Source of the DNA: Terriglobia bacterium
GTDB lineage: Bacteria; Acidobacteriota; Thermoanaerobaculia; Thermoanaerobaculales; Thermoanaerobaculaceae
NCBI GenBank assembly: GCA_020073245.1
Contig: JAIQFQ010000001.1
Location: forward strand, 356,001-420,000
Direction: 5' to 3'
Length of the DNA: 64,000 nt
Of this stretch, positions 1-64,000 are shown piece after piece (the first letter of the stretch is position 1; every line of letters begins with the position of its first letter). Both the position numbers and the translations under genes were made by a program. The notes under the pieces were generated by a model that made no database searches, had not been told where the DNA came from, and saw only the letters and a list, made by a program, of their open reading frames with translations.

Positions 1-1
1 C

Positions 2-2689
2 ATCAAGGTCGTCCGTCCCCAACTCGAAGGGAAGCAGGAGATGCGGGACCGCTTCTTCCGTGAGGCCCGCATCGCTATCCACCTCCGGCACGCCAACATC
101 GCACAACTCTACGATTTCACCATCGACGACGACGGCGTGGCCTTCATCGTGCAAGAGTTCATCGACGGCATCACGCTCGTCACGCTGCTCGAGCGCATGA
201 ACCCGCCGCCGCTCGCCTTGACGCTGGAGATCATCGGCCAGTCGCTTGATGCCCTCGGATACCTCCACAGGAAGAAATTCGTTCACCGCGACGTCTCTCC
301 CGACAACCTCATGCTCACCCGCGACGAGGACAACAGGCCGCGCGTCAAGCTCATTGACCTCGGGATCGCGAAGGCGCTCACATCGAAGAGCAGCCTCACC
401 ACGGCCGGGGAGTTCGTGGGCAAGGCCCGCTATGCGTCGCCCGAGCAGTTCCGAAGCACCGAAGGGGCCTCCGTCGACGCTCGCAGCGACCTCTATTCGC
501 TCGGGGCCGTGATGTACGAACTGCTGACCGGAGTGAGCCCCGTGACGGGCGACACGATACCCTCGCTGATCGGGGCCCACCTCTTCGAGCCCCCGCTCCC
601 ATTCGCAAAGTCCGACCCCAAGGGACGGGTGCCCGCGGAGCTCCGGGAGATCGTGCTTCGATGCCTGGCCAAGCGTCCCGAGGAGCGGTTCCGGAGCGCC
701 GAGGAGCTCGGCGAGGAGCTCACCGAGCTTCGGAAGACGTATCCCTTTGCGGCCCCTGACCTCGAAAAGGCGCTCGCCTTGCCATCAGACGCCACTGTTC
801 CGATTCCGAGGGTGAAACCCGGCTCCACACAGGATCGTCTGGACAGGCAGTTCAGATTTGGCGTCACGCCTGGCGCAGGAGCGCCCGACGCGGCGCCCGC
901 GGAGAGCCACCCGACGCCGCGCCGAAAGACCAAGGCAACGACCGACCGCGCCTGGCGACCCACGCCCCTGCAACCCGACCCGGCCGAGGGAGCGCAGCAG
1001 ATCGCCGTGCTGCTGGCCGGTGCCTCGAAGCTCATCGAGCAGGGGCAGATCCAGGAAGCCAAACTGCAGCTGGCAGCGGTTGTGCGACTCGACCCCGCCA
1101 ACGAGCCCGCGCAGCGCCTTCAGGCGGAGGTCGAGGGCATTCTCGCCGCCCAGGCGAAGGAGCATAGGTGCGCAGCCGCCGAGCAGGAGGTGGAGGCGCA
1201 CCTGCTCGCCGGCCGACTCGCCGAGGCGCGCGAATGGCTCGAGGAGGCGGTGGCCGAGCTCGGCGAGAGCGACTCCTTCCGAGCCCTTGGGGCGAGAATC
1301 GAGAGCGAGATCGAGCGCGACCAGCAGGCCAGAGTGGCGGGGCTGCTCGGCCAGGCCAGGGCAGCGGTGGAGGAGTCTCGTTTCGACGACGGGATCGCAC
1401 TCCTGGAAGAGGCGGCGCGCATCAAGCCGGACGATCTCCTGGTGCGAGAGGTCCTCGAGACAACCCGGGCCGTCCGCGAGGGGCGCGAGGAGGAAGAGCG
1501 AGCGGTGCGTGCCGTGACCGCGACCCTCGCCACGGTGGACGAACTCCTCGCGGAGCATGGCTTCCGACAGGCGCTCGAGCGGCTCGACACGGCGACCGAG
1601 GAGCTCGGCGACCGGAAGGAGCTGCGGGAGGCGCGGTCCCGCGTCGAGCAGGCACGGGAGGAGCACCGCCGCCGCGAGGTGGTCGTCGACCTGGTGGAGC
1701 GGGCCAACGCCCTGGCCGAAGACCAGGATTTCGCCGGGGCAATCGAGCTCGTCGGCAAGGCCCGCTCGGTGGGCGTGGCCGATCCGGAATTGGTGCGTAC
1801 CATCTCCGAGACGGAAGAGGCGGTCGTGCGATTGGAACAGGAGCATCGCCGCCGGGTGGTCGCCGAGCTCCTGGAGAGCGCCCTGGCCCGTTCTGCCGAG
1901 AAGAACTTCACTGCGGCCCTCGCGCTGGTGCAGAGGGCCCACGCGGTGGGCGTCACCGATCCAGACCTACTGCGGATCCTCTCCGACAGCGAGAGCGCAA
2001 TCAAGCGCCAGGAGGCGGAGGAGCGCCGTCAGGCGGTCGCGGAGCGTATCCAGCGCGCCCGCACTCTGCTCGCGCAGAGGGAGCTCGCCGGGGCGCTCGG
2101 AGTGCTGCGGGAAGCGCGAGACATCGACCCCGAGGATCATGAGGTCGGCGGCCTCATGGCCGACACGCAGGCCGCGCTGGAGCGCCAAGAGGAGGAACGG
2201 CGGCGCCTTCAAAAACTCACCGCCGCGGCGGGACAGATCGAGGCCTTCATGGAGGAGGGCGCCCTCCGCGAGGCCGAACGCGCCCTGGGGGTGGCTGAGA
2301 AGCTCTTCCCCGGGGATCCCACATTCGCGACGCTGCGGCTGAGCTGTGAGGAGTTGGCCGAAAAGCGGCGCGAGGACACACTCGCGGAGTTGCGCCTCGA
2401 CGCCGAGGCGCTGGCGGGGTCCGGCAAGCACGAACAGGCGATCAATCTCGTCCAGGATGCGGCTGCGGCCGATCCGGGCAACCGAAAGCTGTCGCGCTTG
2501 CTGGAGGAGACACGGCGGAGGGCGGCAGAAGGGGCCATCGAGGCCGGCCTCATGCGGGGCGACCTTCGGGAAGCCGAGCGTGCCCTCATCCTGGCGGAGC
2601 GACTGTATGGCCTGCACAAGCCCCTGCGCGCCCTTCGCCAACGGCTCGAGGAATTGAAGGCAGCAGATCTTGACCGCACGATTTCGTGA
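2..2689 (+). CDS. Ser/Thr protein kinase with long helical repeat tail (5' end outside window)
   Basis: Cytoplasmic eukaryotic-type protein kinase, truncated by the window edge: the reading frame is open from base 2 and its first two residues, Ile-Lys, fit the ATP-binding VAIK lysine. Next come the helix-C glutamate region (FFREARI), the catalytic loop HRDVSPDN, DLG in place of the usual DFG, and the activation-segment motif YASPEQF, so the kinase domain looks complete and active apart from the missing glycine loop. After about residue 300 the protein is a long series of degenerate 50-70-residue helical units with the pattern EAL..L..A...DP, separated by charged Glu/Arg helices, resembling TPR/coiled-coil tails of multi-domain kinases. 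No membrane segment is visible. It converges on the next gene with a 6-bp gap. Substrate unknown. The HRDVSPDN variant is common in Acidobacteria and Myxococcota kinases (family knowledge). Confidence 0.93.
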   Translation: MKVVRPQLEGKQEMRDRFFREARIAIHLRHANIAQLYDFTIDDDGVAFIVQEFIDGITLVTLLERMNPPPLALTLEIIGQSLDALGYLHRKKFVHRDVSPDNLMLTRDEDNRPRVKLIDLGIAKALTSKSSLTTAGEFVGKARYASPEQFRSTEGASVDARSDLYSLGAVMYELLTGVSPVTGDTIPSLIGAHLFEPPLPFAKSDPKGRVPAELREIVLRCLAKRPEERFRSAEELGEELTELRKTYPFAAPDLEKALALPSDATVPIPRVKPGSTQDRLDRQFRFGVTPGAGAPDAAPAESHPTPRRKTKATTDRAWRPTPLQPDPAEGAQQIAVLLAGASKLIEQGQIQEAKLQLAAVVRLDPANEPAQRLQAEVEGILAAQAKEHRCAAAEQEVEAHLLAGRLAEAREWLEEAVAELGESDSFRALGARIESEIERDQQARVAGLLGQARAAVEESRFDDGIALLEEAARIKPDDLLVREVLETTRAVREGREEEERAVRAVTATLATVDELLAEHGFRQALERLDTATEELGDRKELREARSRVEQAREEHRRREVVVDLVERANALAEDQDFAGAIELVGKARSVGVADPELVRTISETEEAVVRLEQEHRRRVVAELLESALARSAEKNFTAALALVQRAHAVGVTDPDLLRILSDSESAIKRQEAEERRQAVAERIQRARTLLAQRELAGALGVLREARDIDPEDHEVGGLMADTQAALERQEEERRRLQKLTAAAGQIEAFMEEGALREAERALGVAEKLFPGDPTFATLRLSCEELAEKRREDTLAELRLDAEALAGSGKHEQAINLVQDAAAADPGNRKLSRLLEETRRRAAEGAIEAGLMRGDLREAERALILAERLYGLHKPLRALRQRLEELKAADLDRTIS

Positions 2690-2695
2690 GGGTTG

Positions 2696-3328
2696 TCAGC
2701 GGCCCACGGTGAGCGCCAGCAGGAACTGGCCCAGGTAGTAAGCGGGGAGCCCCCACACGCGGCTGGCGAATGTCCTCGTCACCAGGCGGTCTCGCGCCAC
2801 CGCGAAATCCGACAGGTAGAAAAGGACTGCGCCGGCCGTCACGATCCAGGGTCCACGACCCGCTGTCGTGACAGCCACGGCGCCCCACACCATGACCGTG
2901 ATCACCGCGACGTAGACGAGGACCGGGGCACGCAGACGTCCCAGGTGCGGCGCGAGCCACAGCGCAACCGCCGCGCTCACCACCAACGGCGGCAGCACCA
3001 AGGCAACCGGCCAGGCGCGAAGAGGCAGCCGCACTGAGAACGCCAAGACGTATGCGACGTGCCCGCACAGGAAGCTCCCGAGACCAAGAGGAAAGCCCCG
3101 CGGAAGGGCGAGCAGAAGATCGCCGGCCAGGCACAGCACGAGCGCAGCCAGAACCCACCGGTCGTATGGGACCGACAGGTCGGCGCGGAGCAGTGCGACA
3201 ATCACGAACCCGGCGGACGCGGCGGCTTTCGCGACGACTCCGTGCGCACGATGCTCGTGAAGCTGGGCCGCCACGAGCGAGGCGACCGCACCGGCCGCCA
3301 CGGCAATGACCACAACAACGGCTGTCAT
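2696..3328 (-). CDS. YhhN/TMEM86-family integral membrane protein (lysoplasmalogenase-like)
   Basis: A 210-residue protein almost wholly made of hydrophobic helices (about seven to eight), with family-type stretches LCLAGDLLLALP near residue 70 and FYLSDFAVARDR near residue 180. YhhN/TMEM86 proteins include lysoplasmalogenases, which hydrolyse vinyl-ether lysophospholipids, but bacterial members are mostly untested. The ATG at 3328 overlaps the stop of the upstream hydantoinase gene as ATGA, so this start is preferred over one 34 codons upstream that lies inside the neighbouring gene. The overlap implies translational coupling as last gene of the hydantoinase operon. No clear metabolic link to purine breakdown is visible. 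Confidence 0.8.
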   Translation of the reverse strand: MTAVVVVIAVAAGAVASLVAAQLHEHRAHGVVAKAAASAGFVIVALLRADLSVPYDRWVLAALVLCLAGDLLLALPRGFPLGLGSFLCGHVAYVLAFSVRLPLRAWPVALVLPPLVVSAAVALWLAPHLGRLRAPVLVYVAVITVMVWGAVAVTTAGRGPWIVTAGAVLFYLSDFAVARDRLVTRTFASRVWGLPAYYLGQFLLALTVGR

Positions 3329-4671
3329 CGCGTCGCCACGCCCACGCACGGACTCAGCCCGCGCGGGCATCGCGCACCGGCTAGGGCCCCGTCCTCGACC
3401 ACGACACGACCCCGAAGGAGAACCCGGCAAACGTTCAGTGTGGTCGTGCGACCGGGGTACGTCTCGTAGGCGGCCGCGAGGGTCGAGACGACCGGGTGCG
3501 GCAGGCCGTTCGGGTCCAACAGCACGAGGTCCGCGTCGGAACCGACCGCGATTGCGCCCTTCTTCGGGTACACGCCGAGGAGCTTCGCGGGGTTCGCCGC
3601 AAGGCGCAGCGCCAGCTCGCCCAGGGGCCTGTGGTGCCGCTTCACCAGCAGCTCGAACAGCACGGGGACGAGCGCTCCGATTCCGGCCAAACCCTTCGGT
3701 ACCGCGCGGATGTCATCGCGCCGCGCATCCTTGTCGGCGCGCGTGAACGCGCAGTGGTCAGTGGCGAAGAGGTCGAAGGAGCCGGCGCTGGCATCGGCCT
3801 CGAGGCGAACCCGCGTGGTCTCGCCGCGCAGTGGCGGTGTGCACAGGTACCGGTGTCCATGACCTTCAGCGAGCACGGCGTCGCTGAACCGCAGGTAGTG
3901 GGGCGCGGTCTCGCAGGTGACGGCGATGCGGCCGCGCGCGGCCGCGATGCGCGCGAGCGCGTCCGCCGTCGACACGTGCACGATGTGCACCCCGCACCCC
4001 GTCCGCGCCGCGAGTTCCAGGGTGCGCTCCACAGCGACGACCTCGGCGAGTTCGGGCCGCAGTGCGGCGTACGTGCGAGGGTCGGAGAAATCCAGACCCG
4101 AGGCGTCCATCGTGGCGAGCGCCCCGTCGTCCTCGCAGTGAACGAGCAGTCGCGCGCCGAGCGACGCCAGCCGCTCCATCACGACGCCGAACCGGTCGTA
4201 CGAGGTAAACAATCCGCTCTCGCGGTAGGTCGTGTAGAGCTTGAAGGTCGTGAACCCCGCGGACACCAGGCCCTCGACCTCGGCCCAGTCCCACGGCCAC
4301 ACCGTCGGCGTCAGGTGGAAGGCGACGTCGCAATGGCTGCGCTCGTGTGCCCGCGCCCGGCAACGCTCGACGGCATCGGTCAGCGTCTCGCCGGGCCGCT
4401 GGGTCACGAACCCGGCAACGGTGGTGACCCCGGTGCGCACCGCCAACTCGGACGCGGTCGGGAAGGTGTCGGCCACCTCTCGCTGCCCGACGGTGTCGTC
4501 GACGTGGACGTGGACGTCGATCATCCCCGGGAGGACGTGCAGCCCTGCTGCGTCGATCACCTGCTCGTGGGGGCCGGGGGCCAGGGCGCCGATCTCGACG
4601 ATCGCCTCCCCACGAACGCGAATATCGGCCCGTCGCGCGCCGGACGGCGTCCACACCGTGCCCCCCTGCAC
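3325..4671 (-). CDS. hyuA: Hydantoinase/dihydropyrimidinase-type cyclic amidohydrolase (HyuA-like)
   Basis: Binuclear-metal cyclic amidase that opens hydantoin, dihydropyrimidine or allantoin rings; 448 residues, the family's usual length. Metal ligands are all present: DVHVH (His54, His56), the carboxylated-lysine motif TTFKLY (Lys144), HCED (His178), HIVHVS (His232) and ATDHCAF (Asp305). I start at GTG 4671 because GAGGGGA lies at the right distance upstream. A longer frame from 4737 would translate a 7-bp tandem repeat that otherwise looks like spacer behind ssnA. It follows ssnA and overlaps the YhhN gene downstream. HyuA is a conserved member of the ygeW/ygeY/ssnA cluster, so its substrate here is probably a purine-derived ring rather than D-hydantoins; allantoinase or dihydroorotase activity cannot be excluded from sequence. 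Confidence 0.9.
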   Translation of the reverse strand: MQGGTVWTPSGARRADIRVRGEAIVEIGALAPGPHEQVIDAAGLHVLPGMIDVHVHVDDTVGQREVADTFPTASELAVRTGVTTVAGFVTQRPGETLTDAVERCRARAHERSHCDVAFHLTPTVWPWDWAEVEGLVSAGFTTFKLYTTYRESGLFTSYDRFGVVMERLASLGARLLVHCEDDGALATMDASGLDFSDPRTYAALRPELAEVVAVERTLELAARTGCGVHIVHVSTADALARIAAARGRIAVTCETAPHYLRFSDAVLAEGHGHRYLCTPPLRGETTRVRLEADASAGSFDLFATDHCAFTRADKDARRDDIRAVPKGLAGIGALVPVLFELLVKRHHRPLGELALRLAANPAKLLGVYPKKGAIAVGSDADLVLLDPNGLPHPVVSTLAAAYETYPGRTTTLNVCRVLLRGRVVVEDGALAGARCPRGLSPCVGVATR

Positions 4672-4688
4672 CAGGATCCCCTCGATGC

Positions 4689-4716
4689 GGTGTCCGGCGC
4701 CCGGTGCTCGGTGCGC
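4689..4716 (+). repeat. Four-unit 7-bp tandem repeat (GGTGTCC-like)
   Basis: The plus strand reads GGTGTCC, GGCGCCC, GGTGCTC, GGTGCGC in continuous 7-bp phase, in the 50-bp gap between the ssnA stop and the chosen hydantoinase start. It belongs to the window-wide family of degenerate heptamer arrays. Confidence 0.55.
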
Positions 4717-4721
4717 GGCCT

Positions 4722-6053
4722 TCAAAACCGCTCCCACAGCGCCCTCGCCCGCTCGCGCGCGCGCGCCGCGATCTGCGCCTCGTCGAGATCCAGCTCGAGA
4801 TCTCCGCCCGCCATCAGGACCTTGCCGCCGACGACCGTGGTGTCCACGTTCGCCTGCGACAGGCCGAACACCAGGTGGGGGAGGACGGTCGTGTCGTCGA
4901 GCGGCGTCGGTGGGTCGTAGTCGAAGACGGCAATGTCAGCCGCGCCGCCCTCGCGCAGATCCCCGAGACCGAGGCCGGGCCAGAGCCGTTCGGCGATGGT
5001 GGCGTTGCCGACCGTCAGCAACGAGGCGGTCTCAAGGAAGCCTGCGGAAGGGTTCGCGGCCGCAAGGTGGCGGGCGAACAGGGCGGCCCGCAGCTCCTCC
5101 AGCATATCGGTCGTCATCGCGTCAGTCCCGAGTCCAACCAGCACGCCATTCGCGAGCATTGCGGGCACGTCCGCCACGCCCACGGCGTTGTTCATGTTGG
5201 ACTGCGGGTTGTGGACGACCGCGGTGCCGGTCTCCGCGAGCCGCTCCATCTCGCGGTCGTCGACGTGCACGCAGTGCGCGGCGATCGACCCGGGCCCGAG
5301 GATCCCGAACCGGTGGAGACGCTCGACCACGCGCGTCCCGTGCTCGCGGACGCTGTGCTCCTGGTCGGAAGCCGCCTCGGCGACGTGCAGGTGAAAGCCG
5401 ACCTCGAGGTCGCGGGCCGCGGCGGTGGCGCTCTCGAGCGTCGCATCGGAGAGCGTGAACGCCGCGTGCAGGCCGAACAGCGCGCGGAGCCTCTCGCTGC
5501 GCTCGCTCCGGCAACGCCCGATGAACTCCGCGTTCTCGGCGATCCCCTCCCGGGCGACCTCGGCGCCGTCGCGGTCGGACACCTCGTAGCACAGGCAAGC
5601 GCGCAGGCCGATTCGCGCGACCGCGTCGGCGAGGACATCGAGCGAGCCCCTTACGGCGCGGGGGCTCGCATGGTGGTCCACCAGCGTCGTCGAGCCGTGC
5701 CGGATCGCGTCGATGAGCGCCACCTCCGCCGAGACGCGGCAGTCCTCCAGTGTGAGCTGACGGTCGAGCCGCCACCACAGGTGCTCGAGCACCTCCCGAA
5801 AGCTCGCGGACGGCGCGGCCTTGCCGAGCCCGCGCACGAGCGTTGAATAGAAGTGTGTGTGCGCGTTGACGAGCCCGGGGAGCACAACCATGCCGCTCGC
5901 GTCGAGCCTGCGGGCACCGTCCGGGCGGGCCTCGCCGTGCGGAGCGATGCGTGCGACCCGCCCCTTCTCGCACACCACGTCGTGCCGGTGCAACACCCTC
6001 GGCGTCTTGCCAAACGTGACGACGGTTCCGTTGGAGATCACCAGCCGGCTCAC
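4722..6053 (-). CDS. ssnA: SsnA-type aminohydrolase
   Basis: Amidohydrolase-superfamily deaminase of the SsnA/TrzA/guanine-deaminase branch, 443 residues from the GTG at 6053, close to the roughly 440 residues of SsnA proteins. The metal site is complete: NAHTHFYSTL (His65, His67), HLHVAEA, AAHCVH and GLGTDAMTTDM. The GTG start is favoured by GAGGGAGGGAG six bases upstream. SsnA is found with ygfK, hyuA and ygeW/X/Y in bacteria that break down purines without oxygen, and is inferred to deaminate a purine or purine-derived ring. The exact substrate is not shown by sequence. It lies between the flavoprotein and hydantoinase genes on the same strand and is probably cotranscribed with both. Confidence 0.88.
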   Translation of the reverse strand: MSRLVISNGTVVTFGKTPRVLHRHDVVCEKGRVARIAPHGEARPDGARRLDASGMVVLPGLVNAHTHFYSTLVRGLGKAAPSASFREVLEHLWWRLDRQLTLEDCRVSAEVALIDAIRHGSTTLVDHHASPRAVRGSLDVLADAVARIGLRACLCYEVSDRDGAEVAREGIAENAEFIGRCRSERSERLRALFGLHAAFTLSDATLESATAAARDLEVGFHLHVAEAASDQEHSVREHGTRVVERLHRFGILGPGSIAAHCVHVDDREMERLAETGTAVVHNPQSNMNNAVGVADVPAMLANGVLVGLGTDAMTTDMLEELRAALFARHLAAANPSAGFLETASLLTVGNATIAERLWPGLGLGDLREGGAADIAVFDYDPPTPLDDTTVLPHLVFGLSQANVDTTVVGGKVLMAGGDLELDLDEAQIAARARERARALWERF

Positions 6054-6073
6054 GCCGTACTCCCTCCCTCTCG

Positions 6074-6101
6074 AACCACGATCCACGACCAACGATCCAC
6101 G
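6074..6101 (-). repeat. Four-unit 7-bp tandem repeat (CGTGGAT-like)
   Basis: On the minus strand four consecutive 7-mers of the type CGTGGAT/CGTTGGT fill the 52-bp gap between the flavoprotein stop (6106) and the ssnA start. Same repeat family as at 7378, 52363 and 53697. Confidence 0.6.
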
Positions 6102-6105
6102 GCGC

Positions 6106-8640
6106 CTACGCCTCGACGAGGGCGGCAGCCTCTTCCGCGGTGCGGTCGCGCATCGTGAGCGCACCGGGGAAGCACATCAGCGTGCAGAAGGAGCAACCCA
6201 CGCAGCGAGCCGCCTCGGTGCGCGGGACCTTCTCGTCGTCGAGCGAGATGGCGAGGTAGGGACAGCGCGTGCAGTTGCCGCAATGGACGCACAGCTCGGG
6301 GTCCACTTGCGAGATCTGCTTGACCGACGACAGATCCATGAACTCCGTGACCGGTCGCGGCAGCGCCCGACCGATCAGTTCTTCCACCGAGCGCAGGCGG
6401 TGCGCCTCGAGAAGGTGCGAGAGCCCCGAGTGCAGCTCGTCGACGATCCCGTACCCGCACTTCATGACCGTTGAACAGAACTGCACGGTGCGCGCCCCCA
6501 GGGCCAGGAAGTTGGCGGCCGCCCGGTAGTCCATCGGGCCGCCGTTCCCCGACACGACCACCCCGAGATCGGCGACCTTCGCGAGAGTGAAATTGGAGAT
6601 CGGCGTCACGCCGGCGCCGCTCATCCCGACGACGATCCCCTCGTCCCACCGCTCCCTGCTTCCCTGTCGGAATGCGAGGGTCGGGAACGTGTTGGCGAGC
6701 GTGACACCGGCCCTCGCGTCCGGCCGGCCCGCCAGCACGCGTCGGATCGCCACCATGATGGGCACGATCGACGTCACCGCCGCGGTGAGCTTGAACAGCT
6801 TGGGCACCGACGGGTCGCCGGCCCCTAGCACCCATTCCACGATCTTCGCGGTGAGCTCGGCGTCCTGGGAGACGATGTCGCCCCTGGTGCCGTCGCCTCC
6901 CTGAGGGCACGACAGCGAGTACTCGACGCCGCAAACGCCGGCCGCCTCAAGTTTGCGCGTGTTGGACCCCCACGCGGCCCGGTCGGTCTCGTCGCGACCG
7001 CTCACGGGTCCGCCGGTCGAGGCGAGCGTCAGCCTGTCAGGGAACTCCCGCCGGAGGCGCTCCACCTCCCGGCACACCCGGTCGAGCGCATGACCCGATA
7101 CGTTGTCGCAGTTCCCGAACGTCGTTTGGTCGAACGCCACCATATAACGCGAGGGGATGTGGATCGGGACACCGTCGAACGCGGTCTTCATCACGCCGCC
7201 GGCCCACCCCGCCTCGTACGCCTTCCGCATCTGGTCGTAGCCGTCGGTCGGTGGCGCCGCCGAAAGCAGGAACGGCGAGGCGATCGGCTGTCCGAAAAAT
7301 TCAGCGTCGAGGGGCACCGGCAAACGGCGAAAGCCGGGGAGGATCGCGAAGCTCTTGACCTTCTCTCGAGGAGAGGCGTGGTCGGTGGCCGGTGGCCGGT
7401 GGTCGGAGGAACCGAACCCAACGCTGACGTCATGCCCCAGGAAACTGAGGACTTCGAGCGCCACGTTCTTACCGGCGGCCACCGCTTCGACCACCGTCGT
7501 CGGGCCGTTCACGGCGTCGCCGGCGAGAAACACGCGCGGGGTTCGGGCCGGCGCCGTGACCGCTCGCGCCCCGATCGCAACGACCACCGTGTCGAGGCCG
7601 GTGCGGGTCTGCTCGCTGCCCCGTGTGTCCTGCACCCGGCTCGGGTGGAAGGCCTCACCCGTGGGTAGCGAGACCTTCCGCGTCACGAGCCCGGCGATTC
7701 TGGCGCCCTCGGTGACGACCTCAATGACCCGCGTCCGCCCCGAAACGTGAACGCCCGCGCGCAGCAGCCCCTCTCGTTCCCTCGCTGTGAGCGGCATCTC
7801 GGAGAGCGACTCGAGGGCGAACAGCTCGATGTGTGACGCGCCCGCGGCGGCCGCAGTCTCGGCGCAGTCCGCCGCCACCGCCCCACCGCCGACTACCGCA
7901 ACGCGCGCGCCGGCAAGGCTGAGCTGCCCCGGTTCGGCCAGGAAGTCGGTCCACGCGATGGCCCGCTCCTCCCCGGGGATTCCGAGGCGGATCGGATCGG
8001 CGAGGCCTGTCGCCACCACCACGGCGTCGAAGCCATCCGCCAACAACCCCGAGGGGTCGGCGACGGTTCGAGGCGTGACCGTTACCGTTCCGAGAGCCAC
8101 CACGAACGCGAGGTCGGCTTCGAGCACGTCGGCCTCCATGCGGAACGGGGGGATGAGCCCGGCCATCCCGCCTGCACGTCGCCGCTCGAAGACGTCCACT
8201 TTGCACCCGGCCTGGGCGAGCACAGCGGCCGCACCGTACCCGGCGGGCCCGCCTCCGACGACCGCGACCCGGGCGCCGCTCACCGGCGGTCGGGCGAACT
8301 CGGGCATTACGCCGAGCGCTCTGGCCCTCGCGATGATCGCGGCCTGCACCGCCGGGATTTCCACGGGCCTGTCGAACATGGCGCGAGCGCACGCGGCCAT
8401 GCAATGCGTCTCGGGACACACCGCGCCGCACACGCCGCCCAGTGGGTTGGCCGCCATGATCATTCCCGCCGCGCGCCTGAAATCCTGCGGTTCGCCGACA
8501 CCGACGGCCATGATGAAGTCGGCCGGAGAGCAGTCAGCCGGGCAGGCGGTCTTGCACGGCTTCTCGCTGCAGTACTCGCACCGGGCGATTTCTGCGGCCA
8601 GCTGTGCATCACTCAGGAACAAGGGGTTCTTAGCCGTCAC
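6106..8640 (-). CDS. Dihydropyrimidine-dehydrogenase-like iron-sulfur flavoprotein (fused PreT-PreA layout)
   Basis: Soluble 844-residue redox enzyme with the domain order of single-chain dihydropyrimidine dehydrogenase. First comes an N-terminal GltD-type double-cluster region (CEYCSEKPCKTACPADC, then CGAVCPETHC). Two Rossmann domains follow, for FAD (VAVVGGGPAGYGAAA) and NAD(P)H (VAVVGGGAVAADCAE). Next is an FMN TIM barrel like PreA/dihydroorotate dehydrogenase (LSCPQGG, MSGAGVTPIS), and last a two-cluster ferredoxin end (CVHCGNCTRCP, CVGCSFCTLMC). The loop that carries the proton-donating Cys in pyrimidine dehydrogenases (GLACGQD) reads GDIVSQD here, so ordinary dihydropyrimidine dehydrogenase activity is doubtful. 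Its place beside ssnA and hyuA matches YgfK, the flavoprotein of purine-degradation clusters. GTG 8640 is preceded by AGGGGGG. A 7-bp repeat is translated in the linker at 7378-7405. Confidence 0.85.
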   Translation of the reverse strand: MTAKNPLFLSDAQLAAEIARCEYCSEKPCKTACPADCSPADFIMAVGVGEPQDFRRAAGMIMAANPLGGVCGAVCPETHCMAACARAMFDRPVEIPAVQAAIIARARALGVMPEFARPPVSGARVAVVGGGPAGYGAAAVLAQAGCKVDVFERRRAGGMAGLIPPFRMEADVLEADLAFVVALGTVTVTPRTVADPSGLLADGFDAVVVATGLADPIRLGIPGEERAIAWTDFLAEPGQLSLAGARVAVVGGGAVAADCAETAAAAGASHIELFALESLSEMPLTAREREGLLRAGVHVSGRTRVIEVVTEGARIAGLVTRKVSLPTGEAFHPSRVQDTRGSEQTRTGLDTVVVAIGARAVTAPARTPRVFLAGDAVNGPTTVVEAVAAGKNVALEVLSFLGHDVSVGFGSSDHRPPATDHASPREKVKSFAILPGFRRLPVPLDAEFFGQPIASPFLLSAAPPTDGYDQMRKAYEAGWAGGVMKTAFDGVPIHIPSRYMVAFDQTTFGNCDNVSGHALDRVCREVERLRREFPDRLTLASTGGPVSGRDETDRAAWGSNTRKLEAAGVCGVEYSLSCPQGGDGTRGDIVSQDAELTAKIVEWVLGAGDPSVPKLFKLTAAVTSIVPIMVAIRRVLAGRPDARAGVTLANTFPTLAFRQGSRERWDEGIVVGMSGAGVTPISNFTLAKVADLGVVVSGNGGPMDYRAAANFLALGARTVQFCSTVMKCGYGIVDELHSGLSHLLEAHRLRSVEELIGRALPRPVTEFMDLSSVKQISQVDPELCVHCGNCTRCPYLAISLDDEKVPRTEAARCVGCSFCTLMCFPGALTMRDRTAEEAAALVEA
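7378..7405 (-). repeat. 7-bp tandem repeat translated inside the flavoprotein gene
   Basis: The plus strand carries GTGGTCG, GTGGCCG, GTGGCCG, GTGGTCG in perfect 7-bp phase. Read on the coding strand it yields a short linker rich in Asp-His-Arg-Pro-Pro-Ala-Thr between the NAD(P)H domain and the FMN barrel. Because 28 is not a multiple of three, each unit is read in a different frame. Confidence 0.6.
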
Positions 8641-8771
8641 GCACCCCCCCTGACCAACGAGACTAGCACAGCTCCAGCAACCAGAAGAGAAAACTCGAGA
8701 TTGGATCCAGTGCCGAGAATCCGCAGGCGAGGTCACACCAAACCCGATACAATGCGCCCGGGAGCGATCAC
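8641..8771. promoter_or_regulatory. Divergent promoter region of the catabolic island
   Basis: This 131-bp gap separates the minus-strand flavoprotein/ssnA/hyuA operon from the plus-strand PLP-lyase/ygeY genes, so promoters for both arms and any shared operator should lie here. On the plus strand TACAAT (8748-8753) could be a -10 element, but no good -35 is visible. GGGAG at 8760 is the ribosome site for GTG 8772. No regulator gene is adjacent and no clear long operator palindrome was seen. Confidence 0.45.
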
Positions 8772-10241
8772 GTGAGCGACGACACGAGCAAAATGGCACG
8801 GGAGCACGCGGTGCAGCGCTGCCGGGAGCGGGGCATCGTGATCCCCACGATCGCCGAGATGCGCCAGCCGACCACGGTCCCCTCGGCGATTCGGCGAAAG
8901 CTGCCAGAGGTGGACATGCAGGCCGTGGACCCGGTCAACCTCTTCCGCATCACCTGGCACAACGACCCGGCCACCGGCGGCTTTGGTCCGGTCAACGCCC
9001 TCGAGATCCCAGCTGCGCTCACGGGCGTGCGGGCACGGATCGTGGGCCTGGTGGGCAAGCACTTTCCCACCGGCGCTCACAAGGTCGGGGCGGCGTTCGG
9101 GTGCCTGGTGCCACGCTTGGTGGCCGGCGAGTTCGACCCCACGACCCAGAAGGCCGTCTGGCCCTCCACCGGCAACTACTGCCGCGGCGGGGCGTTCGAT
9201 TCGGCGCTGCTCGGGTGCAAGGCGGTCGCGATCCTCCCGGAGGGAATGAGCCGCGAGCGGTTCGACTGGCTGGCCTCGATCGGGGCCGAGATCATTGCGA
9301 CACCGGGATGCGAGTCGAACGTCAAGGAGATCTTCGACGCCTGCTGGGATATCCGGAAGAACCAGCCGCTGGCCGTGATCTTCAACCAGTTCGAGGAGTT
9401 CGGGAACTACCTCTGGCACTACGGCGTCACCGGGCCGGCCGCCGAGGAGGCGTTCCACGCCCTCGCCGGGCCGCGAGCGCGCCTGGCCGCATGGGTGGGC
9501 GCCACCGGGTCGGCCGGCACGCTGGCCGCCGGAGACTACCTCAAGGACGTTGCCCCCGGTTGCACGATCACGGTGGCGGAGGCGTTGCAGTGTCCAACGC
9601 TCCTCGCGACCGGCTTCGGGAACCACCGCATCGAGGGGATCGGCGACAAGCACGTCCCCTGGATCCACAACGCGCGCAACACCGACCTGGTGGCCGCCAT
9701 CGACGACGAGGCGACGATGCGCCTGCTGCGGGTCTTCAACGAGCGCGCCGGGCGCGAGGCGCTGTTGCGCCGAGGGGTCCCGTACGACCTCGTGAACCAA
9801 CTCCCGCTGCTCGGGATCTCGTCGATCTGCAACCTGCTCGCGGCGATCAAGACGGCGCGCCACTTCGAGCTCGACGGCTCCGACTTCGTGCTCACGTGTT
9901 TCACCGATTCCGCGGCGCTCTATCAGACCCGCCTCGCGGAGCTCACGGCCGAGCGCGGCGAGTACACCGACCGCCAGGCCGAGGCGGACATCGAGCGATT
10001 CCTCTGTGGTGCCACAACCGATCACCTGAAGGAGCTCACCTACCCCGACCGCAAGGCCCTGCACAACCTCAAGTACTTCACCTGGGTCGAGCAGCAGGGC
10101 AAGACGGTCAAGGAGCTCGACGCCCTCTGGAGCCCGGGGTTCTGGCGCGACCTGCAGGCCCAGCTCCCCGGGTGGGACGCCGCCATCGAGACGTTCAATC
10201 GCGACACCGGCGTGTCGGCCGAGCCGAGTGAGAGAAGATAG
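8772..10241 (+). CDS. Fold-type II PLP-dependent lyase/synthase
   Basis: A 489-residue member of the tryptophan-synthase-beta/cysteine-synthase superfamily. The probable Schiff-base lysine is Lys104 in TGAHKVGAAF, followed by the substrate loop PSTGNYCRGG (131-140) and a glycine-rich phosphate loop VGATGSAGT. It is longer than cysteine synthase and has an extra N-terminal region of about 60 residues and a C-terminal extension. It is not recognisably E. coli YgeX (diaminopropionate ammonia-lyase), which has a KDES..FG..AFK motif. Its position before ygeY at the divergent promoter nevertheless makes it the candidate for the ammonia-lyase step of the pathway. The GTG start has GGGAG eight bases upstream. 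Substrate unknown; cysteine-synthase-like or threonine-dehydratase-like chemistry remains possible. Confidence 0.75.
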   Translation: MSDDTSKMAREHAVQRCRERGIVIPTIAEMRQPTTVPSAIRRKLPEVDMQAVDPVNLFRITWHNDPATGGFGPVNALEIPAALTGVRARIVGLVGKHFPTGAHKVGAAFGCLVPRLVAGEFDPTTQKAVWPSTGNYCRGGAFDSALLGCKAVAILPEGMSRERFDWLASIGAEIIATPGCESNVKEIFDACWDIRKNQPLAVIFNQFEEFGNYLWHYGVTGPAAEEAFHALAGPRARLAAWVGATGSAGTLAAGDYLKDVAPGCTITVAEALQCPTLLATGFGNHRIEGIGDKHVPWIHNARNTDLVAAIDDEATMRLLRVFNERAGREALLRRGVPYDLVNQLPLLGISSICNLLAAIKTARHFELDGSDFVLTCFTDSAALYQTRLAELTAERGEYTDRQAEADIERFLCGATTDHLKELTYPDRKALHNLKYFTWVEQQGKTVKELDALWSPGFWRDLQAQLPGWDAAIETFNRDTGVSAEPSERR

Positions 10242-10307
10242 CGGCAGCGTTTGCAGCCGCCCGCCGGGGGCGGGAACAATGCCCGTTTCCGGGCCGAGGA
10301 TCGAGCG

Positions 10308-11519
10308 ATGACCGCAGAGGGACGCGCCGCCCTCGCCCAGGCGCACGGCCGTGAGAGCGAGATCGTGCGCTTCCTCCGCGACCTGATCGCGATCCCGGCC
10401 ACGAGTGGCCGCGAGAAGGAACGGTGCGAGCGCATCCAGCAGGAGTACGAGGCTCTCGGCTTTGAGGGCGTTCGCTTCGACCGCCTCGGAAGTGTGGTCG
10501 CCTCCATTGGCAACGGCCCGTTCACGGTCATGATGGACGGCCACACCGATTGCGTGGGCGTCGGCGATCCGTCGGTCTGGCTGCATGACCCATTCGAGGG
10601 CAAGCTCGAGGACGGCAGGGTCTTCGGTCGCGGCGCGGTGGACGAACTGCCGGCGGTCGCCTGCATGGCGTACGGCGTCAGGATCCTGGCCGAGCGCGGT
10701 CTGCCCGAGGGGGTGCGGCTCATCCTGGTGGCGTCAGTGATGGAGGAGGACTGCGACGGCTACGCGCTCATGCACCTGATCGAGCAGGAGGGCCTCCGTC
10801 CCAACGCCGTCGTGCTCGGGGAACCCACCAACCTCGGCGTGTACCGAGGGCACCGCGGGAGGATGGGGATCGAGGTCGTCGCCAGGGGTGTGGCTGCCCA
10901 CGGAGCCTGTTGCGAGCGAGGCGTCAACGCCGTCTACAAGATGGCGCCGATCATCGCCGACATCGAATTGCTCAACAACCGCCTGCCAGAAGACCCGTTT
11001 CTGGGCAAGGGGACGGTGACGGTCTCGTGGGTGGACTGCGCATCCCCGTCATTCAACGCCGTGCCTGATGCCGCGCGCATCGTGCTCGACCGGCGGCTCA
11101 CTGCCGGCGAGAGCCCGGAGGACGCCCTCGCCCAGATCCGGGCGCTGTCCCACATCGGTGATGCCGAGGTGCGTGTGCTCCGATGGGAAGGCAGCTCGTG
11201 GACCGGGGTGCCGGTCTCACAGGAGCAGGCGTTCCCCGCCTGGATACTGGCCGAGGAGCACCCCGTCGTCGGCGGCGTCGCGGCTGCGGTCGAGGCGGTG
11301 CTCGGCCGTCCGCCCGCGATCTCGCTGTGGCCGTTCTCCACCAACGGGGTGGCAACCATGGGCCGACTGGGAATCCCCACCGTCGGCTTCGCCCCGGGGC
11401 GCGAGGAGCTCGCGCACACGACCGGCGAGTGGGTGGCCGTGGAGGATCTCGTCAAAGCTGCGGCGGCGTACTCCCTGATCCCGCAGTTCCTGGCCGCTCA
11501 CAGGGACGTTGCGGGGTGA
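10308..11519 (+). CDS. ygeY: YgeY-family M20 metallohydrolase
   Basis: Zinc amidohydrolase of the M20 peptidase/deacylase family, 403 residues, the length of E. coli YgeY. Metal and catalytic residues are visible: MDGHTDCVG (His79, Asp81), GAVDELP (Asp112), the glutamate pair SVMEED (Glu146-147), LGEPTN (Glu172) and the late histidine in LAHTTGEW. The ATG is preceded by GAGGA, and 66 bases separate it from the PLP-lyase gene. YgeY is a conserved member of the purine/selenium-linked cluster and is inferred to hydrolyse an N-carbamoyl or amide intermediate, which would feed the carbamoyltransferases encoded next. ArgE/DapE-type deacylation is the alternative by family, but the neighbourhood argues against it. 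Confidence 0.88.
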   Translation: MTAEGRAALAQAHGRESEIVRFLRDLIAIPATSGREKERCERIQQEYEALGFEGVRFDRLGSVVASIGNGPFTVMMDGHTDCVGVGDPSVWLHDPFEGKLEDGRVFGRGAVDELPAVACMAYGVRILAERGLPEGVRLILVASVMEEDCDGYALMHLIEQEGLRPNAVVLGEPTNLGVYRGHRGRMGIEVVARGVAAHGACCERGVNAVYKMAPIIADIELLNNRLPEDPFLGKGTVTVSWVDCASPSFNAVPDAARIVLDRRLTAGESPEDALAQIRALSHIGDAEVRVLRWEGSSWTGVPVSQEQAFPAWILAEEHPVVGGVAAAVEAVLGRPPAISLWPFSTNGVATMGRLGIPTVGFAPGREELAHTTGEWVAVEDLVKAAAAYSLIPQFLAAHRDVAG

Positions 11520-11591
11520 TCGCCGTAGGCTCGACCATCTCGCGCGCGAGACACTTTCGCAAGAATGGACGTCGGCCGGCCCCAGCGGGAT

Positions 11592-11619
11592 TTGCCTGTG
11601 TTCCGACTGCTGATAGAAT
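11592..11619 (+). promoter_or_regulatory. Candidate sigma-70-type promoter for the carbamoyltransferase operon
   Basis: TTGCCT (11592-11597) and TAGAAT (11614-11619) are 16 bp apart in the 157-bp gap after ygeY, upstream of AGGAGAGGAG and the ATG at 11677. This would let the two carbamoyltransferases, carbamate kinase and the threonine-synthase-like gene be expressed from their own start. Confidence 0.5.
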
Positions 11620-11676
11620 CTCGTCCCGTGAATAGGTAGAACCCCATTCTCAGGATCAGGAGAGGAGCAAGAAACA

Positions 11677-12723
11677 ATGAAGACCACAACGTTCAAGGGT
11701 CGCGACTTTCTCGCCGAGACGGACTGGAGCCGGGAAGACATCGAGACCATCCTCCACGTCGCCGAAGAGCTCAAGACCAAACGCGCGATCGGCCAGGCAC
11801 ACAACGACATCCTGCCAGGCAAGACGCTCTTCATGATCTTCTACAACCAGAGCCTTCGCACTCGGAACAGCTTCGAGGCCGGCATGACCCAACTCGGCGG
11901 TCACGCCCACTACCTCGACCCAAGCAAGATCTACACCCCGGCGATGGAGGGACAGGAGAAGGCATACTCCACCGAGCGCGTCTCCGACGTGGCGCGCACG
12001 CTCTCGCGCATGGGCGACGCGATCGCCATCCGCTGCTACGGCGATCCGGTGAAGTGGGAGTACGGCGGCGCGCACCGGATGCTGCGCGAGTTCGCCCGCT
12101 GGGCCGACATCCCGGTGCTCAACATGGAGGACGACATCTACCACCCGTTCCAGGGGCTCGCCGATATCTTCACGGTGAAGGAGAAGTTCGGCGGCTTCAA
12201 GGGGGTGAAGTTCCTGATGAGCTGGGCGTACAGCCCGAGCATCGAGAAGCCGCGCGCGGTGCCGCAGAGCGCGATCCTGTACGCGTCCATGATGGGCATG
12301 GACGTGACCCTCGCTCATCCGAGGGGCATGGAGCTCGCCCCCGACATCCTGGCGCAGTGCCGGACGTACGCGAAGCAGGCGGGCGGCTCGTTCAAGATCT
12401 CCAACGAATTCAACGATGCGCTCAAGGGCCAGCACGTCGTCTACCCCAAGGCCTGGTGCGCCACGCCGCTCTTCCTGCCGCCGGTCGGCAAGGCGGACGA
12501 GAAGAAGACCCAGGAGATCTTCGATCGCAACAAGGGCTGGATCTGCGACGAGAAGCACCTCAAGCTCGCCGCCAAGAACGCGGTGTACCTGCACTGCCTG
12601 CCGTGCGACCGCGGGTACGAGGTCAGCAACGAGGTCATCGACGGCCCGCAGTCGGCGGTGTTCGACCAGGCCGAGAACCGCCTCCACGTGCAGAAGGCGG
12701 TGATGAGCCTGGTGATGCGCTAG
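11677..12723 (+). CDS. ygeW: YgeW-type carbamoyltransferase, copy 1
   Basis: Aspartate/ornithine carbamoyltransferase-fold enzyme, 348 residues. The carbamoyl-phosphate loop is SLRTR (59-63, NQSLRTRNSFE) and the second signature is HCLPCDRG starting at His306. Features such as MEDDIYHPFQGLADIFT and VVYPKAW resemble the knotted AOTC/SOTC/YgeW group more than anabolic OTC. In purine-degrading clusters YgeW is thought to remove a carbamoyl group from a ureido acid onto phosphate, giving carbamoyl phosphate for ATP synthesis by carbamate kinase. A strong ribosome site (AGGAGAGGAG) precedes the ATG. It is followed 29 bp later by a diverged paralogue. The ureido substrate cannot be read from sequence. 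Confidence 0.88.
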   Translation: MKTTTFKGRDFLAETDWSREDIETILHVAEELKTKRAIGQAHNDILPGKTLFMIFYNQSLRTRNSFEAGMTQLGGHAHYLDPSKIYTPAMEGQEKAYSTERVSDVARTLSRMGDAIAIRCYGDPVKWEYGGAHRMLREFARWADIPVLNMEDDIYHPFQGLADIFTVKEKFGGFKGVKFLMSWAYSPSIEKPRAVPQSAILYASMMGMDVTLAHPRGMELAPDILAQCRTYAKQAGGSFKISNEFNDALKGQHVVYPKAWCATPLFLPPVGKADEKKTQEIFDRNKGWICDEKHLKLAAKNAVYLHCLPCDRGYEVSNEVIDGPQSAVFDQAENRLHVQKAVMSLVMR

Positions 12724-12752
12724 CCGCTCAGAGACACGGAAAAGAGAGGCCC

Positions 12753-13790
12753 ATGGACCTGTTCGGCCGTGATTTCATCGTCACCCAGGAGTGGAGCATC
12801 GACCAACTGAGGGCGGCCCTCGACCTAGCCGCGGCGATGAAGCGCGAGCGCTTCCATCCGCGCTTCACAGGGATCCTCAAGAACAGAACGTTCTTCATGT
12901 TCTTCTACAACCCGTCGGTCCGCACGCGCCAGAGCTTCGAGTGCGCCGCAACCGAGTTGGGCGGGCACGCCCAGTTCCTGCAGCCGGAGGGGATGCGCCT
13001 GAAAACGGCGACGACCGCCGGTGAAACGGTGGAGGACGCCGCCAAGGTGATGTCGCGCTACGCCGCCGGGATCGGGATCCGCATCCTCGAGGACAAGGTG
13101 CCCGTCTACGGCGCGGGGAACGAGCTGCTGCGCGAGTACGCCAAGTGGGCCACCGTCCCGATCATCAACATGGCCGACGACAAGTTCCACCCCTGCCAGG
13201 GGATGGCGGACATCATGGGGTGGGCCGAGTGGTTCGGCGAGGGTTCGGGCCGCCCCAACTATGAAAACCTGCGCGGCAAGAACTTCCTCCTCACCTGGGC
13301 CTCGGGGGCCCTGGCGCGCTCCTGGTGCTCGGTGCAGGAGGCGATGATCATCGCCTCACGCTTCGGCATGAACGTGACTGTCGCCCGTCCGGAAGGGTAC
13401 GATCTCGATCCGGAGGTGGTCGCGTGGACCAAGGCCAACTGCGAGGCCAACGGCGCCGCGTTCCGGGCCATCGCCGATCCGGAGGCGGGCTACGACGGGG
13501 CGCACGTCGTCTACAGCCGCAACTGGGTGACCCCGCAGGCCTATCAAGACGGTGCGTTCCAAAAGGCGATCGAGCAGAAGAAGTCGGCGGCCCACACCGG
13601 GTGGACGACCGACGCGCGTCGCATGGCGCGCACCGACAACGGGATCTTCACCCACCCGATGCCCGTGGACCGTGGTCTGGAGGTCACCGACGAGGTCGCG
13701 TCCGGTCCGCGCTCGGCCATCTACGACGTCGCCGAGAACCGCTTGCACGTTCAAAAGGCGGTGATGGCGCTGACCATGGGCAACATCTGA
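12753..13790 (+). CDS. YgeW-type carbamoyltransferase, copy 2
   Basis: A 345-residue paralogue of the preceding enzyme with the same architecture. It has SVRTR at 55-59 (NPSVRTRQSFE), MADDKFHPCQGMADIMGWAE, and HPMPVDRG at 301 where copy 1 has HCLPCDRG. The shared ends (RLHVQKAVM) suggest an old tandem duplication, while differences in the HCLP region and substrate loops suggest a different acceptor. The start is the ATG at 12753 with AGAGAGG upstream; a longer open frame running back into copy 1 is only overlap. It is followed by carbamate kinase after 12 bp. E. coli has a single ygeW, so the pair is a notable difference; two successive decarbamoylations of one diureido substrate is an inference. 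Confidence 0.86.
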   Translation: MDLFGRDFIVTQEWSIDQLRAALDLAAAMKRERFHPRFTGILKNRTFFMFFYNPSVRTRQSFECAATELGGHAQFLQPEGMRLKTATTAGETVEDAAKVMSRYAAGIGIRILEDKVPVYGAGNELLREYAKWATVPIINMADDKFHPCQGMADIMGWAEWFGEGSGRPNYENLRGKNFLLTWASGALARSWCSVQEAMIIASRFGMNVTVARPEGYDLDPEVVAWTKANCEANGAAFRAIADPEAGYDGAHVVYSRNWVTPQAYQDGAFQKAIEQKKSAAHTGWTTDARRMARTDNGIFTHPMPVDRGLEVTDEVASGPRSAIYDVAENRLHVQKAVMALTMGNI

Positions 13791-13802
13791 GGCTCGAAGA
13801 AC

Positions 13803-14765
13803 ATGGAAGGGAAGACTCCAACCAGACGAGTGGCCGTGGTCGCCGTAGGCGGCAACAGCCTGATCACCGATGCCAAACACCAGAGCGTTCCGGATCAGAT
13901 CCGCGCGGCGCGGAAGACCTGCGTTCACATCGTCGGCATGATCCAGAACGGCTGGGACGTGGTGGTCACACACGGCAACGGGCCCCAGGTCGGCTTCATC
14001 CTCCGGCGCAGCGAGCTGTCGCGCCACGAGCTGCACGACGTCCCACTCGATTCGTGCGGCGCCGACACCCAGGGAGCGATCGGCTACGACATCCAGCAGT
14101 CGCTCCACAACGAGTTCCGGCTGCGCGGGGTCGACAAGCAGGCAGTTACGGTGGTCACCCAGGTGCTGGTGGACAAGGACGACCCTTCCTTCCGCAAACC
14201 CAGCAAGCCCATCGGCAGCTTCATGGACGAGCAAACCGCCATCGAGCGCCGTGAGAAAGAACGGTGGGATGTCGTCGAGGACGCTGGCCGCGGCTGGCGC
14301 CGGGTGGTGGCCTCACCGCTACCCAAGGAAATCATCGAGCACAAGGCAATCAAGACCCTTGTCGACCAGGGTTTCGTCGTAATAGCCGTGGGTGGCGGCG
14401 GGATCCCGGTGGTCGAAAACGACCGGCACGAGCTGGTCGGGACCGCGGCCGTGATCGATAAAGACTACGCCTCGGCGCTCCTCGCCAACACCATTGGGGC
14501 CGACCTGTTTGTCATCTCCACGGCGGTGGAGAAGGTCGCCCTCAATTACAACAAACCCAACCAGCGGTGGCTGGATCACCTGACCATCGAAGAGGCCCGG
14601 AGGTACCTGGCCGAGGGCCACTTCGCCAAGGGGAGCATGGCGCCCAAGATCCAGGCGATCATCTGGTACCTCGAAGGTGGCGGTCGAGAGGCGCTCATCA
14701 CGAACCCGGAGAACGTTGAGAGGGCGCTCCAGGGCAAAACCGGGACTCGCGTCACCCGCGAATGA
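13803..14765 (+). CDS. arcC: Carbamate kinase (YqeA/ArcC)
   Basis: Cytoplasmic kinase converting carbamoyl phosphate plus ADP to ATP, CO2 and ammonia; 320 residues, normal length. Signatures include AVGGNSLI near residue 17, THGNGPQVG near 59, GGGGIPVV near 199, the lysine motif VIDKDYASALLA and FAKGSMAPKIQA. Being directly behind two carbamoyltransferases it almost certainly runs in the ATP-forming direction, giving the pathway substrate-level phosphorylation. The arginine deiminase genes that usually accompany arcC are absent, so the carbamoyl phosphate must come from the YgeW enzymes. Confidence 0.93.
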   Translation: MEGKTPTRRVAVVAVGGNSLITDAKHQSVPDQIRAARKTCVHIVGMIQNGWDVVVTHGNGPQVGFILRRSELSRHELHDVPLDSCGADTQGAIGYDIQQSLHNEFRLRGVDKQAVTVVTQVLVDKDDPSFRKPSKPIGSFMDEQTAIERREKERWDVVEDAGRGWRRVVASPLPKEIIEHKAIKTLVDQGFVVIAVGGGGIPVVENDRHELVGTAAVIDKDYASALLANTIGADLFVISTAVEKVALNYNKPNQRWLDHLTIEEARRYLAEGHFAKGSMAPKIQAIIWYLEGGGREALITNPENVERALQGKTGTRVTRE

Positions 14766-14793
14766 GGTGCACCACCGCAGGTAGGAGCACACG

Positions 14794-14817
14794 ATGATGA
14801 CCAAGGAGACCATCTAG
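14794..14817 (+). other. Seven-codon open frame with ribosome site, possible gene remnant
   Basis: After carbamate kinase, GTAGGAG is followed by ATG ATG and a frame MMTKETI ending in TAG. The signals look like the start of a deleted gene or a tiny leader; it directly abuts the palindromic repeat at 14823. No function can be claimed. Confidence 0.25.
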
Positions 14818-14822
14818 GAAGC

Positions 14823-14901
14823 GCGGTTCGTGGTTCGTACCTTGTTGATCGCAGCGCTGGTACACGCCGTTGCGGCCAACGACCCACGGACCACCGACCA
14901 C
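14823..14901. repeat. Palindrome with heptamer-repeat arms
   Basis: The left arm is two units of the GTGGTTC type and the right arm is three units of the GGACCAC type in inverted sense, with GTACC (14837-14841) and GGTAC (14859-14863) pairing inside. It lies in the 148-bp space before the threonine-synthase-like gene and separates it from the carbamate kinase operon. Confidence 0.5.
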
Positions 14902-14913
14902 GAGCCAGAGCGC

Positions 14914-16161
14914 ATGGCGTCGTTCACTTTCGTCTGCAGCGAGTGCGGCGTGCGGTACACCGAGCACGAGGTACGCTACGTGTGTCCCGTCTGCTCCCAA
15001 CATCAGTCGCCCGGTGGTGTGACTCGGGGCGTGTTGACCGTTGAACTCACGGACGCACCGCGCAGGTGGCCCGCCGCCAGGGTGCATGATCCCGGTGCGC
15101 TCGTGGCGTTCCTGCCGGTTGCCGATCCGGTGTCGCTGCCCGCGCTCCGTGTGGGTGGCACACCGCTGCTTCCGGTGCCGGAGTTGAGGCGACGCTTTGG
15201 GATGCCGCACCTGTGGGTCAAGGACGACACCCGCAACCCGTCGGGCTCCACCAAGGACCGTGCCTCGCTGCTGGTGGTCGCCAAGGCGATCGAGTATGGC
15301 TGCGGCACCGTTGCGACGGCCTCGACGGGAAACGCCGCCTCGGCACTAGCCGCCGTGGCCGCCGCCGCGGGCGTGCGCGCGGTGGTGTTCGTGCCGGCCT
15401 CGGCGCCGCCGGCCAAGCTCGTGCAGATGGCGAGCTATGGAGCCACACTCGTGCCGGTTGCCGGGAGCTACGACGACGCGTTCGAGCTTTCGCTCGCCGC
15501 GTGCGAGCGGTTCGGCTGGTACAACCGCAACACCGCGTACAACCCGTTCACGATCGAGGGAAAGAAGACCGCGGCTCTCGAGATCGCCGCCGACCTTGCC
15601 CCGGATGCGCCGCACGTTGTCATCGTCCCGGCGGGAGACGGCGTGATCGTCTCGGGGATCGCAAAAGGGTTTGCTGACCTCGTGCGCGGTGGTCTGCTGC
15701 ACCGCCCGCCGCGCCTCATCGTGGTCCAGCCCGAGGGCTCCGCGGCGATCGCACGGGCGCTCCGCACCGGCGCACCATCCGTGACCCCCTTGGCGGCTGC
15801 GGAGAGCGTCGCCGATTCACTGGTGGTGCGGGCACCGCGCAACGCGATCATGGCGCTCGCCCAGGTGCGCGCATCCGGGGGCGCCGGCGTGACGGTGACG
15901 GACGAGGCGCTCCTCGACGCCATCGCCACGCTCGCATCCACGACGGGCGTGTTCGCCGAACCCGCGGCAGCCGCCTCGCTGGCCGGCCTGCAGGCGGCCC
16001 TCGGCGAGGGGTTGGTGGCCCGAGACGAACGAGTCGTGCTGCTGGTCACCGGCACCGGGCTCAAGGACATTGCCGCCGCATCCGAGCGCGTTCGCATCCC
16101 CGGTGCGGTCCCGCCCGACCTTGTGGCCGTCCAACACCTGCTCGGCGAGACCGGCAACTGA
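14914..16161 (+). CDS. Threonine-synthase-like PLP enzyme with zinc ribbon
   Basis: Fold-type II PLP enzyme of 415 residues. An N-terminal four-cysteine ribbon (Cys8, Cys11, Cys24, Cys27) precedes the Schiff-base motif NPSGSTKDRAS (Lys114) and the loop STGNAAS, the layout of ThrC-type threonine synthases. The ATG at 14914 is chosen because it begins the zinc ribbon; an upstream extension would be translated from the palindromic repeat. The genes hom and thrB are not nearby. Since it trails carbamate kinase, it may be a beta-elimination enzyme acting on an amino acid product of the purine pathway (for example diaminopropionate), but plain threonine synthesis is equally consistent with the sequence. 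Confidence 0.75.
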   Translation: MASFTFVCSECGVRYTEHEVRYVCPVCSQHQSPGGVTRGVLTVELTDAPRRWPAARVHDPGALVAFLPVADPVSLPALRVGGTPLLPVPELRRRFGMPHLWVKDDTRNPSGSTKDRASLLVVAKAIEYGCGTVATASTGNAASALAAVAAAAGVRAVVFVPASAPPAKLVQMASYGATLVPVAGSYDDAFELSLAACERFGWYNRNTAYNPFTIEGKKTAALEIAADLAPDAPHVVIVPAGDGVIVSGIAKGFADLVRGGLLHRPPRLIVVQPEGSAAIARALRTGAPSVTPLAAAESVADSLVVRAPRNAIMALAQVRASGGAGVTVTDEALLDAIATLASTTGVFAEPAAAASLAGLQAALGEGLVARDERVVLLVTGTGLKDIAAASERVRIPGAVPPDLVAVQHLLGETGN

Positions 16162-16200
16162 CGCAGGAAGTCTCGGAGTGAGCGAGCCGGTCGTGCTCCG

Positions 16201-16776
16201 CTAGTCGGCGCTCGCGCGCCTCGTCCGTCCGGACACGTAGGGCCTGAATGCTCCCGGGGAACCGGGGGGTGCGATCTCGAACGCGACGTCCACGACGCCC
16301 TCGGCGACCTTCGTATACGTGAGACGGAACGTTGGCATCTTCGGCTCCGTCTCGCTGACGAAGACCACCCGCTGTCCATCGGGCGACGCTTCGGCAGCGT
16401 ATTCGATGACGTGCCCCTCGTTGTCGAAATAGACCGCTTCGAGCCGCGCCGTCCCGGGCGCGGGGTAGATGACCATGAGATCGTCATGGACGACCGCCGG
16501 CTTGCCGGCCGTTGGCGGGTACTCGGAGTGGTTGCGTCGCACGAGAACCCGTCCGCCGAGGTCGAGCTGGAACGAGGCCAATCCGCTCCCCTGCCCGGGC
16601 TGCCCATTCCCTTCGCCCCGCCAACTGCCGACCAGGAAGCGGACGGCGTCCAGGGGCGACATCGGCCGGGTCTGCGGAGTGGGGCTTGGAGTCGCCGACG
16701 TCCCCTGCCCCCAGACAGCAGCCGCGCCGCAGCTCAGAATGAGGCCAACAACCACGAGGCTCGCGCGCATCCTCAC
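16201..16776 (-). CDS. Secreted lipocalin-like protein, DUF1579-type
   Basis: A 191-residue protein with an N-terminal signal sequence (hydrophobic residues 5-22, likely cut after VWG). A LILSC stretch could alternatively be a lipobox. The mature part begins FLVGSWRGEGNGQ, the opening typical of small beta-barrel domains such as DUF1579/THAP4-like proteins, followed by strands with a DDLMVIYPAPGTARLEAVYFDNEG segment. Probably periplasmic; ligand unknown. It converges with the threonine-synthase-like gene with 39 bp between the stops. Confidence 0.6.
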   Translation of the reverse strand: MRMRASLVVVGLILSCGAAAVWGQGTSATPSPTPQTRPMSPLDAVRFLVGSWRGEGNGQPGQGSGLASFQLDLGGRVLVRRNHSEYPPTAGKPAVVHDDLMVIYPAPGTARLEAVYFDNEGHVIEYAAEASPDGQRVVFVSETEPKMPTFRLTYTKVAEGVVDVAFEIAPPGSPGAFRPYVSGRTRRASAD

Positions 16777-16838
16777 CTCCAGAGACGGGCGATCAGCCTA
16801 CAGCGTACGGCGACCCGGAGGTGGGCCGCCACCCCGCG

Positions 16839-17339
16839 TCACTCCCTCGGCACCTCGATCCCGGACGCGTGCATGTGAACGACCAGCCACTTCCCGCCCT
16901 CACGCTCGAGCACCAGCGTGCGGCGCGAGATCAGATCCGGCCCCTTGAAGTGGAACGTCGCGATCGCGGTGTCCTTGTAGATCTGGACCCTCAGATCCTG
17001 AGGGACGAGTCTCATGTACTGGGGGCCCGTGTTTCGCTTGCGTATCGAGTCGAAGAAGACGTTGAAGACCTTCGTGACCTGCTCCTTGTCCTCGAGGCGA
17101 AGGAACATCGGAGCGAGGGGGAAGAACACCGTTGCGTCGGGGGTGAAGAACGCCGAGAACCTCTCGATGTCGGCGGCGTTGAGTGCCTCAATGAAGCCCT
17201 CGACCACCTTCTGCACCGCGACCACCTCGGGCGGCGGCGACCCGCCAGGTGCCGCCGCCTGCGCACGGCCAACGCTCGGGCTCATGGCGGCGATGCACGC
17301 GAACGCCGCTGCAGCGCACATTCCGAACTTCCGTGTCAT
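16839..17339 (-). CDS. Exported SnoaL/DUF4440-like (NTF2-fold) protein
   Basis: From the ATG at 17339 the 166-residue product has a signal peptide ending near GRAQA and a cone-shaped NTF2-like domain: VEGFIEALNAADIERFSAFFTPDATVFFP near the start and KWLVVHMHAS near the end. Such domains bind small molecules or act as accessory domains; no catalytic set can be assigned. It lies between the lipocalin-like and YbjQ genes on the same strand, with loose spacing. Confidence 0.62.
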   Translation of the reverse strand: MTRKFGMCAAAAFACIAAMSPSVGRAQAAAPGGSPPPEVVAVQKVVEGFIEALNAADIERFSAFFTPDATVFFPLAPMFLRLEDKEQVTKVFNVFFDSIRKRNTGPQYMRLVPQDLRVQIYKDTAIATFHFKGPDLISRRTLVLEREGGKWLVVHMHASGIEVPRE

Positions 17340-17445
17340 TTCTGCCTCCGTGACTTCCCAGGACGCTTGCCGTTGGCGGCGCTCTTCTTGGTGCACGCTG
17401 CCGTCCGATTGCCGCGCCCAAAGGCGTGAGGGCCACGCCGAGCGT

Positions 17446-17775
17446 TCACGCCGGTTGGACCACGACGGCGGTCCCGTAGCAGACCATCTCGGTGACGCCC
17501 TGCATCAACTCGGTCGCGTCGTAGCGGATGCCGATCACCGCGTTGGCGCCCAGTTGCTCCGCATGGGCCATCATCATGTCGAACGACTCGGCACGCGTCT
17601 TCTCGCAGAGTTCGGTGAACAGAGAGATGTTGCCCCCGGCGAGAGTCTGCAGCGCCCCGCCGATCGTGCCGAATATCGAGCGCGAGCGCACCGTGATCCC
17701 CCGCACGACACCGAGGTTCCTGTCGATCCGGTAGCCATCCAGGGTAAACCCGGTCGTCGTCATCGAATGGTTCAT
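17446..17775 (-). CDS. YbjQ-family (DUF74) protein
   Basis: A 109-residue cytoplasmic protein with the family core GVVRGITVRSRSIFGTIGGALQTLAGGN and LGANAVIGIRYDATEL. YbjQ proteins form pentamers of unknown function, sometimes labelled heavy-metal-binding. The ATG at 17775 overlaps the M28 peptidase stop as ATGA and has GGGGGA upstream, so it is translationally coupled to the peptidase gene. Confidence 0.85.
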   Translation of the reverse strand: MNHSMTTTGFTLDGYRIDRNLGVVRGITVRSRSIFGTIGGALQTLAGGNISLFTELCEKTRAESFDMMMAHAEQLGANAVIGIRYDATELMQGVTEMVCYGTAVVVQPA

Positions 17776-19475
17776 CGATGTCCCCCAGGGTTCGGTCCAT
17801 GTGTGGCCGCCGCTCCGGCCGCCGTCGCCCGGAGCTTCGCAAACTCGTCGCCCGGGGTCCATGTCGGCATCCCATCGGCGTCGGCCACGGCGAGCCCGGC
17901 GAAGAACCCGAGTTGCGTGTCCTCGATCATGCCGTCGAAGTTCCACCCTTCGTTCCACTCGTCGCTCGGCTGGTGGTAGTTTGCGACGCCCCACTCCTCG
18001 GTCACCTTCAGCCCCCACCCGGGCTCGCGCCCGATGTAGTCGAGCCCTCCCCTGAAGTACAGCCCGGGCACGCCGATCCTGGCGAAGCTGAGGTGGTCGG
18101 AGCGGTAATAGGCGCCCCGCTCGGGGAATGTCTCGTCGACGATCACGCGCCCCTGCATCGCGGCCGCGGCCCCCACAACCGCGTCGAGCGATGACTTCCC
18201 CTTCCCGACCACTGCGACGTCCCGTGTCTTCCCGAAGATGTTGCCCGCGTCGAAGTTGATGTCGGCCGCGATGCGCTCGGGGGGGAACGTGGGGTTCGCC
18301 GCGTAGTACGCCGAACCCAACAGGCCGAACTCCTCCAGGCTCACGACCGCGAAAAGGATCGACCGGCGCGGCCGTTCGGGCAGCGCCATGAACGCCTTCG
18401 CGATCGCGAGCACCTGGGCGACGCCGCTCGCGTTGTCGACGGCGCCGTTGTAGATCGCGTCGCCCTTCGCGTTCGGCTTTCCGATGCCGAAATGGTCGTG
18501 GTGGGCGCTGAAAACCACCACCTGGTCCTTGAGGACCGGGTCGCGCCCGGGGATCAGCCCCAGGACGTTGGCGGTCTCGGCGCGCCTGAGCGCGTTGGCG
18601 AACCGGATCGAGGTCCTGATCCCGAGAGGCACGGGTCGGAAATCGCGGCTGCGCGCCAGCGTGACCAGGGCGTCGAGGTCGAACCCGCCGATGGCAAGGA
18701 TGCGGCGGGTCGCATCCTCAGTCGTCCAGCCGCGCAGCTGGACCCGCGGCTCGCTCCCGGCGGGCAGCTCGAACTGCTCGCCGGTCCACGAGTTCTGGAC
18801 CACCTGCCAGCCGTAACCGGCCGATGGCGTCGTGTGGATGATGATGGCGCCAACGGCGCCCTGGCGCGCCGCGCTCTCGAACTTGTAGCTCCAGCGCCCG
18901 TAGTACAGGCGGCGCTTCCCGGCAAACAGGTTCGGGTCCCAGTCCGGGTCGTTGTTCATCATCACCAGGACCTTGCCCTTGAGGTCGGTGCCCTTGAAGT
19001 CGTCCCATCCGTACTCCGGGGCCTGGATCCCGTAGCCGACGAACACGAGCTCGGCATCGGAGATGGCAACCTCCGGGGTCTGGACCCCGCTCGCCGCGAT
19101 GAAATCTTCCCAGAACCGGAGCGCCGTCTCGCTCCCCTTCGAGCGGAACGCCCAGGTCTCGGGATCGGTAGTTGTGATCCCGACGATCTCGAAACGCTGC
19201 TCCCACTTCGCGCCGGGGGCTCCGGGCGTGAGGCCGAGCGACTCCATCACCGACGCGACGTAGCGGCACGCCAACTCGTCACCGCGGTGCGCCGGGGCGC
19301 GACCTTCGAGAAGGTCGTCCGCGAGGAAGCGAACAGCGCCCTCGAGGACACCCTTGTCGATCACTCTGGCGGCCGTCTCGGCTCCGGCGGGCAGCTTCAG
19401 GGCAGGCGGCGCGGCGAAGGCGGCGCCGGCGATCAAGGCTGTCGAACCGATCCCAACGGCCAGGCACATTCTCAT
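17772..19475 (-). CDS. Exported M28-family zinc aminopeptidase
   Basis: A 567-residue periplasmic or secreted peptidase with a signal peptide (cleavage near AAFA-APP). A protease-associated domain spans about residues 130-260. The co-catalytic two-zinc site reads SAHHDHFG, NGAVDNASGVAQ, VSLEEFGLLGSAYY, NFDAGN and SDHLSFARIGVPG. All five ligand positions and the general-base glutamate are present, so it should be active, probably removing N-terminal residues from peptides. It is first of a two-gene unit with ybjQ and is divergent from the GGDEF gene across 98 bp. Confidence 0.9.
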   Translation of the reverse strand: MRMCLAVGIGSTALIAGAAFAAPPALKLPAGAETAARVIDKGVLEGAVRFLADDLLEGRAPAHRGDELACRYVASVMESLGLTPGAPGAKWEQRFEIVGITTTDPETWAFRSKGSETALRFWEDFIAASGVQTPEVAISDAELVFVGYGIQAPEYGWDDFKGTDLKGKVLVMMNNDPDWDPNLFAGKRRLYYGRWSYKFESAARQGAVGAIIIHTTPSAGYGWQVVQNSWTGEQFELPAGSEPRVQLRGWTTEDATRRILAIGGFDLDALVTLARSRDFRPVPLGIRTSIRFANALRRAETANVLGLIPGRDPVLKDQVVVFSAHHDHFGIGKPNAKGDAIYNGAVDNASGVAQVLAIAKAFMALPERPRRSILFAVVSLEEFGLLGSAYYAANPTFPPERIAADINFDAGNIFGKTRDVAVVGKGKSSLDAVVGAAAAMQGRVIVDETFPERGAYYRSDHLSFARIGVPGLYFRGGLDYIGREPGWGLKVTEEWGVANYHQPSDEWNEGWNFDGMIEDTQLGFFAGLAVADADGMPTWTPGDEFAKLRATAAGAAATHGPNPGGHR

Positions 19476-19573
19476 GACGAGGCTCCCTCACGTCGGCACA
19501 ACATACCAGACCCCGCCGGCCGCCTGGCAAGGGGGCGTATGCTCTGGCAGCAGACGGGAAGGTCGTTCCGAGG

Positions 19574-20776
19574 GTGGGTGTGATCTCATCGTTCGTCGTT
19601 CCGGCCGGTCTGTTGGCGCTGACCGCGCTGGCCGCGCGCGCAGCGGGCCCGCTCCCGGACGAACTGACGGCATTCCTCCGCGTGTACCCGTGGATCGTGC
19701 TGGTGGCGGGGGTTCTGCTCGGCTTGAGGTTCCGGCGAGGGCGCGTGGTGATTGCGGTCATCGCCATCGCGCTGGCCGACCGCATGCTCCTGCGTTTTGG
19801 CGTCGGTGCGGTGGGCGAGGATGCCGCGCGGTGGGCGTTCAACGCGACGGCCTTTCTGCTTCCCCTGGATCTCGCGTGGCTCTGCCTGGCGCGCGAACGG
19901 GGGACCCTGACACCGCGCGGGCTCACGCGCCTGGCGCTGGTCGCGCTTCAGCCCGCCGCAGCCGTGTTCGCGTGGCTCTCGTACCAACCACGCCTCGTGG
20001 CGCTCCTCGGGGGGCGCTTTCTTCCCGTGAGGCTCGCGCCCCCGACGCGCATGCCGCACCTTGCTCTCGTCGCTTTTGTCGGATCGTTTCTGCTCGTAGC
20101 CCTGCTGTTCGCGCTCCGGCGCAAGGCTCTGGAGACCGGGTTCCTCTGGGCGCTCGTCGCCTCCTTCGTGGCCCTCGAGTCGAATCGATCCGCGTCGCTC
20201 TACCTCGCAACGGGAGGGCTGATCCTGATCGTCGCGTTGCTCGAAAGCACATTCGCGATGGCGTTCAAGGATTCCCTGACCGGGCTTCCGAGCCGGCGGG
20301 CCTTCGACGAGGCGATCGAGAAGCTCGCGGGCGCCTACACCATCGCGATGCTGGATCTGGACCACTTCAAGGCCGTCAACGACCGGCACGGCCACAATGT
20401 AGGGGACCAGGTTCTGCGGATGGTCGCGTCGCGGCTGGGTGCGGCCGGGGGCGGAGCTCGAGCATACCGGGTGGGTGGCGAGGAGTTCGCGCTGGTCTTC
20501 ACGAACCGCTCCCGTGACGAGGTCCTGCGCGAGCTCGAGGCCCTCAGGGCAGGAATCGCCGAGTCGGGGTTCGCGTTGCGATCGCCCGATCGGCCCCCGC
20601 GCAAGCCCAAGAGCGCGGTACCGCGCGGGGAGGCGGCTCTCAGGATTGCCGTGACCGTGAGCATCGGGGTCGCGGAGTGCGGGAGCCGGTTCGCGACCCC
20701 GGCCCACGTCCTCAAGGCCGCCGACGCCGCGCTCTACCGGGCCAAGCGCGAGGGCCGCAACCGCGTGTGCGCATGA
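19574..20776 (+). CDS. Membrane-anchored diguanylate cyclase (GGDEF)
   Basis: A 400-residue protein with about six to seven transmembrane helices in residues 1-225 and a GGDEF domain beginning at DSLTGLPSRRAFDE. The active-site signature is GGEEF (RVGGEEFAL) with DLDHFKAVND upstream, so synthesis of cyclic di-GMP from GTP is expected. The RxxD inhibitory site that normally sits just before GGEEF is absent (the residues read GARAYRV), so product inhibition is unlikely. An insert of about 20 residues rich in Pro/Arg/Lys precedes SIGVAE. The start is GTG 19574 behind a GAGG; GTG 19580 is an alternative. It lies upstream of RNase E/G, YajQ and a DUF4388 protein. Confidence 0.88.
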   Translation: MGVISSFVVPAGLLALTALAARAAGPLPDELTAFLRVYPWIVLVAGVLLGLRFRRGRVVIAVIAIALADRMLLRFGVGAVGEDAARWAFNATAFLLPLDLAWLCLARERGTLTPRGLTRLALVALQPAAAVFAWLSYQPRLVALLGGRFLPVRLAPPTRMPHLALVAFVGSFLLVALLFALRRKALETGFLWALVASFVALESNRSASLYLATGGLILIVALLESTFAMAFKDSLTGLPSRRAFDEAIEKLAGAYTIAMLDLDHFKAVNDRHGHNVGDQVLRMVASRLGAAGGGARAYRVGGEEFALVFTNRSRDEVLRELEALRAGIAESGFALRSPDRPPRKPKSAVPRGEAALRIAVTVSIGVAECGSRFATPAHVLKAADAALYRAKREGRNRVCA

Positions 20777-20804
20777 GGTCACACGACGTGGGCTGAATCA
20801 TCCC

Positions 20805-20833
20805 CTGGCACCCTGAGGTGTTACCCTTATGAT
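20805..20833 (+). promoter_or_regulatory. Candidate promoter upstream of the RNase E/G gene
   Basis: CTGGCA (20805-20810) and TATGAT (20828-20833) are 17 bp apart, matching sigma-70 spacing, about 90 bp before the chosen TTG start. The leader also holds a small hairpin, CCCATC/GATGGG at 20864-20883. Confidence 0.4.
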
Positions 20834-20922
20834 CGAGATTGACGGCCGCTCGCCGGGTCTGTGCCCATCTCGACCACGATGGGTGTCGGTCCCTGGCGGC
20901 AAGGCCACGGATCGGAGCCTGC

Positions 20923-22917
20923 TTGAGCCGAAGAATGCTGATCAATGCGCAGCGTGCCGAAGAGGTGCGCGTCGCGATCATGAGCGAACAAACGCTCGAT
21001 AGTTACCAACTCGCCGTGGCCGAGGCCGGCCTCTCACGCGGCAACATCTACCGCGCGGTCGTGGCGAACATCAACCCGACCCTCAATGCGGCGTTTGTGG
21101 ACTTCGGCGCCGAGCGCGACGGGATGCTTCCCGCCCACGATGTCGTCGCCGCCGCATATCACCGGACCCCGTCGTCGGGCGACCAGGCGCCGCGGATCGA
21201 CCGCGTCCTGGAGCGCGGCCGCTCCGTGATGGTCCAGGTCACCAAGGACCCGCTCGGCTCGAAGGGCGCGGCGGTCACGACCAACCTCAGCTTCGCCGGT
21301 CGCTACCTTGTCTTCACGCCGTTCGACGATACGCGCGGCATCTCCCGCAAGGTCGAGGACGAGGAGACCCGCGCCACCATGCGCGACCAGGCGGCCAAGC
21401 TGGATGTGCCAAAGGGGAGCGGCATCATCCTGCGCACCAACGCGCTCGGTCAGACGAAGGCCGTGCTGAAGGCCGACCTGGCGGCCCTGCTGCGACTGTG
21501 GAAGCGCGTGCAGGCCGAGTCGGCCAAGGGCAAGGGGCCGCGCCTGCTCTACTCCGACCAGGACATCGTCGTACAGGCGTTGCGCGATCTCCTGGACAGC
21601 TCCATCGAGGAAGTGTTGGTCGACGACGATGCGGTGTTCGAGAAGGCACAGGCGTACATGCGAGCCTCCATGCCCCGGGCCAAGACGCGCCTGGTCCGTT
21701 ACACCGAGCGGATGCCGCTCTTCTCACGCTTCAACGTCGAACCACAAATCGAGAGCATTTACAGCCGCACCGTGAAGCTCCCTGGAGGCGGTTCGATCGT
21801 GATCGACCCGAGCGAGGCGCTCACGGCCATCGACGTGAACTCGGGCAAGGCCTCGCACGGTGCGTCCCAGGAGGAGAGCATCTACTCGGTCAACCTCGAG
21901 GCCGCCGCAGAGGTCGCGAGGCAACTGCGGTTGCGCGACATCGGCGGCTTGGTCGTGGTCGACTTCATCGACATGCGGTCCCGCAAGCACCAGCACGGCG
22001 TCGAGAAGGCGATGCGCGACGCAATGAAGGCCGACAAGGCTCGGTCCACCGTCGGACGAATCAGCCCCAACGGTCTTCTGGAGATCAACCGGCAGCGCCT
22101 CAAGCAGGCTCTCGTGCTGCGAACCCACAGGCCGTGCCCGACCTGCTCCGGGACGGGGACCATCCCTTCTCCCGAGTTCGTCAGCTTGAGACTCTTGCGG
22201 AGGATCGAGGCGCGGGCTGCCGACGGCCGCCTCGGGGCCGTTCGCGTGGGTCTCCACCCTGAACTCGCCGATGCGCTGCAGAACGGTCGCCGGCAGGAGA
22301 TTGCGGCCCTCGAGCGCGAGTTCGACATCACGATCGAGATCAACGCCATGACCAGTCTCCACCGGTCCGAGGAGAGCGTGGAGTGGACCGTCCGAGAGGC
22401 CGTGCCCCCGCCTCCACGCCCGCCGGTCGTGAGCGCGGCGGACCTGGCAGGCGGCGGCGCCGCGCCTGACGAGCCCGGCGGCGTTCCTCCCGACGAGTCA
22501 GCCGCTGAGAAGCGGCACAAGCGCCGGCGGGGCGGCCGGCGCCACCGCAAATCGGGGGTGGAGGGCGAGGTCTCGGAGCCGCAACCGCAAGAGGAGCCCG
22601 AAGGGCACGCCCAGACCCGTGATGATGCGACATCCGAGCCGGACGTGAACGGCGGCAACACGTCGGCAGTCGAGGCTCCGGTGAAGAAGAAGCGCCGCCG
22701 AGGCGGCCGGCGCCACCGCAAGCCGGACGCCGAAAAGCCGGCACCGCTCGACCAGGCCGGCGAGGCCGGGATCTCAGTGGGCACCGACGCGACTCAGACT
22801 GAGGATCCGCCGCTGGAGGGCCCCGATGTCGCTCCGGGCGGCGAGACGACCGCCAAGAAGAAGCGGCGGCGCCACCGACGACGGCGCAAGGACCCGGCTG
22901 TTGCGGCCTCGAGCTAG
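20923..22917 (+). CDS. rng: Ribonuclease E/G
   Basis: Endoribonuclease for mRNA decay and rRNA processing, 664 residues from TTG 20923, which has GGAG upstream and gives the expected start LSRRMLINAQRAEEVRVAI. The ATG at 20935 is the alternative. The catalytic core is complete: an S1-like RNA-binding part near residues 30-110, the metal-binding aspartates in AIDVNSGK and VVDFIDM, and the zinc-link CPTCSGTG. The C-terminal 140 residues are disordered and carry three basic patches of the KRRRGGRRHRK type separated by acidic stretches, a likely RNA-binding or scaffold tail unlike either E. coli RNase G or the degradosome region of RNase E. YajQ follows 14 bp later. Confidence 0.93.
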   Translation: MSRRMLINAQRAEEVRVAIMSEQTLDSYQLAVAEAGLSRGNIYRAVVANINPTLNAAFVDFGAERDGMLPAHDVVAAAYHRTPSSGDQAPRIDRVLERGRSVMVQVTKDPLGSKGAAVTTNLSFAGRYLVFTPFDDTRGISRKVEDEETRATMRDQAAKLDVPKGSGIILRTNALGQTKAVLKADLAALLRLWKRVQAESAKGKGPRLLYSDQDIVVQALRDLLDSSIEEVLVDDDAVFEKAQAYMRASMPRAKTRLVRYTERMPLFSRFNVEPQIESIYSRTVKLPGGGSIVIDPSEALTAIDVNSGKASHGASQEESIYSVNLEAAAEVARQLRLRDIGGLVVVDFIDMRSRKHQHGVEKAMRDAMKADKARSTVGRISPNGLLEINRQRLKQALVLRTHRPCPTCSGTGTIPSPEFVSLRLLRRIEARAADGRLGAVRVGLHPELADALQNGRRQEIAALEREFDITIEINAMTSLHRSEESVEWTVREAVPPPPRPPVVSAADLAGGGAAPDEPGGVPPDESAAEKRHKRRRGGRRHRKSGVEGEVSEPQPQEEPEGHAQTRDDATSEPDVNGGNTSAVEAPVKKKRRRGGRRHRKPDAEKPAPLDQAGEAGISVGTDATQTEDPPLEGPDVAPGGETTAKKKRRRHRRRRKDPAVAASS

Positions 22918-22931
22918 AAGGGAGTCACCGC

Positions 22932-23438
22932 ATGGCTGCGATGCAGTCGTTCGACGTCACCAGCGGGTGCGACCTCCAGGAGGTGGACAACGCCGTGAAT
23001 CAAGCCTCCAAGGAAATCAGTCAGCGGTTCGACTTCAAGGGCCTTGCCGTCAGTATCGATCTCAAACGCAAGGAGAACCTGATCGTGTTGGCGGCTCCGG
23101 ACGACTTCAGGCTGAAAGCGATGTGGGAGGTCGTGCTCGGGAAGATGACCCGCCGCGGGGTCCCGGTCAAGAACCTGAAGACGGGCGCGATCCTGCCCGC
23201 GGCAGGCGGCTCCGTGCGAATGGAGGTCACCCTGCAACAGGGGATCCCCGTCGAAACCGCGCGGACCATTGTGAAGCTGATCAAGGACCACAAGTTCAGG
23301 AAGGTGCAGGCGGCGATCCAGGGCGATCAGGTCCGCCTCTCATCTCCCTCTCGTGACGAGCTCCAGGCGGTGATCGCGCTCCTGAAAGGGAACGACTTCG
23401 GGATCGAGCTCACGTTCGGGAACTATCGTTCGCAGTGA
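22932..23438 (+). CDS. yajQ: YajQ-family cyclic di-GMP-binding protein
   Basis: A 168-residue soluble protein matching YajQ throughout: SFDVTSGCDLQEVDNAVNQASKEISQRFDFKG at the start, MTRRGVPVKNL in the middle and NDFGIELTFGNYR at the end. Members bind nucleotide second messengers (c-di-GMP in Xanthomonas) and RNA. The ATG is 14 bases after the RNase E/G stop with AGGGAG upstream, so it is likely cotranscribed. Confidence 0.95.
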   Translation: MAAMQSFDVTSGCDLQEVDNAVNQASKEISQRFDFKGLAVSIDLKRKENLIVLAAPDDFRLKAMWEVVLGKMTRRGVPVKNLKTGAILPAAGGSVRMEVTLQQGIPVETARTIVKLIKDHKFRKVQAAIQGDQVRLSSPSRDELQAVIALLKGNDFGIELTFGNYRSQ

Positions 23439-23566
23439 CGCCGCCGTCGCCGCGGGGAGGCTGCCCTGCGGCGGTAACTAGAGTATCGTTGCACCGTGGG
23501 GAGATCTCGCACGGAGGCGAGGGACGTGCACACCGGCTTAATCCGAATGGCACGGTCGGGGGGTTG

Positions 23567-24727
23567 ATGGCAGTCTCAGGCAACCTCCGAACGATGCCTT
23601 TCCCGGACCTCATGCAATGGATCTCCGCCAGTCGGAAGACCGGCACCCTGGTGATCAAAGGGCAGCGCTACACCAAGAAGATCCTCTTTCAGGGCGGGCT
23701 CGTCTCGGCGGTCACATCCAACAACCCCCGCGAGCACCTCGGGTACTACCTGGTCGGATGGGGCGTCCTCACGGAGGACGAACTCGAGCACCTGCTCGAC
23801 CGCCAGAAGGAACTCAACGTCATGCTCGGCGAGCTGCTCGTGCAGACCGGCCGCCTCACGCGTGAGCAGGTGGACCATCTGGTGCGACTCAAGACCGAGG
23901 AGACGATCTACGATCTGGTGTACTGGAACGAGGGGGAGTTCTTCTTCCTCGACGACGTCCAGCCTCGGCGCGATTTCAAGGAGCTTCAGCTCCCGGTCGA
24001 TCAGTTCATTCTGGAGGGTGCTCGCCAACTGGACGAGCGCCGCCGCATTGCGGCGGTCATCCCGGACTCCGGTCACATCCCGCGCGTGACGCAGGCGATC
24101 GACGAGACGCGCCTCACCCCGGCCGGGGCGGCCGTGCTGGCGCAGATCGACGGGGTCAAGAGCATCGAGGAGATCGCCCTCGCATGCCGCATGCCGGAGT
24201 TCCCCGTCCTCAGCTTCGTGCACCAGGGCATTCAGAACGGGGTTTTCGAGCTTCAGCCGCCCGCCATGCCGCCTCGTCAGATCCCGGGGTTCTTCCGCTC
24301 GAACTGGCGCGACCGTCTCCTGGAGGCCGAGAGCAGCCTCGCCCTCGGGGACGCCCTCGAGGCGTACCGCAAAATCCTCGAGGTGCGGGAGCACTACTCG
24401 AACATGCCCAAGGCGCTGGCGACCGCCGATGAGCTCGAGCGCGAGATCGTCAAAGAAGTGGAGAAGCTCGCCATCGGGCCGACGACCATCCTCGAGCTTG
24501 CACTGGCGCCGAAGGACATCGTCCAGCTCAAGTGCGCCCCGGAAGAGGGGTTCGTCCTCTCCAGGGTCAACGGACGGTACACGGTGACCCAGATCCTGGC
24601 GCTCTTGCCCGGGGCCAAGCTCTACAACCAGCTGATCATTCACAACCTGATCCAGCGCGGAGTCCTCAAGCTGCGCGAGTCGCAGGAGATCGTGCGCCAT
24701 CCGGGCGCGCCGCGTCTAAGGACCTGA
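23567..24727 (+). CDS. DUF4388-domain protein
   Basis: From the ATG at 23567 the 386-residue product starts with a DUF4388 domain (AVSGNLRTMPFPDLMQWISASRKTGTLVI...GGLVSAVTSNNPREHLGYYL, residues 1-100), a fold shared with PatA/FrzS-type signalling adaptors. A GspE-N-like segment (LTEDELEHLLDRQKELNVMLGELLVQTGRLTREQV) and further winged-helix-like parts follow. It is probably a signalling or motility adaptor; partners are unknown. The 128-bp upstream gap has a GC-rich imperfect hairpin (about 23453-23477) that may end the yajQ message. DUF4388 proteins are frequent in Myxococcota and Acidobacteriota. Confidence 0.75.
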   Translation: MAVSGNLRTMPFPDLMQWISASRKTGTLVIKGQRYTKKILFQGGLVSAVTSNNPREHLGYYLVGWGVLTEDELEHLLDRQKELNVMLGELLVQTGRLTREQVDHLVRLKTEETIYDLVYWNEGEFFFLDDVQPRRDFKELQLPVDQFILEGARQLDERRRIAAVIPDSGHIPRVTQAIDETRLTPAGAAVLAQIDGVKSIEEIALACRMPEFPVLSFVHQGIQNGVFELQPPAMPPRQIPGFFRSNWRDRLLEAESSLALGDALEAYRKILEVREHYSNMPKALATADELEREIVKEVEKLAIGPTTILELALAPKDIVQLKCAPEEGFVLSRVNGRYTVTQILALLPGAKLYNQLIIHNLIQRGVLKLRESQEIVRHPGAPRLRT

Positions 24728-24808
24728 GGTCTCTCTTCCACTTTGTGGAGGCTGTTCGTCGTTGCCCTCCGGGCACGGCTTTCCTTTTGCCCCTCGGGTT
24801 GCACGGCG

Positions 24809-24969
24809 TTCGGGCCTTGCTCGCCCCCGCTCGCTGCGGCCCGAAACTCCTCGGCCGCGACCCGGCAGCGCGTCCCGGAACGGGGCCCCTCGGTGTCCGC
24901 AAGAGACAGCGTCACCGACACCCCGTTCCGGATCCGCGCGCCGGGGACCCCGCGGCCTCGGAGCAATTG
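24809..24969. repeat. Large nested inverted repeat in intergenic region
   Basis: Two hairpins lie back to back. The first is TTCGGGCC (24809-24816) with GGCCCGAA (24838-24845). The second is a long imperfect palindrome whose arms are 24844-24898 and 24915-24969. Within it CCGGAACGGGG pairs perfectly with CCCCGTTCCGG, GGTGTC with GACACC, and GGCCGCG with CGCGGCC. No ORF with recognisable product overlaps it. It could be a transcript-ending structure for the DUF4388 gene or a small non-autonomous mobile repeat. Confidence 0.6.
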
Positions 24970-25115
24970 CCGCCTCACCCGAGGGGCGGGTTGAAGACCC
25001 CCCGCCCGCAGAAGGCGCGTTCATACGAGGTTGATCGGCGCGTATACTTAATGGCGGCCCAGCACCGGAGGATGCAGTGCTCGTAGCGCCCTCGACTGCT
25101 TCTGGGCGGTCACAG

Positions 25116-25139
25116 AAACGCAACCGCCGCAGCGTTTTT
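25116..25139 (+). terminator. Possible rho-independent terminator
   Basis: AAACGC (25116-25121) and GCGTTT (25132-25137) form a stem with a 10-base loop and continue into a run of five T. The stem is short, so this is tentative. Confidence 0.35.
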
Positions 25140-25167
25140 CCCGCCAGCTTAGGCGGCAGATTCTGCA

Positions 25168-25320
25168 GCCTAACCCACGGGGCTCCCGCCCAGCGATTCG
25201 CCACAACATCAAGCGGGGGAACGGCCTTGCCTCGCGCACACCCGACTCCGAACCCCGACAAACGCTGCAGATTCTGCAGTGTTCGCCCGTTTCTCTTCGG
25301 CAGCCGAATATGCGTTAGGC
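25168..25320 (+). other. Candidate integron attC site 1 (about 153 bp)
   Basis: A GCCTAAC box (25168-25174) and a GTTAGGC box (25314-25320) match the R'' and R' consensus (RYYYAAC/GTTRRRY) and are reverse complements of each other. Inner pairing is modest (GGCTCCCG near 25181 with CGGCAGCC near 25300), and the site is long. It lies exactly where the attC preceding cassette 1 is expected, since the ORF at 25337 starts 17 bases after it. Confidence 0.55.
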
Positions 25321-25336
25321 AGCATGAGGTCAGATC

Positions 25337-25777
25337 ATGAAGGTTGGATCGCCACGTGATCTCTTTGTCCATCCGTCGGAGTCGACAGGGTCGCGCTTTG
25401 CGATGTGGCTGCTCCTCTCCGGAGTCGCGACAGCCTTCGTCACACAGATCTTCGGGACGGGCGGCTTGGCGTTCTGGGCCGGGATGATCGTGTTGTCAAT
25501 CGCCACGTCAGTGGTGACGCCGCGTAAAGAGAGTGATAAAGCCCTGGTCCTTGGCGCGGCTGGGGTAGCGGTGGCCTTCTTCATCATCTTCGCGGTTGTG
25601 GGGCTGATCTTAACGTTCGAGAGCCGCCTTGGGTTCCTTGAGCCTTCAACGGATTCAAGAGTCAAGGCTGGCGTGATGCCGACTTGGTACCGAGGGATCA
25701 TGTGGTGCACCTGGCTTGTCTTCGCGGGATATGAGGTTCACCGATTCTATGCGAAGCGCAGACGGCATGCTGCCTAA
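25337..25777 (+). CDS. Integron cassette 1: small integral membrane protein
   Basis: A 146-residue protein of unknown function with about four transmembrane helices (for example MWLLLSGVATAFVTQIF, AGMIVLSIATSVV, GAAGVAVAFFIIFAVVGLIL, IMWCTWLVFAGY). Its base composition is visibly less GC-rich than the flanking chromosome. The TAA stop is supplied by the R'' box of the attC that follows, typical of integron cassettes. AGG of a weak ribosome site precedes the ATG. No family recognised. Confidence 0.7.
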   Translation: MKVGSPRDLFVHPSESTGSRFAMWLLLSGVATAFVTQIFGTGGLAFWAGMIVLSIATSVVTPRKESDKALVLGAAGVAVAFFIIFAVVGLILTFESRLGFLEPSTDSRVKAGVMPTWYRGIMWCTWLVFAGYEVHRFYAKRRRHAA

Positions 25778-25869
25778 CATGCCGTTGCAGCCGCCCCACT
25801 CGGCTGTCACGCCGCGTGCAAAGGCACGCGTCGCGCCAGCCGGCGGGCGGCTGAACGGCGGCGTTAGAT
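25772..25869 (+). other. Integron attC recombination site 2 (98 bp)
   Basis: R'' GCCTAAC (25772-25778) and R' GTTAGAT (25863-25869) flank a near-perfect hairpin. GCCGTT pairs with AACGGC (25854-25859) and CAGCCGCCC (25788-25796) with GGGCGGCTG (25845-25853). One unpaired G at 25787 lies between them, and inside CGGCTG (25801-25806) pairs with CAGCCG (25837-25842). The unpaired base is the extrahelical-base hallmark of attC sites. Confidence 0.9.
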
Positions 25870-25883
25870 GCCGCCCGAAACGC

Positions 25884-26450
25884 ATGACTTTGCCCTTTCG
25901 CATGGCCTTCGCGTCGGCTGGACTCTTGGTATGCGCAACTCTGGCTACCTTCGCGGCGGATGGCTGGCAGACGTTCGAGAGTAAGAGTTATCGCTATCGG
26001 GTCCAGTACCCGTCATCGTGGTACCTGTTCAACCCCAGTGTCGAAGCGCTTGAGATCCTCAATTTCCCACCCAGTCAACGCGTTGAGGGTGTCGTGATCC
26101 GTTCGGGAGGCGCCAGCATCTCAGTGGGCGGAGCGCCGTCAGGAGTTCACAAACTCGATGAGTGGATCAGCCGAGACCTCCGCTTTGGTGGCCTTGTCGA
26201 ACGCCAGGAGATACCCATTCCGAACCCTGAGCCTGCTGGCTGCACCACTCTGACGCGAGTCGATACCGAGGCGGACATGAGTGGAAGTCGCAAAGCGTTC
26301 CAAGTGACGGCGAGGTTCTACTGCGTCGCGAACGCGGGACTCTACGCGGTCACCGTCACGAACTGGAAGCACGATCCGGAGCAACCACATTACCGGAATG
26401 TCGCTCTGCACATGGCCCTCAGTCTGCGTGCAACCGGGGTGGAGAAGTGA
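25884..26450 (+). CDS. Integron cassette 2: exported PsbP-like protein
   Basis: The 188-residue product begins 15 bases after attC site 2 with a signal peptide (MAFASAGLLVCATLATFAA, or six residues longer from 25884). It continues with FESKSYRYRVQYPSSWYLFN, the opening typical of PsbP-like/MOG1 folds found in many secreted proteins. Two cysteines (CTT and FYCVAN) could form a disulfide. The gene ends seven bases before attC site 3. Function unknown. Confidence 0.75.
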   Translation: MTLPFRMAFASAGLLVCATLATFAADGWQTFESKSYRYRVQYPSSWYLFNPSVEALEILNFPPSQRVEGVVIRSGGASISVGGAPSGVHKLDEWISRDLRFGGLVERQEIPIPNPEPAGCTTLTRVDTEADMSGSRKAFQVTARFYCVANAGLYAVTVTNWKHDPEQPHYRNVALHMALSLRATGVEK

Positions 26451-26457
26451 ACGCGCC

Positions 26458-26555
26458 ATCTAACCGGCGGTTGCAGCCGCCCCACTCGGCTGTCACGCCG
26501 CTTGCATGCGCAACCGGCGCGCCAGCTGGCGTGCCGCTAAAGCGCGGCGTTAGGT
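26458..26555 (+). other. Integron attC recombination site 3 (98 bp)
   Basis: R'' ATCTAAC (26458-26464) and R' GTTAGGT (26549-26555). It has exactly the length of attC site 2 and shares with it 32 identical bases starting GTTGCAGCCG. The right arm has diverged, but the outer and central complementarity remains. Recurrent near-identical attC sites are typical of a resident (sedentary) integron. Confidence 0.85.
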
Positions 26556-26631
26556 TTCACGAGCGTCTCGGTCGGGTTGCCATGGACTACACAGAAGACC
26601 TACCCGGTTGGAATTGCTTGTAAGGAGACCT

Positions 26632-27615
26632 ATGAAAGCGCTCGTGTACACCGAATTCGGGCCCCCGGATGTTCTTCAGCTCACGGAGGTGGCACGACCC
26701 ATCCCCAAGGACGATGAGGTCTTGATACGGATTCGCGCGGCTTCCGTCAACGCTCTCGACTGGCGCATGCTGAGAGGCGCGCCGACCATCGTCCGGATGC
26801 TGTTCGGGCTGCGCAAACCAACGATCGCACAACCCGGCCGACCCGGCCGAGACGTGGCCGGCACGGTCGAAGCGGTCGGCGGGAATGTAACCAAGTTCAG
26901 ACCGGGCGACGAGGTCTTCGGCGTGTGCCTTGGGGCCTTTGCCGAGTATACGTGCGCCAATGAACGTAAATTGGCGCTGAAGCCAGCCAACATTTCGTTC
27001 GCGGACGCGGCAGCCGTACCGGTGGCCGCAGTCTCCGCCCTTCAGGGTCTTCGTGACAAGGGACGAATCCAGCAAGGCCAGAAGGTCCTGGTCGATGGCG
27101 CGTCTGGTGGTGTGGGTACGTTTGCCGTCCAGATTGCCAAGTCGTTCGGGGCTGAAGTCACCGCCGTGTGCAGCACGAGGAACGTGGACACGGCGCGATC
27201 GATGGGCGCAGACCATGTCATCGACTACACGCGAGAGGATTTCACGAATAGCGGGCAGCGTTACGACCTGATCCTCGCTGCGAACGCATACCATTCGATC
27301 TTCGCGTACAGGCGCGCGCTGAGTCGGGACGGAACCTATGTCATGGCCGGAGGTGGCTGGGCTCAAATTGTCCAAACCCTGGTGCTTGGACCATTGCTCT
27401 CACTGATCGGGCGCAAGAAGATGTGCCTGTTCATGGCGAACATCCATCAGAAGGATCTGGTTGTCCTGAAAGATCTCCTCGAAGCCGGGAAAGTCGTACC
27501 CGTCATCGATCGACGCTACCCGTTGAGCGAGGCGGCCGAGGCGATGCGGTATCTTGGCGAGGGACACGCCAGAGGCAAGGTCGTAGTGACGGTGGAACAT
27601 CGTGGCGAAGCGTGA
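26632..27615 (+). CDS. Zinc-independent MDR oxidoreductase (NADPH:quinone-reductase-like)
   Basis: A 327-residue medium-chain dehydrogenase/reductase. GroES-like N-terminal domain (KALVYTEFGPPDVLQLTEV, GRDVAGTVEAVGG) and Rossmann domain (VDGASGGVGTFAVQIAKSFGAEVTAV); no zinc-binding cysteines or histidines in the usual places. Predicted to reduce quinones or enals with NADPH. TAAGGAG precedes the ATG at 26632. It starts 77 bases after attC site 3 and has the same orientation as the cassettes, but no attC follows it, so it is either a last cassette that lost its site or the chromosomal flank. Confidence 0.85.
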   Translation: MKALVYTEFGPPDVLQLTEVARPIPKDDEVLIRIRAASVNALDWRMLRGAPTIVRMLFGLRKPTIAQPGRPGRDVAGTVEAVGGNVTKFRPGDEVFGVCLGAFAEYTCANERKLALKPANISFADAAAVPVAAVSALQGLRDKGRIQQGQKVLVDGASGGVGTFAVQIAKSFGAEVTAVCSTRNVDTARSMGADHVIDYTREDFTNSGQRYDLILAANAYHSIFAYRRALSRDGTYVMAGGGWAQIVQTLVLGPLLSLIGRKKMCLFMANIHQKDLVVLKDLLEAGKVVPVIDRRYPLSEAAEAMRYLGEGHARGKVVVTVEHRGEA

Positions 27616-27668
27616 CGACGCCATGCACGGGCCCGGGGGCGCCGCGCCATTGAACTAGCGACTCCGAC

Positions 27669-27737
27669 CTGAAGCTGGGGGCGCTTCAGTCCCGTCCATC
27701 GGGCGTACGGCGAATCCCGGTGCCGCGCGCGGGCACC
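27669..27737. terminator. Two hairpins between convergent genes
   Basis: CTGAAGC (27669-27675) pairs with GCTTCAG (27683-27689) over a 7-base loop, and GGTGCC (27719-27724) pairs with GGCACC (27732-27737). They lie between the stops of the oxidoreductase gene and the facing PH-domain gene. No T-run follows either, so they would act as rho-assisted or structural terminators. Confidence 0.45.
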
Positions 27738-27774
27738 GAGCAGGCGCCCGGCGTGAGGTAGTCAGGCCAGCGGG

Positions 27775-28683
27775 TCAGCGCCGGCGCTGCAGCGTGGTGT
27801 CGGTGATGATCGTGGCTCCCTCTCCCGCGAGGGCAGCAAGGAACCCCTCGCGGTCGTGCGGGTTCACGAAGAACCTGCCGTCGCCTTCGATGAGCACCCC
27901 GTCGTGGCCCCTCTCCGACGCGAGAACCGTCGTCGCCATGCTGTCGAGCATCCACGACCCAACCTGGTAGCCGGGCAGCGGAACCCCGGAGAGCCGCTGA
28001 CCCAGCAGCGACCGGTGGGGCATCGCGCGGGTCCCGGCGAGCGGCATCGTGCGCCGCCCGAACAGCGTGGTGATCGTCAGTGTGCCTCCTCCGACGGCAT
28101 ACGACAGCCGCGCTGGCGCGATGAAGAAGACCGTCGCGAGCACGAGCGCGACCACAAACAGGATCGCGAAAACCGTGGCCAGCGTGAGCCACCACGAGGC
28201 GGTCCTCTTTCCGGGCGGCTCGAACGTCGCGGGCCGCCCGGCGCTAAGCGCCTTAAGGAAGCCGTCAGGATCGGTGGGCGTGATCACGACGGGGCTCGCC
28301 TCTCCGCTCGAGATCAGCAGCACGCCGAGCTCGGAGCAGTCGGTGATCTGGAAAACCTCGCCGAGCCGCGGGTATGCGAAGAAGCCCACGCAGTATCCGG
28401 GTTTCTCGGTCCCGAAGCGCAACGAACGGTCGCGAAGCAGCTCCGAACGGGCCGTCGTGATCCGCGCGAGCGAGATCGTCTTCTCCTCGTGCGACGAGCC
28501 GAGGGAGCTCGAGATCGTCACCTTGGAGCTATCGACGTCGTAACGGATCGTCGGCACGCGCAGCAACTCGAACAGCAGCCAGAGCAGTGGCACGACGAGC
28601 ACGGTCAGCAGGATTGCGAACCACACTCGGGCCGGGCCGGGGACCGGGACCGGCCTGAACACACGGGCAGGTTTCTCGCTCAT
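27775..28683 (-). CDS. Membrane protein with two PH-like domains
   Basis: A 302-residue protein with two repeated halves. Each half has a hydrophobic helix (WFAILLTVLVVPLLWLLFELL near 25; WWLTLATVFAILFVVALVLATVFFI near 165) followed by a beta-rich bacterial PH-like domain ending in a loop such as TPTDPDGFLKAL or NPHDREGFLAAL. AAGGAG precedes the ATG at 28683. Function unknown; similar proteins are typically membrane-associated adaptors. Confidence 0.65.
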   Translation of the reverse strand: MSEKPARVFRPVPVPGPARVWFAILLTVLVVPLLWLLFELLRVPTIRYDVDSSKVTISSSLGSSHEEKTISLARITTARSELLRDRSLRFGTEKPGYCVGFFAYPRLGEVFQITDCSELGVLLISSGEASPVVITPTDPDGFLKALSAGRPATFEPPGKRTASWWLTLATVFAILFVVALVLATVFFIAPARLSYAVGGGTLTITTLFGRRTMPLAGTRAMPHRSLLGQRLSGVPLPGYQVGSWMLDSMATTVLASERGHDGVLIEGDGRFFVNPHDREGFLAALAGEGATIITDTTLQRRR

Positions 28684-28719
28684 GAAGGCTCCTTGACGCA
28701 AGTCTACCCCGAGAGAACC

Positions 28720-30345
28720 CTAGTGCGACAGGGGTTCAAGCACGGCTTCGGGGCCGACCACGGCGACGCCTCGCGCCGCCAGGCGCTCCCGCCAGGCGAG
28801 GACCTCAGCCCACGAAGGCACGACGAGCGTGGTTCCCGGTGGGAGCGCCGACAGCGCGCCTGGAGGAACGAACGTCAACGGACGACCGAGCGCCAGCCGG
28901 GCGAGCCGCTGACGTGCAGCGAGCAGCTCCGCGTCCTCAGGTAGACCCGTGAGGTCGTCGAGGACGTAGGTCGTCGAGCCGACCGCCACCCGCGCCTTCG
29001 CGTGTCCCAGGGCCTCGCGGACCGCGGCAACCGCCCTCCGGCGCGGCTCCCAGGCCAAGGACATCATCTTGCCGGCCGACGTCGCGAAGTGCTCCGCGTA
29101 GCCCATCTTGAGGAACTCGTAGATCACCGATGCCGGACGGAGCGGCGCGGCGACCGTGGCGAAGAAGCGGAGTTCCTCGCGGTCGAGCACGGCGCCGTTG
29201 CACTCGCTACCCCCCTCGAGGACCCAGACCGGCGCGCGGAGCAGCGGACCGAGGCGGAGGAAGTTGACCATCGCGATCACCGACGCGTGTCCGCGGTCCG
29301 GGTACTCGCAATCCGTGTAGGCCGATAGGCCCAGCGCATCGGCCCGCGTCATCCAGTCGAAGATGTCGAGAGCCGCGAACGCGGCTCGGCCCTTCTCGAA
29401 CTTCTCCGGCACGTATCCCGAGAACTGCAGCATGAACGGCACTGGGCGGCGGGCGCGCGCCCGCCAGAGCGCCCCGCACTCGTCGACCTGCCGCACGACC
29501 CAGGCGTTGATCGTCGAGACAAAGTCGAAGTACGCCGCGGCGGCGTCACCGAACGCGGGGTCGTTCTCGTTGCGCGGCATGGGTACCGCTTCGAGTGCTC
29601 CGTAGGTGGTGCGGTAGCGGCTGTTCACGCCGGCGATCCCGCCGTACCTGCGCACGAGAGAGCGGCGCCAGAGGTCGGCCACATACGGGGTGTACTGGGC
29701 GATCTCGTAGGAATCCGTCGTGGCGTCGAAGCACAGCAGGCTCCCGCGCTGTGAGACGAACGGCTCGTTGAAGAGCCCGACGCCGAAAGCCAGCAGCGCG
29801 GGCTCGGACGAGAAGGCGTCGGCGTAGAACGCCGTCTCCTCGCGCAGCCAGCGCTCGTACTCCGGTTTGCCCACCGTGGACAGAAAGAAATCGGGTGTCG
29901 GCCGCCCCGATGGAAGCCGCCCGCGTTCGGTCAGGACGCGGCTGTACAGCCAGTTGTGCCGCTCTCCTCCGGCACCCGGGAGGGAGCTGCCGTCGATGCG
30001 GTTGAGAACGATGCCGACGCCGCGGGCAGCCGCTTCGGCGAAGATCCGCTTCAGGATCGCGAGGCTTGCCGGGTCCTCCCAGATGTGGGGCGGCGGGACG
30101 ACGTTGAGGATCTCGGCGCCGCTCGCAATGGCAAACGACACGAGCCGTTCGGCCTCGTCCGCGCTCGAGAAGAAATCCCAGTGCGCGGTGAACCCCACAC
30201 GGGTGGCCGGCGCGTCGCCGGGACTCCCCGGTACCCCGGTCCGGCTCTGCGCTTGGGTGATCCCGACGGACCCGGGCGTGGAGACGGCAGACACTGCCAG
30301 GAGCAGCGTCATTTGCCAGGTGGAGAGGCGGACGCCCCTGCTCAC
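28720..30345 (-). CDS. Exported glycoside-hydrolase-like TIM-barrel protein
   Basis: A 541-residue protein with a signal peptide in residues 8-33. The barrel shows clan-GH-A style features: GVGLFNEPF with a Glu where the acid/base would be, and VWVLEGGSE with a Glu where the nucleophile would be. YVPEKFEKGRAAFAALDIFDWM lies between them, and the C-terminal 100 residues resemble the beta-galactosidase trimerisation-like domain (LDDLTGLPEDAELLA). A polysaccharide is the likely substrate. It is divergent from the deacetylase/glycosyltransferase pair across 119 bp, which suggests trimming or release of the polymer made by that pair. Start: GTG 30345, without a clear ribosome site. Confidence 0.65.
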   Translation of the reverse strand: MSRGVRLSTWQMTLLLAVSAVSTPGSVGITQAQSRTGVPGSPGDAPATRVGFTAHWDFFSSADEAERLVSFAIASGAEILNVVPPPHIWEDPASLAILKRIFAEAAARGVGIVLNRIDGSSLPGAGGERHNWLYSRVLTERGRLPSGRPTPDFFLSTVGKPEYERWLREETAFYADAFSSEPALLAFGVGLFNEPFVSQRGSLLCFDATTDSYEIAQYTPYVADLWRRSLVRRYGGIAGVNSRYRTTYGALEAVPMPRNENDPAFGDAAAAYFDFVSTINAWVVRQVDECGALWRARARRPVPFMLQFSGYVPEKFEKGRAAFAALDIFDWMTRADALGLSAYTDCEYPDRGHASVIAMVNFLRLGPLLRAPVWVLEGGSECNGAVLDREELRFFATVAAPLRPASVIYEFLKMGYAEHFATSAGKMMSLAWEPRRRAVAAVREALGHAKARVAVGSTTYVLDDLTGLPEDAELLAARQRLARLALGRPLTFVPPGALSALPPGTTLVVPSWAEVLAWRERLAARGVAVVGPEAVLEPLSH

Positions 30346-30464
30346 GGAAGGACGTTAGCACAACGGTGTCGGGCCCTCTCCGCGTGCTACCATCCTGGCT
30401 GGGAACGCTTTCGCGGTGCGTTGCGGAACTCCAGTGTTGTGATGACAGGACTCGACAAGGCTTG

Positions 30465-33400
30465 ATGGGCCTGAAACACCGCGTCACGAATCGTACCGGC
30501 GCCGGCAGCGGGGGGAGAGGCTGTCTCGCGGCGTTGGTGGCCTTTCTGGCCACGACGGCGACGTTGGCGGCGCCCACTCAAGGAACCAAGAGCGTTCTCG
30601 TCCTGTACGAGCCTGGCCCCACACAGGTGGCGAGCGGCCTCGGGGACGCCCGCCAGCTGCGCCAGCTGCTCGGCCACTTCAGGACCGACGTAACCATCGA
30701 ATCTGCCGACACATACAAGACAAACGGTATGGCCCGCTTCGACGTCACGTTCTTCATCGGCTACACGCGCGCCTACACTCCCCCGCCGCTGCTCCTGCGG
30801 GACGCGTACGCGGCGCGACGGACCTTCGTCTGGCTCAACAGCGGCCTTTCGGAGTTCGGGCGCACGTACGATCTCGCAACCCGCTTCGGTTTCGTTGCGC
30901 AGGGCTTCGACACGACATCGGTCTTCGATTCCGTTCAGGCCGCGGATCACCACTTCACCAAGAGCGAACCGAACGCGAACGTGCTCAAGGTCGTTGACCC
31001 GGCCCGCTGCCAGGTTCTCGCCACCACGACGTCGAGCAGGACCAAGCTCACGGTGCCGTATGCAATCCGCTCAGGGTCCTTCTGGTGTCTCGTGGACTCG
31101 CCGTTCTCGTACGCTACAGAGGCCGATCGCTATCTCTACTTCGCAGATCTGCTGCACGAGATCCTCAACGAGGATCACCCGCGCTCCCACTCGGCACTCA
31201 TCCGAATCGAGGACACGAACCCTTTCTCCGACCCCGCGAGTCTGCGCGCCATCGCGGACCTGCTCGCGGGCCGCCGGATCCCGTTCCTGGTGGGCGTCAT
31301 CCCCTTCTACGTCAACCCTGCAACGCAGACCCGGGTCGCGATGTCGGAGAAACCGGACTACGTCGACGCCCTCCGCTACGTGATGGAGCACGGCGGGACG
31401 ATCGTCCTGCACGGCACCACGCACCAGTACAAGGGTGAGAGCGCCTCCGACTACGAGTTCTGGGACGAGAGCCGGAACCGGATCCTGCCAATGGACTCGA
31501 AGGAGTACGTCGAGCGCAAGCTGCGCGACGGAGTCGTGGAGTGCATCAAGAACGGCGTCTACCCCCTGGTGTGGGAGACCCCGCACTACAGTGCGTCCAC
31601 TCTCGACTACTCGCTGATCGCCGAGCACTTCTCGACCGCGATGGAGCAGCGGCTCGTGATCGACAACCTCGACTACAGCCAATACTTTCCATACCTCATC
31701 AAGCGGGACATGTACGGGGAACGCATCCTGCCAGAGAACCTCGGCTACATTCCGCTCGATCCCGAGTCCTCCAAAGAGCAGGAAGCGGTTGACAAGCTCC
31801 TCTCGTTCGCGAAGGTCAATCTTGCGGTGCGGGACGGCTTCGTGTCCGGGTTCTTCCACCCGTTCGTGAAGATCGAATTCCTCGCTCATCTCGTAGACGG
31901 CATCCGTACGCTGGGGTACACGTTCGTCGACGTCCGCGAAATGCCGAACACGGTCGTGATGGACGACCGTGCCATCGCGAGCGGGAGCGCGACGGTCAAG
32001 CTCACCCTCGCCGATCAGTACCTGCTGGAGTCGTGGATCGACGGCGACGGCCAGGTCGTACGCCGAGAGATGTCCGCGGCGCGTCTGCACGGTCCGGTGC
32101 AGCGTGAACTCAAGCTCCCAACCCGTTGGATCTACGTCGCCGAACCGCGCGAGTATCGCGAGCGGACGCTCTCCTTGTGGGAGAAGGCGAAGAACCGGGC
32201 CAGCATCCTACTGGCGCGGGTCTCCACGACCGAGGAGTCCCATAGGCCCGCCGACGCGCTCTTCCTGTACGACCCGCAGGCCACCGGCGGCGCTTCAAAC
32301 GACCAGATGAGCCTGGTTGCGCCGTTCCTGGCGCTCAACATCCCGGTCGAGCAGCTGCCGTTGACACCGAACCTTGCCTTCGACACACGGGACCACAACC
32401 TCGTGATCCTCCCGTACACCGTCACCGAGGCCCTCACCGACACGCAGGTCCAGGCGATCAAGGCCTTCGTTTCCGGGGGCGGCAACCTGGTCATGGACTT
32501 TCGGAACCAGCTGGCGACGGCGCTCGGCGTGAAGTTCCTCGACTCGACGTTGCTTATCGAGCGGGTGCGCGACCAGCTTTTCCCCGACGAGCCGTTGCAC
32601 TGGAAGTCGGGTGAGGTCATGAACAAGTTCGAGACCACGGACGATGACGAGGTGCTCGCATCCGACGAGGTGACCGGGATCCCCGTTGTGATCGGGAGGC
32701 ACCACGGGCGTGGGCGGTTCATCCTCTTCGGCACACGCTTCGACCCTGCCAGCACCGGCGGGTATTCCCGCTTCCCCTTCCTGGTGAACTACGTCGAGCA
32801 CTTCTTCAACCTCACTCCCCTCATCCGTCGCGAGCAGCTCGAGATGTACTTCGACCCCGGCTACCGGCACACGGTGAGCATCGAGCAGCTCGTCTCGCGT
32901 TGGGCGGCGGCAGGCATTCGAATCCTGCACGTCGGCGGCTGGCACGAGTACGCCAAGTGGACGTACGACTACAGGCACCTCATCAGCCTCTGTCACGCCA
33001 ACGGAATCCTCGTCTACTGCTGGCTTGAGCCTCCCCAGGTCAACGAGAAGTTCTGGAGGGAGCACCCTGAGTGGCGGGAGAAGAACTTCAAGGGGGAGGA
33101 CGTGCGCCCCTCGTGGCGCTTTCCCGTCGCGCTCACGGAGCCGACGTGCCTCAACGCCACGATCGGTTTCTACCGCAAGCTCCTCGCCTCGAACGACTGG
33201 GACGGCGTCAACATCGCCGAGCTGTGTTTCGAAGCCGGCCGAGGGATGAAGGACCCGCAACTGGTCACACCGTTGCACCCCTCGGCGCGCAACGAGTTCA
33301 AGAGACAGTCGGGGTTCGACCCGATCGAGCTGTTCGATCCAGTATCCCCGCGCTTCTGGCGACGGGAGCCCTCCATGCTGGCCGCCTTCGGTCGTTACCG

Positions 33401-34454
33401 CGTCGCCAAGGTCGTTCAGCTGCACGACGTGTTCCTCAACATGACCGACGAAGTCGCCAGGACGAAACCGGGCTTCAAAGTCATCGTGACGATCTACGAC
33501 AGCCTGGCAGCGCCCGACCTGCGCAACTGGCTCGGCGTGGACGCAGCGCAGATCGCAGCGCTGCGCGAGAGGCACGATTTCAACCTGCAGGTCGAGGACC
33601 CCGAGAGCATGTGGTCGACGGACCCCAGACGGTACGAGGCCATCGCGGCTCGTTATGCGGGTCTCATCACCCCCCCGGACTTCGCGCTCGACTTGAACCT
33701 CCTCTCCTTCCGGGCCGAGAACGCCATTACGCCGTTCCCGACCAGGATCCAGACCGGAACGGAAGCCGCGTGGCTCGTCAACTCGGCCGCGAGAGGCGCG
33801 CAACGTGTCGCGATCTACTCCGAGTCGAGCATCAATCAGCAGGACCTCGCGTTTCTTCCGGCTGCCTACGCCGCGCGCACCAAGGTGACACGGGTGGAGG
33901 ACGGCTGGGCCATCAAGACGCCGACACCGATCGTTCTGCAGCTCGCCAGCGACGTGCAGGAGGTCTGGCGCGACAACCAGAGGTTGCACACCCTCGGCGG
34001 CGGCCGGTTCCTCCTCCCGGTGGGGAGCTACACCGTGCTGGAGGTCGAACCGACCTTGCAGGCCCTGCAGCCCGGCGTCCCGGACTCGCACCTTCTGTCC
34101 ATCACCGGCGACCTCCTTTTCCAGAGGAGCTCCCAGCGCAGCGTGACGTTCGGCTATCGATCCGACAACCGTTGCATCGCGACGTTGACCCGCCAGCCGT
34201 TCGCGCTCTTCGTCGATGGGCACGAGACGCCGTTCGAGGCGCTCAAAGGCGACGGTCGGGAAGCGATCATGCTGCCGCCCGGTGAGCACTCCATACTGTT
34301 GGTCACGCAAAGCCCCGTTTCGTATGGTGTCGACATCACGAGCTTCTGGTCCTCATACGTGATCGTGATCTTCGGCGTCCTGGCGGTCGGGCTGCTCGCC
34401 TCGCTCTATGTGGCCGTGCGTGTTCGACCGCAGCCCTCCCGGCAGACGACATGA
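30465..34454 (+). CDS. Giant periplasmic DUF2334 deacetylase / TIM-barrel hydrolase-like protein
   Basis: A 1,329-residue exported protein anchored by a C-terminal membrane helix (SSYVIVIFGVLAVGLLASLYVAV). Domains in order: a signal peptide; a Rossmann-like part (about 40-230); a DUF2334 polysaccharide-deacetylase-like domain (about 240-525) with RIEDTNP, the metal pair HGTTH, TPHYSAS and FFHPF; a GATase-like domain (about 620-790); a TIM-barrel glycosidase-like domain (about 800-1080) with NIAELCFEAG; and a beta-rich end. A deacetylase followed by a hydrolase-like barrel is the order seen in PgaB of poly-N-acetylglucosamine export, although the sequence is different. The ATG at 30465 has AAGG upstream. 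Its stop overlaps the glycosyltransferase start as ATGA, so the two work together. Confidence 0.75.
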   Translation: MGLKHRVTNRTGAGSGGRGCLAALVAFLATTATLAAPTQGTKSVLVLYEPGPTQVASGLGDARQLRQLLGHFRTDVTIESADTYKTNGMARFDVTFFIGYTRAYTPPPLLLRDAYAARRTFVWLNSGLSEFGRTYDLATRFGFVAQGFDTTSVFDSVQAADHHFTKSEPNANVLKVVDPARCQVLATTTSSRTKLTVPYAIRSGSFWCLVDSPFSYATEADRYLYFADLLHEILNEDHPRSHSALIRIEDTNPFSDPASLRAIADLLAGRRIPFLVGVIPFYVNPATQTRVAMSEKPDYVDALRYVMEHGGTIVLHGTTHQYKGESASDYEFWDESRNRILPMDSKEYVERKLRDGVVECIKNGVYPLVWETPHYSASTLDYSLIAEHFSTAMEQRLVIDNLDYSQYFPYLIKRDMYGERILPENLGYIPLDPESSKEQEAVDKLLSFAKVNLAVRDGFVSGFFHPFVKIEFLAHLVDGIRTLGYTFVDVREMPNTVVMDDRAIASGSATVKLTLADQYLLESWIDGDGQVVRREMSAARLHGPVQRELKLPTRWIYVAEPREYRERTLSLWEKAKNRASILLARVSTTEESHRPADALFLYDPQATGGASNDQMSLVAPFLALNIPVEQLPLTPNLAFDTRDHNLVILPYTVTEALTDTQVQAIKAFVSGGGNLVMDFRNQLATALGVKFLDSTLLIERVRDQLFPDEPLHWKSGEVMNKFETTDDDEVLASDEVTGIPVVIGRHHGRGRFILFGTRFDPASTGGYSRFPFLVNYVEHFFNLTPLIRREQLEMYFDPGYRHTVSIEQLVSRWAAAGIRILHVGGWHEYAKWTYDYRHLISLCHANGILVYCWLEPPQVNEKFWREHPEWREKNFKGEDVRPSWRFPVALTEPTCLNATIGFYRKLLASNDWDGVNIAELCFEAGRGMKDPQLVTPLHPSARNEFKRQSGFDPIELFDPVSPRFWRREPSMLAAFGRYRVAKVVQLHDVFLNMTDEVARTKPGFKVIVTIYDSLAAPDLRNWLGVDAAQIAALRERHDFNLQVEDPESMWSTDPRRYEAIAARYAGLITPPDFALDLNLLSFRAENAITPFPTRIQTGTEAAWLVNSAARGAQRVAIYSESSINQQDLAFLPAAYAARTKVTRVEDGWAIKTPTPIVLQLASDVQEVWRDNQRLHTLGGGRFLLPVGSYTVLEVEPTLQALQPGVPDSHLLSITGDLLFQRSSQRSVTFGYRSDNRCIATLTRQPFALFVDGHETPFEALKGDGREAIMLPPGEHSILLVTQSPVSYGVDITSFWSSYVIVIFGVLAVGLLASLYVAVRVRPQPSRQTT

Positions 34455-35728
34455 ACGAGACCGGTCTCCAACTCGTCCTGTCCATCGTCTTCGTGCTGGT
34501 CGTGATCCTGATCTGGTTCATGATCGCCTATCAGTTCGTTCTCACGGTGGCCGGTTTCTTCCACACGCGCCGCTCCTCCAGGGAGAAGCGCGAAGTCGAC
34601 GGCATGCGTTTCGACTGGCCGGACGTCGCCGTGTTGATCCCGGCGCACAACGAGGGCATCGTGATCCGCCACACCCTCGACGCGATGCTCGCGTTCGACT
34701 ACCCCGCCGACCGCTACGAGATCCTGGTTGTCAACGACGGCTCCAGCGACGAGACCGGCGTCATCGTCAAGGAGTTCGCCGAACGCGACCGCCGCATCAG
34801 GCTGATCGACGTCAAGCCCGGCGAGGGGGGCAAGGGCAAGTCGCGCGCTCTCAACATCGGCCTCTCCCACACCGACGCCGGCCTGATCGCGGTCTACGAC
34901 GCCGACAACACCCCGGAACCATCCGCGTTGCGCCATCTGGTGGCGCAGCTGCTCCTTCACCCCGAGCTCGGCGCCTGCATCGGGAAGTTTCGCACCGTGA
35001 ACAGGAACCGCAACCTGCTCACGCGCTTCATCAACGTGGAGACGCTCTCGTTCCAGTCGATCGTGCAGGCGGGCCGGTGGAAGCTGTTCGGCGTCTCGAC
35101 GTTGCCGGGCACGAACTACGTCATCCGGCGGCCGTTGCTCGACCATCTAGGGGGATGGGACGAGAGCGCGATCACCGAGGACTCCGAGATGTCGATCCGC
35201 ATCTACATGGAGGGGTTTCGGATCAAGCCGATCCCCTACGCGGTGACCCACGAGCAGGAGCCCGAGACCTGGAAGGTGTGGTTCAGGCAGCGTACCCGCT
35301 GGGTTCGCGGCAACAACTACGTGGCGACGAAGTTCGTGCGGCAGATCCCGAGATTCAAGGACAAGCTTCTCGCCGTCGAGGTGCTCTATCTCTTGTCGCT
35401 CTACTACGTCTTCTTCATCGCCATCCTGGCATCCGACGTGCTCTTTCTCGCCAGCGTCCTCAAGCTCGCAGCCATCCCCCTGCCGGGTCCGTACACCGCT
35501 GTCTGGCTCCTCGCCTTCCTGCTTTTCATCATGGAGATCCTGCTCGCCCTCGCCTACGACCGCGAGGACTCCTTCGGCAAGATCGGGCTCATCGTGCTCG
35601 CGTACTTCACCTACTGCCAGCTCTGGATCCTCGTCGTGGCGAAAGCGCTCTGGCTCGACCTCGTCAGACGCGAGACGCAGACCTGGGTCAAGACGCTGCG
35701 CTTCGAGCGGCGCCCCGCGGAGGAGTAG
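34451..35728 (+). CDS. Processive family-2 glycosyltransferase (PgaC/BcsA-like)
   Basis: A 425-residue inner-membrane polysaccharide synthase. One N-terminal helix; a GT-A catalytic domain with LIPAHNEG, VVNDGSSDET, YDADNTPEP (metal site), GTNYVIRR, AITEDSEMSIRI (TED motif) and QRTRW (the QxxRW product-channel motif); then three C-terminal helices. The Q..RW motif marks processive enzymes such as cellulose, hyaluronan and PNAG synthases. Translationally coupled to the giant deacetylase-like protein by a 4-bp overlap. Sugar unknown, but deacetylase linkage favours an N-acetylhexosamine. No PilZ domain is present in the protein. Confidence 0.88.
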   Translation: MNETGLQLVLSIVFVLVVILIWFMIAYQFVLTVAGFFHTRRSSREKREVDGMRFDWPDVAVLIPAHNEGIVIRHTLDAMLAFDYPADRYEILVVNDGSSDETGVIVKEFAERDRRIRLIDVKPGEGGKGKSRALNIGLSHTDAGLIAVYDADNTPEPSALRHLVAQLLLHPELGACIGKFRTVNRNRNLLTRFINVETLSFQSIVQAGRWKLFGVSTLPGTNYVIRRPLLDHLGGWDESAITEDSEMSIRIYMEGFRIKPIPYAVTHEQEPETWKVWFRQRTRWVRGNNYVATKFVRQIPRFKDKLLAVEVLYLLSLYYVFFIAILASDVLFLASVLKLAAIPLPGPYTAVWLLAFLLFIMEILLALAYDREDSFGKIGLIVLAYFTYCQLWILVVAKALWLDLVRRETQTWVKTLRFERRPAEE

Positions 35729-35762
35729 CGGAAGGCAGCAGAGGAGCTGAAGAAGAGAAGGA

Positions 35763-35851
35763 AGACGGAAGAGGGTAGACGGTAGAAGGAGAACAAAAGC
35801 GGCCGACGCCTGACGTCGTTCCGCTTCCCTCTTACCTCTTACCTTTCACCT
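35763..35851 (-). terminator. Heptamer-armed palindrome acting as terminator between convergent genes
   Basis: The core hairpin is AAGCGG (35797-35802), CGACG (35804-35808), a 5-base loop, CGTCG (35814-35818) and CCGCTT (35821-35826). On the minus strand it runs into TTTTG, a good intrinsic terminator for the GNAT gene. The outer arms are purine heptamers (AGAGGGT-like, 35763-35790) and pyrimidine heptamers (CTTACCT-like, 35824-35851). Confidence 0.6.
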
Positions 35852-35887
35852 GGGGCTTCCAAACCTACCAAGGGCCTGGGACTCGGC

Positions 35888-36394
35888 TTACTTCAGCGCG
35901 AGCTCCATGTACACCGAACCCTCGACAGCCCCCGGCCGGTACGCTTCGATCGGGCGAAAGCCCAGTGCACGGTAGATGGCGATCGCCTCCTCCATCCAAG
36001 GCGCGAAACTGAGCCGCATACCGCGGTAGCCGCGGTCGCGCGCGGCCTCGATCACGGCTAGCGCGAGCCTCTTGCCGACACCCTTGCCGCGAAACTGGTG
36101 TCGCACGAACAGCCGCTTCATCTCGCAAAGGCCTTCGCCCAACGGCCGCAACGCGACGCAGCCTGCCAGCCTCCCGTCGTAATCCGCAACGAGCAGCGCC
36201 CCGTGCGGAGGGCCGTACTGTCCAGGGAGCTCGACCAGCTCCCGGGCGAAATCCTCGAAGGAGAGGTCCCGCCCGAGCGCGGAGGCGTACTCCTTCAAAA
36301 GCGCGCGGGCATTGACCACCGCTTCTTCGCCATCTGCCGGACGGATCTCGATCTTGTGGCTACGACGCGTCACACAAAGTGCCTCCGCGCGCAT
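35888..36394 (-). CDS. GNAT-family N-acetyltransferase
   Basis: A 168-residue protein with the acetyl-CoA loop RHQFRGKGVGKRL near residue 100 preceded by the strand CEMKRLFV, and ending ALGFRPIEAYRPGAVEGSVYMEL. It resembles small stand-alone acetyltransferases of unknown substrate. Minus-strand gene just downstream of addA; no operon evidence beyond the 45-bp spacing. Confidence 0.8.
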   Translation of the reverse strand: MRAEALCVTRRSHKIEIRPADGEEAVVNARALLKEYASALGRDLSFEDFARELVELPGQYGPPHGALLVADYDGRLAGCVALRPLGEGLCEMKRLFVRHQFRGKGVGKRLALAVIEAARDRGYRGMRLSFAPWMEEAIAIYRALGFRPIEAYRPGAVEGSVYMELALK

Positions 36395-36439
36395 CTTGCC
36401 ACAGGGAGGCCAAAATTCGCGCCTGAGACCGCGAATACG

Positions 36440-39400
36440 TTACGGGCCGGGGCCGGACGCGCCCGGCCGCACCGACACGATCTCCCCGGGAAACACGAAC
36501 CAGAGCTCGAAGCGCGGATGCACCGTGAGCCCGAGCGCGTCCTCGAGAGCCCTCCTGTAGACGGCGCCCTGAGCAGCGTACGCGAGCCCCCGTTCCTCAA
36601 GCTCGGACTTCGTCGCCACCTCGTCGGTCTTGTAGTCGGCAATCACCAACTCGCCGGTGTCGGGGTCGCGGTAGACGAGGTCGATCACTCCGGAGATGAA
36701 ACCGACGGGCGCACCTTGCTCCTCGCCCGGCGGCAGCAGCACCGGCAGCTCTCGCGCGATCACGTCGCGGGCGATGGCCCGCAGTCGCTCCATCAGGGGG
36801 CCGTTGCGCAGCCGCTCCAGCAGGTCCCGGGCTCGGGCCAGCGCGGCGGGCGCGCCCTCCGGATCAACGAGGCCTTCGAGGTCCCTCGGCAGCCGTTCGG
36901 CCCCGCGGGCGAACTCCTCCGCGAGGTCGCCCTCCAAGTCGAGCCGTTCTAGGACTCGGTGCACCGCGCTTCCCGCGGCGGTCGCGGCCGAACGCTCCGG
37001 TCTCGCCGCACGGCCCGGTAGCCGCTCCTCCGCCAGCTCCTCGAGAAGGCGCCTGTGGGCTTCCGCCGACGCCGGGCTCGAGAACGGTCGCGCCTGCCGG
37101 GACTCGGCGTCGCGGCGGAGGGCGTCCAGCCGCGCGGCCTGCCGGGCGATCTCCCGGGCGGTCGGCACCGCCTCGCGCGCGGACTCCGCTTCGGGGAGCG
37201 CGGCCACCGGCCTCAGAGCCGGGAACTCCCAGCGGGCGCTGTCGGCGTCCTCGAAGCTCCCTCCTGCGGCGTTCGCCCTCGCCGCCGCCGCTGCGAGGCC
37301 TCCCTCCGGCGTTGTGCGGTGCGACAGGAGGTCCATGTGCGAGCGGGCGTCGCCGCCCGCCGGCGCACCCCCTGCGTCCGGCCAGACACCGGCGATCACG
37401 AGACGCTCCCGGGCCCGCGTCATGGCGACGTAGAGCGTGCGGACCATCTCGGCCTGCCCCACCCTGCGCCGACGCGTCTCGACCGCGTGCCACCCGGGCG
37501 TCTTCGCGCCGAAGAGCGCGTACTCGAGGCCCCCGCCGAACTCCTCCACGTCCACCACCTGTCGCGCGTCGCCGCGCGACGTCTTGTGCGCCTGCACGAG
37601 GTAGACGTGGCCGAAGTCAAGGCCCTTCGCCTTGTGAATCGTCGTCACCCGAACCGCGTCATCCGTCGCCGAGAGCGGCCGTCCCTCCTCGGCCTCGCGC
37701 GCTCCGGCAACCGCCGTGCGCAGGGTGCGCAGTACGGCGTGCGGGTCGGCGTCGGCCTCCATCGCATCGACGAGCGTGCGGAAGAAACGTTCGAGGTTGG
37801 CGACCCGGTACCGCCCAAGGGAGCGGGCTGCTTCGCACGCCTCGAACTGCGTGAGCGTGCGGAGCCGCTCGACGAACACCGCCGCCGGGTCCGTCTCGAA
37901 CGACGCGCGCAGGCGAGCGAGGTGCACCAGGAAGTCGACCAGGCTCTGCTCCCAGCCGCGCACGCGCTCGATCCCGGGGACGTCCTCGGGGAGAGCCGCC
38001 GCCGCCTCTCGGACCAGCCGCTGCAGCGCCTCAAGCTCCGTCTTGTCGGGGGCAGCAAGCGCGCTCACGCGATCCGGGAAAGACCGCGTCCACAGCGGGA
38101 TGAGCGCCGCATCCGGGACGCCTACGGCGCTCGAGCGAAGCGTCGCCACGAGCGCGAGGTGGTCGCCGGGGTCGAGCACGGTTCGCACCAGCGCGGCGGC
38201 GTCGATGATCTCGCGGCGTCGGTAGTACGAGCGGTCGCGTTCCACGGCGTACGGCACGCCGGCGTCGCGAAACGCGTGGAGGTAGGTGTCGATGCTGCTG
38301 GTGCTCCTCAGCAGGACACCGAAGGCGCCCCACGGAACGCCGCTCTCACCGAGCTGACGGATGTCCGCCGCGAGCGCTGCCGCCTCGAGATCGGCGGCCT
38401 CCTGGGCGGAGGGGACCGCGAGAGCGCCCGTCGCTCCCTCCGCCGCGGTCCACGAAACCCAGTACTCCACCGGCGCTCGTCCGGTCGCGGGCGGCCCCGC
38501 CTCGACCGACCGCTCCTCACACGGGTAGAGCGGCTGGAAGGAAGGCTGCATCCCGCTTTCGTGGCGCATCACCGGATGCACCACGCGCTCCACCTCGGCC
38601 AGGATCTCGGGGCGCGAGCGGAAATTCACGCAGAGGGAGATCACCTCGCCCCCGGCGGCTCGCACGAGGGAGAGGAAGCCGTCGTACGCCACGAGGTCCG
38701 CGTCGCGCCACCCGTAGATCGACTGCTTGGGGTCCCCGATCAGGAAAAGGCCCGGCCGCTCCTGGGGAGGACCGTCGAGGGCGAGCAGGCGGAGGATCTC
38801 GCACTGGCGTCGGTCGGTGTCCTGGAACTCGTCCACCATCAGCTGCGAGATCTCGCTCCTGAGGCGCGTGCGCAGGCCCGGGTTGCGCACGAGGAGGTCG
38901 TGCGCGTCCCGAAGGAGTGCGGCGAACGTCTGCGCCCCGCGCGCCCGCATCGCCCTGTGCACCTCGGCCAAGAGCGGGGCGAGGGCGCGGCGCGCCACGT
39001 CCAGCAGCTCGGGGTCGAGCGCCGCGAGGTGCTTAGCGACGGCAGCCAGCCGCCCGGCGGGACCGATCAGCTCGGCGGCCGCCTCGCCCAGGAGGTCGCG
39101 CTCGGTCGCGGTGTACGTCCCCTTCGCCCAATCCTTCAGACGGCCGACGACCCCGTCGGGCAGCGCGTCCGCTACCCGGCCGCACAGCTCCGCCACGCTC
39201 GCCGGGGAGCGCCCCCGCGACAGCGTGTCGGCCAGCACCCCGGCGCCGGCGGCGGCCTCCGAGCCCTTCTTCGCCTTCGCAGCGCCGGCGAGCCGGGCCT
39301 GGGCCGCATCGCGCACCGCCACCGCGACCGCGCGCACCTCCGCCGTGAGCGCCTCGACGGCATCCGCTGCGAGCGGGTCCCGATCGAGGGCGTTGGGCGG

Positions 39401-40093
39401 GACGCCGCGGCTCGTCAGGGTGACGAGCGCCTCGACGACCTTCGCTGGGTCGATGCCCCGTGCCGCGAGCCCGAACAGCGCGCTCTGCGGCGCCGACACC
39501 GCCTGGCGAAACCCCACCTCCACCACCTCCTGCACGACCTCCGCGAGGACGAAGCTTTCCGGATCCACCGTGAAGCTCGGGTGCAGCCCGGCCTCGAGTG
39601 GCACCGCCGCGAGGAGGCGGCGGCAGAACGCGTGAATCGTCGCGACCTGGAGGTGGTCGAGGGCGACCAGGAGCGCCGCCGCGCGCTCCTGCTCTTCGCC
39701 CTCCGCACCGGTCAGTGCCTCCAGGACCGTCCCTTTGGGAAGCCTCCCCTGCTGGACCTCGGCCAACGCCTGCGCCACCCGGTTCGCCATCTCGGCGGCC
39801 GCCGCCTCGGTGAAGGTGATCGCCACCACCCGGTCAAGGACGCGCGCCGCGACGCGATCGGCGGATTCCGGCTCCCGCCTCCCGGACTGCCGCTGGCGCC
39901 CGCGCACCTCGTCCGCCGCGCGCCGCCACCCAGGTCCGAGGCACCAGGCAAGGACGCGACCGACGAGCGTGGCGGTCTTACCGGTCCCCGCGCCGGCCTC
40001 AAGCACGAGCGGCCGGTCGAAGAGCGTCTGGGCGAGCAGGCGCGCCTTCCGATCGGCGGCGACGTCCGAGGCGGCGGTCCGGGGGTCGCTCAC
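36440..40093 (-). CDS. addA: AddA-type helicase-nuclease subunit
   Basis: A 1,217-residue UvrD/RecB-like protein for double-strand-break processing. Walker A AGAGTGKT lies near residue 30 and DEXX box MVDEFQDTDRRQ near 430; helicase motifs GDPKQSIYGWRDAD, TTIHKAKGLDF and YVAMTRARERLV follow. The C-terminal RecB-family nuclease has the metal and catalytic residues GVIDLVYRD...ELVIADYKTDEV. The GTG at 40093 overlaps the addB stop as GTGA and has GAGGAGTG upstream, so the subunits are translationally coupled, the usual addB-addA order. Confidence 0.93.
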   Translation of the reverse strand: MSDPRTAASDVAADRKARLLAQTLFDRPLVLEAGAGTGKTATLVGRVLAWCLGPGWRRAADEVRGRQRQSGRREPESADRVAARVLDRVVAITFTEAAAAEMANRVAQALAEVQQGRLPKGTVLEALTGAEGEEQERAAALLVALDHLQVATIHAFCRRLLAAVPLEAGLHPSFTVDPESFVLAEVVQEVVEVGFRQAVSAPQSALFGLAARGIDPAKVVEALVTLTSRGVPPNALDRDPLAADAVEALTAEVRAVAVAVRDAAQARLAGAAKAKKGSEAAAGAGVLADTLSRGRSPASVAELCGRVADALPDGVVGRLKDWAKGTYTATERDLLGEAAAELIGPAGRLAAVAKHLAALDPELLDVARRALAPLLAEVHRAMRARGAQTFAALLRDAHDLLVRNPGLRTRLRSEISQLMVDEFQDTDRRQCEILRLLALDGPPQERPGLFLIGDPKQSIYGWRDADLVAYDGFLSLVRAAGGEVISLCVNFRSRPEILAEVERVVHPVMRHESGMQPSFQPLYPCEERSVEAGPPATGRAPVEYWVSWTAAEGATGALAVPSAQEAADLEAAALAADIRQLGESGVPWGAFGVLLRSTSSIDTYLHAFRDAGVPYAVERDRSYYRRREIIDAAALVRTVLDPGDHLALVATLRSSAVGVPDAALIPLWTRSFPDRVSALAAPDKTELEALQRLVREAAAALPEDVPGIERVRGWEQSLVDFLVHLARLRASFETDPAAVFVERLRTLTQFEACEAARSLGRYRVANLERFFRTLVDAMEADADPHAVLRTLRTAVAGAREAEEGRPLSATDDAVRVTTIHKAKGLDFGHVYLVQAHKTSRGDARQVVDVEEFGGGLEYALFGAKTPGWHAVETRRRRVGQAEMVRTLYVAMTRARERLVIAGVWPDAGGAPAGGDARSHMDLLSHRTTPEGGLAAAAARANAAGGSFEDADSARWEFPALRPVAALPEAESAREAVPTAREIARQAARLDALRRDAESRQARPFSSPASAEAHRRLLEELAEERLPGRAARPERSAATAAGSAVHRVLERLDLEGDLAEEFARGAERLPRDLEGLVDPEGAPAALARARDLLERLRNGPLMERLRAIARDVIARELPVLLPPGEEQGAPVGFISGVIDLVYRDPDTGELVIADYKTDEVATKSELEERGLAYAAQGAVYRRALEDALGLTVHPRFELWFVFPGEIVSVRPGASGPGP

Positions 40094-43000
40094 TCCTCGT
40101 TCTCCCCGCCGCTCCCGCTCGCGAGATACCACAAGTCCAGGAACGCCGCCTCAGACTCAGTGAGCGACTCACGGCTCTCACGCGGCGCCGCCGCCCATCT
40201 CGCGAGGCGGCGACGCACACCGCTGTCGCCACGGGCGCACGCGTCTCTCACCTCGCAGTACTCGCAACGGCGCGGCTCCTGCGGCTTGTCAGGCTCCTCG
40301 AGGCGAGGGAATAACACCCCTCGATGCCAGGCGCCCAGGATCGCTGCCGCCGCGGCCGAGAGCGCCGGTTCCAGCCCGGGGTCGTCGCCCGACACGGCGA
40401 GCACGCGCTCGAACTCCTTCAGGTCGGGCTTCAGGTACAGGTAGCGCCCCTCGGAGGGTCGCCCGACCGTCGCTCGCGCGTACGCGCCGGCCTGGAGCGC
40501 GTCGCCTCGCCGGATTGCGGCGAGGAGATGGGCGCGCCTGGTGCCGTCCGTTTTCGCCGACGAAAGCGGCCGGCCGGTCTTGAAGTCCGTGAGTCGGATG
40601 CCGGCGCCGGTCTCCTCGACGAGGTCGGCGCGGAACCTGAGTTCGTGCGCGTTCCCTCCGGCGTCCTCCACAATTACGGTCCCCGGCGCCTCGAGCCCCA
40701 GTACCGACACCGAGTCCGTCCCCTCCGGCCAGAGCAGCGATAGCGCAGCCTTGAGACAGGGGCGCGCCCTCTCCTCCAGCACGCGCTCGAGGCCGGGCAT
40801 CGTGAGACCTTGCTCGCGAGCGACGCGGGATGACGCCTCCCGCAGAGCGGCGTCGAGTGCGGGCGGAGCTGGCCGTCCAACCGAAAACGCCGGTGCGGCC
40901 GCCGCTTCGGCGATGCTGCGCGACAGCTCGGGTCGGCCCGCCGAGAGCACCGCCTCGAGCGCACGGTGCACCGTCTGGCCGAGCGTCAGGGCGTCCACGC
41001 CAGGGACGGCGACGAGCGGGTCCGGGGAAGGCTCGAGGCGCACGACCCGCCTGAGGAACGCCTGCCACGGACATGCGGCGACGTTCTCCGCAGTCGTGAC
41101 CACCGGCTCGCCGCGCCTTGGGTCGGCATCCTCCCGCGGGGCGCCGACGAACCCGAGGTACGGTCCCAGCGAAGCGGCGCGCCGGCGGCCCTCGCGAGTG
41201 GTGCGGTCGGGGTCGAGCTCGTCGAGCACGGCGATGCGTGCCGCCGCGCTCCCGCCACTCGCAACCTCGAGAGCGCGGCCGAAGTCGCGACGCGAGCCGT
41301 GGAGGCCGGCAAGGACCGCGTGCTCGTCGGGTGGCCTCAGCTCGCCCGGCACCGGCGCGAGCGCGGAACCGACCAGGGGCGGCTCTTCGATGCCCGCGGC
41401 GAGGCAGAGCCGCGCGACCAGCGGGGAGAGCGAGCGGGCCTTGCCGTCGTCGTCGCAAACCTGCCAGGAGACCGTCACCCGCACTGAGGACGAGAGGAGC
41501 TGCGCGAACAGGTACCGCTCCTCGTCGAACCCGATTCGCTTGACCGGCATCTGCGGCAGGACGTCCCTCTCGATCGCCTGCCTCAGCCGGTCGGGAAGCA
41601 GTGGGTCTTCCTTCACCTGGCGCGGGAACGAGTCCCGGTTGAGACCGACGAGGAACAGGTGCTCAAACGTCCTCGCCCTCGCCTCGGTGACCGACAGCAC
41701 CTGGATTCCGCCGCCCGCGCCCCCGAGAGCGCTCGCGTCGGTCTCCTCGAGCTCCCGCCGTACCACTGTGAAGAATTCGTCGCGGCTGAGCGGGAGCGCT
41801 TCCGGGAGCTCCGCCGCGAGGGTCGCCAGCGCGGCGGCCACTCGTTCCGCGCCGGCGAGGGCACGCCTCCAGCCCAGCCCGGCTTTCAGCAGCTTCCCGA
41901 GGAGGCGGATGTGCTGGCTGGGCTTCGCCTCCGGCGGCCACGACTCGAGGATGCTCACCAGCGCGGCGGCCTGCCCGACGGCCCTCCGGAGGCGGGTGCC
42001 GGCCAGGCGCCGGCGCGGGGCGACCTGTGCCGCCGCGCCGTTCTCGCCCTCCCCCGGCAGTTCGACGAGGCCGCGCCGAATCCGCAGGACGAACTCGCCG
42101 TCGTCGAGGAGAGCGTCGGCGTCGAGCGAGGCCACGTCGCGGATACGGGCCGCTCCGCAGGTGTGCAGCGCGAGGCGGAGATCGAACCCCGCCACGTCGC
42201 CGGCTGCGGACAGCCAGGAGTCGGTGGGAGCCTGGCCACCCCGCCGCAGGAGGTCGCTGAGCGCCCGGACGCGCCGCCCGGCGGCGTCAAGCGAGCCCGG
42301 CGTGTCGAGAGCCGAGAACGGCACCGCGAGACGGGAGAAGTGCGCGTAAATCGCGAGCGCGTAGGGACGGAGGTCACGGGCGACCACTGCGATCGACTCC
42401 GGCGCCGCGCCACTGTCCAGGAGTCGCCGGATCCGACGCGCGACCTCCCGCACCTCGGCCTGCGTCCCGGGCGCTCGGAACATCTCCGGCCCTCGGGCTG
42501 GCGGCGGCACCGGCGCGGCGGGAACGCGGGCCGCCACCCGCTCGATCCGCTCGAGGAAGCGGTCACTGAAAGCGACGCCGAGGTCCTCTCGCGAGGGGTC
42601 GGCCGGGTCGGGCGGGTGGTCCATGTAGAGGCGGGCGCCGCATCGGCCCAGCAACGCTTCGATCAGGTCCGTCGCGACGGCGGTCGCGTCCGCAAAGCCG
42701 TGGATCAGCACGGCCCGGGCGGGCAACGCCTCGTCCGCCTCGCTGGTGAGGACCGCGGCGGCGCGCCGCAGCACATCGGAGGGGAGGTCCAACGCTCCCG
42801 CCTCCATCACCCGGATCACCGCCGCGGCCGTTCGGACGAGAGCCGCCGCGCGCTCCTGCTCGGCCTCGTCTCGATCCCCTTCGAGCAGCTCCGCGAGCGC
42901 GTCCGCAGCCGCCGGGGTGAGGCCGGCGTCGAGGAAGTCGCGGACGGTTGCCACCAGGGGCGGGACACCGTCTTCGACCGCGGTTGCGAGCACCCGAAGG

Positions 43001-43353
43001 GCCGGCTCGAGCGCGGCGAAACGCCCGACGAAGACGGGCAGCAGCCGCGTCCCTGAGCGGTGAGGCCTCCCGTGGTGCCGGGCGCCGAGCCGGGCGGCGA
43101 GGGCGTGCAGCGTGAGGATCTCGACGCCGGCGACGGCCCGTCCGCGCACCGCCACGAGGCGCGCCGCCAGGTGCAGGCGCAAGCTCCGGGAGGGAACGAC
43201 GACCATGACCGGCCGTGCAAGCAGCGCGACGTCGCCCGCCGAGGAGGGGAGGAGCGCCCCGATGTCCGCGAGAACCCGATCCTCGGTGGCCCGCGCGCCC
43301 GCCGCCGTCACGATCAGCGACCCAGCGCGAGTCGTTCTCCGCTCAACGTCCAC
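40090..43353 (-). CDS. addB: AddB-type helicase-nuclease subunit
   Basis: A 1,087-residue partner of AddA from the GTG at 43353 (GGGGAG upstream). A degenerate helicase-like half with VMVVVPSRSLRLHLAARL replacing a proper Walker A is followed by a C-terminal PD-(D/E)XK nuclease (ELRFRADLVEETGAGIRLTDFKTG). The four iron-sulfur cysteines that staple the nuclease domain are present: one in NVAACPWQAF and three in CEYCEVRDAC. With AddA it should form an ATP-dependent dsDNA end-resection complex. A longer frame to 43401 starts with TTG and has no ribosome site. Confidence 0.9.
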   Translation of the reverse strand: MDVERRTTRAGSLIVTAAGARATEDRVLADIGALLPSSAGDVALLARPVMVVVPSRSLRLHLAARLVAVRGRAVAGVEILTLHALAARLGARHHGRPHRSGTRLLPVFVGRFAALEPALRVLATAVEDGVPPLVATVRDFLDAGLTPAAADALAELLEGDRDEAEQERAAALVRTAAAVIRVMEAGALDLPSDVLRRAAAVLTSEADEALPARAVLIHGFADATAVATDLIEALLGRCGARLYMDHPPDPADPSREDLGVAFSDRFLERIERVAARVPAAPVPPPARGPEMFRAPGTQAEVREVARRIRRLLDSGAAPESIAVVARDLRPYALAIYAHFSRLAVPFSALDTPGSLDAAGRRVRALSDLLRRGGQAPTDSWLSAAGDVAGFDLRLALHTCGAARIRDVASLDADALLDDGEFVLRIRRGLVELPGEGENGAAAQVAPRRRLAGTRLRRAVGQAAALVSILESWPPEAKPSQHIRLLGKLLKAGLGWRRALAGAERVAAALATLAAELPEALPLSRDEFFTVVRRELEETDASALGGAGGGIQVLSVTEARARTFEHLFLVGLNRDSFPRQVKEDPLLPDRLRQAIERDVLPQMPVKRIGFDEERYLFAQLLSSSVRVTVSWQVCDDDGKARSLSPLVARLCLAAGIEEPPLVGSALAPVPGELRPPDEHAVLAGLHGSRRDFGRALEVASGGSAAARIAVLDELDPDRTTREGRRRAASLGPYLGFVGAPREDADPRRGEPVVTTAENVAACPWQAFLRRVVRLEPSPDPLVAVPGVDALTLGQTVHRALEAVLSAGRPELSRSIAEAAAAPAFSVGRPAPPALDAALREASSRVAREQGLTMPGLERVLEERARPCLKAALSLLWPEGTDSVSVLGLEAPGTVIVEDAGGNAHELRFRADLVEETGAGIRLTDFKTGRPLSSAKTDGTRRAHLLAAIRRGDALQAGAYARATVGRPSEGRYLYLKPDLKEFERVLAVSGDDPGLEPALSAAAAAILGAWHRGVLFPRLEEPDKPQEPRRCEYCEVRDACARGDSGVRRRLARWAAAPRESRESLTESEAAFLDLWYLASGSGGENEE

Positions 43354-43431
43354 CTTACGACTCCCCGGCCAATGCGAGCACGCCGTGCGTTCGGCTGTCA
43401 ATCGGCGCGCGCGGCACCCTCGCAGGCATCG

Positions 43432-44046
43432 TCATGAGCCTTTCTGGGAGTGAGGAGCGGGGAGAAGGTGACCGCTCTCGACCGCCTCCTCGATCCGACC
43501 GCGCGCGTAATCCCAGAGCTCGCGCGAGCCGTCCGCCATCCGGCTGTTCCGGCCGATGACCATGTCGGCGGTGATCCCGTGCTCATGCCAGGAGCGCCCC
43601 CGCGTGTGAACGTTGTGAAGCACCGGCATCAGCCGATCCAGCGCGGCTGCGAACAGTGCGTCCGGCGTGCGGGCGGACTCGAACTCCTCCCACAGCGAGC
43701 GCAACTCATCGCCCTGCTCCCCTGGGAGCAGACCGAACAGGCGCTCGGCGGCGCGTCGCTCAAGTTCAGGCTTCGCGTCGGCGCCGGCGGTGTCGTAGAC
43801 GAAGGTGTCGCCCGCGTCCACCTCGACGATGTCGTGCACCAGCAGCATCCTCACGACGCGGCCGACGTCCACCGGTTCGTTCGCGTGCTCCGCCAGCACC
43901 ACCGCCATGACCGCGACGTGCCAGGAGTGTTCGGCCGAGTTCTCCCGTCGGGTCTCGTCGACCAGGTACGACCGCCGCAGGACGCCCTTGAGCTTGTCGA
44001 TCTCGAGGATGAAGCGGATCTGGTCGTGCAGCCGTTGGCTCGTCAT
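43432..44046 (-). CDS. HD-domain 5'-nucleotidase, YfbR/HDDC2-like
   Basis: A 204-residue metal-dependent phosphohydrolase. HD residues: ENSAEHSWHVAV (His40), LLVHDIVEVDAGD (His71-Asp72) and LDRLMP (Asp137). Families of this type hydrolyse (deoxy)nucleoside 5'-monophosphates. The ATG at 44046 is preceded by GGGGGGA. It lies between addB and the photolyase on the same strand, in keeping with a nucleotide/DNA maintenance group. Confidence 0.85.
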   Translation of the reverse strand: MTSQRLHDQIRFILEIDKLKGVLRRSYLVDETRRENSAEHSWHVAVMAVVLAEHANEPVDVGRVVRMLLVHDIVEVDAGDTFVYDTAGADAKPELERRAAERLFGLLPGEQGDELRSLWEEFESARTPDALFAAALDRLMPVLHNVHTRGRSWHEHGITADMVIGRNSRMADGSRELWDYARGRIEEAVESGHLLPAPHSQKGS

Positions 44047-44112
44047 CGTCCCCCCGGCGGCGCCCGCATCGCAGGTCGCGCGCCGCTCCAGCATAGCGCC
44101 GGCCCCGACGCC

Positions 44113-45579
44113 CTACGGCGCGTAGCGGGACAGGTACTCCCTGACGCGGAGCTTTCGCGCCGTGTTCGCCGAAGACATGAACCGCACGGTGCCGAAGACG
44201 GGACGCTCCGGACCCCACGGGCGGTCGTAGCGCCCGAGGCACCACAGAATCCCGGAGGTCGAGTTCGGGTCCCGGCCATCCAGCGCCCAGCGGTTGTTGA
44301 GCTCCACCATCGTCTCAAGCGCCGCGCGCGGCGAGGGCGACCACTCCAGGATCTTCTTCCCCCACAGCATCCTCAGGTAGTTGTGGATCCGCCCCTCGAG
44401 CGTCAACTGCCGCTGGGCGGCGTTCCAGAGCTGGTCGTGCGTTCGCGCCTGCTCGAACTCGTCGGGAGAGTAGACGTGGGGGCGGGAATCGGCGGCGTGC
44501 TTGCCCAACGTCGCGAGCGCCCACGGCGGAAGCGACTCGTAGCTCTCGGCGTCGTCGCGCCTGGCCGCGAAGTTGAGGCCCAGCTCCCGCCAGGTCACGA
44601 CCTGGTCGAGGAACGCCTCCGCAGCCTCGCTCATCCCCCACCAACCGGTGCGCCTTCCCGTTGCCCGACGGGCGAGACGCTCCGCAGACCACCCCTCGCG
44701 CGACGCCACCGCCGCGAAAACCTCGTGGGCCGAGACGTGCCCGAAGTGGAGGTACGGCGAGAGGGCGCTCGAGGCGTCGTCGTCCGGGTGGTTGCGCGCC
44801 TCCGGGTACCGGTCGAGCCCGGCGCGCACGAAGCGCTCGAGCCGCGCCCGGCCCTCCGGGCTCCCGCCCGGAGTCCGCCCGACGGCCCCGACGGCGCGGT
44901 TCAACGGCAGCGAGGCGAGGAGGGAGATCGGGGATGCCAGCTCCTCCGGCGCCGTCGCCGGCCACCGCCGGAGGAGCTCGGCCGGGAGCGCGCTCAGGCG
45001 CGGCAGGTCGGAGCCCGACAGCGGATCGGAGGCCGGGAGCGCCCCGAGGTGCGCGGGCAGCTCCGCCTGCAGGAGCCGCCGGAACGCGAACGCGGTCGAG
45101 AACACCCGGTCGGTCGCAGCCAACGGCAGGAGCCCGTTGGAGTCCACGGCCTCCAGCAGCACCGGGACGCGGGGTGCGGCGGCGGCCAGCATCCGCGGCA
45201 GGAAGAACAACGGGGCGTCGTCGGCCACGACGACGCACGCCGACGCTGCGAGCGACTCGAGCAGCCCGCGCGCCGCCCCCGGCTCCGGCTCGACGTAGGG
45301 AAAGTACGCGGCCCCCGCGGCCTCGAACCGGCGACGGTTGACGGCCATCCCTTCGATCACGAAGGCGTGCAGGCGCTCGGAAGCCCACCGGTAGTCGCAG
45401 CGCAGCGCCTCGAGGACCACGAGCGGCCTGCCGAGCGAGCGGGCGTGCTCGACCGCGCGCTCCAGGGCGAAGTTCCACCCCGTCCGCCGGAACGCCGTCA
45501 TCCAGTACACGACGAAGGCGCCGCTCGCCCGGGCCGGGCGGTCGTTGCACGGGCGGACACGGACCGCGGGGACGGTCAC
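44113..45579 (-). CDS. phr: Class II (metazoan/plant-type) CPD photolyase
   Basis: A 488-residue flavoprotein that repairs cyclobutane pyrimidine dimers with blue light. Class II signatures: WMTAFRRTGWNFAL near the start, SPYLHFGHVSAHEV, LEGRIHNYLRMLWGKKILEWS, NNRWALDGRDPNSTSGILWCLGRYDRPWGPERPVFGTVRFMSS. GTG 45579 is used because upstream codons are non-conserved and read into the divergent promoter region. In many bacteria photolyases are part of the CarH/LitR light regulon; here the CarH gene is 14 kb away. Confidence 0.92.
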   Translation of the reverse strand: MTVPAVRVRPCNDRPARASGAFVVYWMTAFRRTGWNFALERAVEHARSLGRPLVVLEALRCDYRWASERLHAFVIEGMAVNRRRFEAAGAAYFPYVEPEPGAARGLLESLAASACVVVADDAPLFFLPRMLAAAAPRVPVLLEAVDSNGLLPLAATDRVFSTAFAFRRLLQAELPAHLGALPASDPLSGSDLPRLSALPAELLRRWPATAPEELASPISLLASLPLNRAVGAVGRTPGGSPEGRARLERFVRAGLDRYPEARNHPDDDASSALSPYLHFGHVSAHEVFAAVASREGWSAERLARRATGRRTGWWGMSEAAEAFLDQVVTWRELGLNFAARRDDAESYESLPPWALATLGKHAADSRPHVYSPDEFEQARTHDQLWNAAQRQLTLEGRIHNYLRMLWGKKILEWSPSPRAALETMVELNNRWALDGRDPNSTSGILWCLGRYDRPWGPERPVFGTVRFMSSANTARKLRVREYLSRYAP

Positions 45580-45770
45580 CGGCCGCCCCCGCTGCGGCCC
45601 CGTCGGACGGACCCGCGATCGAGGCAAATCATCGCCTGCGATTCTAGTGGCACCCCCGCCGGAACGTTCGCGCGGCGCGCGCGGTTGAACGTACGTCGGC
45701 GCGGGTGTGACGGTCCGCACCGGCGCCGGGCCCGGCGGTATGATCGGATCGTGATCGGACAGGAGCCACA
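45580..45770. promoter_or_regulatory. Divergent intergenic region, photolyase / glucose dehydrogenase
   Basis: The 191-bp gap holds promoters for both genes. On the plus side TATGAT lies about 30 bp before the ATG and is followed by the direct repeat GATCGGA/GATCGGA and the ribosome site AGGAG. On the minus side TAGAAT could be a -10. No clear CarH-like or other operator was recognised. Confidence 0.35.
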
Positions 45771-46883
45771 ATGAGAGCGGTCGCCGTGTTCCCCGCGCAG
45801 CGCCAGGTTCGGCTGGTTGAGCACCCCGAACCAGCCGTGGTGTCACCCACCGAGGTCAAGCTCCGGATGCTCGAGGTCGGCGTGTGCGGCACCGACCGCG
45901 AGATCGTGACGTTCCAGTACGGGACCCCGCCTGCGGGCGCCGAGTACCTGGTGATCGGCCACGAGTCGCTCGGCGAGGCGGTCGAGGTCGGGGCCTCGGT
46001 GACGCGGGTAAGGCCCGGCGACCTCGTCGTCCCGATGGTGCGGCGCCCGTGCCCGGACCCGACGTGCGCGCCGTGCCGCGCCGGGCGGCAGGACTTCTGC
46101 GCGTCCGGGGCGTTCACGGAGAGGGGAATCAGCGGCGCCCACGGTTTCATGACCGAGTTCGTGGTGGACGACGAGAAGTACATGAACGCCGTTCCGGCGG
46201 CCCTGAGAGGCGTGGCCGTGCTGACCGAGCCGCTCACGATCGCCGAGAAGGCGGTCGCCGAGGTTTGGAAAGTGCAGCAGCGCCTGCCGTGGACGCGGCC
46301 CGCGCGCGCCGGGCAGCCCCACAGCCGCGGCCAGCATGCGGTCGTCCTCGGAGCTGGGCCGGTCGGGCTGCTGGGCGCACTGCTTCTGGTGAACGCCGGA
46401 TTCGAGACGACGGTCTACTCGCGCGCCTCGGGGCCCCACGACAAGGCGGGCCTGGCGCGCTCGTTCGGGGCGAAGTACGTCGCGGCCGAATCCGTCACGA
46501 CGCGGCAGCTCGCCGAGCAAGTCGGGAACATCGACCTCGTGTACGAGGCGACCGGCGCCTCCCGGGTGGCGTTCGAGATGCTCGCGGCCCTGGGCACCAA
46601 CGGCGTCTTCGTCTTCACGGGCGTGCCCGGGCGGAAGGGCCCGGTCGAGGTGGACACCGACCTGATCATGCGCAACCTCGTCCTCGAGAACCAGATCGTT
46701 TTCGGGACGGTCAATGCGAACCGAGACGCGTACGAGGCCGCGATCCGACATCTCGGCACGTTCGCAGCACGGTGGCCGCAGGCGCTGCACCGGCTGATCA
46801 CGAGCCGGTCACCGCTCGGGGACGCCCCCGGTCTTCTCACGAGCGAGCCTACGGGGATCAAGAATGTCATCACCATTTCCTGA
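45771..46883 (+). CDS. gdh: Zinc-dependent glucose 1-dehydrogenase (archaeal-type MDR family)
   Basis: A 370-residue medium-chain dehydrogenase. Catalytic zinc site in VGVCGTDREI (Cys39) and IGHESLGE; four closely spaced cysteines (CPDPTCAPCRAGRQDFC) for the structural zinc; nucleotide loop VVLGAGPVGLLGALL. Overall similarity is to the Thermoplasma/Sulfolobus type that oxidises glucose to gluconolactone with NAD(P)+. AGGAG lies upstream of the ATG. The gene is followed after 24-48 bp by a GH63-like glucosidase, so the pair probably releases and oxidises glucose. Confidence 0.88.
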   Translation: MRAVAVFPAQRQVRLVEHPEPAVVSPTEVKLRMLEVGVCGTDREIVTFQYGTPPAGAEYLVIGHESLGEAVEVGASVTRVRPGDLVVPMVRRPCPDPTCAPCRAGRQDFCASGAFTERGISGAHGFMTEFVVDDEKYMNAVPAALRGVAVLTEPLTIAEKAVAEVWKVQQRLPWTRPARAGQPHSRGQHAVVLGAGPVGLLGALLLVNAGFETTVYSRASGPHDKAGLARSFGAKYVAAESVTTRQLAEQVGNIDLVYEATGASRVAFEMLAALGTNGVFVFTGVPGRKGPVEVDTDLIMRNLVLENQIVFGTVNANRDAYEAAIRHLGTFAARWPQALHRLITSRSPLGDAPGLLTSEPTGIKNVITIS

Positions 46884-46931
46884 GGCGCGGCGAGCTGCTA
46901 CGATTGCATGCGCCCGCGGAGCCGGTCGCGA

Positions 46932-49625
46932 GTGAGCGGCCAACGGATCCGCGCCGCCGCCGAGGAAACGCGTCTCGCCGAGGACGCGCGCCGGGAGCGC
47001 AACTGGAAGCGCTGGGGGCCCTACCTTTCCGAGCGACAGTGGGGGACCGTTCGGGAGGATTACTCCGCCGACGGTGATGCCTGGGCCCACTTTCCGCACG
47101 ACCACGCCCGCAGCCGTGTCTACCGCTGGGGAGAGGACGGCCTGCTCGGGATCTGCGATCGCGAGGCCCGTCTGTGCTTCGCGCTCGCACTCTGGAACGG
47201 CCGCGACCCCATCCTCAAGGAGCGCCTCTTCGGCCTGGCCAACGGTGAGGGCAACCACGGCGAGGACGTCAAGGAGAGCTACTTCTTCCTCGATGCCACG
47301 CCGACCGCGTCCTACCTCAAGGCGCTCTACCTCTACCCCCAGGCCGAGTTCCCGTACGAACGCCTGCGCGAGGAGAACCGGCGCCGGGGGCGCGGCGAGC
47401 CCGAGTACGAGCTCGTCGACACGGGCGTGCTGGACAGCGGCGTCTTCGACGTCCTTGTCGAATACGCCAAGGTATCCCCCGATGACGTCCTCTGCCGCAT
47501 CACCGTGACGAACCGCGGCCCGCGGACCGAGACCCTCCACCTGCTGCCGACGCTCTGGTTCCGCAACACCTGGAGCTGGGGCCTCGCTGGCGACGAGTAC
47601 CCTCCGAGACCGACGATACAAGCCCTGGACGAACTCTCGCTCGCCGCCGAGCACGCGACGCTCGGCCGCAGAGTGCTGGCCGTCGGCCGCGGACCCGATG
47701 GGCGACCTCCGGTCCTGCTGTTCACCGACAACGAGACCAACGAACTGCGCCTGTGGGGCCGTCCCAACCGGACGCCGTTCGTGAAGGACGCGTTCCACGA
47801 TGCGGTCGTACGAGGTCTCGGGGCGGCGGTCAACCCCGACCGAGTCGGCACCAAAGCCGCCGCGCACTACCGTCTCACGCTCCCGCCGGGCGGCTCCGCG
47901 GAGGTCCGGCTCCGGCTCGGGCCCGCCGACGAGTTGCCGGAAGATCCGCTCGGAGCAGGGTTCGTCGCGACGTTCGCGCACCGCATCGCGGAAGCCGACG
48001 AATTCTATGCCGGAGTCATCCCCCCGGAACTCGACGAGACCGAGCGCGGAGTGGCGCACCAGGCGTACGCCGGGCTTCTGTGGTCGAAGCAGTTCTACAA
48101 CCTGGTGGTCGCCGAGTGGCTCGAGGGCGATCCCGCACAGCCACCGCCTCCCGACACGCATCGAGCGAGGCGCAACGCGGACTGGCCTTACTTCCACGCC
48201 CGCGACGTGCTGTCGATGCCGGACACGTGGGAGTACCCGTGGTTCGCGGCCTGGGACCTCGCCTTCCACATGCTGCCGATGGCACGCGTCGACCCCGAGT
48301 TCGCCAAGGCTCAGCTGCTGCTGCTCCTGCGCGAGTGGTACATGCACCCGAACGGGCAGCTCCCGGCGTACGAGTGGGGGTTCGACGACGTCAACCCGCC
48401 CCTGCACGCGTGGGCCGCTTGGCGCGTGTACAAGCTGACCGGCCAGCGCGGGCGCCGCGACAGGCTCTTCCTCGAGCGTGCCTTCCAGAAGCTGCTCCTC
48501 ACCTTCACCTGGTGGGTGAACCGAAAGGACATCGAGGGGAAGAACCTGTTCGGCGGAGGGTTTCTCGGCCTCGACAACATCGGGGTCTTCGATCGCTCGC
48601 GGCCGCTGCCTGGCGGCGGCGCGCTGGAGCAGGCCGACGGCACCTCCTGGATGGCGTTCTTCTGCGGCACCATGCTCTCGATCGCGCTCGAGTTGGCGTC
48701 GGAGGATCCCGCGTACGAGGACGTCGCCTCCAAGTTCTTCGAGCACTACGTCGCGATCGCCGACGCCACCAACGGTCTGGGCGGGACCGGGCTCTGGGAC
48801 GAGAAGGACGGCTTCTATTACGATCAGGTCCACATCGACGGCCAGCACCTCCCGATTCGGCTGCGCTCCATGGTCGGCCTCGTCCCCCTGTTCGCCTGCG
48901 AGGTCCTGGACCAGGAGGTGATCGACCGGCTCCCGGGGTTCGCCAAACGCATGCGCTGGTTCTTGGAGCACCGCGCCGACCTCGCCGGTCGGATCACCTG
49001 CATGGGGTGCCGGTCGGGCGGCCGGCGGCGGCTGCTCGCGATCCCGAGCCGGGATCGGCTGCTGCGCGTCCTCCGCGTCCTGCTCGACGAGCGCGAGTTC
49101 CTCTCGCCGTTCGGCATCCGCTCCCTTTCGCGCATCTATGCGGAGCGCCCGTTCACGTTCGAACTCGTCGGCGTGACCCACACCGTGGCTTACACCCCCG
49201 GCGAGTCGGACAGCCCGATGTTCGGCGGCAACTCCAACTGGCGCGGGCCCGTCTGGTTTCCGGTCAACTTCCTGCTGATCGAGGCGCTCGAGCGCTACCA
49301 CCACTTCTACGGGAACGACCTCCTGGTAGAGTGCCCCACCGGCTCCGGGACGCTGATGACCCTCAGACAGGCGGCGGGCGAGATCGCGCGTCGCCTCGTC
49401 CGCATCTTCCTGCCAGACGGCTCAGGGGCCCGGCCGTTCCACGGCGACGACCGGCGCTTCGCAGACGATCCCGACCGGCGCGACCTGGTCCTGTTCCACG
49501 AGTATTTCCACGGCGACACCGGCCGCGGATGCGGCGCCTCCCACCAGACCGGGTGGACGGCTCTGGTGACGCACTGTCTGGAGATCGTGGCGGCGGAGAA
49601 CGCCGGTCGCCAGAGGAAGGTCTGA
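46932..49625 (+). CDS. GH63-like glucosidase (MGH1-type)
   Basis: An 897-residue cytoplasmic enzyme (no signal peptide). It has a beta-rich N-terminal domain (residues 1-330) and an (alpha/alpha)6 barrel with [26 protein letters not shown], where Asp is the expected acid, [39 protein letters not shown] and, near the end, [15 protein letters not shown]. This matches bacterial relatives of eukaryotic processing glucosidase I (GH63), which act on alpha-glucosides such as trehalose, kojibiose or glucosylglycerate. GTG 46932 is ten bases after GGAG; ATG 46908 is the alternative. Substrate not decided. Confidence 0.85.
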
Positions 49626-49653
49626 TCGCGAGAGGCCATGGCGACTCGCTTTC

Positions 49654-49683
49654 GGGCCGGGCCGAGGTAACTTCGCCCGGCCC
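49654..49683 (+). terminator. GC-rich hairpin after the glucosidase gene
   Basis: GGGCCGGGC (49654-49662) pairs perfectly with GCCCGGCCC (49675-49683) over a 12-base loop, 29 bases after the stop. No T-run follows. TACAAT at 49690-49695 just downstream may be the -10 of the adaptor operon. Confidence 0.5.
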
Positions 49684-49754
49684 CACGCGTACAATTGCGG
49701 GACTCGGCGGACGCACGAGATGGCCGGCAGTGAGGCCTGGCGGAGGAATTCGGT

Positions 49755-51038
49755 ATGACGAGGCGTACGAAGATCATCATCGGGGTCGCGCTGGCGGTCG
49801 TGATCGTGGCCGTCGTGGCGGCGATCGTGGGCAGCAAGAAGAAGGGCATCCAGGTGCGCACCGCCAAGGTCGCGCGCAAGGATCTGGTCCAACTCGTGAC
49901 CGCCAACGGCACCGTGCAGGCCAAGACCAAGGTCGAGCTGTCGGCCAACATCATGGGTCAGGTGACCGCGCTCAACGTCCAGGAAGGCGACCGGGTGAAG
50001 AAGGGTGATCTGTTGGCCGTCATCGATCAGGCCCGTTACGCCGCCGCGGTCAACAGCGCCCAGTCCAGCCGACAGGCACTCGAGGCCGAGCTCGTGCGCT
50101 CCAGCGAGGCGGCCGCCCAGGCCAAACGCGATATGGAGCGCGCCGAGCAACAGTTCAAGGACGGGATCCTCGCCGAGGCCGACCACGAGCGCGCCCGCAG
50201 CACCTACGACCAAGCGGTGGCGTCGGCCCGGCGGGCCGAGCGCCAGGTCGAGCAGGCTCGCGCCGATCTCGCGTCCGCTCAGGACTCACTGGAAAAGACC
50301 GAGATCCGCGCGCCGATGGACGGCATCGTCACGCGGCGCAACATCGAGAAAGGCGAGGTGATCGTCACCGGCACCATGAACAACCCCGGGACGGTGCTCA
50401 TGACGGTCTCCGACATGTCCACGATCGAGGCCGTGCTCGAGGTCGACCAGACCGACGTGCCGCAGCTGCGCATCGGCCAGAAGGCCGACGTGCGGATCGA
50501 CGCATTCCCGGACGACAAGTTCCCGGGTGAGGTCTCGGAGATCGGGTCGAGTCCGATCCAGGGCACCTCGGCGCTCGGTGGCGCGGCGACAGGCACCGAC
50601 TACACCGTCAAGGTGACGCTGCTCAAGCACCCCGAGAGGATCCGGCCAGGCCTCACGGTCACCGCCGACATCACGACGGCGACCCAGACGAATACCTTGA
50701 CGGTCCCGATTGGCGCCCTCGTGCTACGACAGCCGGATGCCAAGGGCACGCCCACCCCGGTTCCCGCCTCCGGCGAGGCGCCCGGCAGCACGTCCGTGAA
50801 GAAGGCGTCGGTGGCGTCCCGCGGCCGCGAGATCGAGGGTGTCTACGTCATCGCAGTCAAGAAGGCCGAGTTCCGGCCCGTCAAGACCGGAGTTCGGGGC
50901 GAACTCGACGTCGAGATCGCCGACGGCCTCAAGGAGGGTGATGAGATCGTGATCGGACCCTTCCGTGCGCTCCGCGACCTGACGCCGGGGGCGCAGGTGG
51001 TGATTGACAACACTCCCGGCGGAGGTCCGCAGGGTTGA
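49755..51038 (+). CDS. HlyD/MacA-family periplasmic adaptor
   Basis: A 427-residue protein with one N-terminal membrane helix (IIIGVALAVVIVAVVAAIVG). The lipoyl halves are GQVTALNVQEGDRVKKGDLLAVID and APMDGIVTRRNIEKGEVI, split by a coiled coil (about 95-185). Beta-barrel and membrane-proximal domains follow. A 45-residue insert rich in Pro/Ser/Lys lies near 330-360. GGAGGAA is a strong ribosome site. It is the membrane-fusion component for the two permeases that follow and would bridge to an outer-membrane channel encoded elsewhere. Confidence 0.9.
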   Translation: MTRRTKIIIGVALAVVIVAVVAAIVGSKKKGIQVRTAKVARKDLVQLVTANGTVQAKTKVELSANIMGQVTALNVQEGDRVKKGDLLAVIDQARYAAAVNSAQSSRQALEAELVRSSEAAAQAKRDMERAEQQFKDGILAEADHERARSTYDQAVASARRAERQVEQARADLASAQDSLEKTEIRAPMDGIVTRRNIEKGEVIVTGTMNNPGTVLMTVSDMSTIEAVLEVDQTDVPQLRIGQKADVRIDAFPDDKFPGEVSEIGSSPIQGTSALGGAATGTDYTVKVTLLKHPERIRPGLTVTADITTATQTNTLTVPIGALVLRQPDAKGTPTPVPASGEAPGSTSVKKASVASRGREIEGVYVIAVKKAEFRPVKTGVRGELDVEIADGLKEGDEIVIGPFRALRDLTPGAQVVIDNTPGGGPQG

Positions 51039-51081
51039 CGGCGATGAGAGGCCCGAAACACCGTCCGGAGCACGAGCCCTC

Positions 51082-52299
51082 ATGATCCTCGAGGACATCG
51101 CTCGAATCGGGCTCGGGTCGCTGACCGCCCACAAGCTGCGTTCGGCGCTGAACCTGCTCGGAATCATTATCGCGGTGGCGACGATCGTGGCCGTGATATC
51201 GGTCGTTTCGGGCCTCAACAAGTATGCCGCCGACGTGATCTCTGGCCTCGGTCCCAACACCTTGATATTCACGAAGTTCGGGATCATCAGGAGCCGCGAG
51301 GCGTTCCTCGACGCGCTCAAGCGTAAGGACATCTCCAACGACGATCTGGAGGCCGTGCGCCGCCTCGTACCCCAGGCGCGACGCGTGGCCGGGCGGGTGT
51401 TCTCCACGCACCCGGTCTACGCCGGGGGCCACCGCCTGGCGGACACGTTCGTTCTCGGTGCCGAGTACGAGCTTCCGTGGATGATCGGGCTCGAGCTCCA
51501 GGACGGGCGGTTCTTCACCGAGAACGAGGCCGACGCCGCGCGTGCGGTCGCGGTGATCGGATGGGACATCAAAGACGAACTGTTCCCCCACGAGGACCCC
51601 CTGGGGCGCGAGATCAAGGTCGAGGGAAGGCCGTTCCGCATCATCGGGACGATGGCCAAGCAGGGGAGCACCTTCGGCCAGAGCCAGGACCGATTTGTCC
51701 TGATGCCTCTGGCGGCGTACCAGCACGCCTTCGGAATCACCCGCAGCCTCGACATCTTCGTCGAGGTCCCCGACGCCGCCTCCAGCCAGGCAGTCGAGGA
51801 CGCGGTTCGGCTCGTCCTGCGCTCGCGCCGCGGCACGCCGTTCTCCGCCCCGGACCCGTTCGGCATCGTCGACGCAGACGCCCTGAACATCCTTTGGAAG
51901 AGCATCACGTTCTCCGCGTTTGCGCTGGTGATCTGGATCTCTTCGATCTCGCTGGTGGTCGGCGGTGTCGCGATCGCCAACACGATGTTCGCCTCGATCG
52001 TCGAGCGAACCCGCGAGATCGGCCTCCGCAAGGCGCTCGGCGCCCGCCGCCGGGACCTTCACCGCCAGTTCCTCTTCGAAGCGGTGGCGCAGAGCTTCGT
52101 CGGAGGCGTCATCGGGGTGCTGCTGGGATGGCTGGTGGCGCTGGCGGTCGGACACTTTAGCCCGTTCCCTGCCCGAGTGACCCCGTTCCTGGTCGGCACG
52201 GGCCTCACCGTGGCGACGTTCTCCGGGCTCCTGGCGGGCTGGCTGCCGGCGATGCGCGCCGCCCGTCTCGACCCGATCGTCGCCCTCCGGGAGGACTGA
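51082..52299 (+). CDS. MacB-like ABC transporter permease, copy 1
   Basis: A 405-residue FtsX-superfamily permease. First membrane helix near 20-45 (SALNLLGIIIAVATIVAVISVV), a large periplasmic MacB-PCD domain (about 45-270), then three helices containing the conserved FtsX motif (MFASIVERTREIGLRKALGARRRDLHRQFLFEAV). No ATPase domain is fused. The ATG at 51082 has GGAG upstream; it starts 43 bases after the adaptor stop. Confidence 0.88.
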   Translation: MILEDIARIGLGSLTAHKLRSALNLLGIIIAVATIVAVISVVSGLNKYAADVISGLGPNTLIFTKFGIIRSREAFLDALKRKDISNDDLEAVRRLVPQARRVAGRVFSTHPVYAGGHRLADTFVLGAEYELPWMIGLELQDGRFFTENEADAARAVAVIGWDIKDELFPHEDPLGREIKVEGRPFRIIGTMAKQGSTFGQSQDRFVLMPLAAYQHAFGITRSLDIFVEVPDAASSQAVEDAVRLVLRSRRGTPFSAPDPFGIVDADALNILWKSITFSAFALVIWISSISLVVGGVAIANTMFASIVERTREIGLRKALGARRRDLHRQFLFEAVAQSFVGGVIGVLLGWLVALAVGHFSPFPARVTPFLVGTGLTVATFSGLLAGWLPAMRAARLDPIVALRED

Positions 52300-52320
52300 G
52301 TGATGGCGAGCGTCCTCTTG

Positions 52321-52390
52321 CTCCTCTGCCCCTCTGCCCCTTTGCCCCTCTGCCGATCTCTACGGACCACGGTCCACGGTCCACGGTCCA
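52321..52390. repeat. Octamer array followed by heptamer array
   Basis: Four 8-bp units of CCCCTCTG type (52321-52352) are followed by four 7-bp units CGGACCA/CGGTCCA (52363-52390). They fill the 110-bp gap between the two permease genes, and the second permease starts only 19 bp later. Confidence 0.65.
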
Positions 52391-52409
52391 CGGGCGGGCG
52401 GGGGCTGGC

Positions 52410-53678
52410 ATGAGCCGCTGGGACAGGCTCGTCGCCGAGCGCCGCGAGAACGTTCTCGCGGCGCTCCGGGCGATCCGCGAGCAGAAGCTGCGCTCCTTCC
52501 TCACCTGTCTTGGCATCATCATCGGCGTCGGGACCGTCATTGTCATGGTCTCGCTCGTGCAGGGGTTCAACAGCAGCTTCATCGCCCAGTTCCAGAACTT
52601 CGGGGCGACCCTCGTGCAGTTCCAGCGCCTCGACGACCGCTTCGGAGGGGGCGGTCCGCTGCCCGAGGAGCAGCGCCTCCGCCCCGTTCTGACACTCGAC
52701 GATGCCGAGGCGATCCGTCGCTACGCGCCAGCCATCGCGTTCGTGTCCCCCGAGCGGTGGAACATCAACAACAGCAACGTGGAGGTGCGCTACCGAGGGA
52801 GCCGCACCAACAACGCCACCGTTGGGGGCGTCACCCACACGTACCCCGACGCCAACAACCACTTCGTCGAGCACGGCCGCTTCTTCACGGCCGGCGAGGA
52901 GCTGCACTCCGCGCCTGTGGCGGTGATCGGCACGGGGATCGTGGAGGCGCTGTTCCCCCATACCGACCCGCTCGGGCGCGAGATCGAGATCAACGGCCGC
53001 CCCTTCCGTGTCCTCGGCGTGATGGAGAAGAAGGGCGGCCTCTTCGACTCGGGCACCGACCAGCAAATCGAGATCCCGGTCGGTTACTTCGACCGCATCT
53101 GGCCCGACGTGAAGCGCACGTACGGTTGCGTCATCGCGACCGTGCCCAGGAAACCGGAGTGGGTGGACCTTGCGATCGAGCAGGGGACCCAGATCCTGCG
53201 CGACCGCCGCGGCCTGCGGTTCTCCCAGCCGAACAACTTCGGGATCCGGACACCCGAACGCACGATACGAACGTTCCGGCAGATCACCGGAGGAGTGTCC
53301 GCCGCGATGCTCGTGATCGCCGGGATCTCGCTCATAATCGGCGGTGTCGGCGTGATGAACATCATGCTCATGAACGTCACCCAGCGCACCCGTGAGATCG
53401 GCGTGCGGCGCGCCCTCGGCGCCCGCCGGTCCGATATCCGTCAGCAGTTCGTCACCGAGGCGATAACGCTCTCCCTCGTGGGCGGCGCGACGGGGGTGGC
53501 GGTCGGCATCGGGATGTCCCACGTCGTTGGGCTGGTCAGCCCCTTCCCCACAAGCATCTCGGTGTGGGCGATCGTGGCCGGGCTCGCCGTGTCGGGCCTG
53601 GTCGGCTTCTTCTTCGGCACGTACCCCGCGTACAAGGCCGCACGGCTCGACCCGATCGAGGCGCTGAGGTACGAGTAG
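52410..53678 (+). CDS. MacB-like ABC transporter permease, copy 2
   Basis: A 422-residue paralogue of the preceding permease: helix FLTCLGIIIGVGTVIVMVSLV near 35, periplasmic MacB-PCD domain, and MLMNVTQRTREIGVRRALGARRSDIRQQFVTEA before the last helices, ending AARLDPIEALRYE. The two permeases would form a heterodimer. A partner ATPase is missing from this operon; the ATPase at 60217 has its own permease. Followed by a heptamer repeat and a convergent gene. Confidence 0.9.
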   Translation: MSRWDRLVAERRENVLAALRAIREQKLRSFLTCLGIIIGVGTVIVMVSLVQGFNSSFIAQFQNFGATLVQFQRLDDRFGGGGPLPEEQRLRPVLTLDDAEAIRRYAPAIAFVSPERWNINNSNVEVRYRGSRTNNATVGGVTHTYPDANNHFVEHGRFFTAGEELHSAPVAVIGTGIVEALFPHTDPLGREIEINGRPFRVLGVMEKKGGLFDSGTDQQIEIPVGYFDRIWPDVKRTYGCVIATVPRKPEWVDLAIEQGTQILRDRRGLRFSQPNNFGIRTPERTIRTFRQITGGVSAAMLVIAGISLIIGGVGVMNIMLMNVTQRTREIGVRRALGARRSDIRQQFVTEAITLSLVGGATGVAVGIGMSHVVGLVSPFPTSISVWAIVAGLAVSGLVGFFFGTYPAYKAARLDPIEALRYE

Positions 53679-53696
53679 CACTGAAGAGACCTGGCT

Positions 53697-53724
53697 CGTG
53701 GTCCGTGGTCCGTGGTCCGTGGTC
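53697..53724 (+). repeat. Four-unit perfect heptamer repeat (CGTGGTC)
   Basis: CGTGGTC is repeated four times without a mismatch in the 100-bp gap between convergent genes, 18 bp after the permease stop. It is the most regular member of the repeat family in this window and the reverse-complement type of the array at 52363. Confidence 0.75.
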
Positions 53725-53778
53725 CGCAAGGACGAAACACGCAGGGTTGAGGCGGGTTCCCCGTAGGCACGCAGCCGG

Positions 53779-54216
53779 TTAGGGCGAGGACGCCGGGGTC
53801 GCGACCGCGGTCACGTCGATGACCGGTCCCTCACCCGCCTCCCACACCAGGAACTCGTTGAGGTCCTTCCGCACGCGGCTGACCACCCACGCGAGCACCG
53901 CGGCGTCGTCCACGAACCCGATCACCGGGATGAAGTCGGGGATCGCGTCAAGCGGGTCGAGGAAGTAGATCGCCGCCGCGACCGCCGCAATCAAGGAGCG
54001 CCTGGGCAGATGGCGGTAGCGGCCGGTCACGGCCGCGCGCGCCATCCGAACCAGCGCGCTGGCATCGTATGCGACCGCGGTCAGCGATCTGCCGGGGTGC
54101 TGCAGTGCAGCGGCAGCGGCGGCGAACAGACGACCCAGCGGACGGTTGCGGGTCACCATCGTGGCCGCTCGCCGCACGGCCCTCCGGAAGAACACATCGC
54201 TCGACCTCGTCGTCAT
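53779..54216 (-). CDS. YkvA-like DUF1232 membrane protein
   Basis: A 145-residue protein with the DUF1232 core IAAVAAAIYFLDPLDAIPDFIPVIGFVDDAAVLAWVV in residues 75-115 and a basic N-terminal region. The motif DPxDxIPDxIPxxGxxDD is diagnostic. Function unknown. Confidence 0.85.
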   Translation of the reverse strand: MTTRSSDVFFRRAVRRAATMVTRNRPLGRLFAAAAAALQHPGRSLTAVAYDASALVRMARAAVTGRYRHLPRRSLIAAVAAAIYFLDPLDAIPDFIPVIGFVDDAAVLAWVVSRVRKDLNEFLVWEAGEGPVIDVTAVATPASSP

Positions 54217-54247
54217 GCGCCGAGTTTACCCCTGCAGGGCAGTTTGG

Positions 54248-54964
54248 CTATGTGGCGGGCTGCCGGGCCACGGAGGCCGTCGCGGCGGGAAGAGGGGTGC
54301 CGATGTTGAACCGGTAGCCGAGGTAGATCAGCGTCAAACCGATCAACTCCGTGACGTAAAGGACCTCGACGAACCCGAAGCGGGTGAACGCGCCGCCGAT
54401 GCCGGGCAGCAGCGCTCCGATGGCGATGAAGACGTTCCCCACAAACCGGTGGTGGGTCTCCCTTCGGCCCGAAAAGCGGACCGCCGAGAGGATCGCGCCG
54501 CCCACCAGAAAGATGAGGGCGTACGTGTTGATGAACGGGGAGAACGCGCGCACCCACGGCCAGACCAGCACCTTTCCCGAGAGCCGGTGTGCCTCGGCGA
54601 GGGTGGGGTTGACCGGGCTTGCCAGCACGAACGCCGAGGCCACGAGCACCACGGTCACCAGGCAGGCGGTCAGCACGTGCGCAGTCTTGCGCCGGAGGAG
54701 GAGGTACACCGTCCCTTGAGCCAACGGAGCGCCACCCAGCAGTGCGCCGGAGATGTACCACGCCCTGAAGACGCCTTCGTGCCAACCGAACACGCTGGTG
54801 AACGCCTCGGTGAACGTCCCGACCCCGTACACCAGGATTCCGATGGCCCACACCAGCAGGTGCGGTCCGTGGCCCCGGGTGAGGTAGCGTCGCAGCAGCG
54901 CCGCGGAGAACGCGAGTGAAAACAGCGTGGTGATGACCGGCAGATACAGCACTGGGCTCGGCAT
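54248..54964 (-). CDS. Seven-helix membrane protein of unknown function
   Basis: A 238-residue protein with about seven hydrophobic helices spread evenly (LYLPVITTLFSLAFSAALL; LLVWAIGILVYGVGTFTEAF; AWYISGALLGGAPLAQGTVYLLL; VLTACLVTVVLVASAFVLA; TYALIFLVGGAILSAV; VFIAIGALLPGIGGAF; VLYVTELIGLTLIYLGYRF). The spacing resembles small 7TM sensor modules, but no signalling domain is attached. Divergent from the ammonia-lyase gene across 229 bp. Confidence 0.65.
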   Translation of the reverse strand: MPSPVLYLPVITTLFSLAFSAALLRRYLTRGHGPHLLVWAIGILVYGVGTFTEAFTSVFGWHEGVFRAWYISGALLGGAPLAQGTVYLLLRRKTAHVLTACLVTVVLVASAFVLASPVNPTLAEAHRLSGKVLVWPWVRAFSPFINTYALIFLVGGAILSAVRFSGRRETHHRFVGNVFIAIGALLPGIGGAFTRFGFVEVLYVTELIGLTLIYLGYRFNIGTPLPAATASVARQPAT

Positions 54965-55155
54965 GGTCGCTCCCGGGAGCCCGCCCAGCGCTGACCGATC
55001 TCCAACTGCCCTCGATCATCGGCGCCCACGGGTCCGGCCCGTCAAACTGACCGAAACGGAGGCTCATTCCCCAATCTTGGACAAGCGTTGCGACGGAGTT
55101 CTCATGGAGGCGTCACACGCTTGTGAAAACCGGTATTATTGCCGCCGCCGTGGTT

Positions 55156-55178
55156 GACGCTCCCGCACGGGAGCCGTC
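55156..55178 (+). promoter_or_regulatory. Leader hairpin before the ammonia-lyase gene
   Basis: GCTCCC (55159-55164) pairs with GGGAGC (55169-55174) over a GCAC tetraloop, extended by GAC/GTC, ending just before the ribosome site GGAAGGA. TATTAT at 55134-55139 is a possible -10 but has no convincing -35. The hairpin could tune translation. Confidence 0.35.
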
Positions 55179-55193
55179 GGGAAGGACCACCCC

Positions 55194-56729
55194 ATGCCTG
55201 TGACCCTGGACGGACAGCATCTGACCATCGAGGACGTGGTGCACGTCGCGCGGCAAGCCGAGAAGGTGCAGCTCGCGCCCGACGCCGTCGAGCGCATCGT
55301 CAAGTGCCGCGGGATGCTCGAGAAGAAGATCGTCGCCCACGAGATCATGTACGGCGTCAACACCGGGATCGGCGAGTTCTCCGAGGTGGTGCTCTCCGAC
55401 GAGCAGGTCATGCAGTTCCAGAAGTACCTGATCTACAACCACGCCGCGGGGATCGGCGCGCCGGCCCCAATCGAGCACGTGCGTGCGGCGATGGTCTCGC
55501 GCGTCAACGTGCACGCCCGCGGCTACTCCGGCTGCCGTGTCGAGATCCCCCAGACGTATATCGAGATGCTGAACAAGGGCGTGACCCCGGTCGTGTGCGA
55601 GAAGGGCAGCGTCGGCGCGTGCGGCGACCTGGCGCCGATGAGCCAGCTCGCGCTCTCGCTCATGGGCGAAGGCGAGAGCTTCTACCAGGGCGAGCGGATG
55701 CCGACGGCCAAGGCGATGGCGAGGGCCGGGATCGCGGTCCCCGGGCTGCAGGCTCGCGACGGCCTCGCCGCCATCAACGGTTCCAACCTCATCACAGGCA
55801 TGGGCTGCCTGATCCTCTACGACGCCGACCGGTGGATCCGGCAGGCCGAGGTCGCGGCCGCGATGTCGCTCGAGGCGTTGCTCGCGAACATGAAACCGTA
55901 CCAGGGCAAGCTCCACGAGCTGCGCGGCTTCCCCGGCGCGGTCACCTGCGCCGCCAATCTGCGCCGGGTGATGGACGGCTCCGACCTCGTCACAGGCAAG
56001 CTCAAGGTCAAGGTGCAGGACGCCTATTCGATGCGCTCGACGCCGCAGGTGATCGGCGCGGTGCGCGACGCGCTGGCGTACGCCCGCAAGCAGTTCGAGA
56101 TCGAGCTGAACGGCGTGGCTGACAACCCGATCTTCGTGTGCGAAGAGAACCGCGTGCTCACCGGCGCCAACTTCCAGGGGACGCCGGTCTCGCTGCCCCT
56201 CGACATGGTCGCGGCCGGGCTCACGACGGTCTCCGTACTCTCCGAGCGCCGCCTCAACCGGCTCCTGAACCCCGCCCTCTCGGTCGGGCTGCCCGCCTTC
56301 CTCACCAAGGGCGCCGGGATGTTCTCCGGGCATATGCTCTCGCAGTACACCGCCGACATGCTGATCGTCGAGCAGCGCATCCTCTCGACGCCGTCGTGCA
56401 CCCAGTCGATCCCCGCCGCAGCCGACCAGGAGGACTTCGTCTCGATGGGGATGAACGGCGCCCTCAAGGCCAAGCAGATCCTCACGAACGCCTACGGGGT
56501 TCTGGGGATCGAGCTGATCGCGGCGGCGCAGGCGCTCGACTTCCGCGACTTCACCCCCGGCAAGGGCACACTGGCCGCCAAGGCCGCCGTCCGAAAGATC
56601 GTCGACCACCTCGATGAGGACCGCCCGCTGTTCCCGGACCACAACGCGATGATGGCCGCCGTCGAGCGTTGCGACGTCCTCACCGCGGTCGAGAAGGAGA
56701 TCGGACCACTCGCCAGCTCGTGGTCGTAG
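55194..56729 (+). CDS. hutH: Histidine ammonia-lyase homologue with Cys in the MIO triad
   Basis: A 511-residue aromatic amino acid lyase that aligns almost residue for residue with Pseudomonas HutH. Tyr53 lies in IMYGVNTGIG, His83 in YNHAAGIG, Asn195 in INGSN and Arg281 in YSMRSTPQ. The histidine-specific Glu413 is in DQEDFVSMG. The cofactor-forming triad normally reads Ala-Ser-Gly; here it is Ala142-Cys143-Gly144 (GACGDLAP), with codon TGC at 55620-55622. HAL is expected to convert histidine to urocanate and ammonia. The Glu at 413 argues for HAL rather than PAL/TAL or an aminomutase. Other hut genes are absent from the window. GGAAGGA precedes the ATG. Confidence 0.88.
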   Translation: MPVTLDGQHLTIEDVVHVARQAEKVQLAPDAVERIVKCRGMLEKKIVAHEIMYGVNTGIGEFSEVVLSDEQVMQFQKYLIYNHAAGIGAPAPIEHVRAAMVSRVNVHARGYSGCRVEIPQTYIEMLNKGVTPVVCEKGSVGACGDLAPMSQLALSLMGEGESFYQGERMPTAKAMARAGIAVPGLQARDGLAAINGSNLITGMGCLILYDADRWIRQAEVAAAMSLEALLANMKPYQGKLHELRGFPGAVTCAANLRRVMDGSDLVTGKLKVKVQDAYSMRSTPQVIGAVRDALAYARKQFEIELNGVADNPIFVCEENRVLTGANFQGTPVSLPLDMVAAGLTTVSVLSERRLNRLLNPALSVGLPAFLTKGAGMFSGHMLSQYTADMLIVEQRILSTPSCTQSIPAAADQEDFVSMGMNGALKAKQILTNAYGVLGIELIAAAQALDFRDFTPGKGTLAAKAAVRKIVDHLDEDRPLFPDHNAMMAAVERCDVLTAVEKEIGPLASSWS

Positions 56730-56733
56730 GACA

Positions 56734-56754
56734 CGGGTCCGGGGTCCGGGGTCC
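56734..56754 (+). repeat. Three-unit heptamer repeat (GGGGTCC)
   Basis: CGGGTCC, GGGGTCC, GGGGTCC start five bases after the ammonia-lyase stop, at the left end of a 305-bp gene-free stretch. Confidence 0.6.
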
Positions 56755-56782
56755 ACAAGAATCGCAACCATCCCGAGTCCGA

Positions 56783-56919
56783 TGTCATTGCGAGGAGCCC
56801 CGGCGACGCCGGGGCGACGAAGCAATCTCGGTGTTCCGATCGCAAGCGCGCAGCGCCCGTAAGATGTCCCCGAGACTGCTTCGTCGGGCCGCCTGCGACG
56901 GCCCTCCTCGCAGTGACGG
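56783..56919. repeat. 137-bp nested palindrome, ATTGCGAGGAG/GCAATCTC type (MITE/REP-like)
   Basis: The left arm, 56783-56831, reads TGTCATTGCGAGGAG ... CGACGAAGCAATCTCGG. The right arm, 56870-56919, is its imperfect reverse complement (CCGAGACTGCTTCGTCG ... CTCCTCGCAGTGACGG). Each arm folds on itself as well (CCCCGGC/GCCGGGG in the left arm). Repeats with ends of the type TCATTGCGAGGAG/CGAAGCAATCTC occur in many unrelated bacterial genomes as dispersed non-coding elements (family knowledge). Confidence 0.75.
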
Positions 56920-56943
56920 TGACTCCCCCAACGAAGACGTCGC

Positions 56944-56985
56944 GGCCGGTGGCCGGTAGAGACCGGGGTTCAGGGTTCGGGACGA
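56944..56985 (+). repeat. Continuous heptamer array before the sugar-isomerase-like gene
   Basis: Six successive 7-mers in one phase: GGCCGGT, GGCCGGT, AGAGACC, GGGGTTC, AGGGTTC, GGGACGA. The AGAGACC-GGGGTTC part recurs at 58268. Confidence 0.6.
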
Positions 56986-57034
56986 CAAAGGAAACTCCAC
57001 TCCGCCCCGCCCGAGAACGGGCTATGCTGCGAAC

Positions 57035-58243
57035 ATGCTGACGATCCGCCCGCTCGCCGCCGCTCTCAACCCACCGGCACAGGTCGCCGCAGCCGTTGCC
57101 CGCGTCGCGGAGCACCTCAACCGACGCCGGGTCGCCCACCGCTTTGTGACCGGCGAGAGCGACCTACCCGACGTTCTGCTCATCGTCACCGGGGGCACGG
57201 AGCGCCTGGCGCTCGCCGCGATCGACCGGGTGCCGGGACCGGCCCTCCTGCTGGCGCACACCGAGCTGAACTCGCTTCCCGCCGCGTTCGAGATCCTGAG
57301 CTACCTGCGCCAGCGCGGACGCAGTGGACGGATCTATCTGCTCGACGACAGCAACGACCGATCGCTCTCGCGCCTCGCCCGCCACCTCGAGGTACGTCGG
57401 CGCCTGCAGTCCGCGCGGCTGGGCCGCATCGGCGCCCCGTCGGATTGGCTCGTGGCGAGCACGCCGTCGGTGGAGCTCGTCCAGGAGACGTGGGGCCCGG
57501 CGGTCGTCGACGTTCCGATGGACGAGGTGTTCGAGGCGCTGCGCGACGCCGACTCCCGCGAGGCGGAACGCATCATGGACCACGCCATGGCGAGCGCCGA
57601 GGCGGTCCGCGAGCCGTCCCCGCTCGATGTCGCCGCCGCCGCACGCGTCACCGTAGCGCTCCGCACCGTCGTCCGCGCCCACCACCTGGACGCGTGCACC
57701 GTACGCTGCTTCGATCTTGTGACCGAGGCCGGCACGACCGGCTGTCTGGCGCTCTCGTGGCTGCAGGACGAGGGCGTCGTGGCGGGCTGCGAGGGCGACG
57801 TGCCATCTACACTTACGCTGCTCTGGATGCAGTTGACGACCGACGGGCCGGGGTTCATGGCGAACCCGCAGGACCTCGACCCGACGGCCGGCACGCTATG
57901 GCTGGCGCACTGCACGATTGCCCGCCGCCTCGTGTCGCGCTACTCGCTGCGCTCGCACTTCGAGTCGTCGCTCGGCGTCGGCATTGCGGGCGACCTCCCA
58001 CCGGGGCCGGCCACGGTGGCCCGCGTCGGTGGCGCCGACCTGCGCGCCCTGTTCGTCTCGGATGCCGACATCGTCGCCAACGGCGACAGCCCGGGGCGCT
58101 GCCGCACGCAGGTGAAGGTGCACCTCGCCGCGGACGTCCGCCAGCTGCTTGAGCGCCCGCTCGGGAACCACCACGTGCTGGCGCCCGGCCATTGGGCCAA
58201 CGACCTGCGCGAGTACCACGAGCTCTTCGTGGCCGCCGGCTAG
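57035..58243 (+). CDS. L-fucose/arabinose-isomerase-like protein
   Basis: A 402-residue protein with the two-domain layout of short fucose-isomerase-like enzymes. The N-terminal Rossmann-like part has LLIVTGGTERLAL and LAHTELNSLPAAFEILSYLR. The C-terminal part has CLALSWLQDEGVVAGCEGDVPSTLTLLWMQ, FMANPQDLD and LAHCTIARR, where CEGD and HC match metal-ligand positions of FucI-type isomerases. It is shorter than FucI (about 590). Substrate unknown. There is no ribosome site; TATGCT lies nine bases before the ATG, so a leaderless transcript is possible. Flanked on both sides by heptamer repeats. Confidence 0.65.
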   Translation: MLTIRPLAAALNPPAQVAAAVARVAEHLNRRRVAHRFVTGESDLPDVLLIVTGGTERLALAAIDRVPGPALLLAHTELNSLPAAFEILSYLRQRGRSGRIYLLDDSNDRSLSRLARHLEVRRRLQSARLGRIGAPSDWLVASTPSVELVQETWGPAVVDVPMDEVFEALRDADSREAERIMDHAMASAEAVREPSPLDVAAAARVTVALRTVVRAHHLDACTVRCFDLVTEAGTTGCLALSWLQDEGVVAGCEGDVPSTLTLLWMQLTTDGPGFMANPQDLDPTAGTLWLAHCTIARRLVSRYSLRSHFESSLGVGIAGDLPPGPATVARVGGADLRALFVSDADIVANGDSPGRCRTQVKVHLAADVRQLLERPLGNHHVLAPGHWANDLREYHELFVAAG

Positions 58244-58267
58244 AGGTTGGCCGCCGGCACCTGGTGG

Positions 58268-58344
58268 AGAGACCGGGGTTCGGGGCTCGGCACTCAGGTC
58301 TGAGTTATTGGTCCCTAATTCCTGACCCCGGACCCCTGTCTCTT
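58268..58344. repeat. 11-unit heptamer palindrome overlapping the DUF1295 gene end
   Basis: A 77-bp stretch can be read as eleven consecutive 7-mers: AGAGACC, GGGGTTC, GGGGCTC ... GACCCCG, GACCCCT, GTCTCTT. Its two ends are inverted copies of each other. The last eight or so codons and the stop of the minus-strand DUF1295 gene lie inside it. Confidence 0.65.
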
Positions 58345-59115
58345 CGGAAACCACGGCACGAGAGCGCTTGTGGTCCGCTGGTACTCGGCGTAGTCGGGAC
58401 GCGAGCGTACGGCCTGCGCCTCGGTGGCCGGGATGCCGGTGACCTTGAGCAGGAAGGCGAGCATCAGCGCGGGGCCGACGAGCGTCGCCCACCACATCGG
58501 CGAGCCGACGGCGACCAAGACGTACGCCCACCAGTGCAGCCACTCGAAGAAGTAGTTCGGGTGGCGCGAGGCGCGCCACAATCCGGCGCGACACGTCCGG
58601 CCACGGTTGCCTGGGTCGGCACGGAAGCGGGCGAGCTGCGCGTCCGCGATCGCCTCGCCGGCCACGGCGGCGACCCACACCACCACACCGGCCACGCTCC
58701 ACGCATCGAGCGTCCCCCGGCCTCCCATCGCGACCATGAACGGCACCGACAGCGCCACGGCGAGCACCGCCTGTACCTGAAAGAACACGAAGAGGCGGGC
58801 CTGAACCCGCTCCCCCCAGTGCGCACGCAGGGCCTGGTAGCGCCCGTCCTCGGGCTTGCCCAGGATGCGATCGGTGAGGAGGTGCCAGGCGAGGCGCAAC
58901 GACCAGGTCGCCGCCATCGTCGCGACCAGCGCCCGCCGGAGGGGTGGGCCGTTCCCCGCCGCCGCGTAGAGGATCGCCAGCCAGCCGAGACCCGCGGTCC
59001 ACCCGACGTCTACGAAGCCCGCATTGGTTCGGGCACGCTGGACGGCCCAGAGCACCGCCATCATCGCGGCCGCCAGCGCCCACCCCAGGAGCAGCAAGAA
59101 CCCCGGGCTCATCAC
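58315..59115 (-). CDS. DUF1295-family membrane oxidoreductase-like protein
   Basis: A 266-residue integral membrane protein with about seven helices and the signature RAGLWRASRHPNYFFEWLHWWAYVL near residue 180, as in DUF1295/steroid 5-alpha-reductase-like and isoprenylcysteine-methyltransferase-like proteins. NAD(P)H-dependent reduction of a lipid double bond is the usual guess. The C-terminal GSGVRN is encoded by the heptamer repeat. It is divergent from the carH-like gene and shares its 138-bp regulatory region; DUF1295 genes are recurrent members of LitR/CarH light regulons (family knowledge). Confidence 0.8.
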   Translation of the reverse strand: MMSPGFLLLLGWALAAAMMAVLWAVQRARTNAGFVDVGWTAGLGWLAILYAAAGNGPPLRRALVATMAATWSLRLAWHLLTDRILGKPEDGRYQALRAHWGERVQARLFVFFQVQAVLAVALSVPFMVAMGGRGTLDAWSVAGVVVWVAAVAGEAIADAQLARFRADPGNRGRTCRAGLWRASRHPNYFFEWLHWWAYVLVAVGSPMWWATLVGPALMLAFLLKVTGIPATEAQAVRSRPDYAEYQRTTSALVPWFPKRQGSGVRN

Positions 59116-59201
59116 CGGTCAAGTCTAGACCGGACCCCTCATGGAGGTCGGAGGCCGGCTCGTCGCGGCCATGGGGGCGAAATGCCAGAGGTCCTCTAAC
59201 G

Positions 59202-59232
59202 CTTTACCTTTACAGGCGAGCGGCCGCTCGCC
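59202..59232. promoter_or_regulatory. Candidate operator upstream of the carH-like gene
   Basis: Direct repeats CTTTAC-CTTTAC (59202-59213) are followed by an 18-bp perfect palindrome, GGCGAGCGG CCGCTCGCC (59215-59232), 21 bp before the ATG. CarH/LitR regulators repress their own promoters by binding operators of this kind of position. Binding by the neighbouring regulator is inference. Confidence 0.5.
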
Positions 59233-59253
59233 TCAGAGAGGTTGGGGACCGAG

Positions 59254-60198
59254 ATGGCAAAGGCGAACGGAGGTGGGCACGAGACCCCGTCACTCGACAA
59301 GCGCGCCCTCTGGTGTATGGCGGCGGTAACGACCCGCACGGGCATCGGCCAGCACACCCTGCGCGCCTGGGAGCGGCGATTCGGCTTTCCGAAGCCAGTG
59401 CGCCTGCCGTCCGGTCACCGCCGCTACACCGACGAGCAGATCGTCAGGCTCCATCTCATCGGCCAGGCGATCGCCCTCGGGCACCGCGCCGGTGACGTCG
59501 TCGGGTTGCGGGAGGACCGGCTGAAGGAACTCCTCGGCGGCTCGAATTCACGGCTCGGGGGGATGCCCGCCTCGGAGGTCCAGCTCTTGGAGAAGGTGCG
59601 CGCCTTCGACCGAGAGGGGATCGTCAGCGACCTCGCCCATGCATACGCAAGCCTGGGCCTTCGAACGTTCCTGCGCGAGAGGTTCGTGCCTCTCACCGCA
59701 GCGGTCGGCGACGCGTGGGAGGCGGGCGAGCTCGCAATCAAGCACGAGCACTTCCTTTCGGAGATCCTCGAGGACACGCTCCGGACCCTGCGCACGCCGC
59801 TCGAGCACGGCGGCCAGGGGCGGCCGGTGGTGTTCGCCACCCTCCCGGAGGAGCGCCACGGCCTGGGGGTGCAGGTGGCCGCGCTCGTCACGGCTCTCGC
59901 CGGCCGGCGCGTCCGCATCCTCGGGGCCGAGATCCCGGTGGACGAGATCTCGGGGGCCGCGCAGCACCTCGACCCGCTCGCCGTCGGCATCTCGGTGACG
60001 GCCCACACTGCGTCAGTGGTCACGGCGAAGGCACTGAACAGACTGCGAAAGCTGTTGAGCGGACGCACGGCGCTCTGGGTAGGCGGATCCGGTGCCGACC
60101 TCGTGACGGGCCTTGATGCAGAGATCCAGCGGATCATTGGGATCGAGGACCTCGAAGCCGAGCTAAAGCGGGCCGCCGCTCACGACAGCGACGCCTAG
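59254..60198 (+). CDS. carH: CarH/LitR-type MerR regulator with B12-binding light sensor
   Basis: A 314-residue transcription factor. MerR-like helix-turn-helix TLRAWERRFGFPKPVRLPSGHRRYTDEQI (35-63); a four-helix cobalamin-cap domain with the CarH signature W-x9-E-H (Trp155, Glu165, His166); and a Rossmann B12 domain with E-x-H-x-x-G (Glu200, His202, Gly205). In characterised CarH proteins adenosylcobalamin drives tetramer assembly and DNA binding in the dark, and light breaks the complex. All these residues are kept, so light sensing is expected. GGGGA precedes the ATG. The ABC transporter gene starts 18 bp later, suggesting that the transporter and lipocalin genes belong to the light regulon. 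Confidence 0.9.
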   Translation: MAKANGGGHETPSLDKRALWCMAAVTTRTGIGQHTLRAWERRFGFPKPVRLPSGHRRYTDEQIVRLHLIGQAIALGHRAGDVVGLREDRLKELLGGSNSRLGGMPASEVQLLEKVRAFDREGIVSDLAHAYASLGLRTFLRERFVPLTAAVGDAWEAGELAIKHEHFLSEILEDTLRTLRTPLEHGGQGRPVVFATLPEERHGLGVQVAALVTALAGRRVRILGAEIPVDEISGAAQHLDPLAVGISVTAHTASVVTAKALNRLRKLLSGRTALWVGGSGADLVTGLDAEIQRIIGIEDLEAELKRAAAHDSDA

Positions 60199-60216
60199 CG
60201 GGCATAGACTGTCCCC

Positions 60217-60888
60217 ATGACCGCCGTCACGGAGCTCCGCGGCGTGAGCAGGCGCTACCTGCGCGGGGACGAGGTGGTTCACGCCCTCCGTGGGGTCTCG
60301 TTCACGCTCTCCGCCGGCGAGATGGTCGCGGTCGTCGGCCCCTCCGGTTGCGGCAAGTCGACCACGCTCAACCTCATCGCCGGCGTCGACCGCCCCGACG
60401 AGGGCGAGGTGATCGTGTGCGGCACCGACCTCGCCCGCGCCGGCGAGGCCGAGCTCGTGACGGCCCGGCGCCGGCACGTCGGCATCGTGTTTCAGTCGTT
60501 CCATCTCATGCCCCACCTCACGGTCGAGGAGAACGTGGCGCTTCCTCTCGCTCTCGGGGGCCGCAGGGATGCGGTCCGGGTGCTGGACCTCCTTCGCCGG
60601 GTCGGGCTGGAGGGTAGGCGCGGCCACTTCCCGGCCGAGCTCTCCGGCGGCGAGCAGCAGCGAACCGCCGTGGCGCGCGCGCTCGTGCACCGCCCTGCGG
60701 TCGTGCTGGCCGACGAGCCCACCGGCTCGCTCGATTCCGCCTCTGGGACCGCCGTGCTCCGGCTCATGGACGAGCTACGCCGCCAGGAGGGCAGCGCGCT
60801 GCTCCTCGCCACCCACGACGAGACGATCGCCGCCGCCGCGGACCGCGTTGTTAGGATGTGCGACGGCGAGATCGTGGCGGTGCTGTAG
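60217..60888 (+). CDS. ABC transporter ATPase (LolD/AttE-like)
   Basis: A 223-residue ATPase: Walker A GPSGCGKST near 43, Q-loop FQSFHLMPHLTVEEN, signature LSGGEQQR, Walker B VVLADEPTG, H-loop ATHD. It belongs to the MacB/LolD group that powers lipid or peptide extrusion through FtsX-like permeases. It is followed 2 bp later by its permease. Confidence 0.93.
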   Translation: MTAVTELRGVSRRYLRGDEVVHALRGVSFTLSAGEMVAVVGPSGCGKSTTLNLIAGVDRPDEGEVIVCGTDLARAGEAELVTARRRHVGIVFQSFHLMPHLTVEENVALPLALGGRRDAVRVLDLLRRVGLEGRRGHFPAELSGGEQQRTAVARALVHRPAVVLADEPTGSLDSASGTAVLRLMDELRRQEGSALLLATHDETIAAAADRVVRMCDGEIVAVL

Positions 60889-60890
60889 CC

Positions 60891-63446
60891 GTGTTGCTGC
60901 GCACCTTCTTCCTGCGGCCCGTGCTGCGCCGCCCGCTCCGATTCGTCACCACCGTCATCGGGGTCGCCGCCGGGATCGCCGCGGTCGTCGCGACGGTCGC
61001 CGCCAGCCGCGCCGCGGTTGCGTCGCTGCGCGAGGGTGTCAATGAAGTCGCCGGCCGTGCCCGCCTCGAGGTGACGGCTCCGGCCGGCCTGCCCGAGGAG
61101 CTCCTGGGCCGTCTCCTCCCGCTCACGGGAGATGCCGTCGTGGTGCCGGTGATCGAGGAGATTGCCCTGCTCCCCGCTCTGGGGGACGCGGTTCGCGTGC
61201 TGGGCGTGGACCTGCTGGTGGACACTCAGGTGCGGGACGTCGAGCCGGACGCTGCAGTGCTCGCCTCCGGGCGGGCTGCGAACATGCTCCTGGTCGGGTC
61301 GGGAGTGCTGCTGCCGCAACGGCTCGCCGAGCGCCTGGCGGTCCGCCCCGGCGACCCCCTTGAGATTTCCATCCGCGCCCGGCGCCGGACCCTCACGGTG
61401 GCCGGCACGTTCGCGCCGCGGCGCTTCGCATCAGTCTGGGACCGTGTCCTGATCGTCGACATCGCGCTGGCTCAGGAGCTGTTCGGGAAGGTCGGCCGCC
61501 TGGACCGCATCGAGTTGGTTCCGCGCCCGGGCATCACCGAGGCCCGCCTGACGGCGGCCGCGCGTCTCCTGCTCCCGGTGGATGTGACCGTCGAGCAGCC
61601 GCGGGCCCGTGCCGCCGCTGCATCTCGCATGGTGCGCGCCCTCCAGTTCAACCTCACGGCGCTCTCGGGCGTCTCGCTGTTCGTCGGCGCGGTGTTGGTC
61701 GCGACGACCCTCGCGACGTCGGTGGTGCAGCGCCGGGGCGTGCTGGCTCTCGCCCGTTCGCTCGGCGCCAGCCGAAGGCAGATCGCGCGGTCCCTCCTGA
61801 CCGAGGCCGTGGCGATCGGCGCCCTCGGCGGCGCTCTCGGCGTCGCAGGCGGCGTGCTCGGGGCGCGCGCGGCCCTCACCAGCGTTCGGTCCACCGTGGC
61901 TGCGGTCGTGCGCGGCGTGCCGGCGACCGACATTCGACTCCCGCTCTGGCTCGCGGCCCTCGGCCTCCTCGTGGGGGTGGGCGTCTCGGTCCTCGCTGCG
62001 ATCCTGCCCCTGGCGGAGGCGGTCCGGACCCCGCCGGTGCAGGGGCTCGTTGGCGAACGTCCGGCGTTTCTGCACCGGCCATCCCGCCGACGCGCCGCCG
62101 CGGTCGCCGCGGTGTTCGCGGTGCTCGCCGTTGCGCTCGCGCGGGCCCCCGCGTGGGACGAGCTCCCGGTGGCCGCCCTGCTTGCCAGCATGGCGCTCCT
62201 CGGAGTGCTGCTCGTGGCCGTCTCGCCGATCCTGGATCTGCTGGCGCGCGGCGCCGCGGGACCGCTCGCCCGCGCCGCCGAGGGCACCCCGATCCGCCTC
62301 GCGATCGCCGCCCTGGCGGCCGGACGGCGGCGAGCGAGTTGGGGCGCCGGCGCGGTCGGTGTTGCCGTCGCCCTCGCCGTCGCCATCGGCACGATGGTGC
62401 ATTCGTTTCGCACCACCGTGATCGACTGGGCCAACCAGGGGATGCGTGCCGACATCTGGATTCGTCCGCTCGCCGCGACCACGGGCGTTCAGGTCGGTCG
62501 CCTCGATCCGGAGGTCGTCCGGGTGGCGGAGCGCCTGTTCGGCAAGGACGTGATCGATCCGTTTCACACCGCCACGGCGTACGCGGGCACGCAGCCTGTC
62601 ACGCTCGCGGGGGGCGAGTTTGCCGTGGTGGCCCGCCGAGGCGGTGTCACGTTCCGCGACGGACGCGACTCCCGCGCCGTGTTCGCCGCGGCGCTCGCAC
62701 ACCGGGCGGCCGTGGTCGGTGAGCCGTTCGCCAGCCGATTCGGCGTCTGTGAGGGCGACACGATCACCCTCCACGTGGCGGACGGCACGCTGAGCCGCAA
62801 GGTCGAGGGCATCTTCTACGACTACTCGAACCAGCAGGGGATGGTGGTCATCGACCGCAACGATTTCCTGCGCCACTATCCGGACGACGGGCCGCGCGAG
62901 CTGGCGCTCTTCCTGCCCTCCGGTGTCGACCCCGCCGCCGCTCGCGACCGGCTGCTCGCGGCCCTCGGTGGCCGCTTCTTCGTCGAGGCGTTGCTCAACC
63001 GCGAACTCAGGGCGGAGGTCGTCGCGATCTTCGACCGCACCTTCGCGATTACCCGCGCGCTTCAGGCCGTGGCCGCCGCGGTGGCGGTGCTCGCCGTGCT
63101 GACCGTGCTCTTCGCACTGCTCGGCGAGCGCCGGAGGGATCTCGCGCTCGTGCGCGCCCTCGGGGGCACACGCCTCCAGGTCGCAGGTGTCGTTGCGGCG
63201 CAGGCCGCGCTCCTGGGGGCGACTGGAGCCGCCGGTGGGCTGGTGGTCGGGCTGGCGATCGGGTTCGTCCTGGTGAAGGTCGTAAACGTCCAGTCGTTCG
63301 GATGGACCCTCCGATTCCTGCCCCCGTGGCCCTCGCTCGCGGTCACGGGGGCGCTGGTCACCCTGGCCTGCCTCCTCGCGGGGCTCGCGCCGGCGCTCGC
63401 CGCCGCTCGGATGCATCCAGCAGAAGCGTTGCGGGAGGAGGGGTAG
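60891..63446 (+). CDS. Large FtsX-like ABC permease (AttF/AttG-like)
   Basis: An 851-residue double permease with two FtsX units. There is one helix at the start (FVTTVIGVAAGIAAVVATVAAS), a periplasmic domain, three helices around 255-400, two central helices, a second periplasmic domain, and three last helices with FALLGERRRDLALVRALGGTRLQVAGVVAAQAALLG and AARMHPAEALREEG. GTG 60891 lies two bases after the ATPase stop, which implies coupling. No ATPase domain. With the ATPase and the following lipocalin it forms the AttEFGH-type set. Confidence 0.88.
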   Translation: MLLRTFFLRPVLRRPLRFVTTVIGVAAGIAAVVATVAASRAAVASLREGVNEVAGRARLEVTAPAGLPEELLGRLLPLTGDAVVVPVIEEIALLPALGDAVRVLGVDLLVDTQVRDVEPDAAVLASGRAANMLLVGSGVLLPQRLAERLAVRPGDPLEISIRARRRTLTVAGTFAPRRFASVWDRVLIVDIALAQELFGKVGRLDRIELVPRPGITEARLTAAARLLLPVDVTVEQPRARAAAASRMVRALQFNLTALSGVSLFVGAVLVATTLATSVVQRRGVLALARSLGASRRQIARSLLTEAVAIGALGGALGVAGGVLGARAALTSVRSTVAAVVRGVPATDIRLPLWLAALGLLVGVGVSVLAAILPLAEAVRTPPVQGLVGERPAFLHRPSRRRAAAVAAVFAVLAVALARAPAWDELPVAALLASMALLGVLLVAVSPILDLLARGAAGPLARAAEGTPIRLAIAALAAGRRRASWGAGAVGVAVALAVAIGTMVHSFRTTVIDWANQGMRADIWIRPLAATTGVQVGRLDPEVVRVAERLFGKDVIDPFHTATAYAGTQPVTLAGGEFAVVARRGGVTFRDGRDSRAVFAAALAHRAAVVGEPFASRFGVCEGDTITLHVADGTLSRKVEGIFYDYSNQQGMVVIDRNDFLRHYPDDGPRELALFLPSGVDPAAARDRLLAALGGRFFVEALLNRELRAEVVAIFDRTFAITRALQAVAAAVAVLAVLTVLFALLGERRRDLALVRALGGTRLQVAGVVAAQAALLGATGAAGGLVVGLAIGFVLVKVVNVQSFGWTLRFLPPWPSLAVTGALVTLACLLAGLAPALAAARMHPAEALREEG

Positions 63447-63447
63447 C

Positions 63448-64000
63448 ATGCTCAAGGCGCTGCGGCTTGCGGTCCTTGCACTGGTCCTGGCTGCCGCCGG
63501 CTGGGAGACGGCCGTCGCCCCGCCCTCGCTACACTTCCCCCGCGACCACGGGGCTCACCCCGCGTTCCGCACCGAGTGGTGGTACATGACCGGCCAACTC
63601 GGCGACTCGGGAAGTCGCCGGTACGGCTTCCAACTCACCTTCTTTCGGCAGGGGCTCGACCCTTCGGCGCCCGAGCCCGGCCAGTCGGCGCTCCGCGCTC
63701 ACCAGGTGCTGGCGGCGCACCTTGCGATCGGTGAGCTTGGCAGCGGGCGGATGCACTTCGCCGAGCGCAGGCGCCGGATCGGGGGCGGGCTTGCCGGTGC
63801 AGCCGACGACGACCTCGATCTCTTCCTCGAAGACTGGACGATGCGGCGAACGCAGGAGGGGACGGTCGTCATCGCTGCATCGGACCGCGGGACCGCCACC
63901 GCCCTCCGCCTGGAACTCGCGCCGGCCAAGCCGCTGGTGCTCCACGGCGAGGGCGGGTTCTCGCCCAAGGGTCCGGCACCCGGGAACGCCTCCGTGTACG
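63448..64000 (+). CDS. AttH/CrtC-like exported lipocalin (3' end outside window)
   Basis: The frame from ATG 63448, one base after the permease stop, stays open to the window edge (184 residues). A signal peptide (LRLAVLALVLAAAG) is followed by LHFPRDHGAHPAFRTEWWYMTGQL and FGFQLTFFR-like strands, the hallmark of the CrtC/AttH family that includes carotenoid 1,2-hydratase and predicted secreted hydrolases. It is probably periplasmic and handles a hydrophobic molecule moved by the ABC transporter. Carotenoid hydratase activity is possible but not shown. Confidence 0.85.
   Translation, partial: MLKALRLAVLALVLAAAGWETAVAPPSLHFPRDHGAHPAFRTEWWYMTGQLGDSGSRRYGFQLTFFRQGLDPSAPEPGQSALRAHQVLAAHLAIGELGSGRMHFAERRRRIGGGLAGAADDDLDLFLEDWTMRRTQEGTVVIAASDRGTATALRLELAPAKPLVLHGEGGFSPKGPAPGNASVY

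Follow-up and report, generated by a model that had tools for sequence, protein, structure and literature searches.

The cassette array and its surroundings

The window, the whole stretch of 64,000 nucleotides analysed here, belongs to a 738-kb contig (C63) of the source genome G000, a MAG of 4.38 Mb that is 94% complete with 3.5% contamination. It contains two gene cassettes, headed by an attI module and followed by a zinc-type alcohol dehydrogenase gene, Table 1. The coordinates that the initial annotation gave for two 98-bp attC sites hold, both sites match the attC covariance model R2, and the inverse R''/R' boxes and 32 identical bases described for them are present. Over 94 nt the two sites are 83% identical, including the 32-nt identical stretch.

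Table 1. Features of the array, in positions of the window.
Feature	Position	Strand	Remarks
Putative cassette promoter	25020..25048	+	TTCATA-17-TATACT; sole promoter-like site in 24700-25400 (shuffles average 0.1)
Degenerate intI remnant	25043..25111	+	last ~22 codons, spanning the catalytic Tyr codon through the stop; aligned to the intI end of G010 and to G008C41
Leader ORF	25077..25340	+	GTG start behind GGAGGA; GTT AGG frame across the junction; stop forms ATGA overlap with cassette 1 gene
attI core	25255..25320	+	hairpin, CCCGTTT, hairpin, CGC, GTTAGGC; 65.6 bits with covariance model R1, the window being 1 of the 12 sequences used to build it
Putative attI recombination point	25314..25315	+	G^TTAGGC; homology to other attI modules stops here, downstream sequence differs at every site
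Gene cassette 1	25315..25863	+	begins at TTAGGC, next to the attI G; ends with the G in the R' box of attC1
Cassette 1 gene	25337..25777	+	146 aa, predicted membrane protein, no Pfam match
attC1	25772..25869	+	structured strand is the bottom strand; 95.8 bits with R2
Gene cassette 2	25864..26549	+	begins at TTAGAT; ends with the G in the R' box of attC2
Cassette 2 gene	25884..26450	+	188 aa, likely signal peptide, no Pfam match
attC2	26458..26555	+	imperfect L stem; 78.8 bits with R2
Zinc-type alcohol dehydrogenase gene	26632..27615	+	Pfam ADH; 3' of the array; gene absent from this locus in relatives

The bottom strand of attC1 folds far better than shuffled sequences (z -7.15, 0/200), and that of attC2 moderately better (z -3.1, 1/200). 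According to BLAST, attC1 is 93-96% identical to attC sites of the intI-linked array of the same genome, with E-values down to 1e-39. With its imperfect L stem, attC2 is probably the weaker site and may recombine poorly.

The two cassettes share one orientation and have, as originally described, a lower GC content (58.5% and 59.3%) than their surroundings (64.7% in the upstream gene, 68.6% in the window). The beginning of cassette 1 (25314 onwards) can pair with its own R'' region (25761-25778), and the beginning of cassette 2, judged by eye, likewise pairs with its own R''. Circular cassettes joined at G^TTRRRY would be expected to show this. The alcohol dehydrogenase gene probably belongs to the same insert; its membership in the cassette array is uncertain, and no attC was detected 3' of it. 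A search of the whole window against Rfam gave no match, and neither did a comparison with plasmid records.

A third, longer attC had been proposed at 25168. This candidate is ruled out, since the segment 25168-25320 folds no better than shuffles (z -0.96) and is homologous to attI modules, being part of the conserved module that heads the array.

The flanking genes are YajQ, DUF4388 and then, on the opposite strand, a PH-like gene, lying 44-95 bp apart in G004, G006, G007 and G010, and the synteny of the window contig with relatives extends to both sides. The proposal that the array is the far end of a sedentary integron does not stand, as the array is flanked by two housekeeping genes which, in these four relatives, are direct neighbours. 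G001 and G003 have other genes at the locus. None of the relatives examined carries an attI or the window cassettes there, so these are not genes fixed at the locus without attC. The module and the cassettes, and probably the alcohol dehydrogenase gene too, are by synteny an insertion specific to this species among the species examined. In two relatives other inserted genes are found between DUF4388 and the PH-like gene (G003:C97, G001:C159), and this convergent gene junction thus seems to take up DNA repeatedly.

The attI module in front of the array

The window was originally described as a CALIN. There are indeed at least two attC sites and no intI nearby, which is the operational definition; what the label misses is the full attI module at the head of the array. 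We therefore describe the array not as a plain CALIN, but as a platform that is headed by attI and has no integrase gene beside it. The window attI is homologous to sites beside intI in the same and in related genomes, and among its copies different cassettes are joined to the site at the GTTRRRY insertion point. The window falls short of a complete integron, as it contains no integrase gene (as had been noted) but merely the degenerate tip of one; the intact intI lies on contig C33.

The region 24985-25330 aligns over 350 bp, with 67% identity, to the sequence 5' of the array on contig C78, and the alignment includes the edge of a neighbouring repeat. The end of this window region resembles the C33 region between intI and the first cassette. 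The neighbouring repeat (24762-25010) is a GC-rich intergenic sequence of about 250 bp with many copies across the genome and its congeners (e.g. on C58, C63, C36, C33 and C45), often 70-90% identical. It adjoins three attI modules and is mostly located elsewhere. The homology between the window and C33b (see below) in this upstream stretch was considered as a part of attI and rejected, as it is this dispersed repeat.

The integrase gene and its own array

The search for an integrase elsewhere in the genome, which had been proposed as a check, identified one intact integron integrase gene (C33:103866-104813, 472 bits to TIGR02249 with a cut-off of 265). Over its length the protein can be aligned with 2A3V, a solved integron integrase, and the alignment includes the catalytic residues with the tyrosine. 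The gene is followed, on the same strand, by an attI and at least 16 attC sites up to near the end of the contig. The same 131-bp attC is found near the ends of two contigs (C33:116634-116764 and C14:32162-32292), which makes the C14 array a probable continuation of the C33 array. Joined in this way, the intI array would probably contain more than 30 attC sites in total. All genomes used here are draft MAGs, and a second intI may therefore lie within the missing ~6% of G000.

Dispersed attI copies in the genome and the genus

To describe the element, an attI covariance model was built from 12 aligned sites, including those of the window and C78. The alignment contains 24 invariant columns, and four base pairs are changed on both sides, compared with an average of 1.2 in shuffles. 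The common core consists of a hairpin, CCCGTTT, a second hairpin, CGC and GTTAG, followed by a different cassette at each site.

With this model, attI modules are found at seven places in G000, at least six of them in addition to the intI-linked one. The same element is present at the array starts on C45, C33b (C33:76.4k) and C52, and a copy on C19 was added by BLAST. The attC covariance search of G000 gave, besides the sites of the intI array on C33 and C14, five further clusters, on C45, C33b, C52, C63 (the window) and C78; two more matches were weak and close to the cut-off. An attI heads each of the five clusters that lie apart from the intI array. The C19 copy (G000:C19:168-233) is located at the start of a 4.9-kb contig and has no clear attC behind it; either a long first cassette or decay of the attC may account for this.

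Among the congeners, seven out of eight have attI sites according to the model, five of them strong (E below 1e-8), and outside the family the model found nothing convincing. Five genomes have a match at a distance of about 140-215 bp from intI, on its 3' side. Three of these genomes, G001, G006 and G010, were not part of the training set, and the matches in them, which are on the strand of intI, identify the element as attI. Orphan attI sites are also present in G007 and G008, where the search found no intI.

Two copies in the genus have an altered structure. At G008:C60:3978-4035 (minus strand), a truncated attI is joined within its hairpin to GGCGGCTGAACGGCG..., apparently the 3' half of an attC. 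Such a fusion could result from a deletion between attI and attC. At G003:C119:78239-78301 (minus strand), the junction of the module is apparently interrupted by insertion-sequence-like DNA.

Two attI subtypes and their leader ORF

The attI modules are of two types, which differ in the position of the leader ORF. In the short type it starts 75 nt 5' of the junction, behind TTCGGAGG, and in the long type 237-240 nt 5' of it. The long type includes the window, C78, G008C41, G003C46, G001C13 and the intI-linked site of G010. In G010 the leader starts within the 3' end of intI, where GGAGGA encodes the Gly-Gly of the GGRGVRSP motif. The -10 element of the window is common to other long-type modules, and in the intI-linked copy of G010 this TATACT coincides with the Tyr-Thr codons of the catalytic tyrosine. 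The idea that a better -10 arose after the loss of intI was dropped, as the intI-linked G010 copy already has TATACT.

The tip of intI is retained at orphan long-type sites, intact in G008C41 (as AGGRGVRSPLDRL followed by the stop) and degenerate in the window, which indicates that the window site descends from an attI once located beside an intI. At the short-type orphan sites we looked for an intI remnant and found none. At the locus of G001:C87:2971-3036 three related species carry short-type attI, whereas the core in G001 is of the long type, which suggests gene conversion between attI copies.

The GTT AGG frame is open over 30 codons in 24 out of 25 sites, compared with 4 and 14 out of 25 for the other two frames; these sites are related, and the counts do not represent 25 independent trials. 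Selection on the peptide of the long leader is not supported, as the differences by codon position (810/735/829) include no third-position excess, and it seems to be the open frame, not the peptide, that is kept. The stop codon of the leader overlaps the start of the gene by one base (ATGA or GTGA) in 5 out of 14 first cassettes, including that of the window, and the same exact +1 overlap is found in 3 out of 31 inner cassettes. This comparison is only suggestive of a coupling between the leader and the first cassette gene. In the first cassette on C45 (C45:43173-42600) the attI leader continues in frame into a lipoprotein-like ORF without an evident N-terminal start codon, a possible fusion of the two.

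Cassettes at orthologous orphan sites

Orphan attI sites with a common upstream flank are present in four species (C45, G008C140, G003C201 and G001C87), and a second orthologous site is present in three (C52, G003C99 and G007C88). A comparison with both flanks was possible for two pairs. For C45 and G001C87 the downstream flank is common as well, and the DNA enclosed by the two flanks matches at attC sites only. The second pair, C52 and G007C88, has the downstream flank in common; the DNA between the flanks is unrelated, except for attC-like matches and an 88-bp match next to the flank. The first cassette of G007C88 is also found as the third cassette of G001C13, with 88% identity, and the match runs from the GTTAGAC junction to its end in the attC. 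Neither the orthologous sites nor G001C13 has an intI at the site. Different cassettes at the same site, together with one cassette shared between sites, form the pattern that would be expected from cassette turnover by an integrase in trans.

A proposed platform served in trans

We propose that the window contains a satellite integron platform, composed of attI, promoter, leader and two cassettes, and that the integrase acting on it most likely comes in trans from the one intI found in the genome. From the sequences compared here we assign this reading a probability of about 0.78. The integrase encoded on C33 would recombine the folded bottom strand of a cassette attC with the double-stranded attI at G25314^TT, and the same enzyme would serve the other dispersed attI copies. 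Transcription would begin 5' of attI at the putative promoter. The leader ORF, which begins in the former 3' tip of intI, would be translated through the recombination point, and the overlap of its stop with the start of the cassette 1 gene could then load ribosomes onto whichever cassette is first. The sequences show the homology of the sites, their junctions and dispersal, different cassettes at orthologous sites, a cassette common to two sites and an open leader frame; recombination in trans, promoter activity and translational coupling are predictions of the model. Points against it are the draft state of the MAGs, the orphan sites in G007 and G008, where no intI was found, the imperfect fold of attC2 and, in the second family described below (f7), an attC behind only 4 of 10 copies.

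One proposal for the origin of CALINs is the degradation of integrons (PMC9024848); each orphan site could accordingly have lost its own intI in place and now be an inert relic. The last ~22 intI codons retained in long-type modules including the window, with an intact C-terminal motif in G008C41, agree with this, and due to such remnants at part of the long-type sites some of them may simply be degraded integrons. G002C244, which shares a flank with the intI locus and has merely a weak intI match, fits as well. However, the short-type orphan sites lack any such remnant, the cassettes at orthologous sites are wholly different, and one cassette occurs at different sites, which argues that the sites were used after they lacked an intI. 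The leader frame and its start have also been kept. As a general explanation inert relics are therefore unlikely; an origin by loss of intI is in itself compatible with present use in trans.

Ordinary duplication or homologous recombination could also have spread arrays together with their attI, the integrase being inactive at the copies. Segmental copying is suggested by the similarity of C78 and the window, which extends into the edge of the neighbouring repeat, and the other attI subtype at the orthologous locus of G001C87 looks like the result of gene conversion. Such processes account for the spread of the module, but not for differing cassettes at orthologous sites where only attC sites match, and they leave the exact boundary of the cassette shared by G007C88 and G001C13 unexplained. 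We give this explanation little credence.

Off-target insertion of cassettes at a chance secondary site of the attG type would likewise give an array without intI, and IntI is known to make insertions of this kind (Loot et al. 2024, cited by PMC12444791 and PMC12901181). At the window this was rejected as highly improbable, because the site is an attI homologue: a structured site of 66 nt with up to ~240 bp of leader 5' of the insertion is homologous to the intI-linked attI of the genus and family, and the empty locus in relatives has no module. Finally, scattering of the pieces of one long array over several contigs by assembly or binning, for which the contamination of 3.5%, the attC repeats that confuse assembly and contigs of several genomes that break soon after attI might speak, can be practically dismissed given the 738-kb window contig with synteny on both sides and the orthologous sites assembled separately in several genomes.

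Relation to known systems

The building blocks of the platform (attI, attC, IntI and an ORF-11-like leader) are known, and it is their arrangement that appears to be new. With two tandem attC sites in one orientation and no intI nearby the window resembles a CALIN as defined in IntegronFinder. That definition rests on attC alone, while the window and its sibling arrays are headed by a conserved attI with a putative promoter and leader. The intI on C33, located upstream of attI and cassettes on the same strand, is arranged as in the sedentary chromosomal integron of Treponema (PMC3607928). However, the literature counts one attI per integron beside intI, and here one intI is found together with attI at several loci.

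In attI1 of class 1 integrons, ORF-11 tolerates amino-acid changes and serves to load ribosomes onto the first cassette (PMC8876359). The putative leader described here resembles it, as an ORF with a good ribosome-binding site spans attI and the crossover, its stop would be provided by the inserted cassette and the peptide seems to matter little. It is longer, with 25 or 79-80 codons before the junction, and, unlike ORF-11, it would be read in the GTT AGG frame, in which the core site contains no stop; translation would then end at, or close to, the start of the cassette gene.

Cassettes far from intI are also a feature of attG (Loot et al. 2024); as presented in PMC12444791, attG are non-attC, non-attI sites at many genomic loci, whereas the sites here are attI copies. 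Mobile integrons with delta-attI-type cassettes (PMC12901181) likewise have partial or complete attI copies in unusual places. Within those arrays, a fragment of attI takes the position of attC 3' of a gene; the copies described here are whole modules at the heads of separate arrays.

In the integron model, good expression is limited to the cassettes near the single attI and its promoter. If our reading is correct, several attI platforms under one integrase multiply the expressed positions, apparently dead CALINs are live sites, and the integrase gains a choice of targets. This bears on the origin of CALINs, which is usually ascribed to degraded integrons or off-target insertion. Reviews and tools describe one attI per integron, close to intI, and the tools do not search for attI outside class 1 (PMC9024848, PMC3607928, PMC9668308); due to this the arrangement could be common and yet unseen. 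Our literature search, with most subscription papers outside its coverage, found no description of dispersed or duplicated attI under one integrase. CALINs distant from intI are also found repeatedly at conserved loci in Xanthomonas (PMC12444791), and these are worth re-reading for attI heads.

A second acidobacterial family

On balance, we favour a more general view, in which a distributed integron consists of one integrase acting in trans and a network of dispersed attI platforms. Every platform would have a promoter and a leader of its own, which would allow the expression of many first positions at once. Such systems may have arisen more than once in Acidobacteriota, and some CALINs elsewhere may hide attI heads. 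Two acidobacterial families show dispersed attI, with mutually unrelated attI sequences. In the second family (f7), two species (G053 and G059) have about 190 bp behind intI in 3 and 7 dispersed copies, so that dispersed attI is not a quirk of a single genus. This element, which is unrelated in sequence to the attI of the first family, ends in GGGCTCAATAACAA^GTT, and the homology among its copies stops at GTT. An attC is found behind 4 of the 10 copies.
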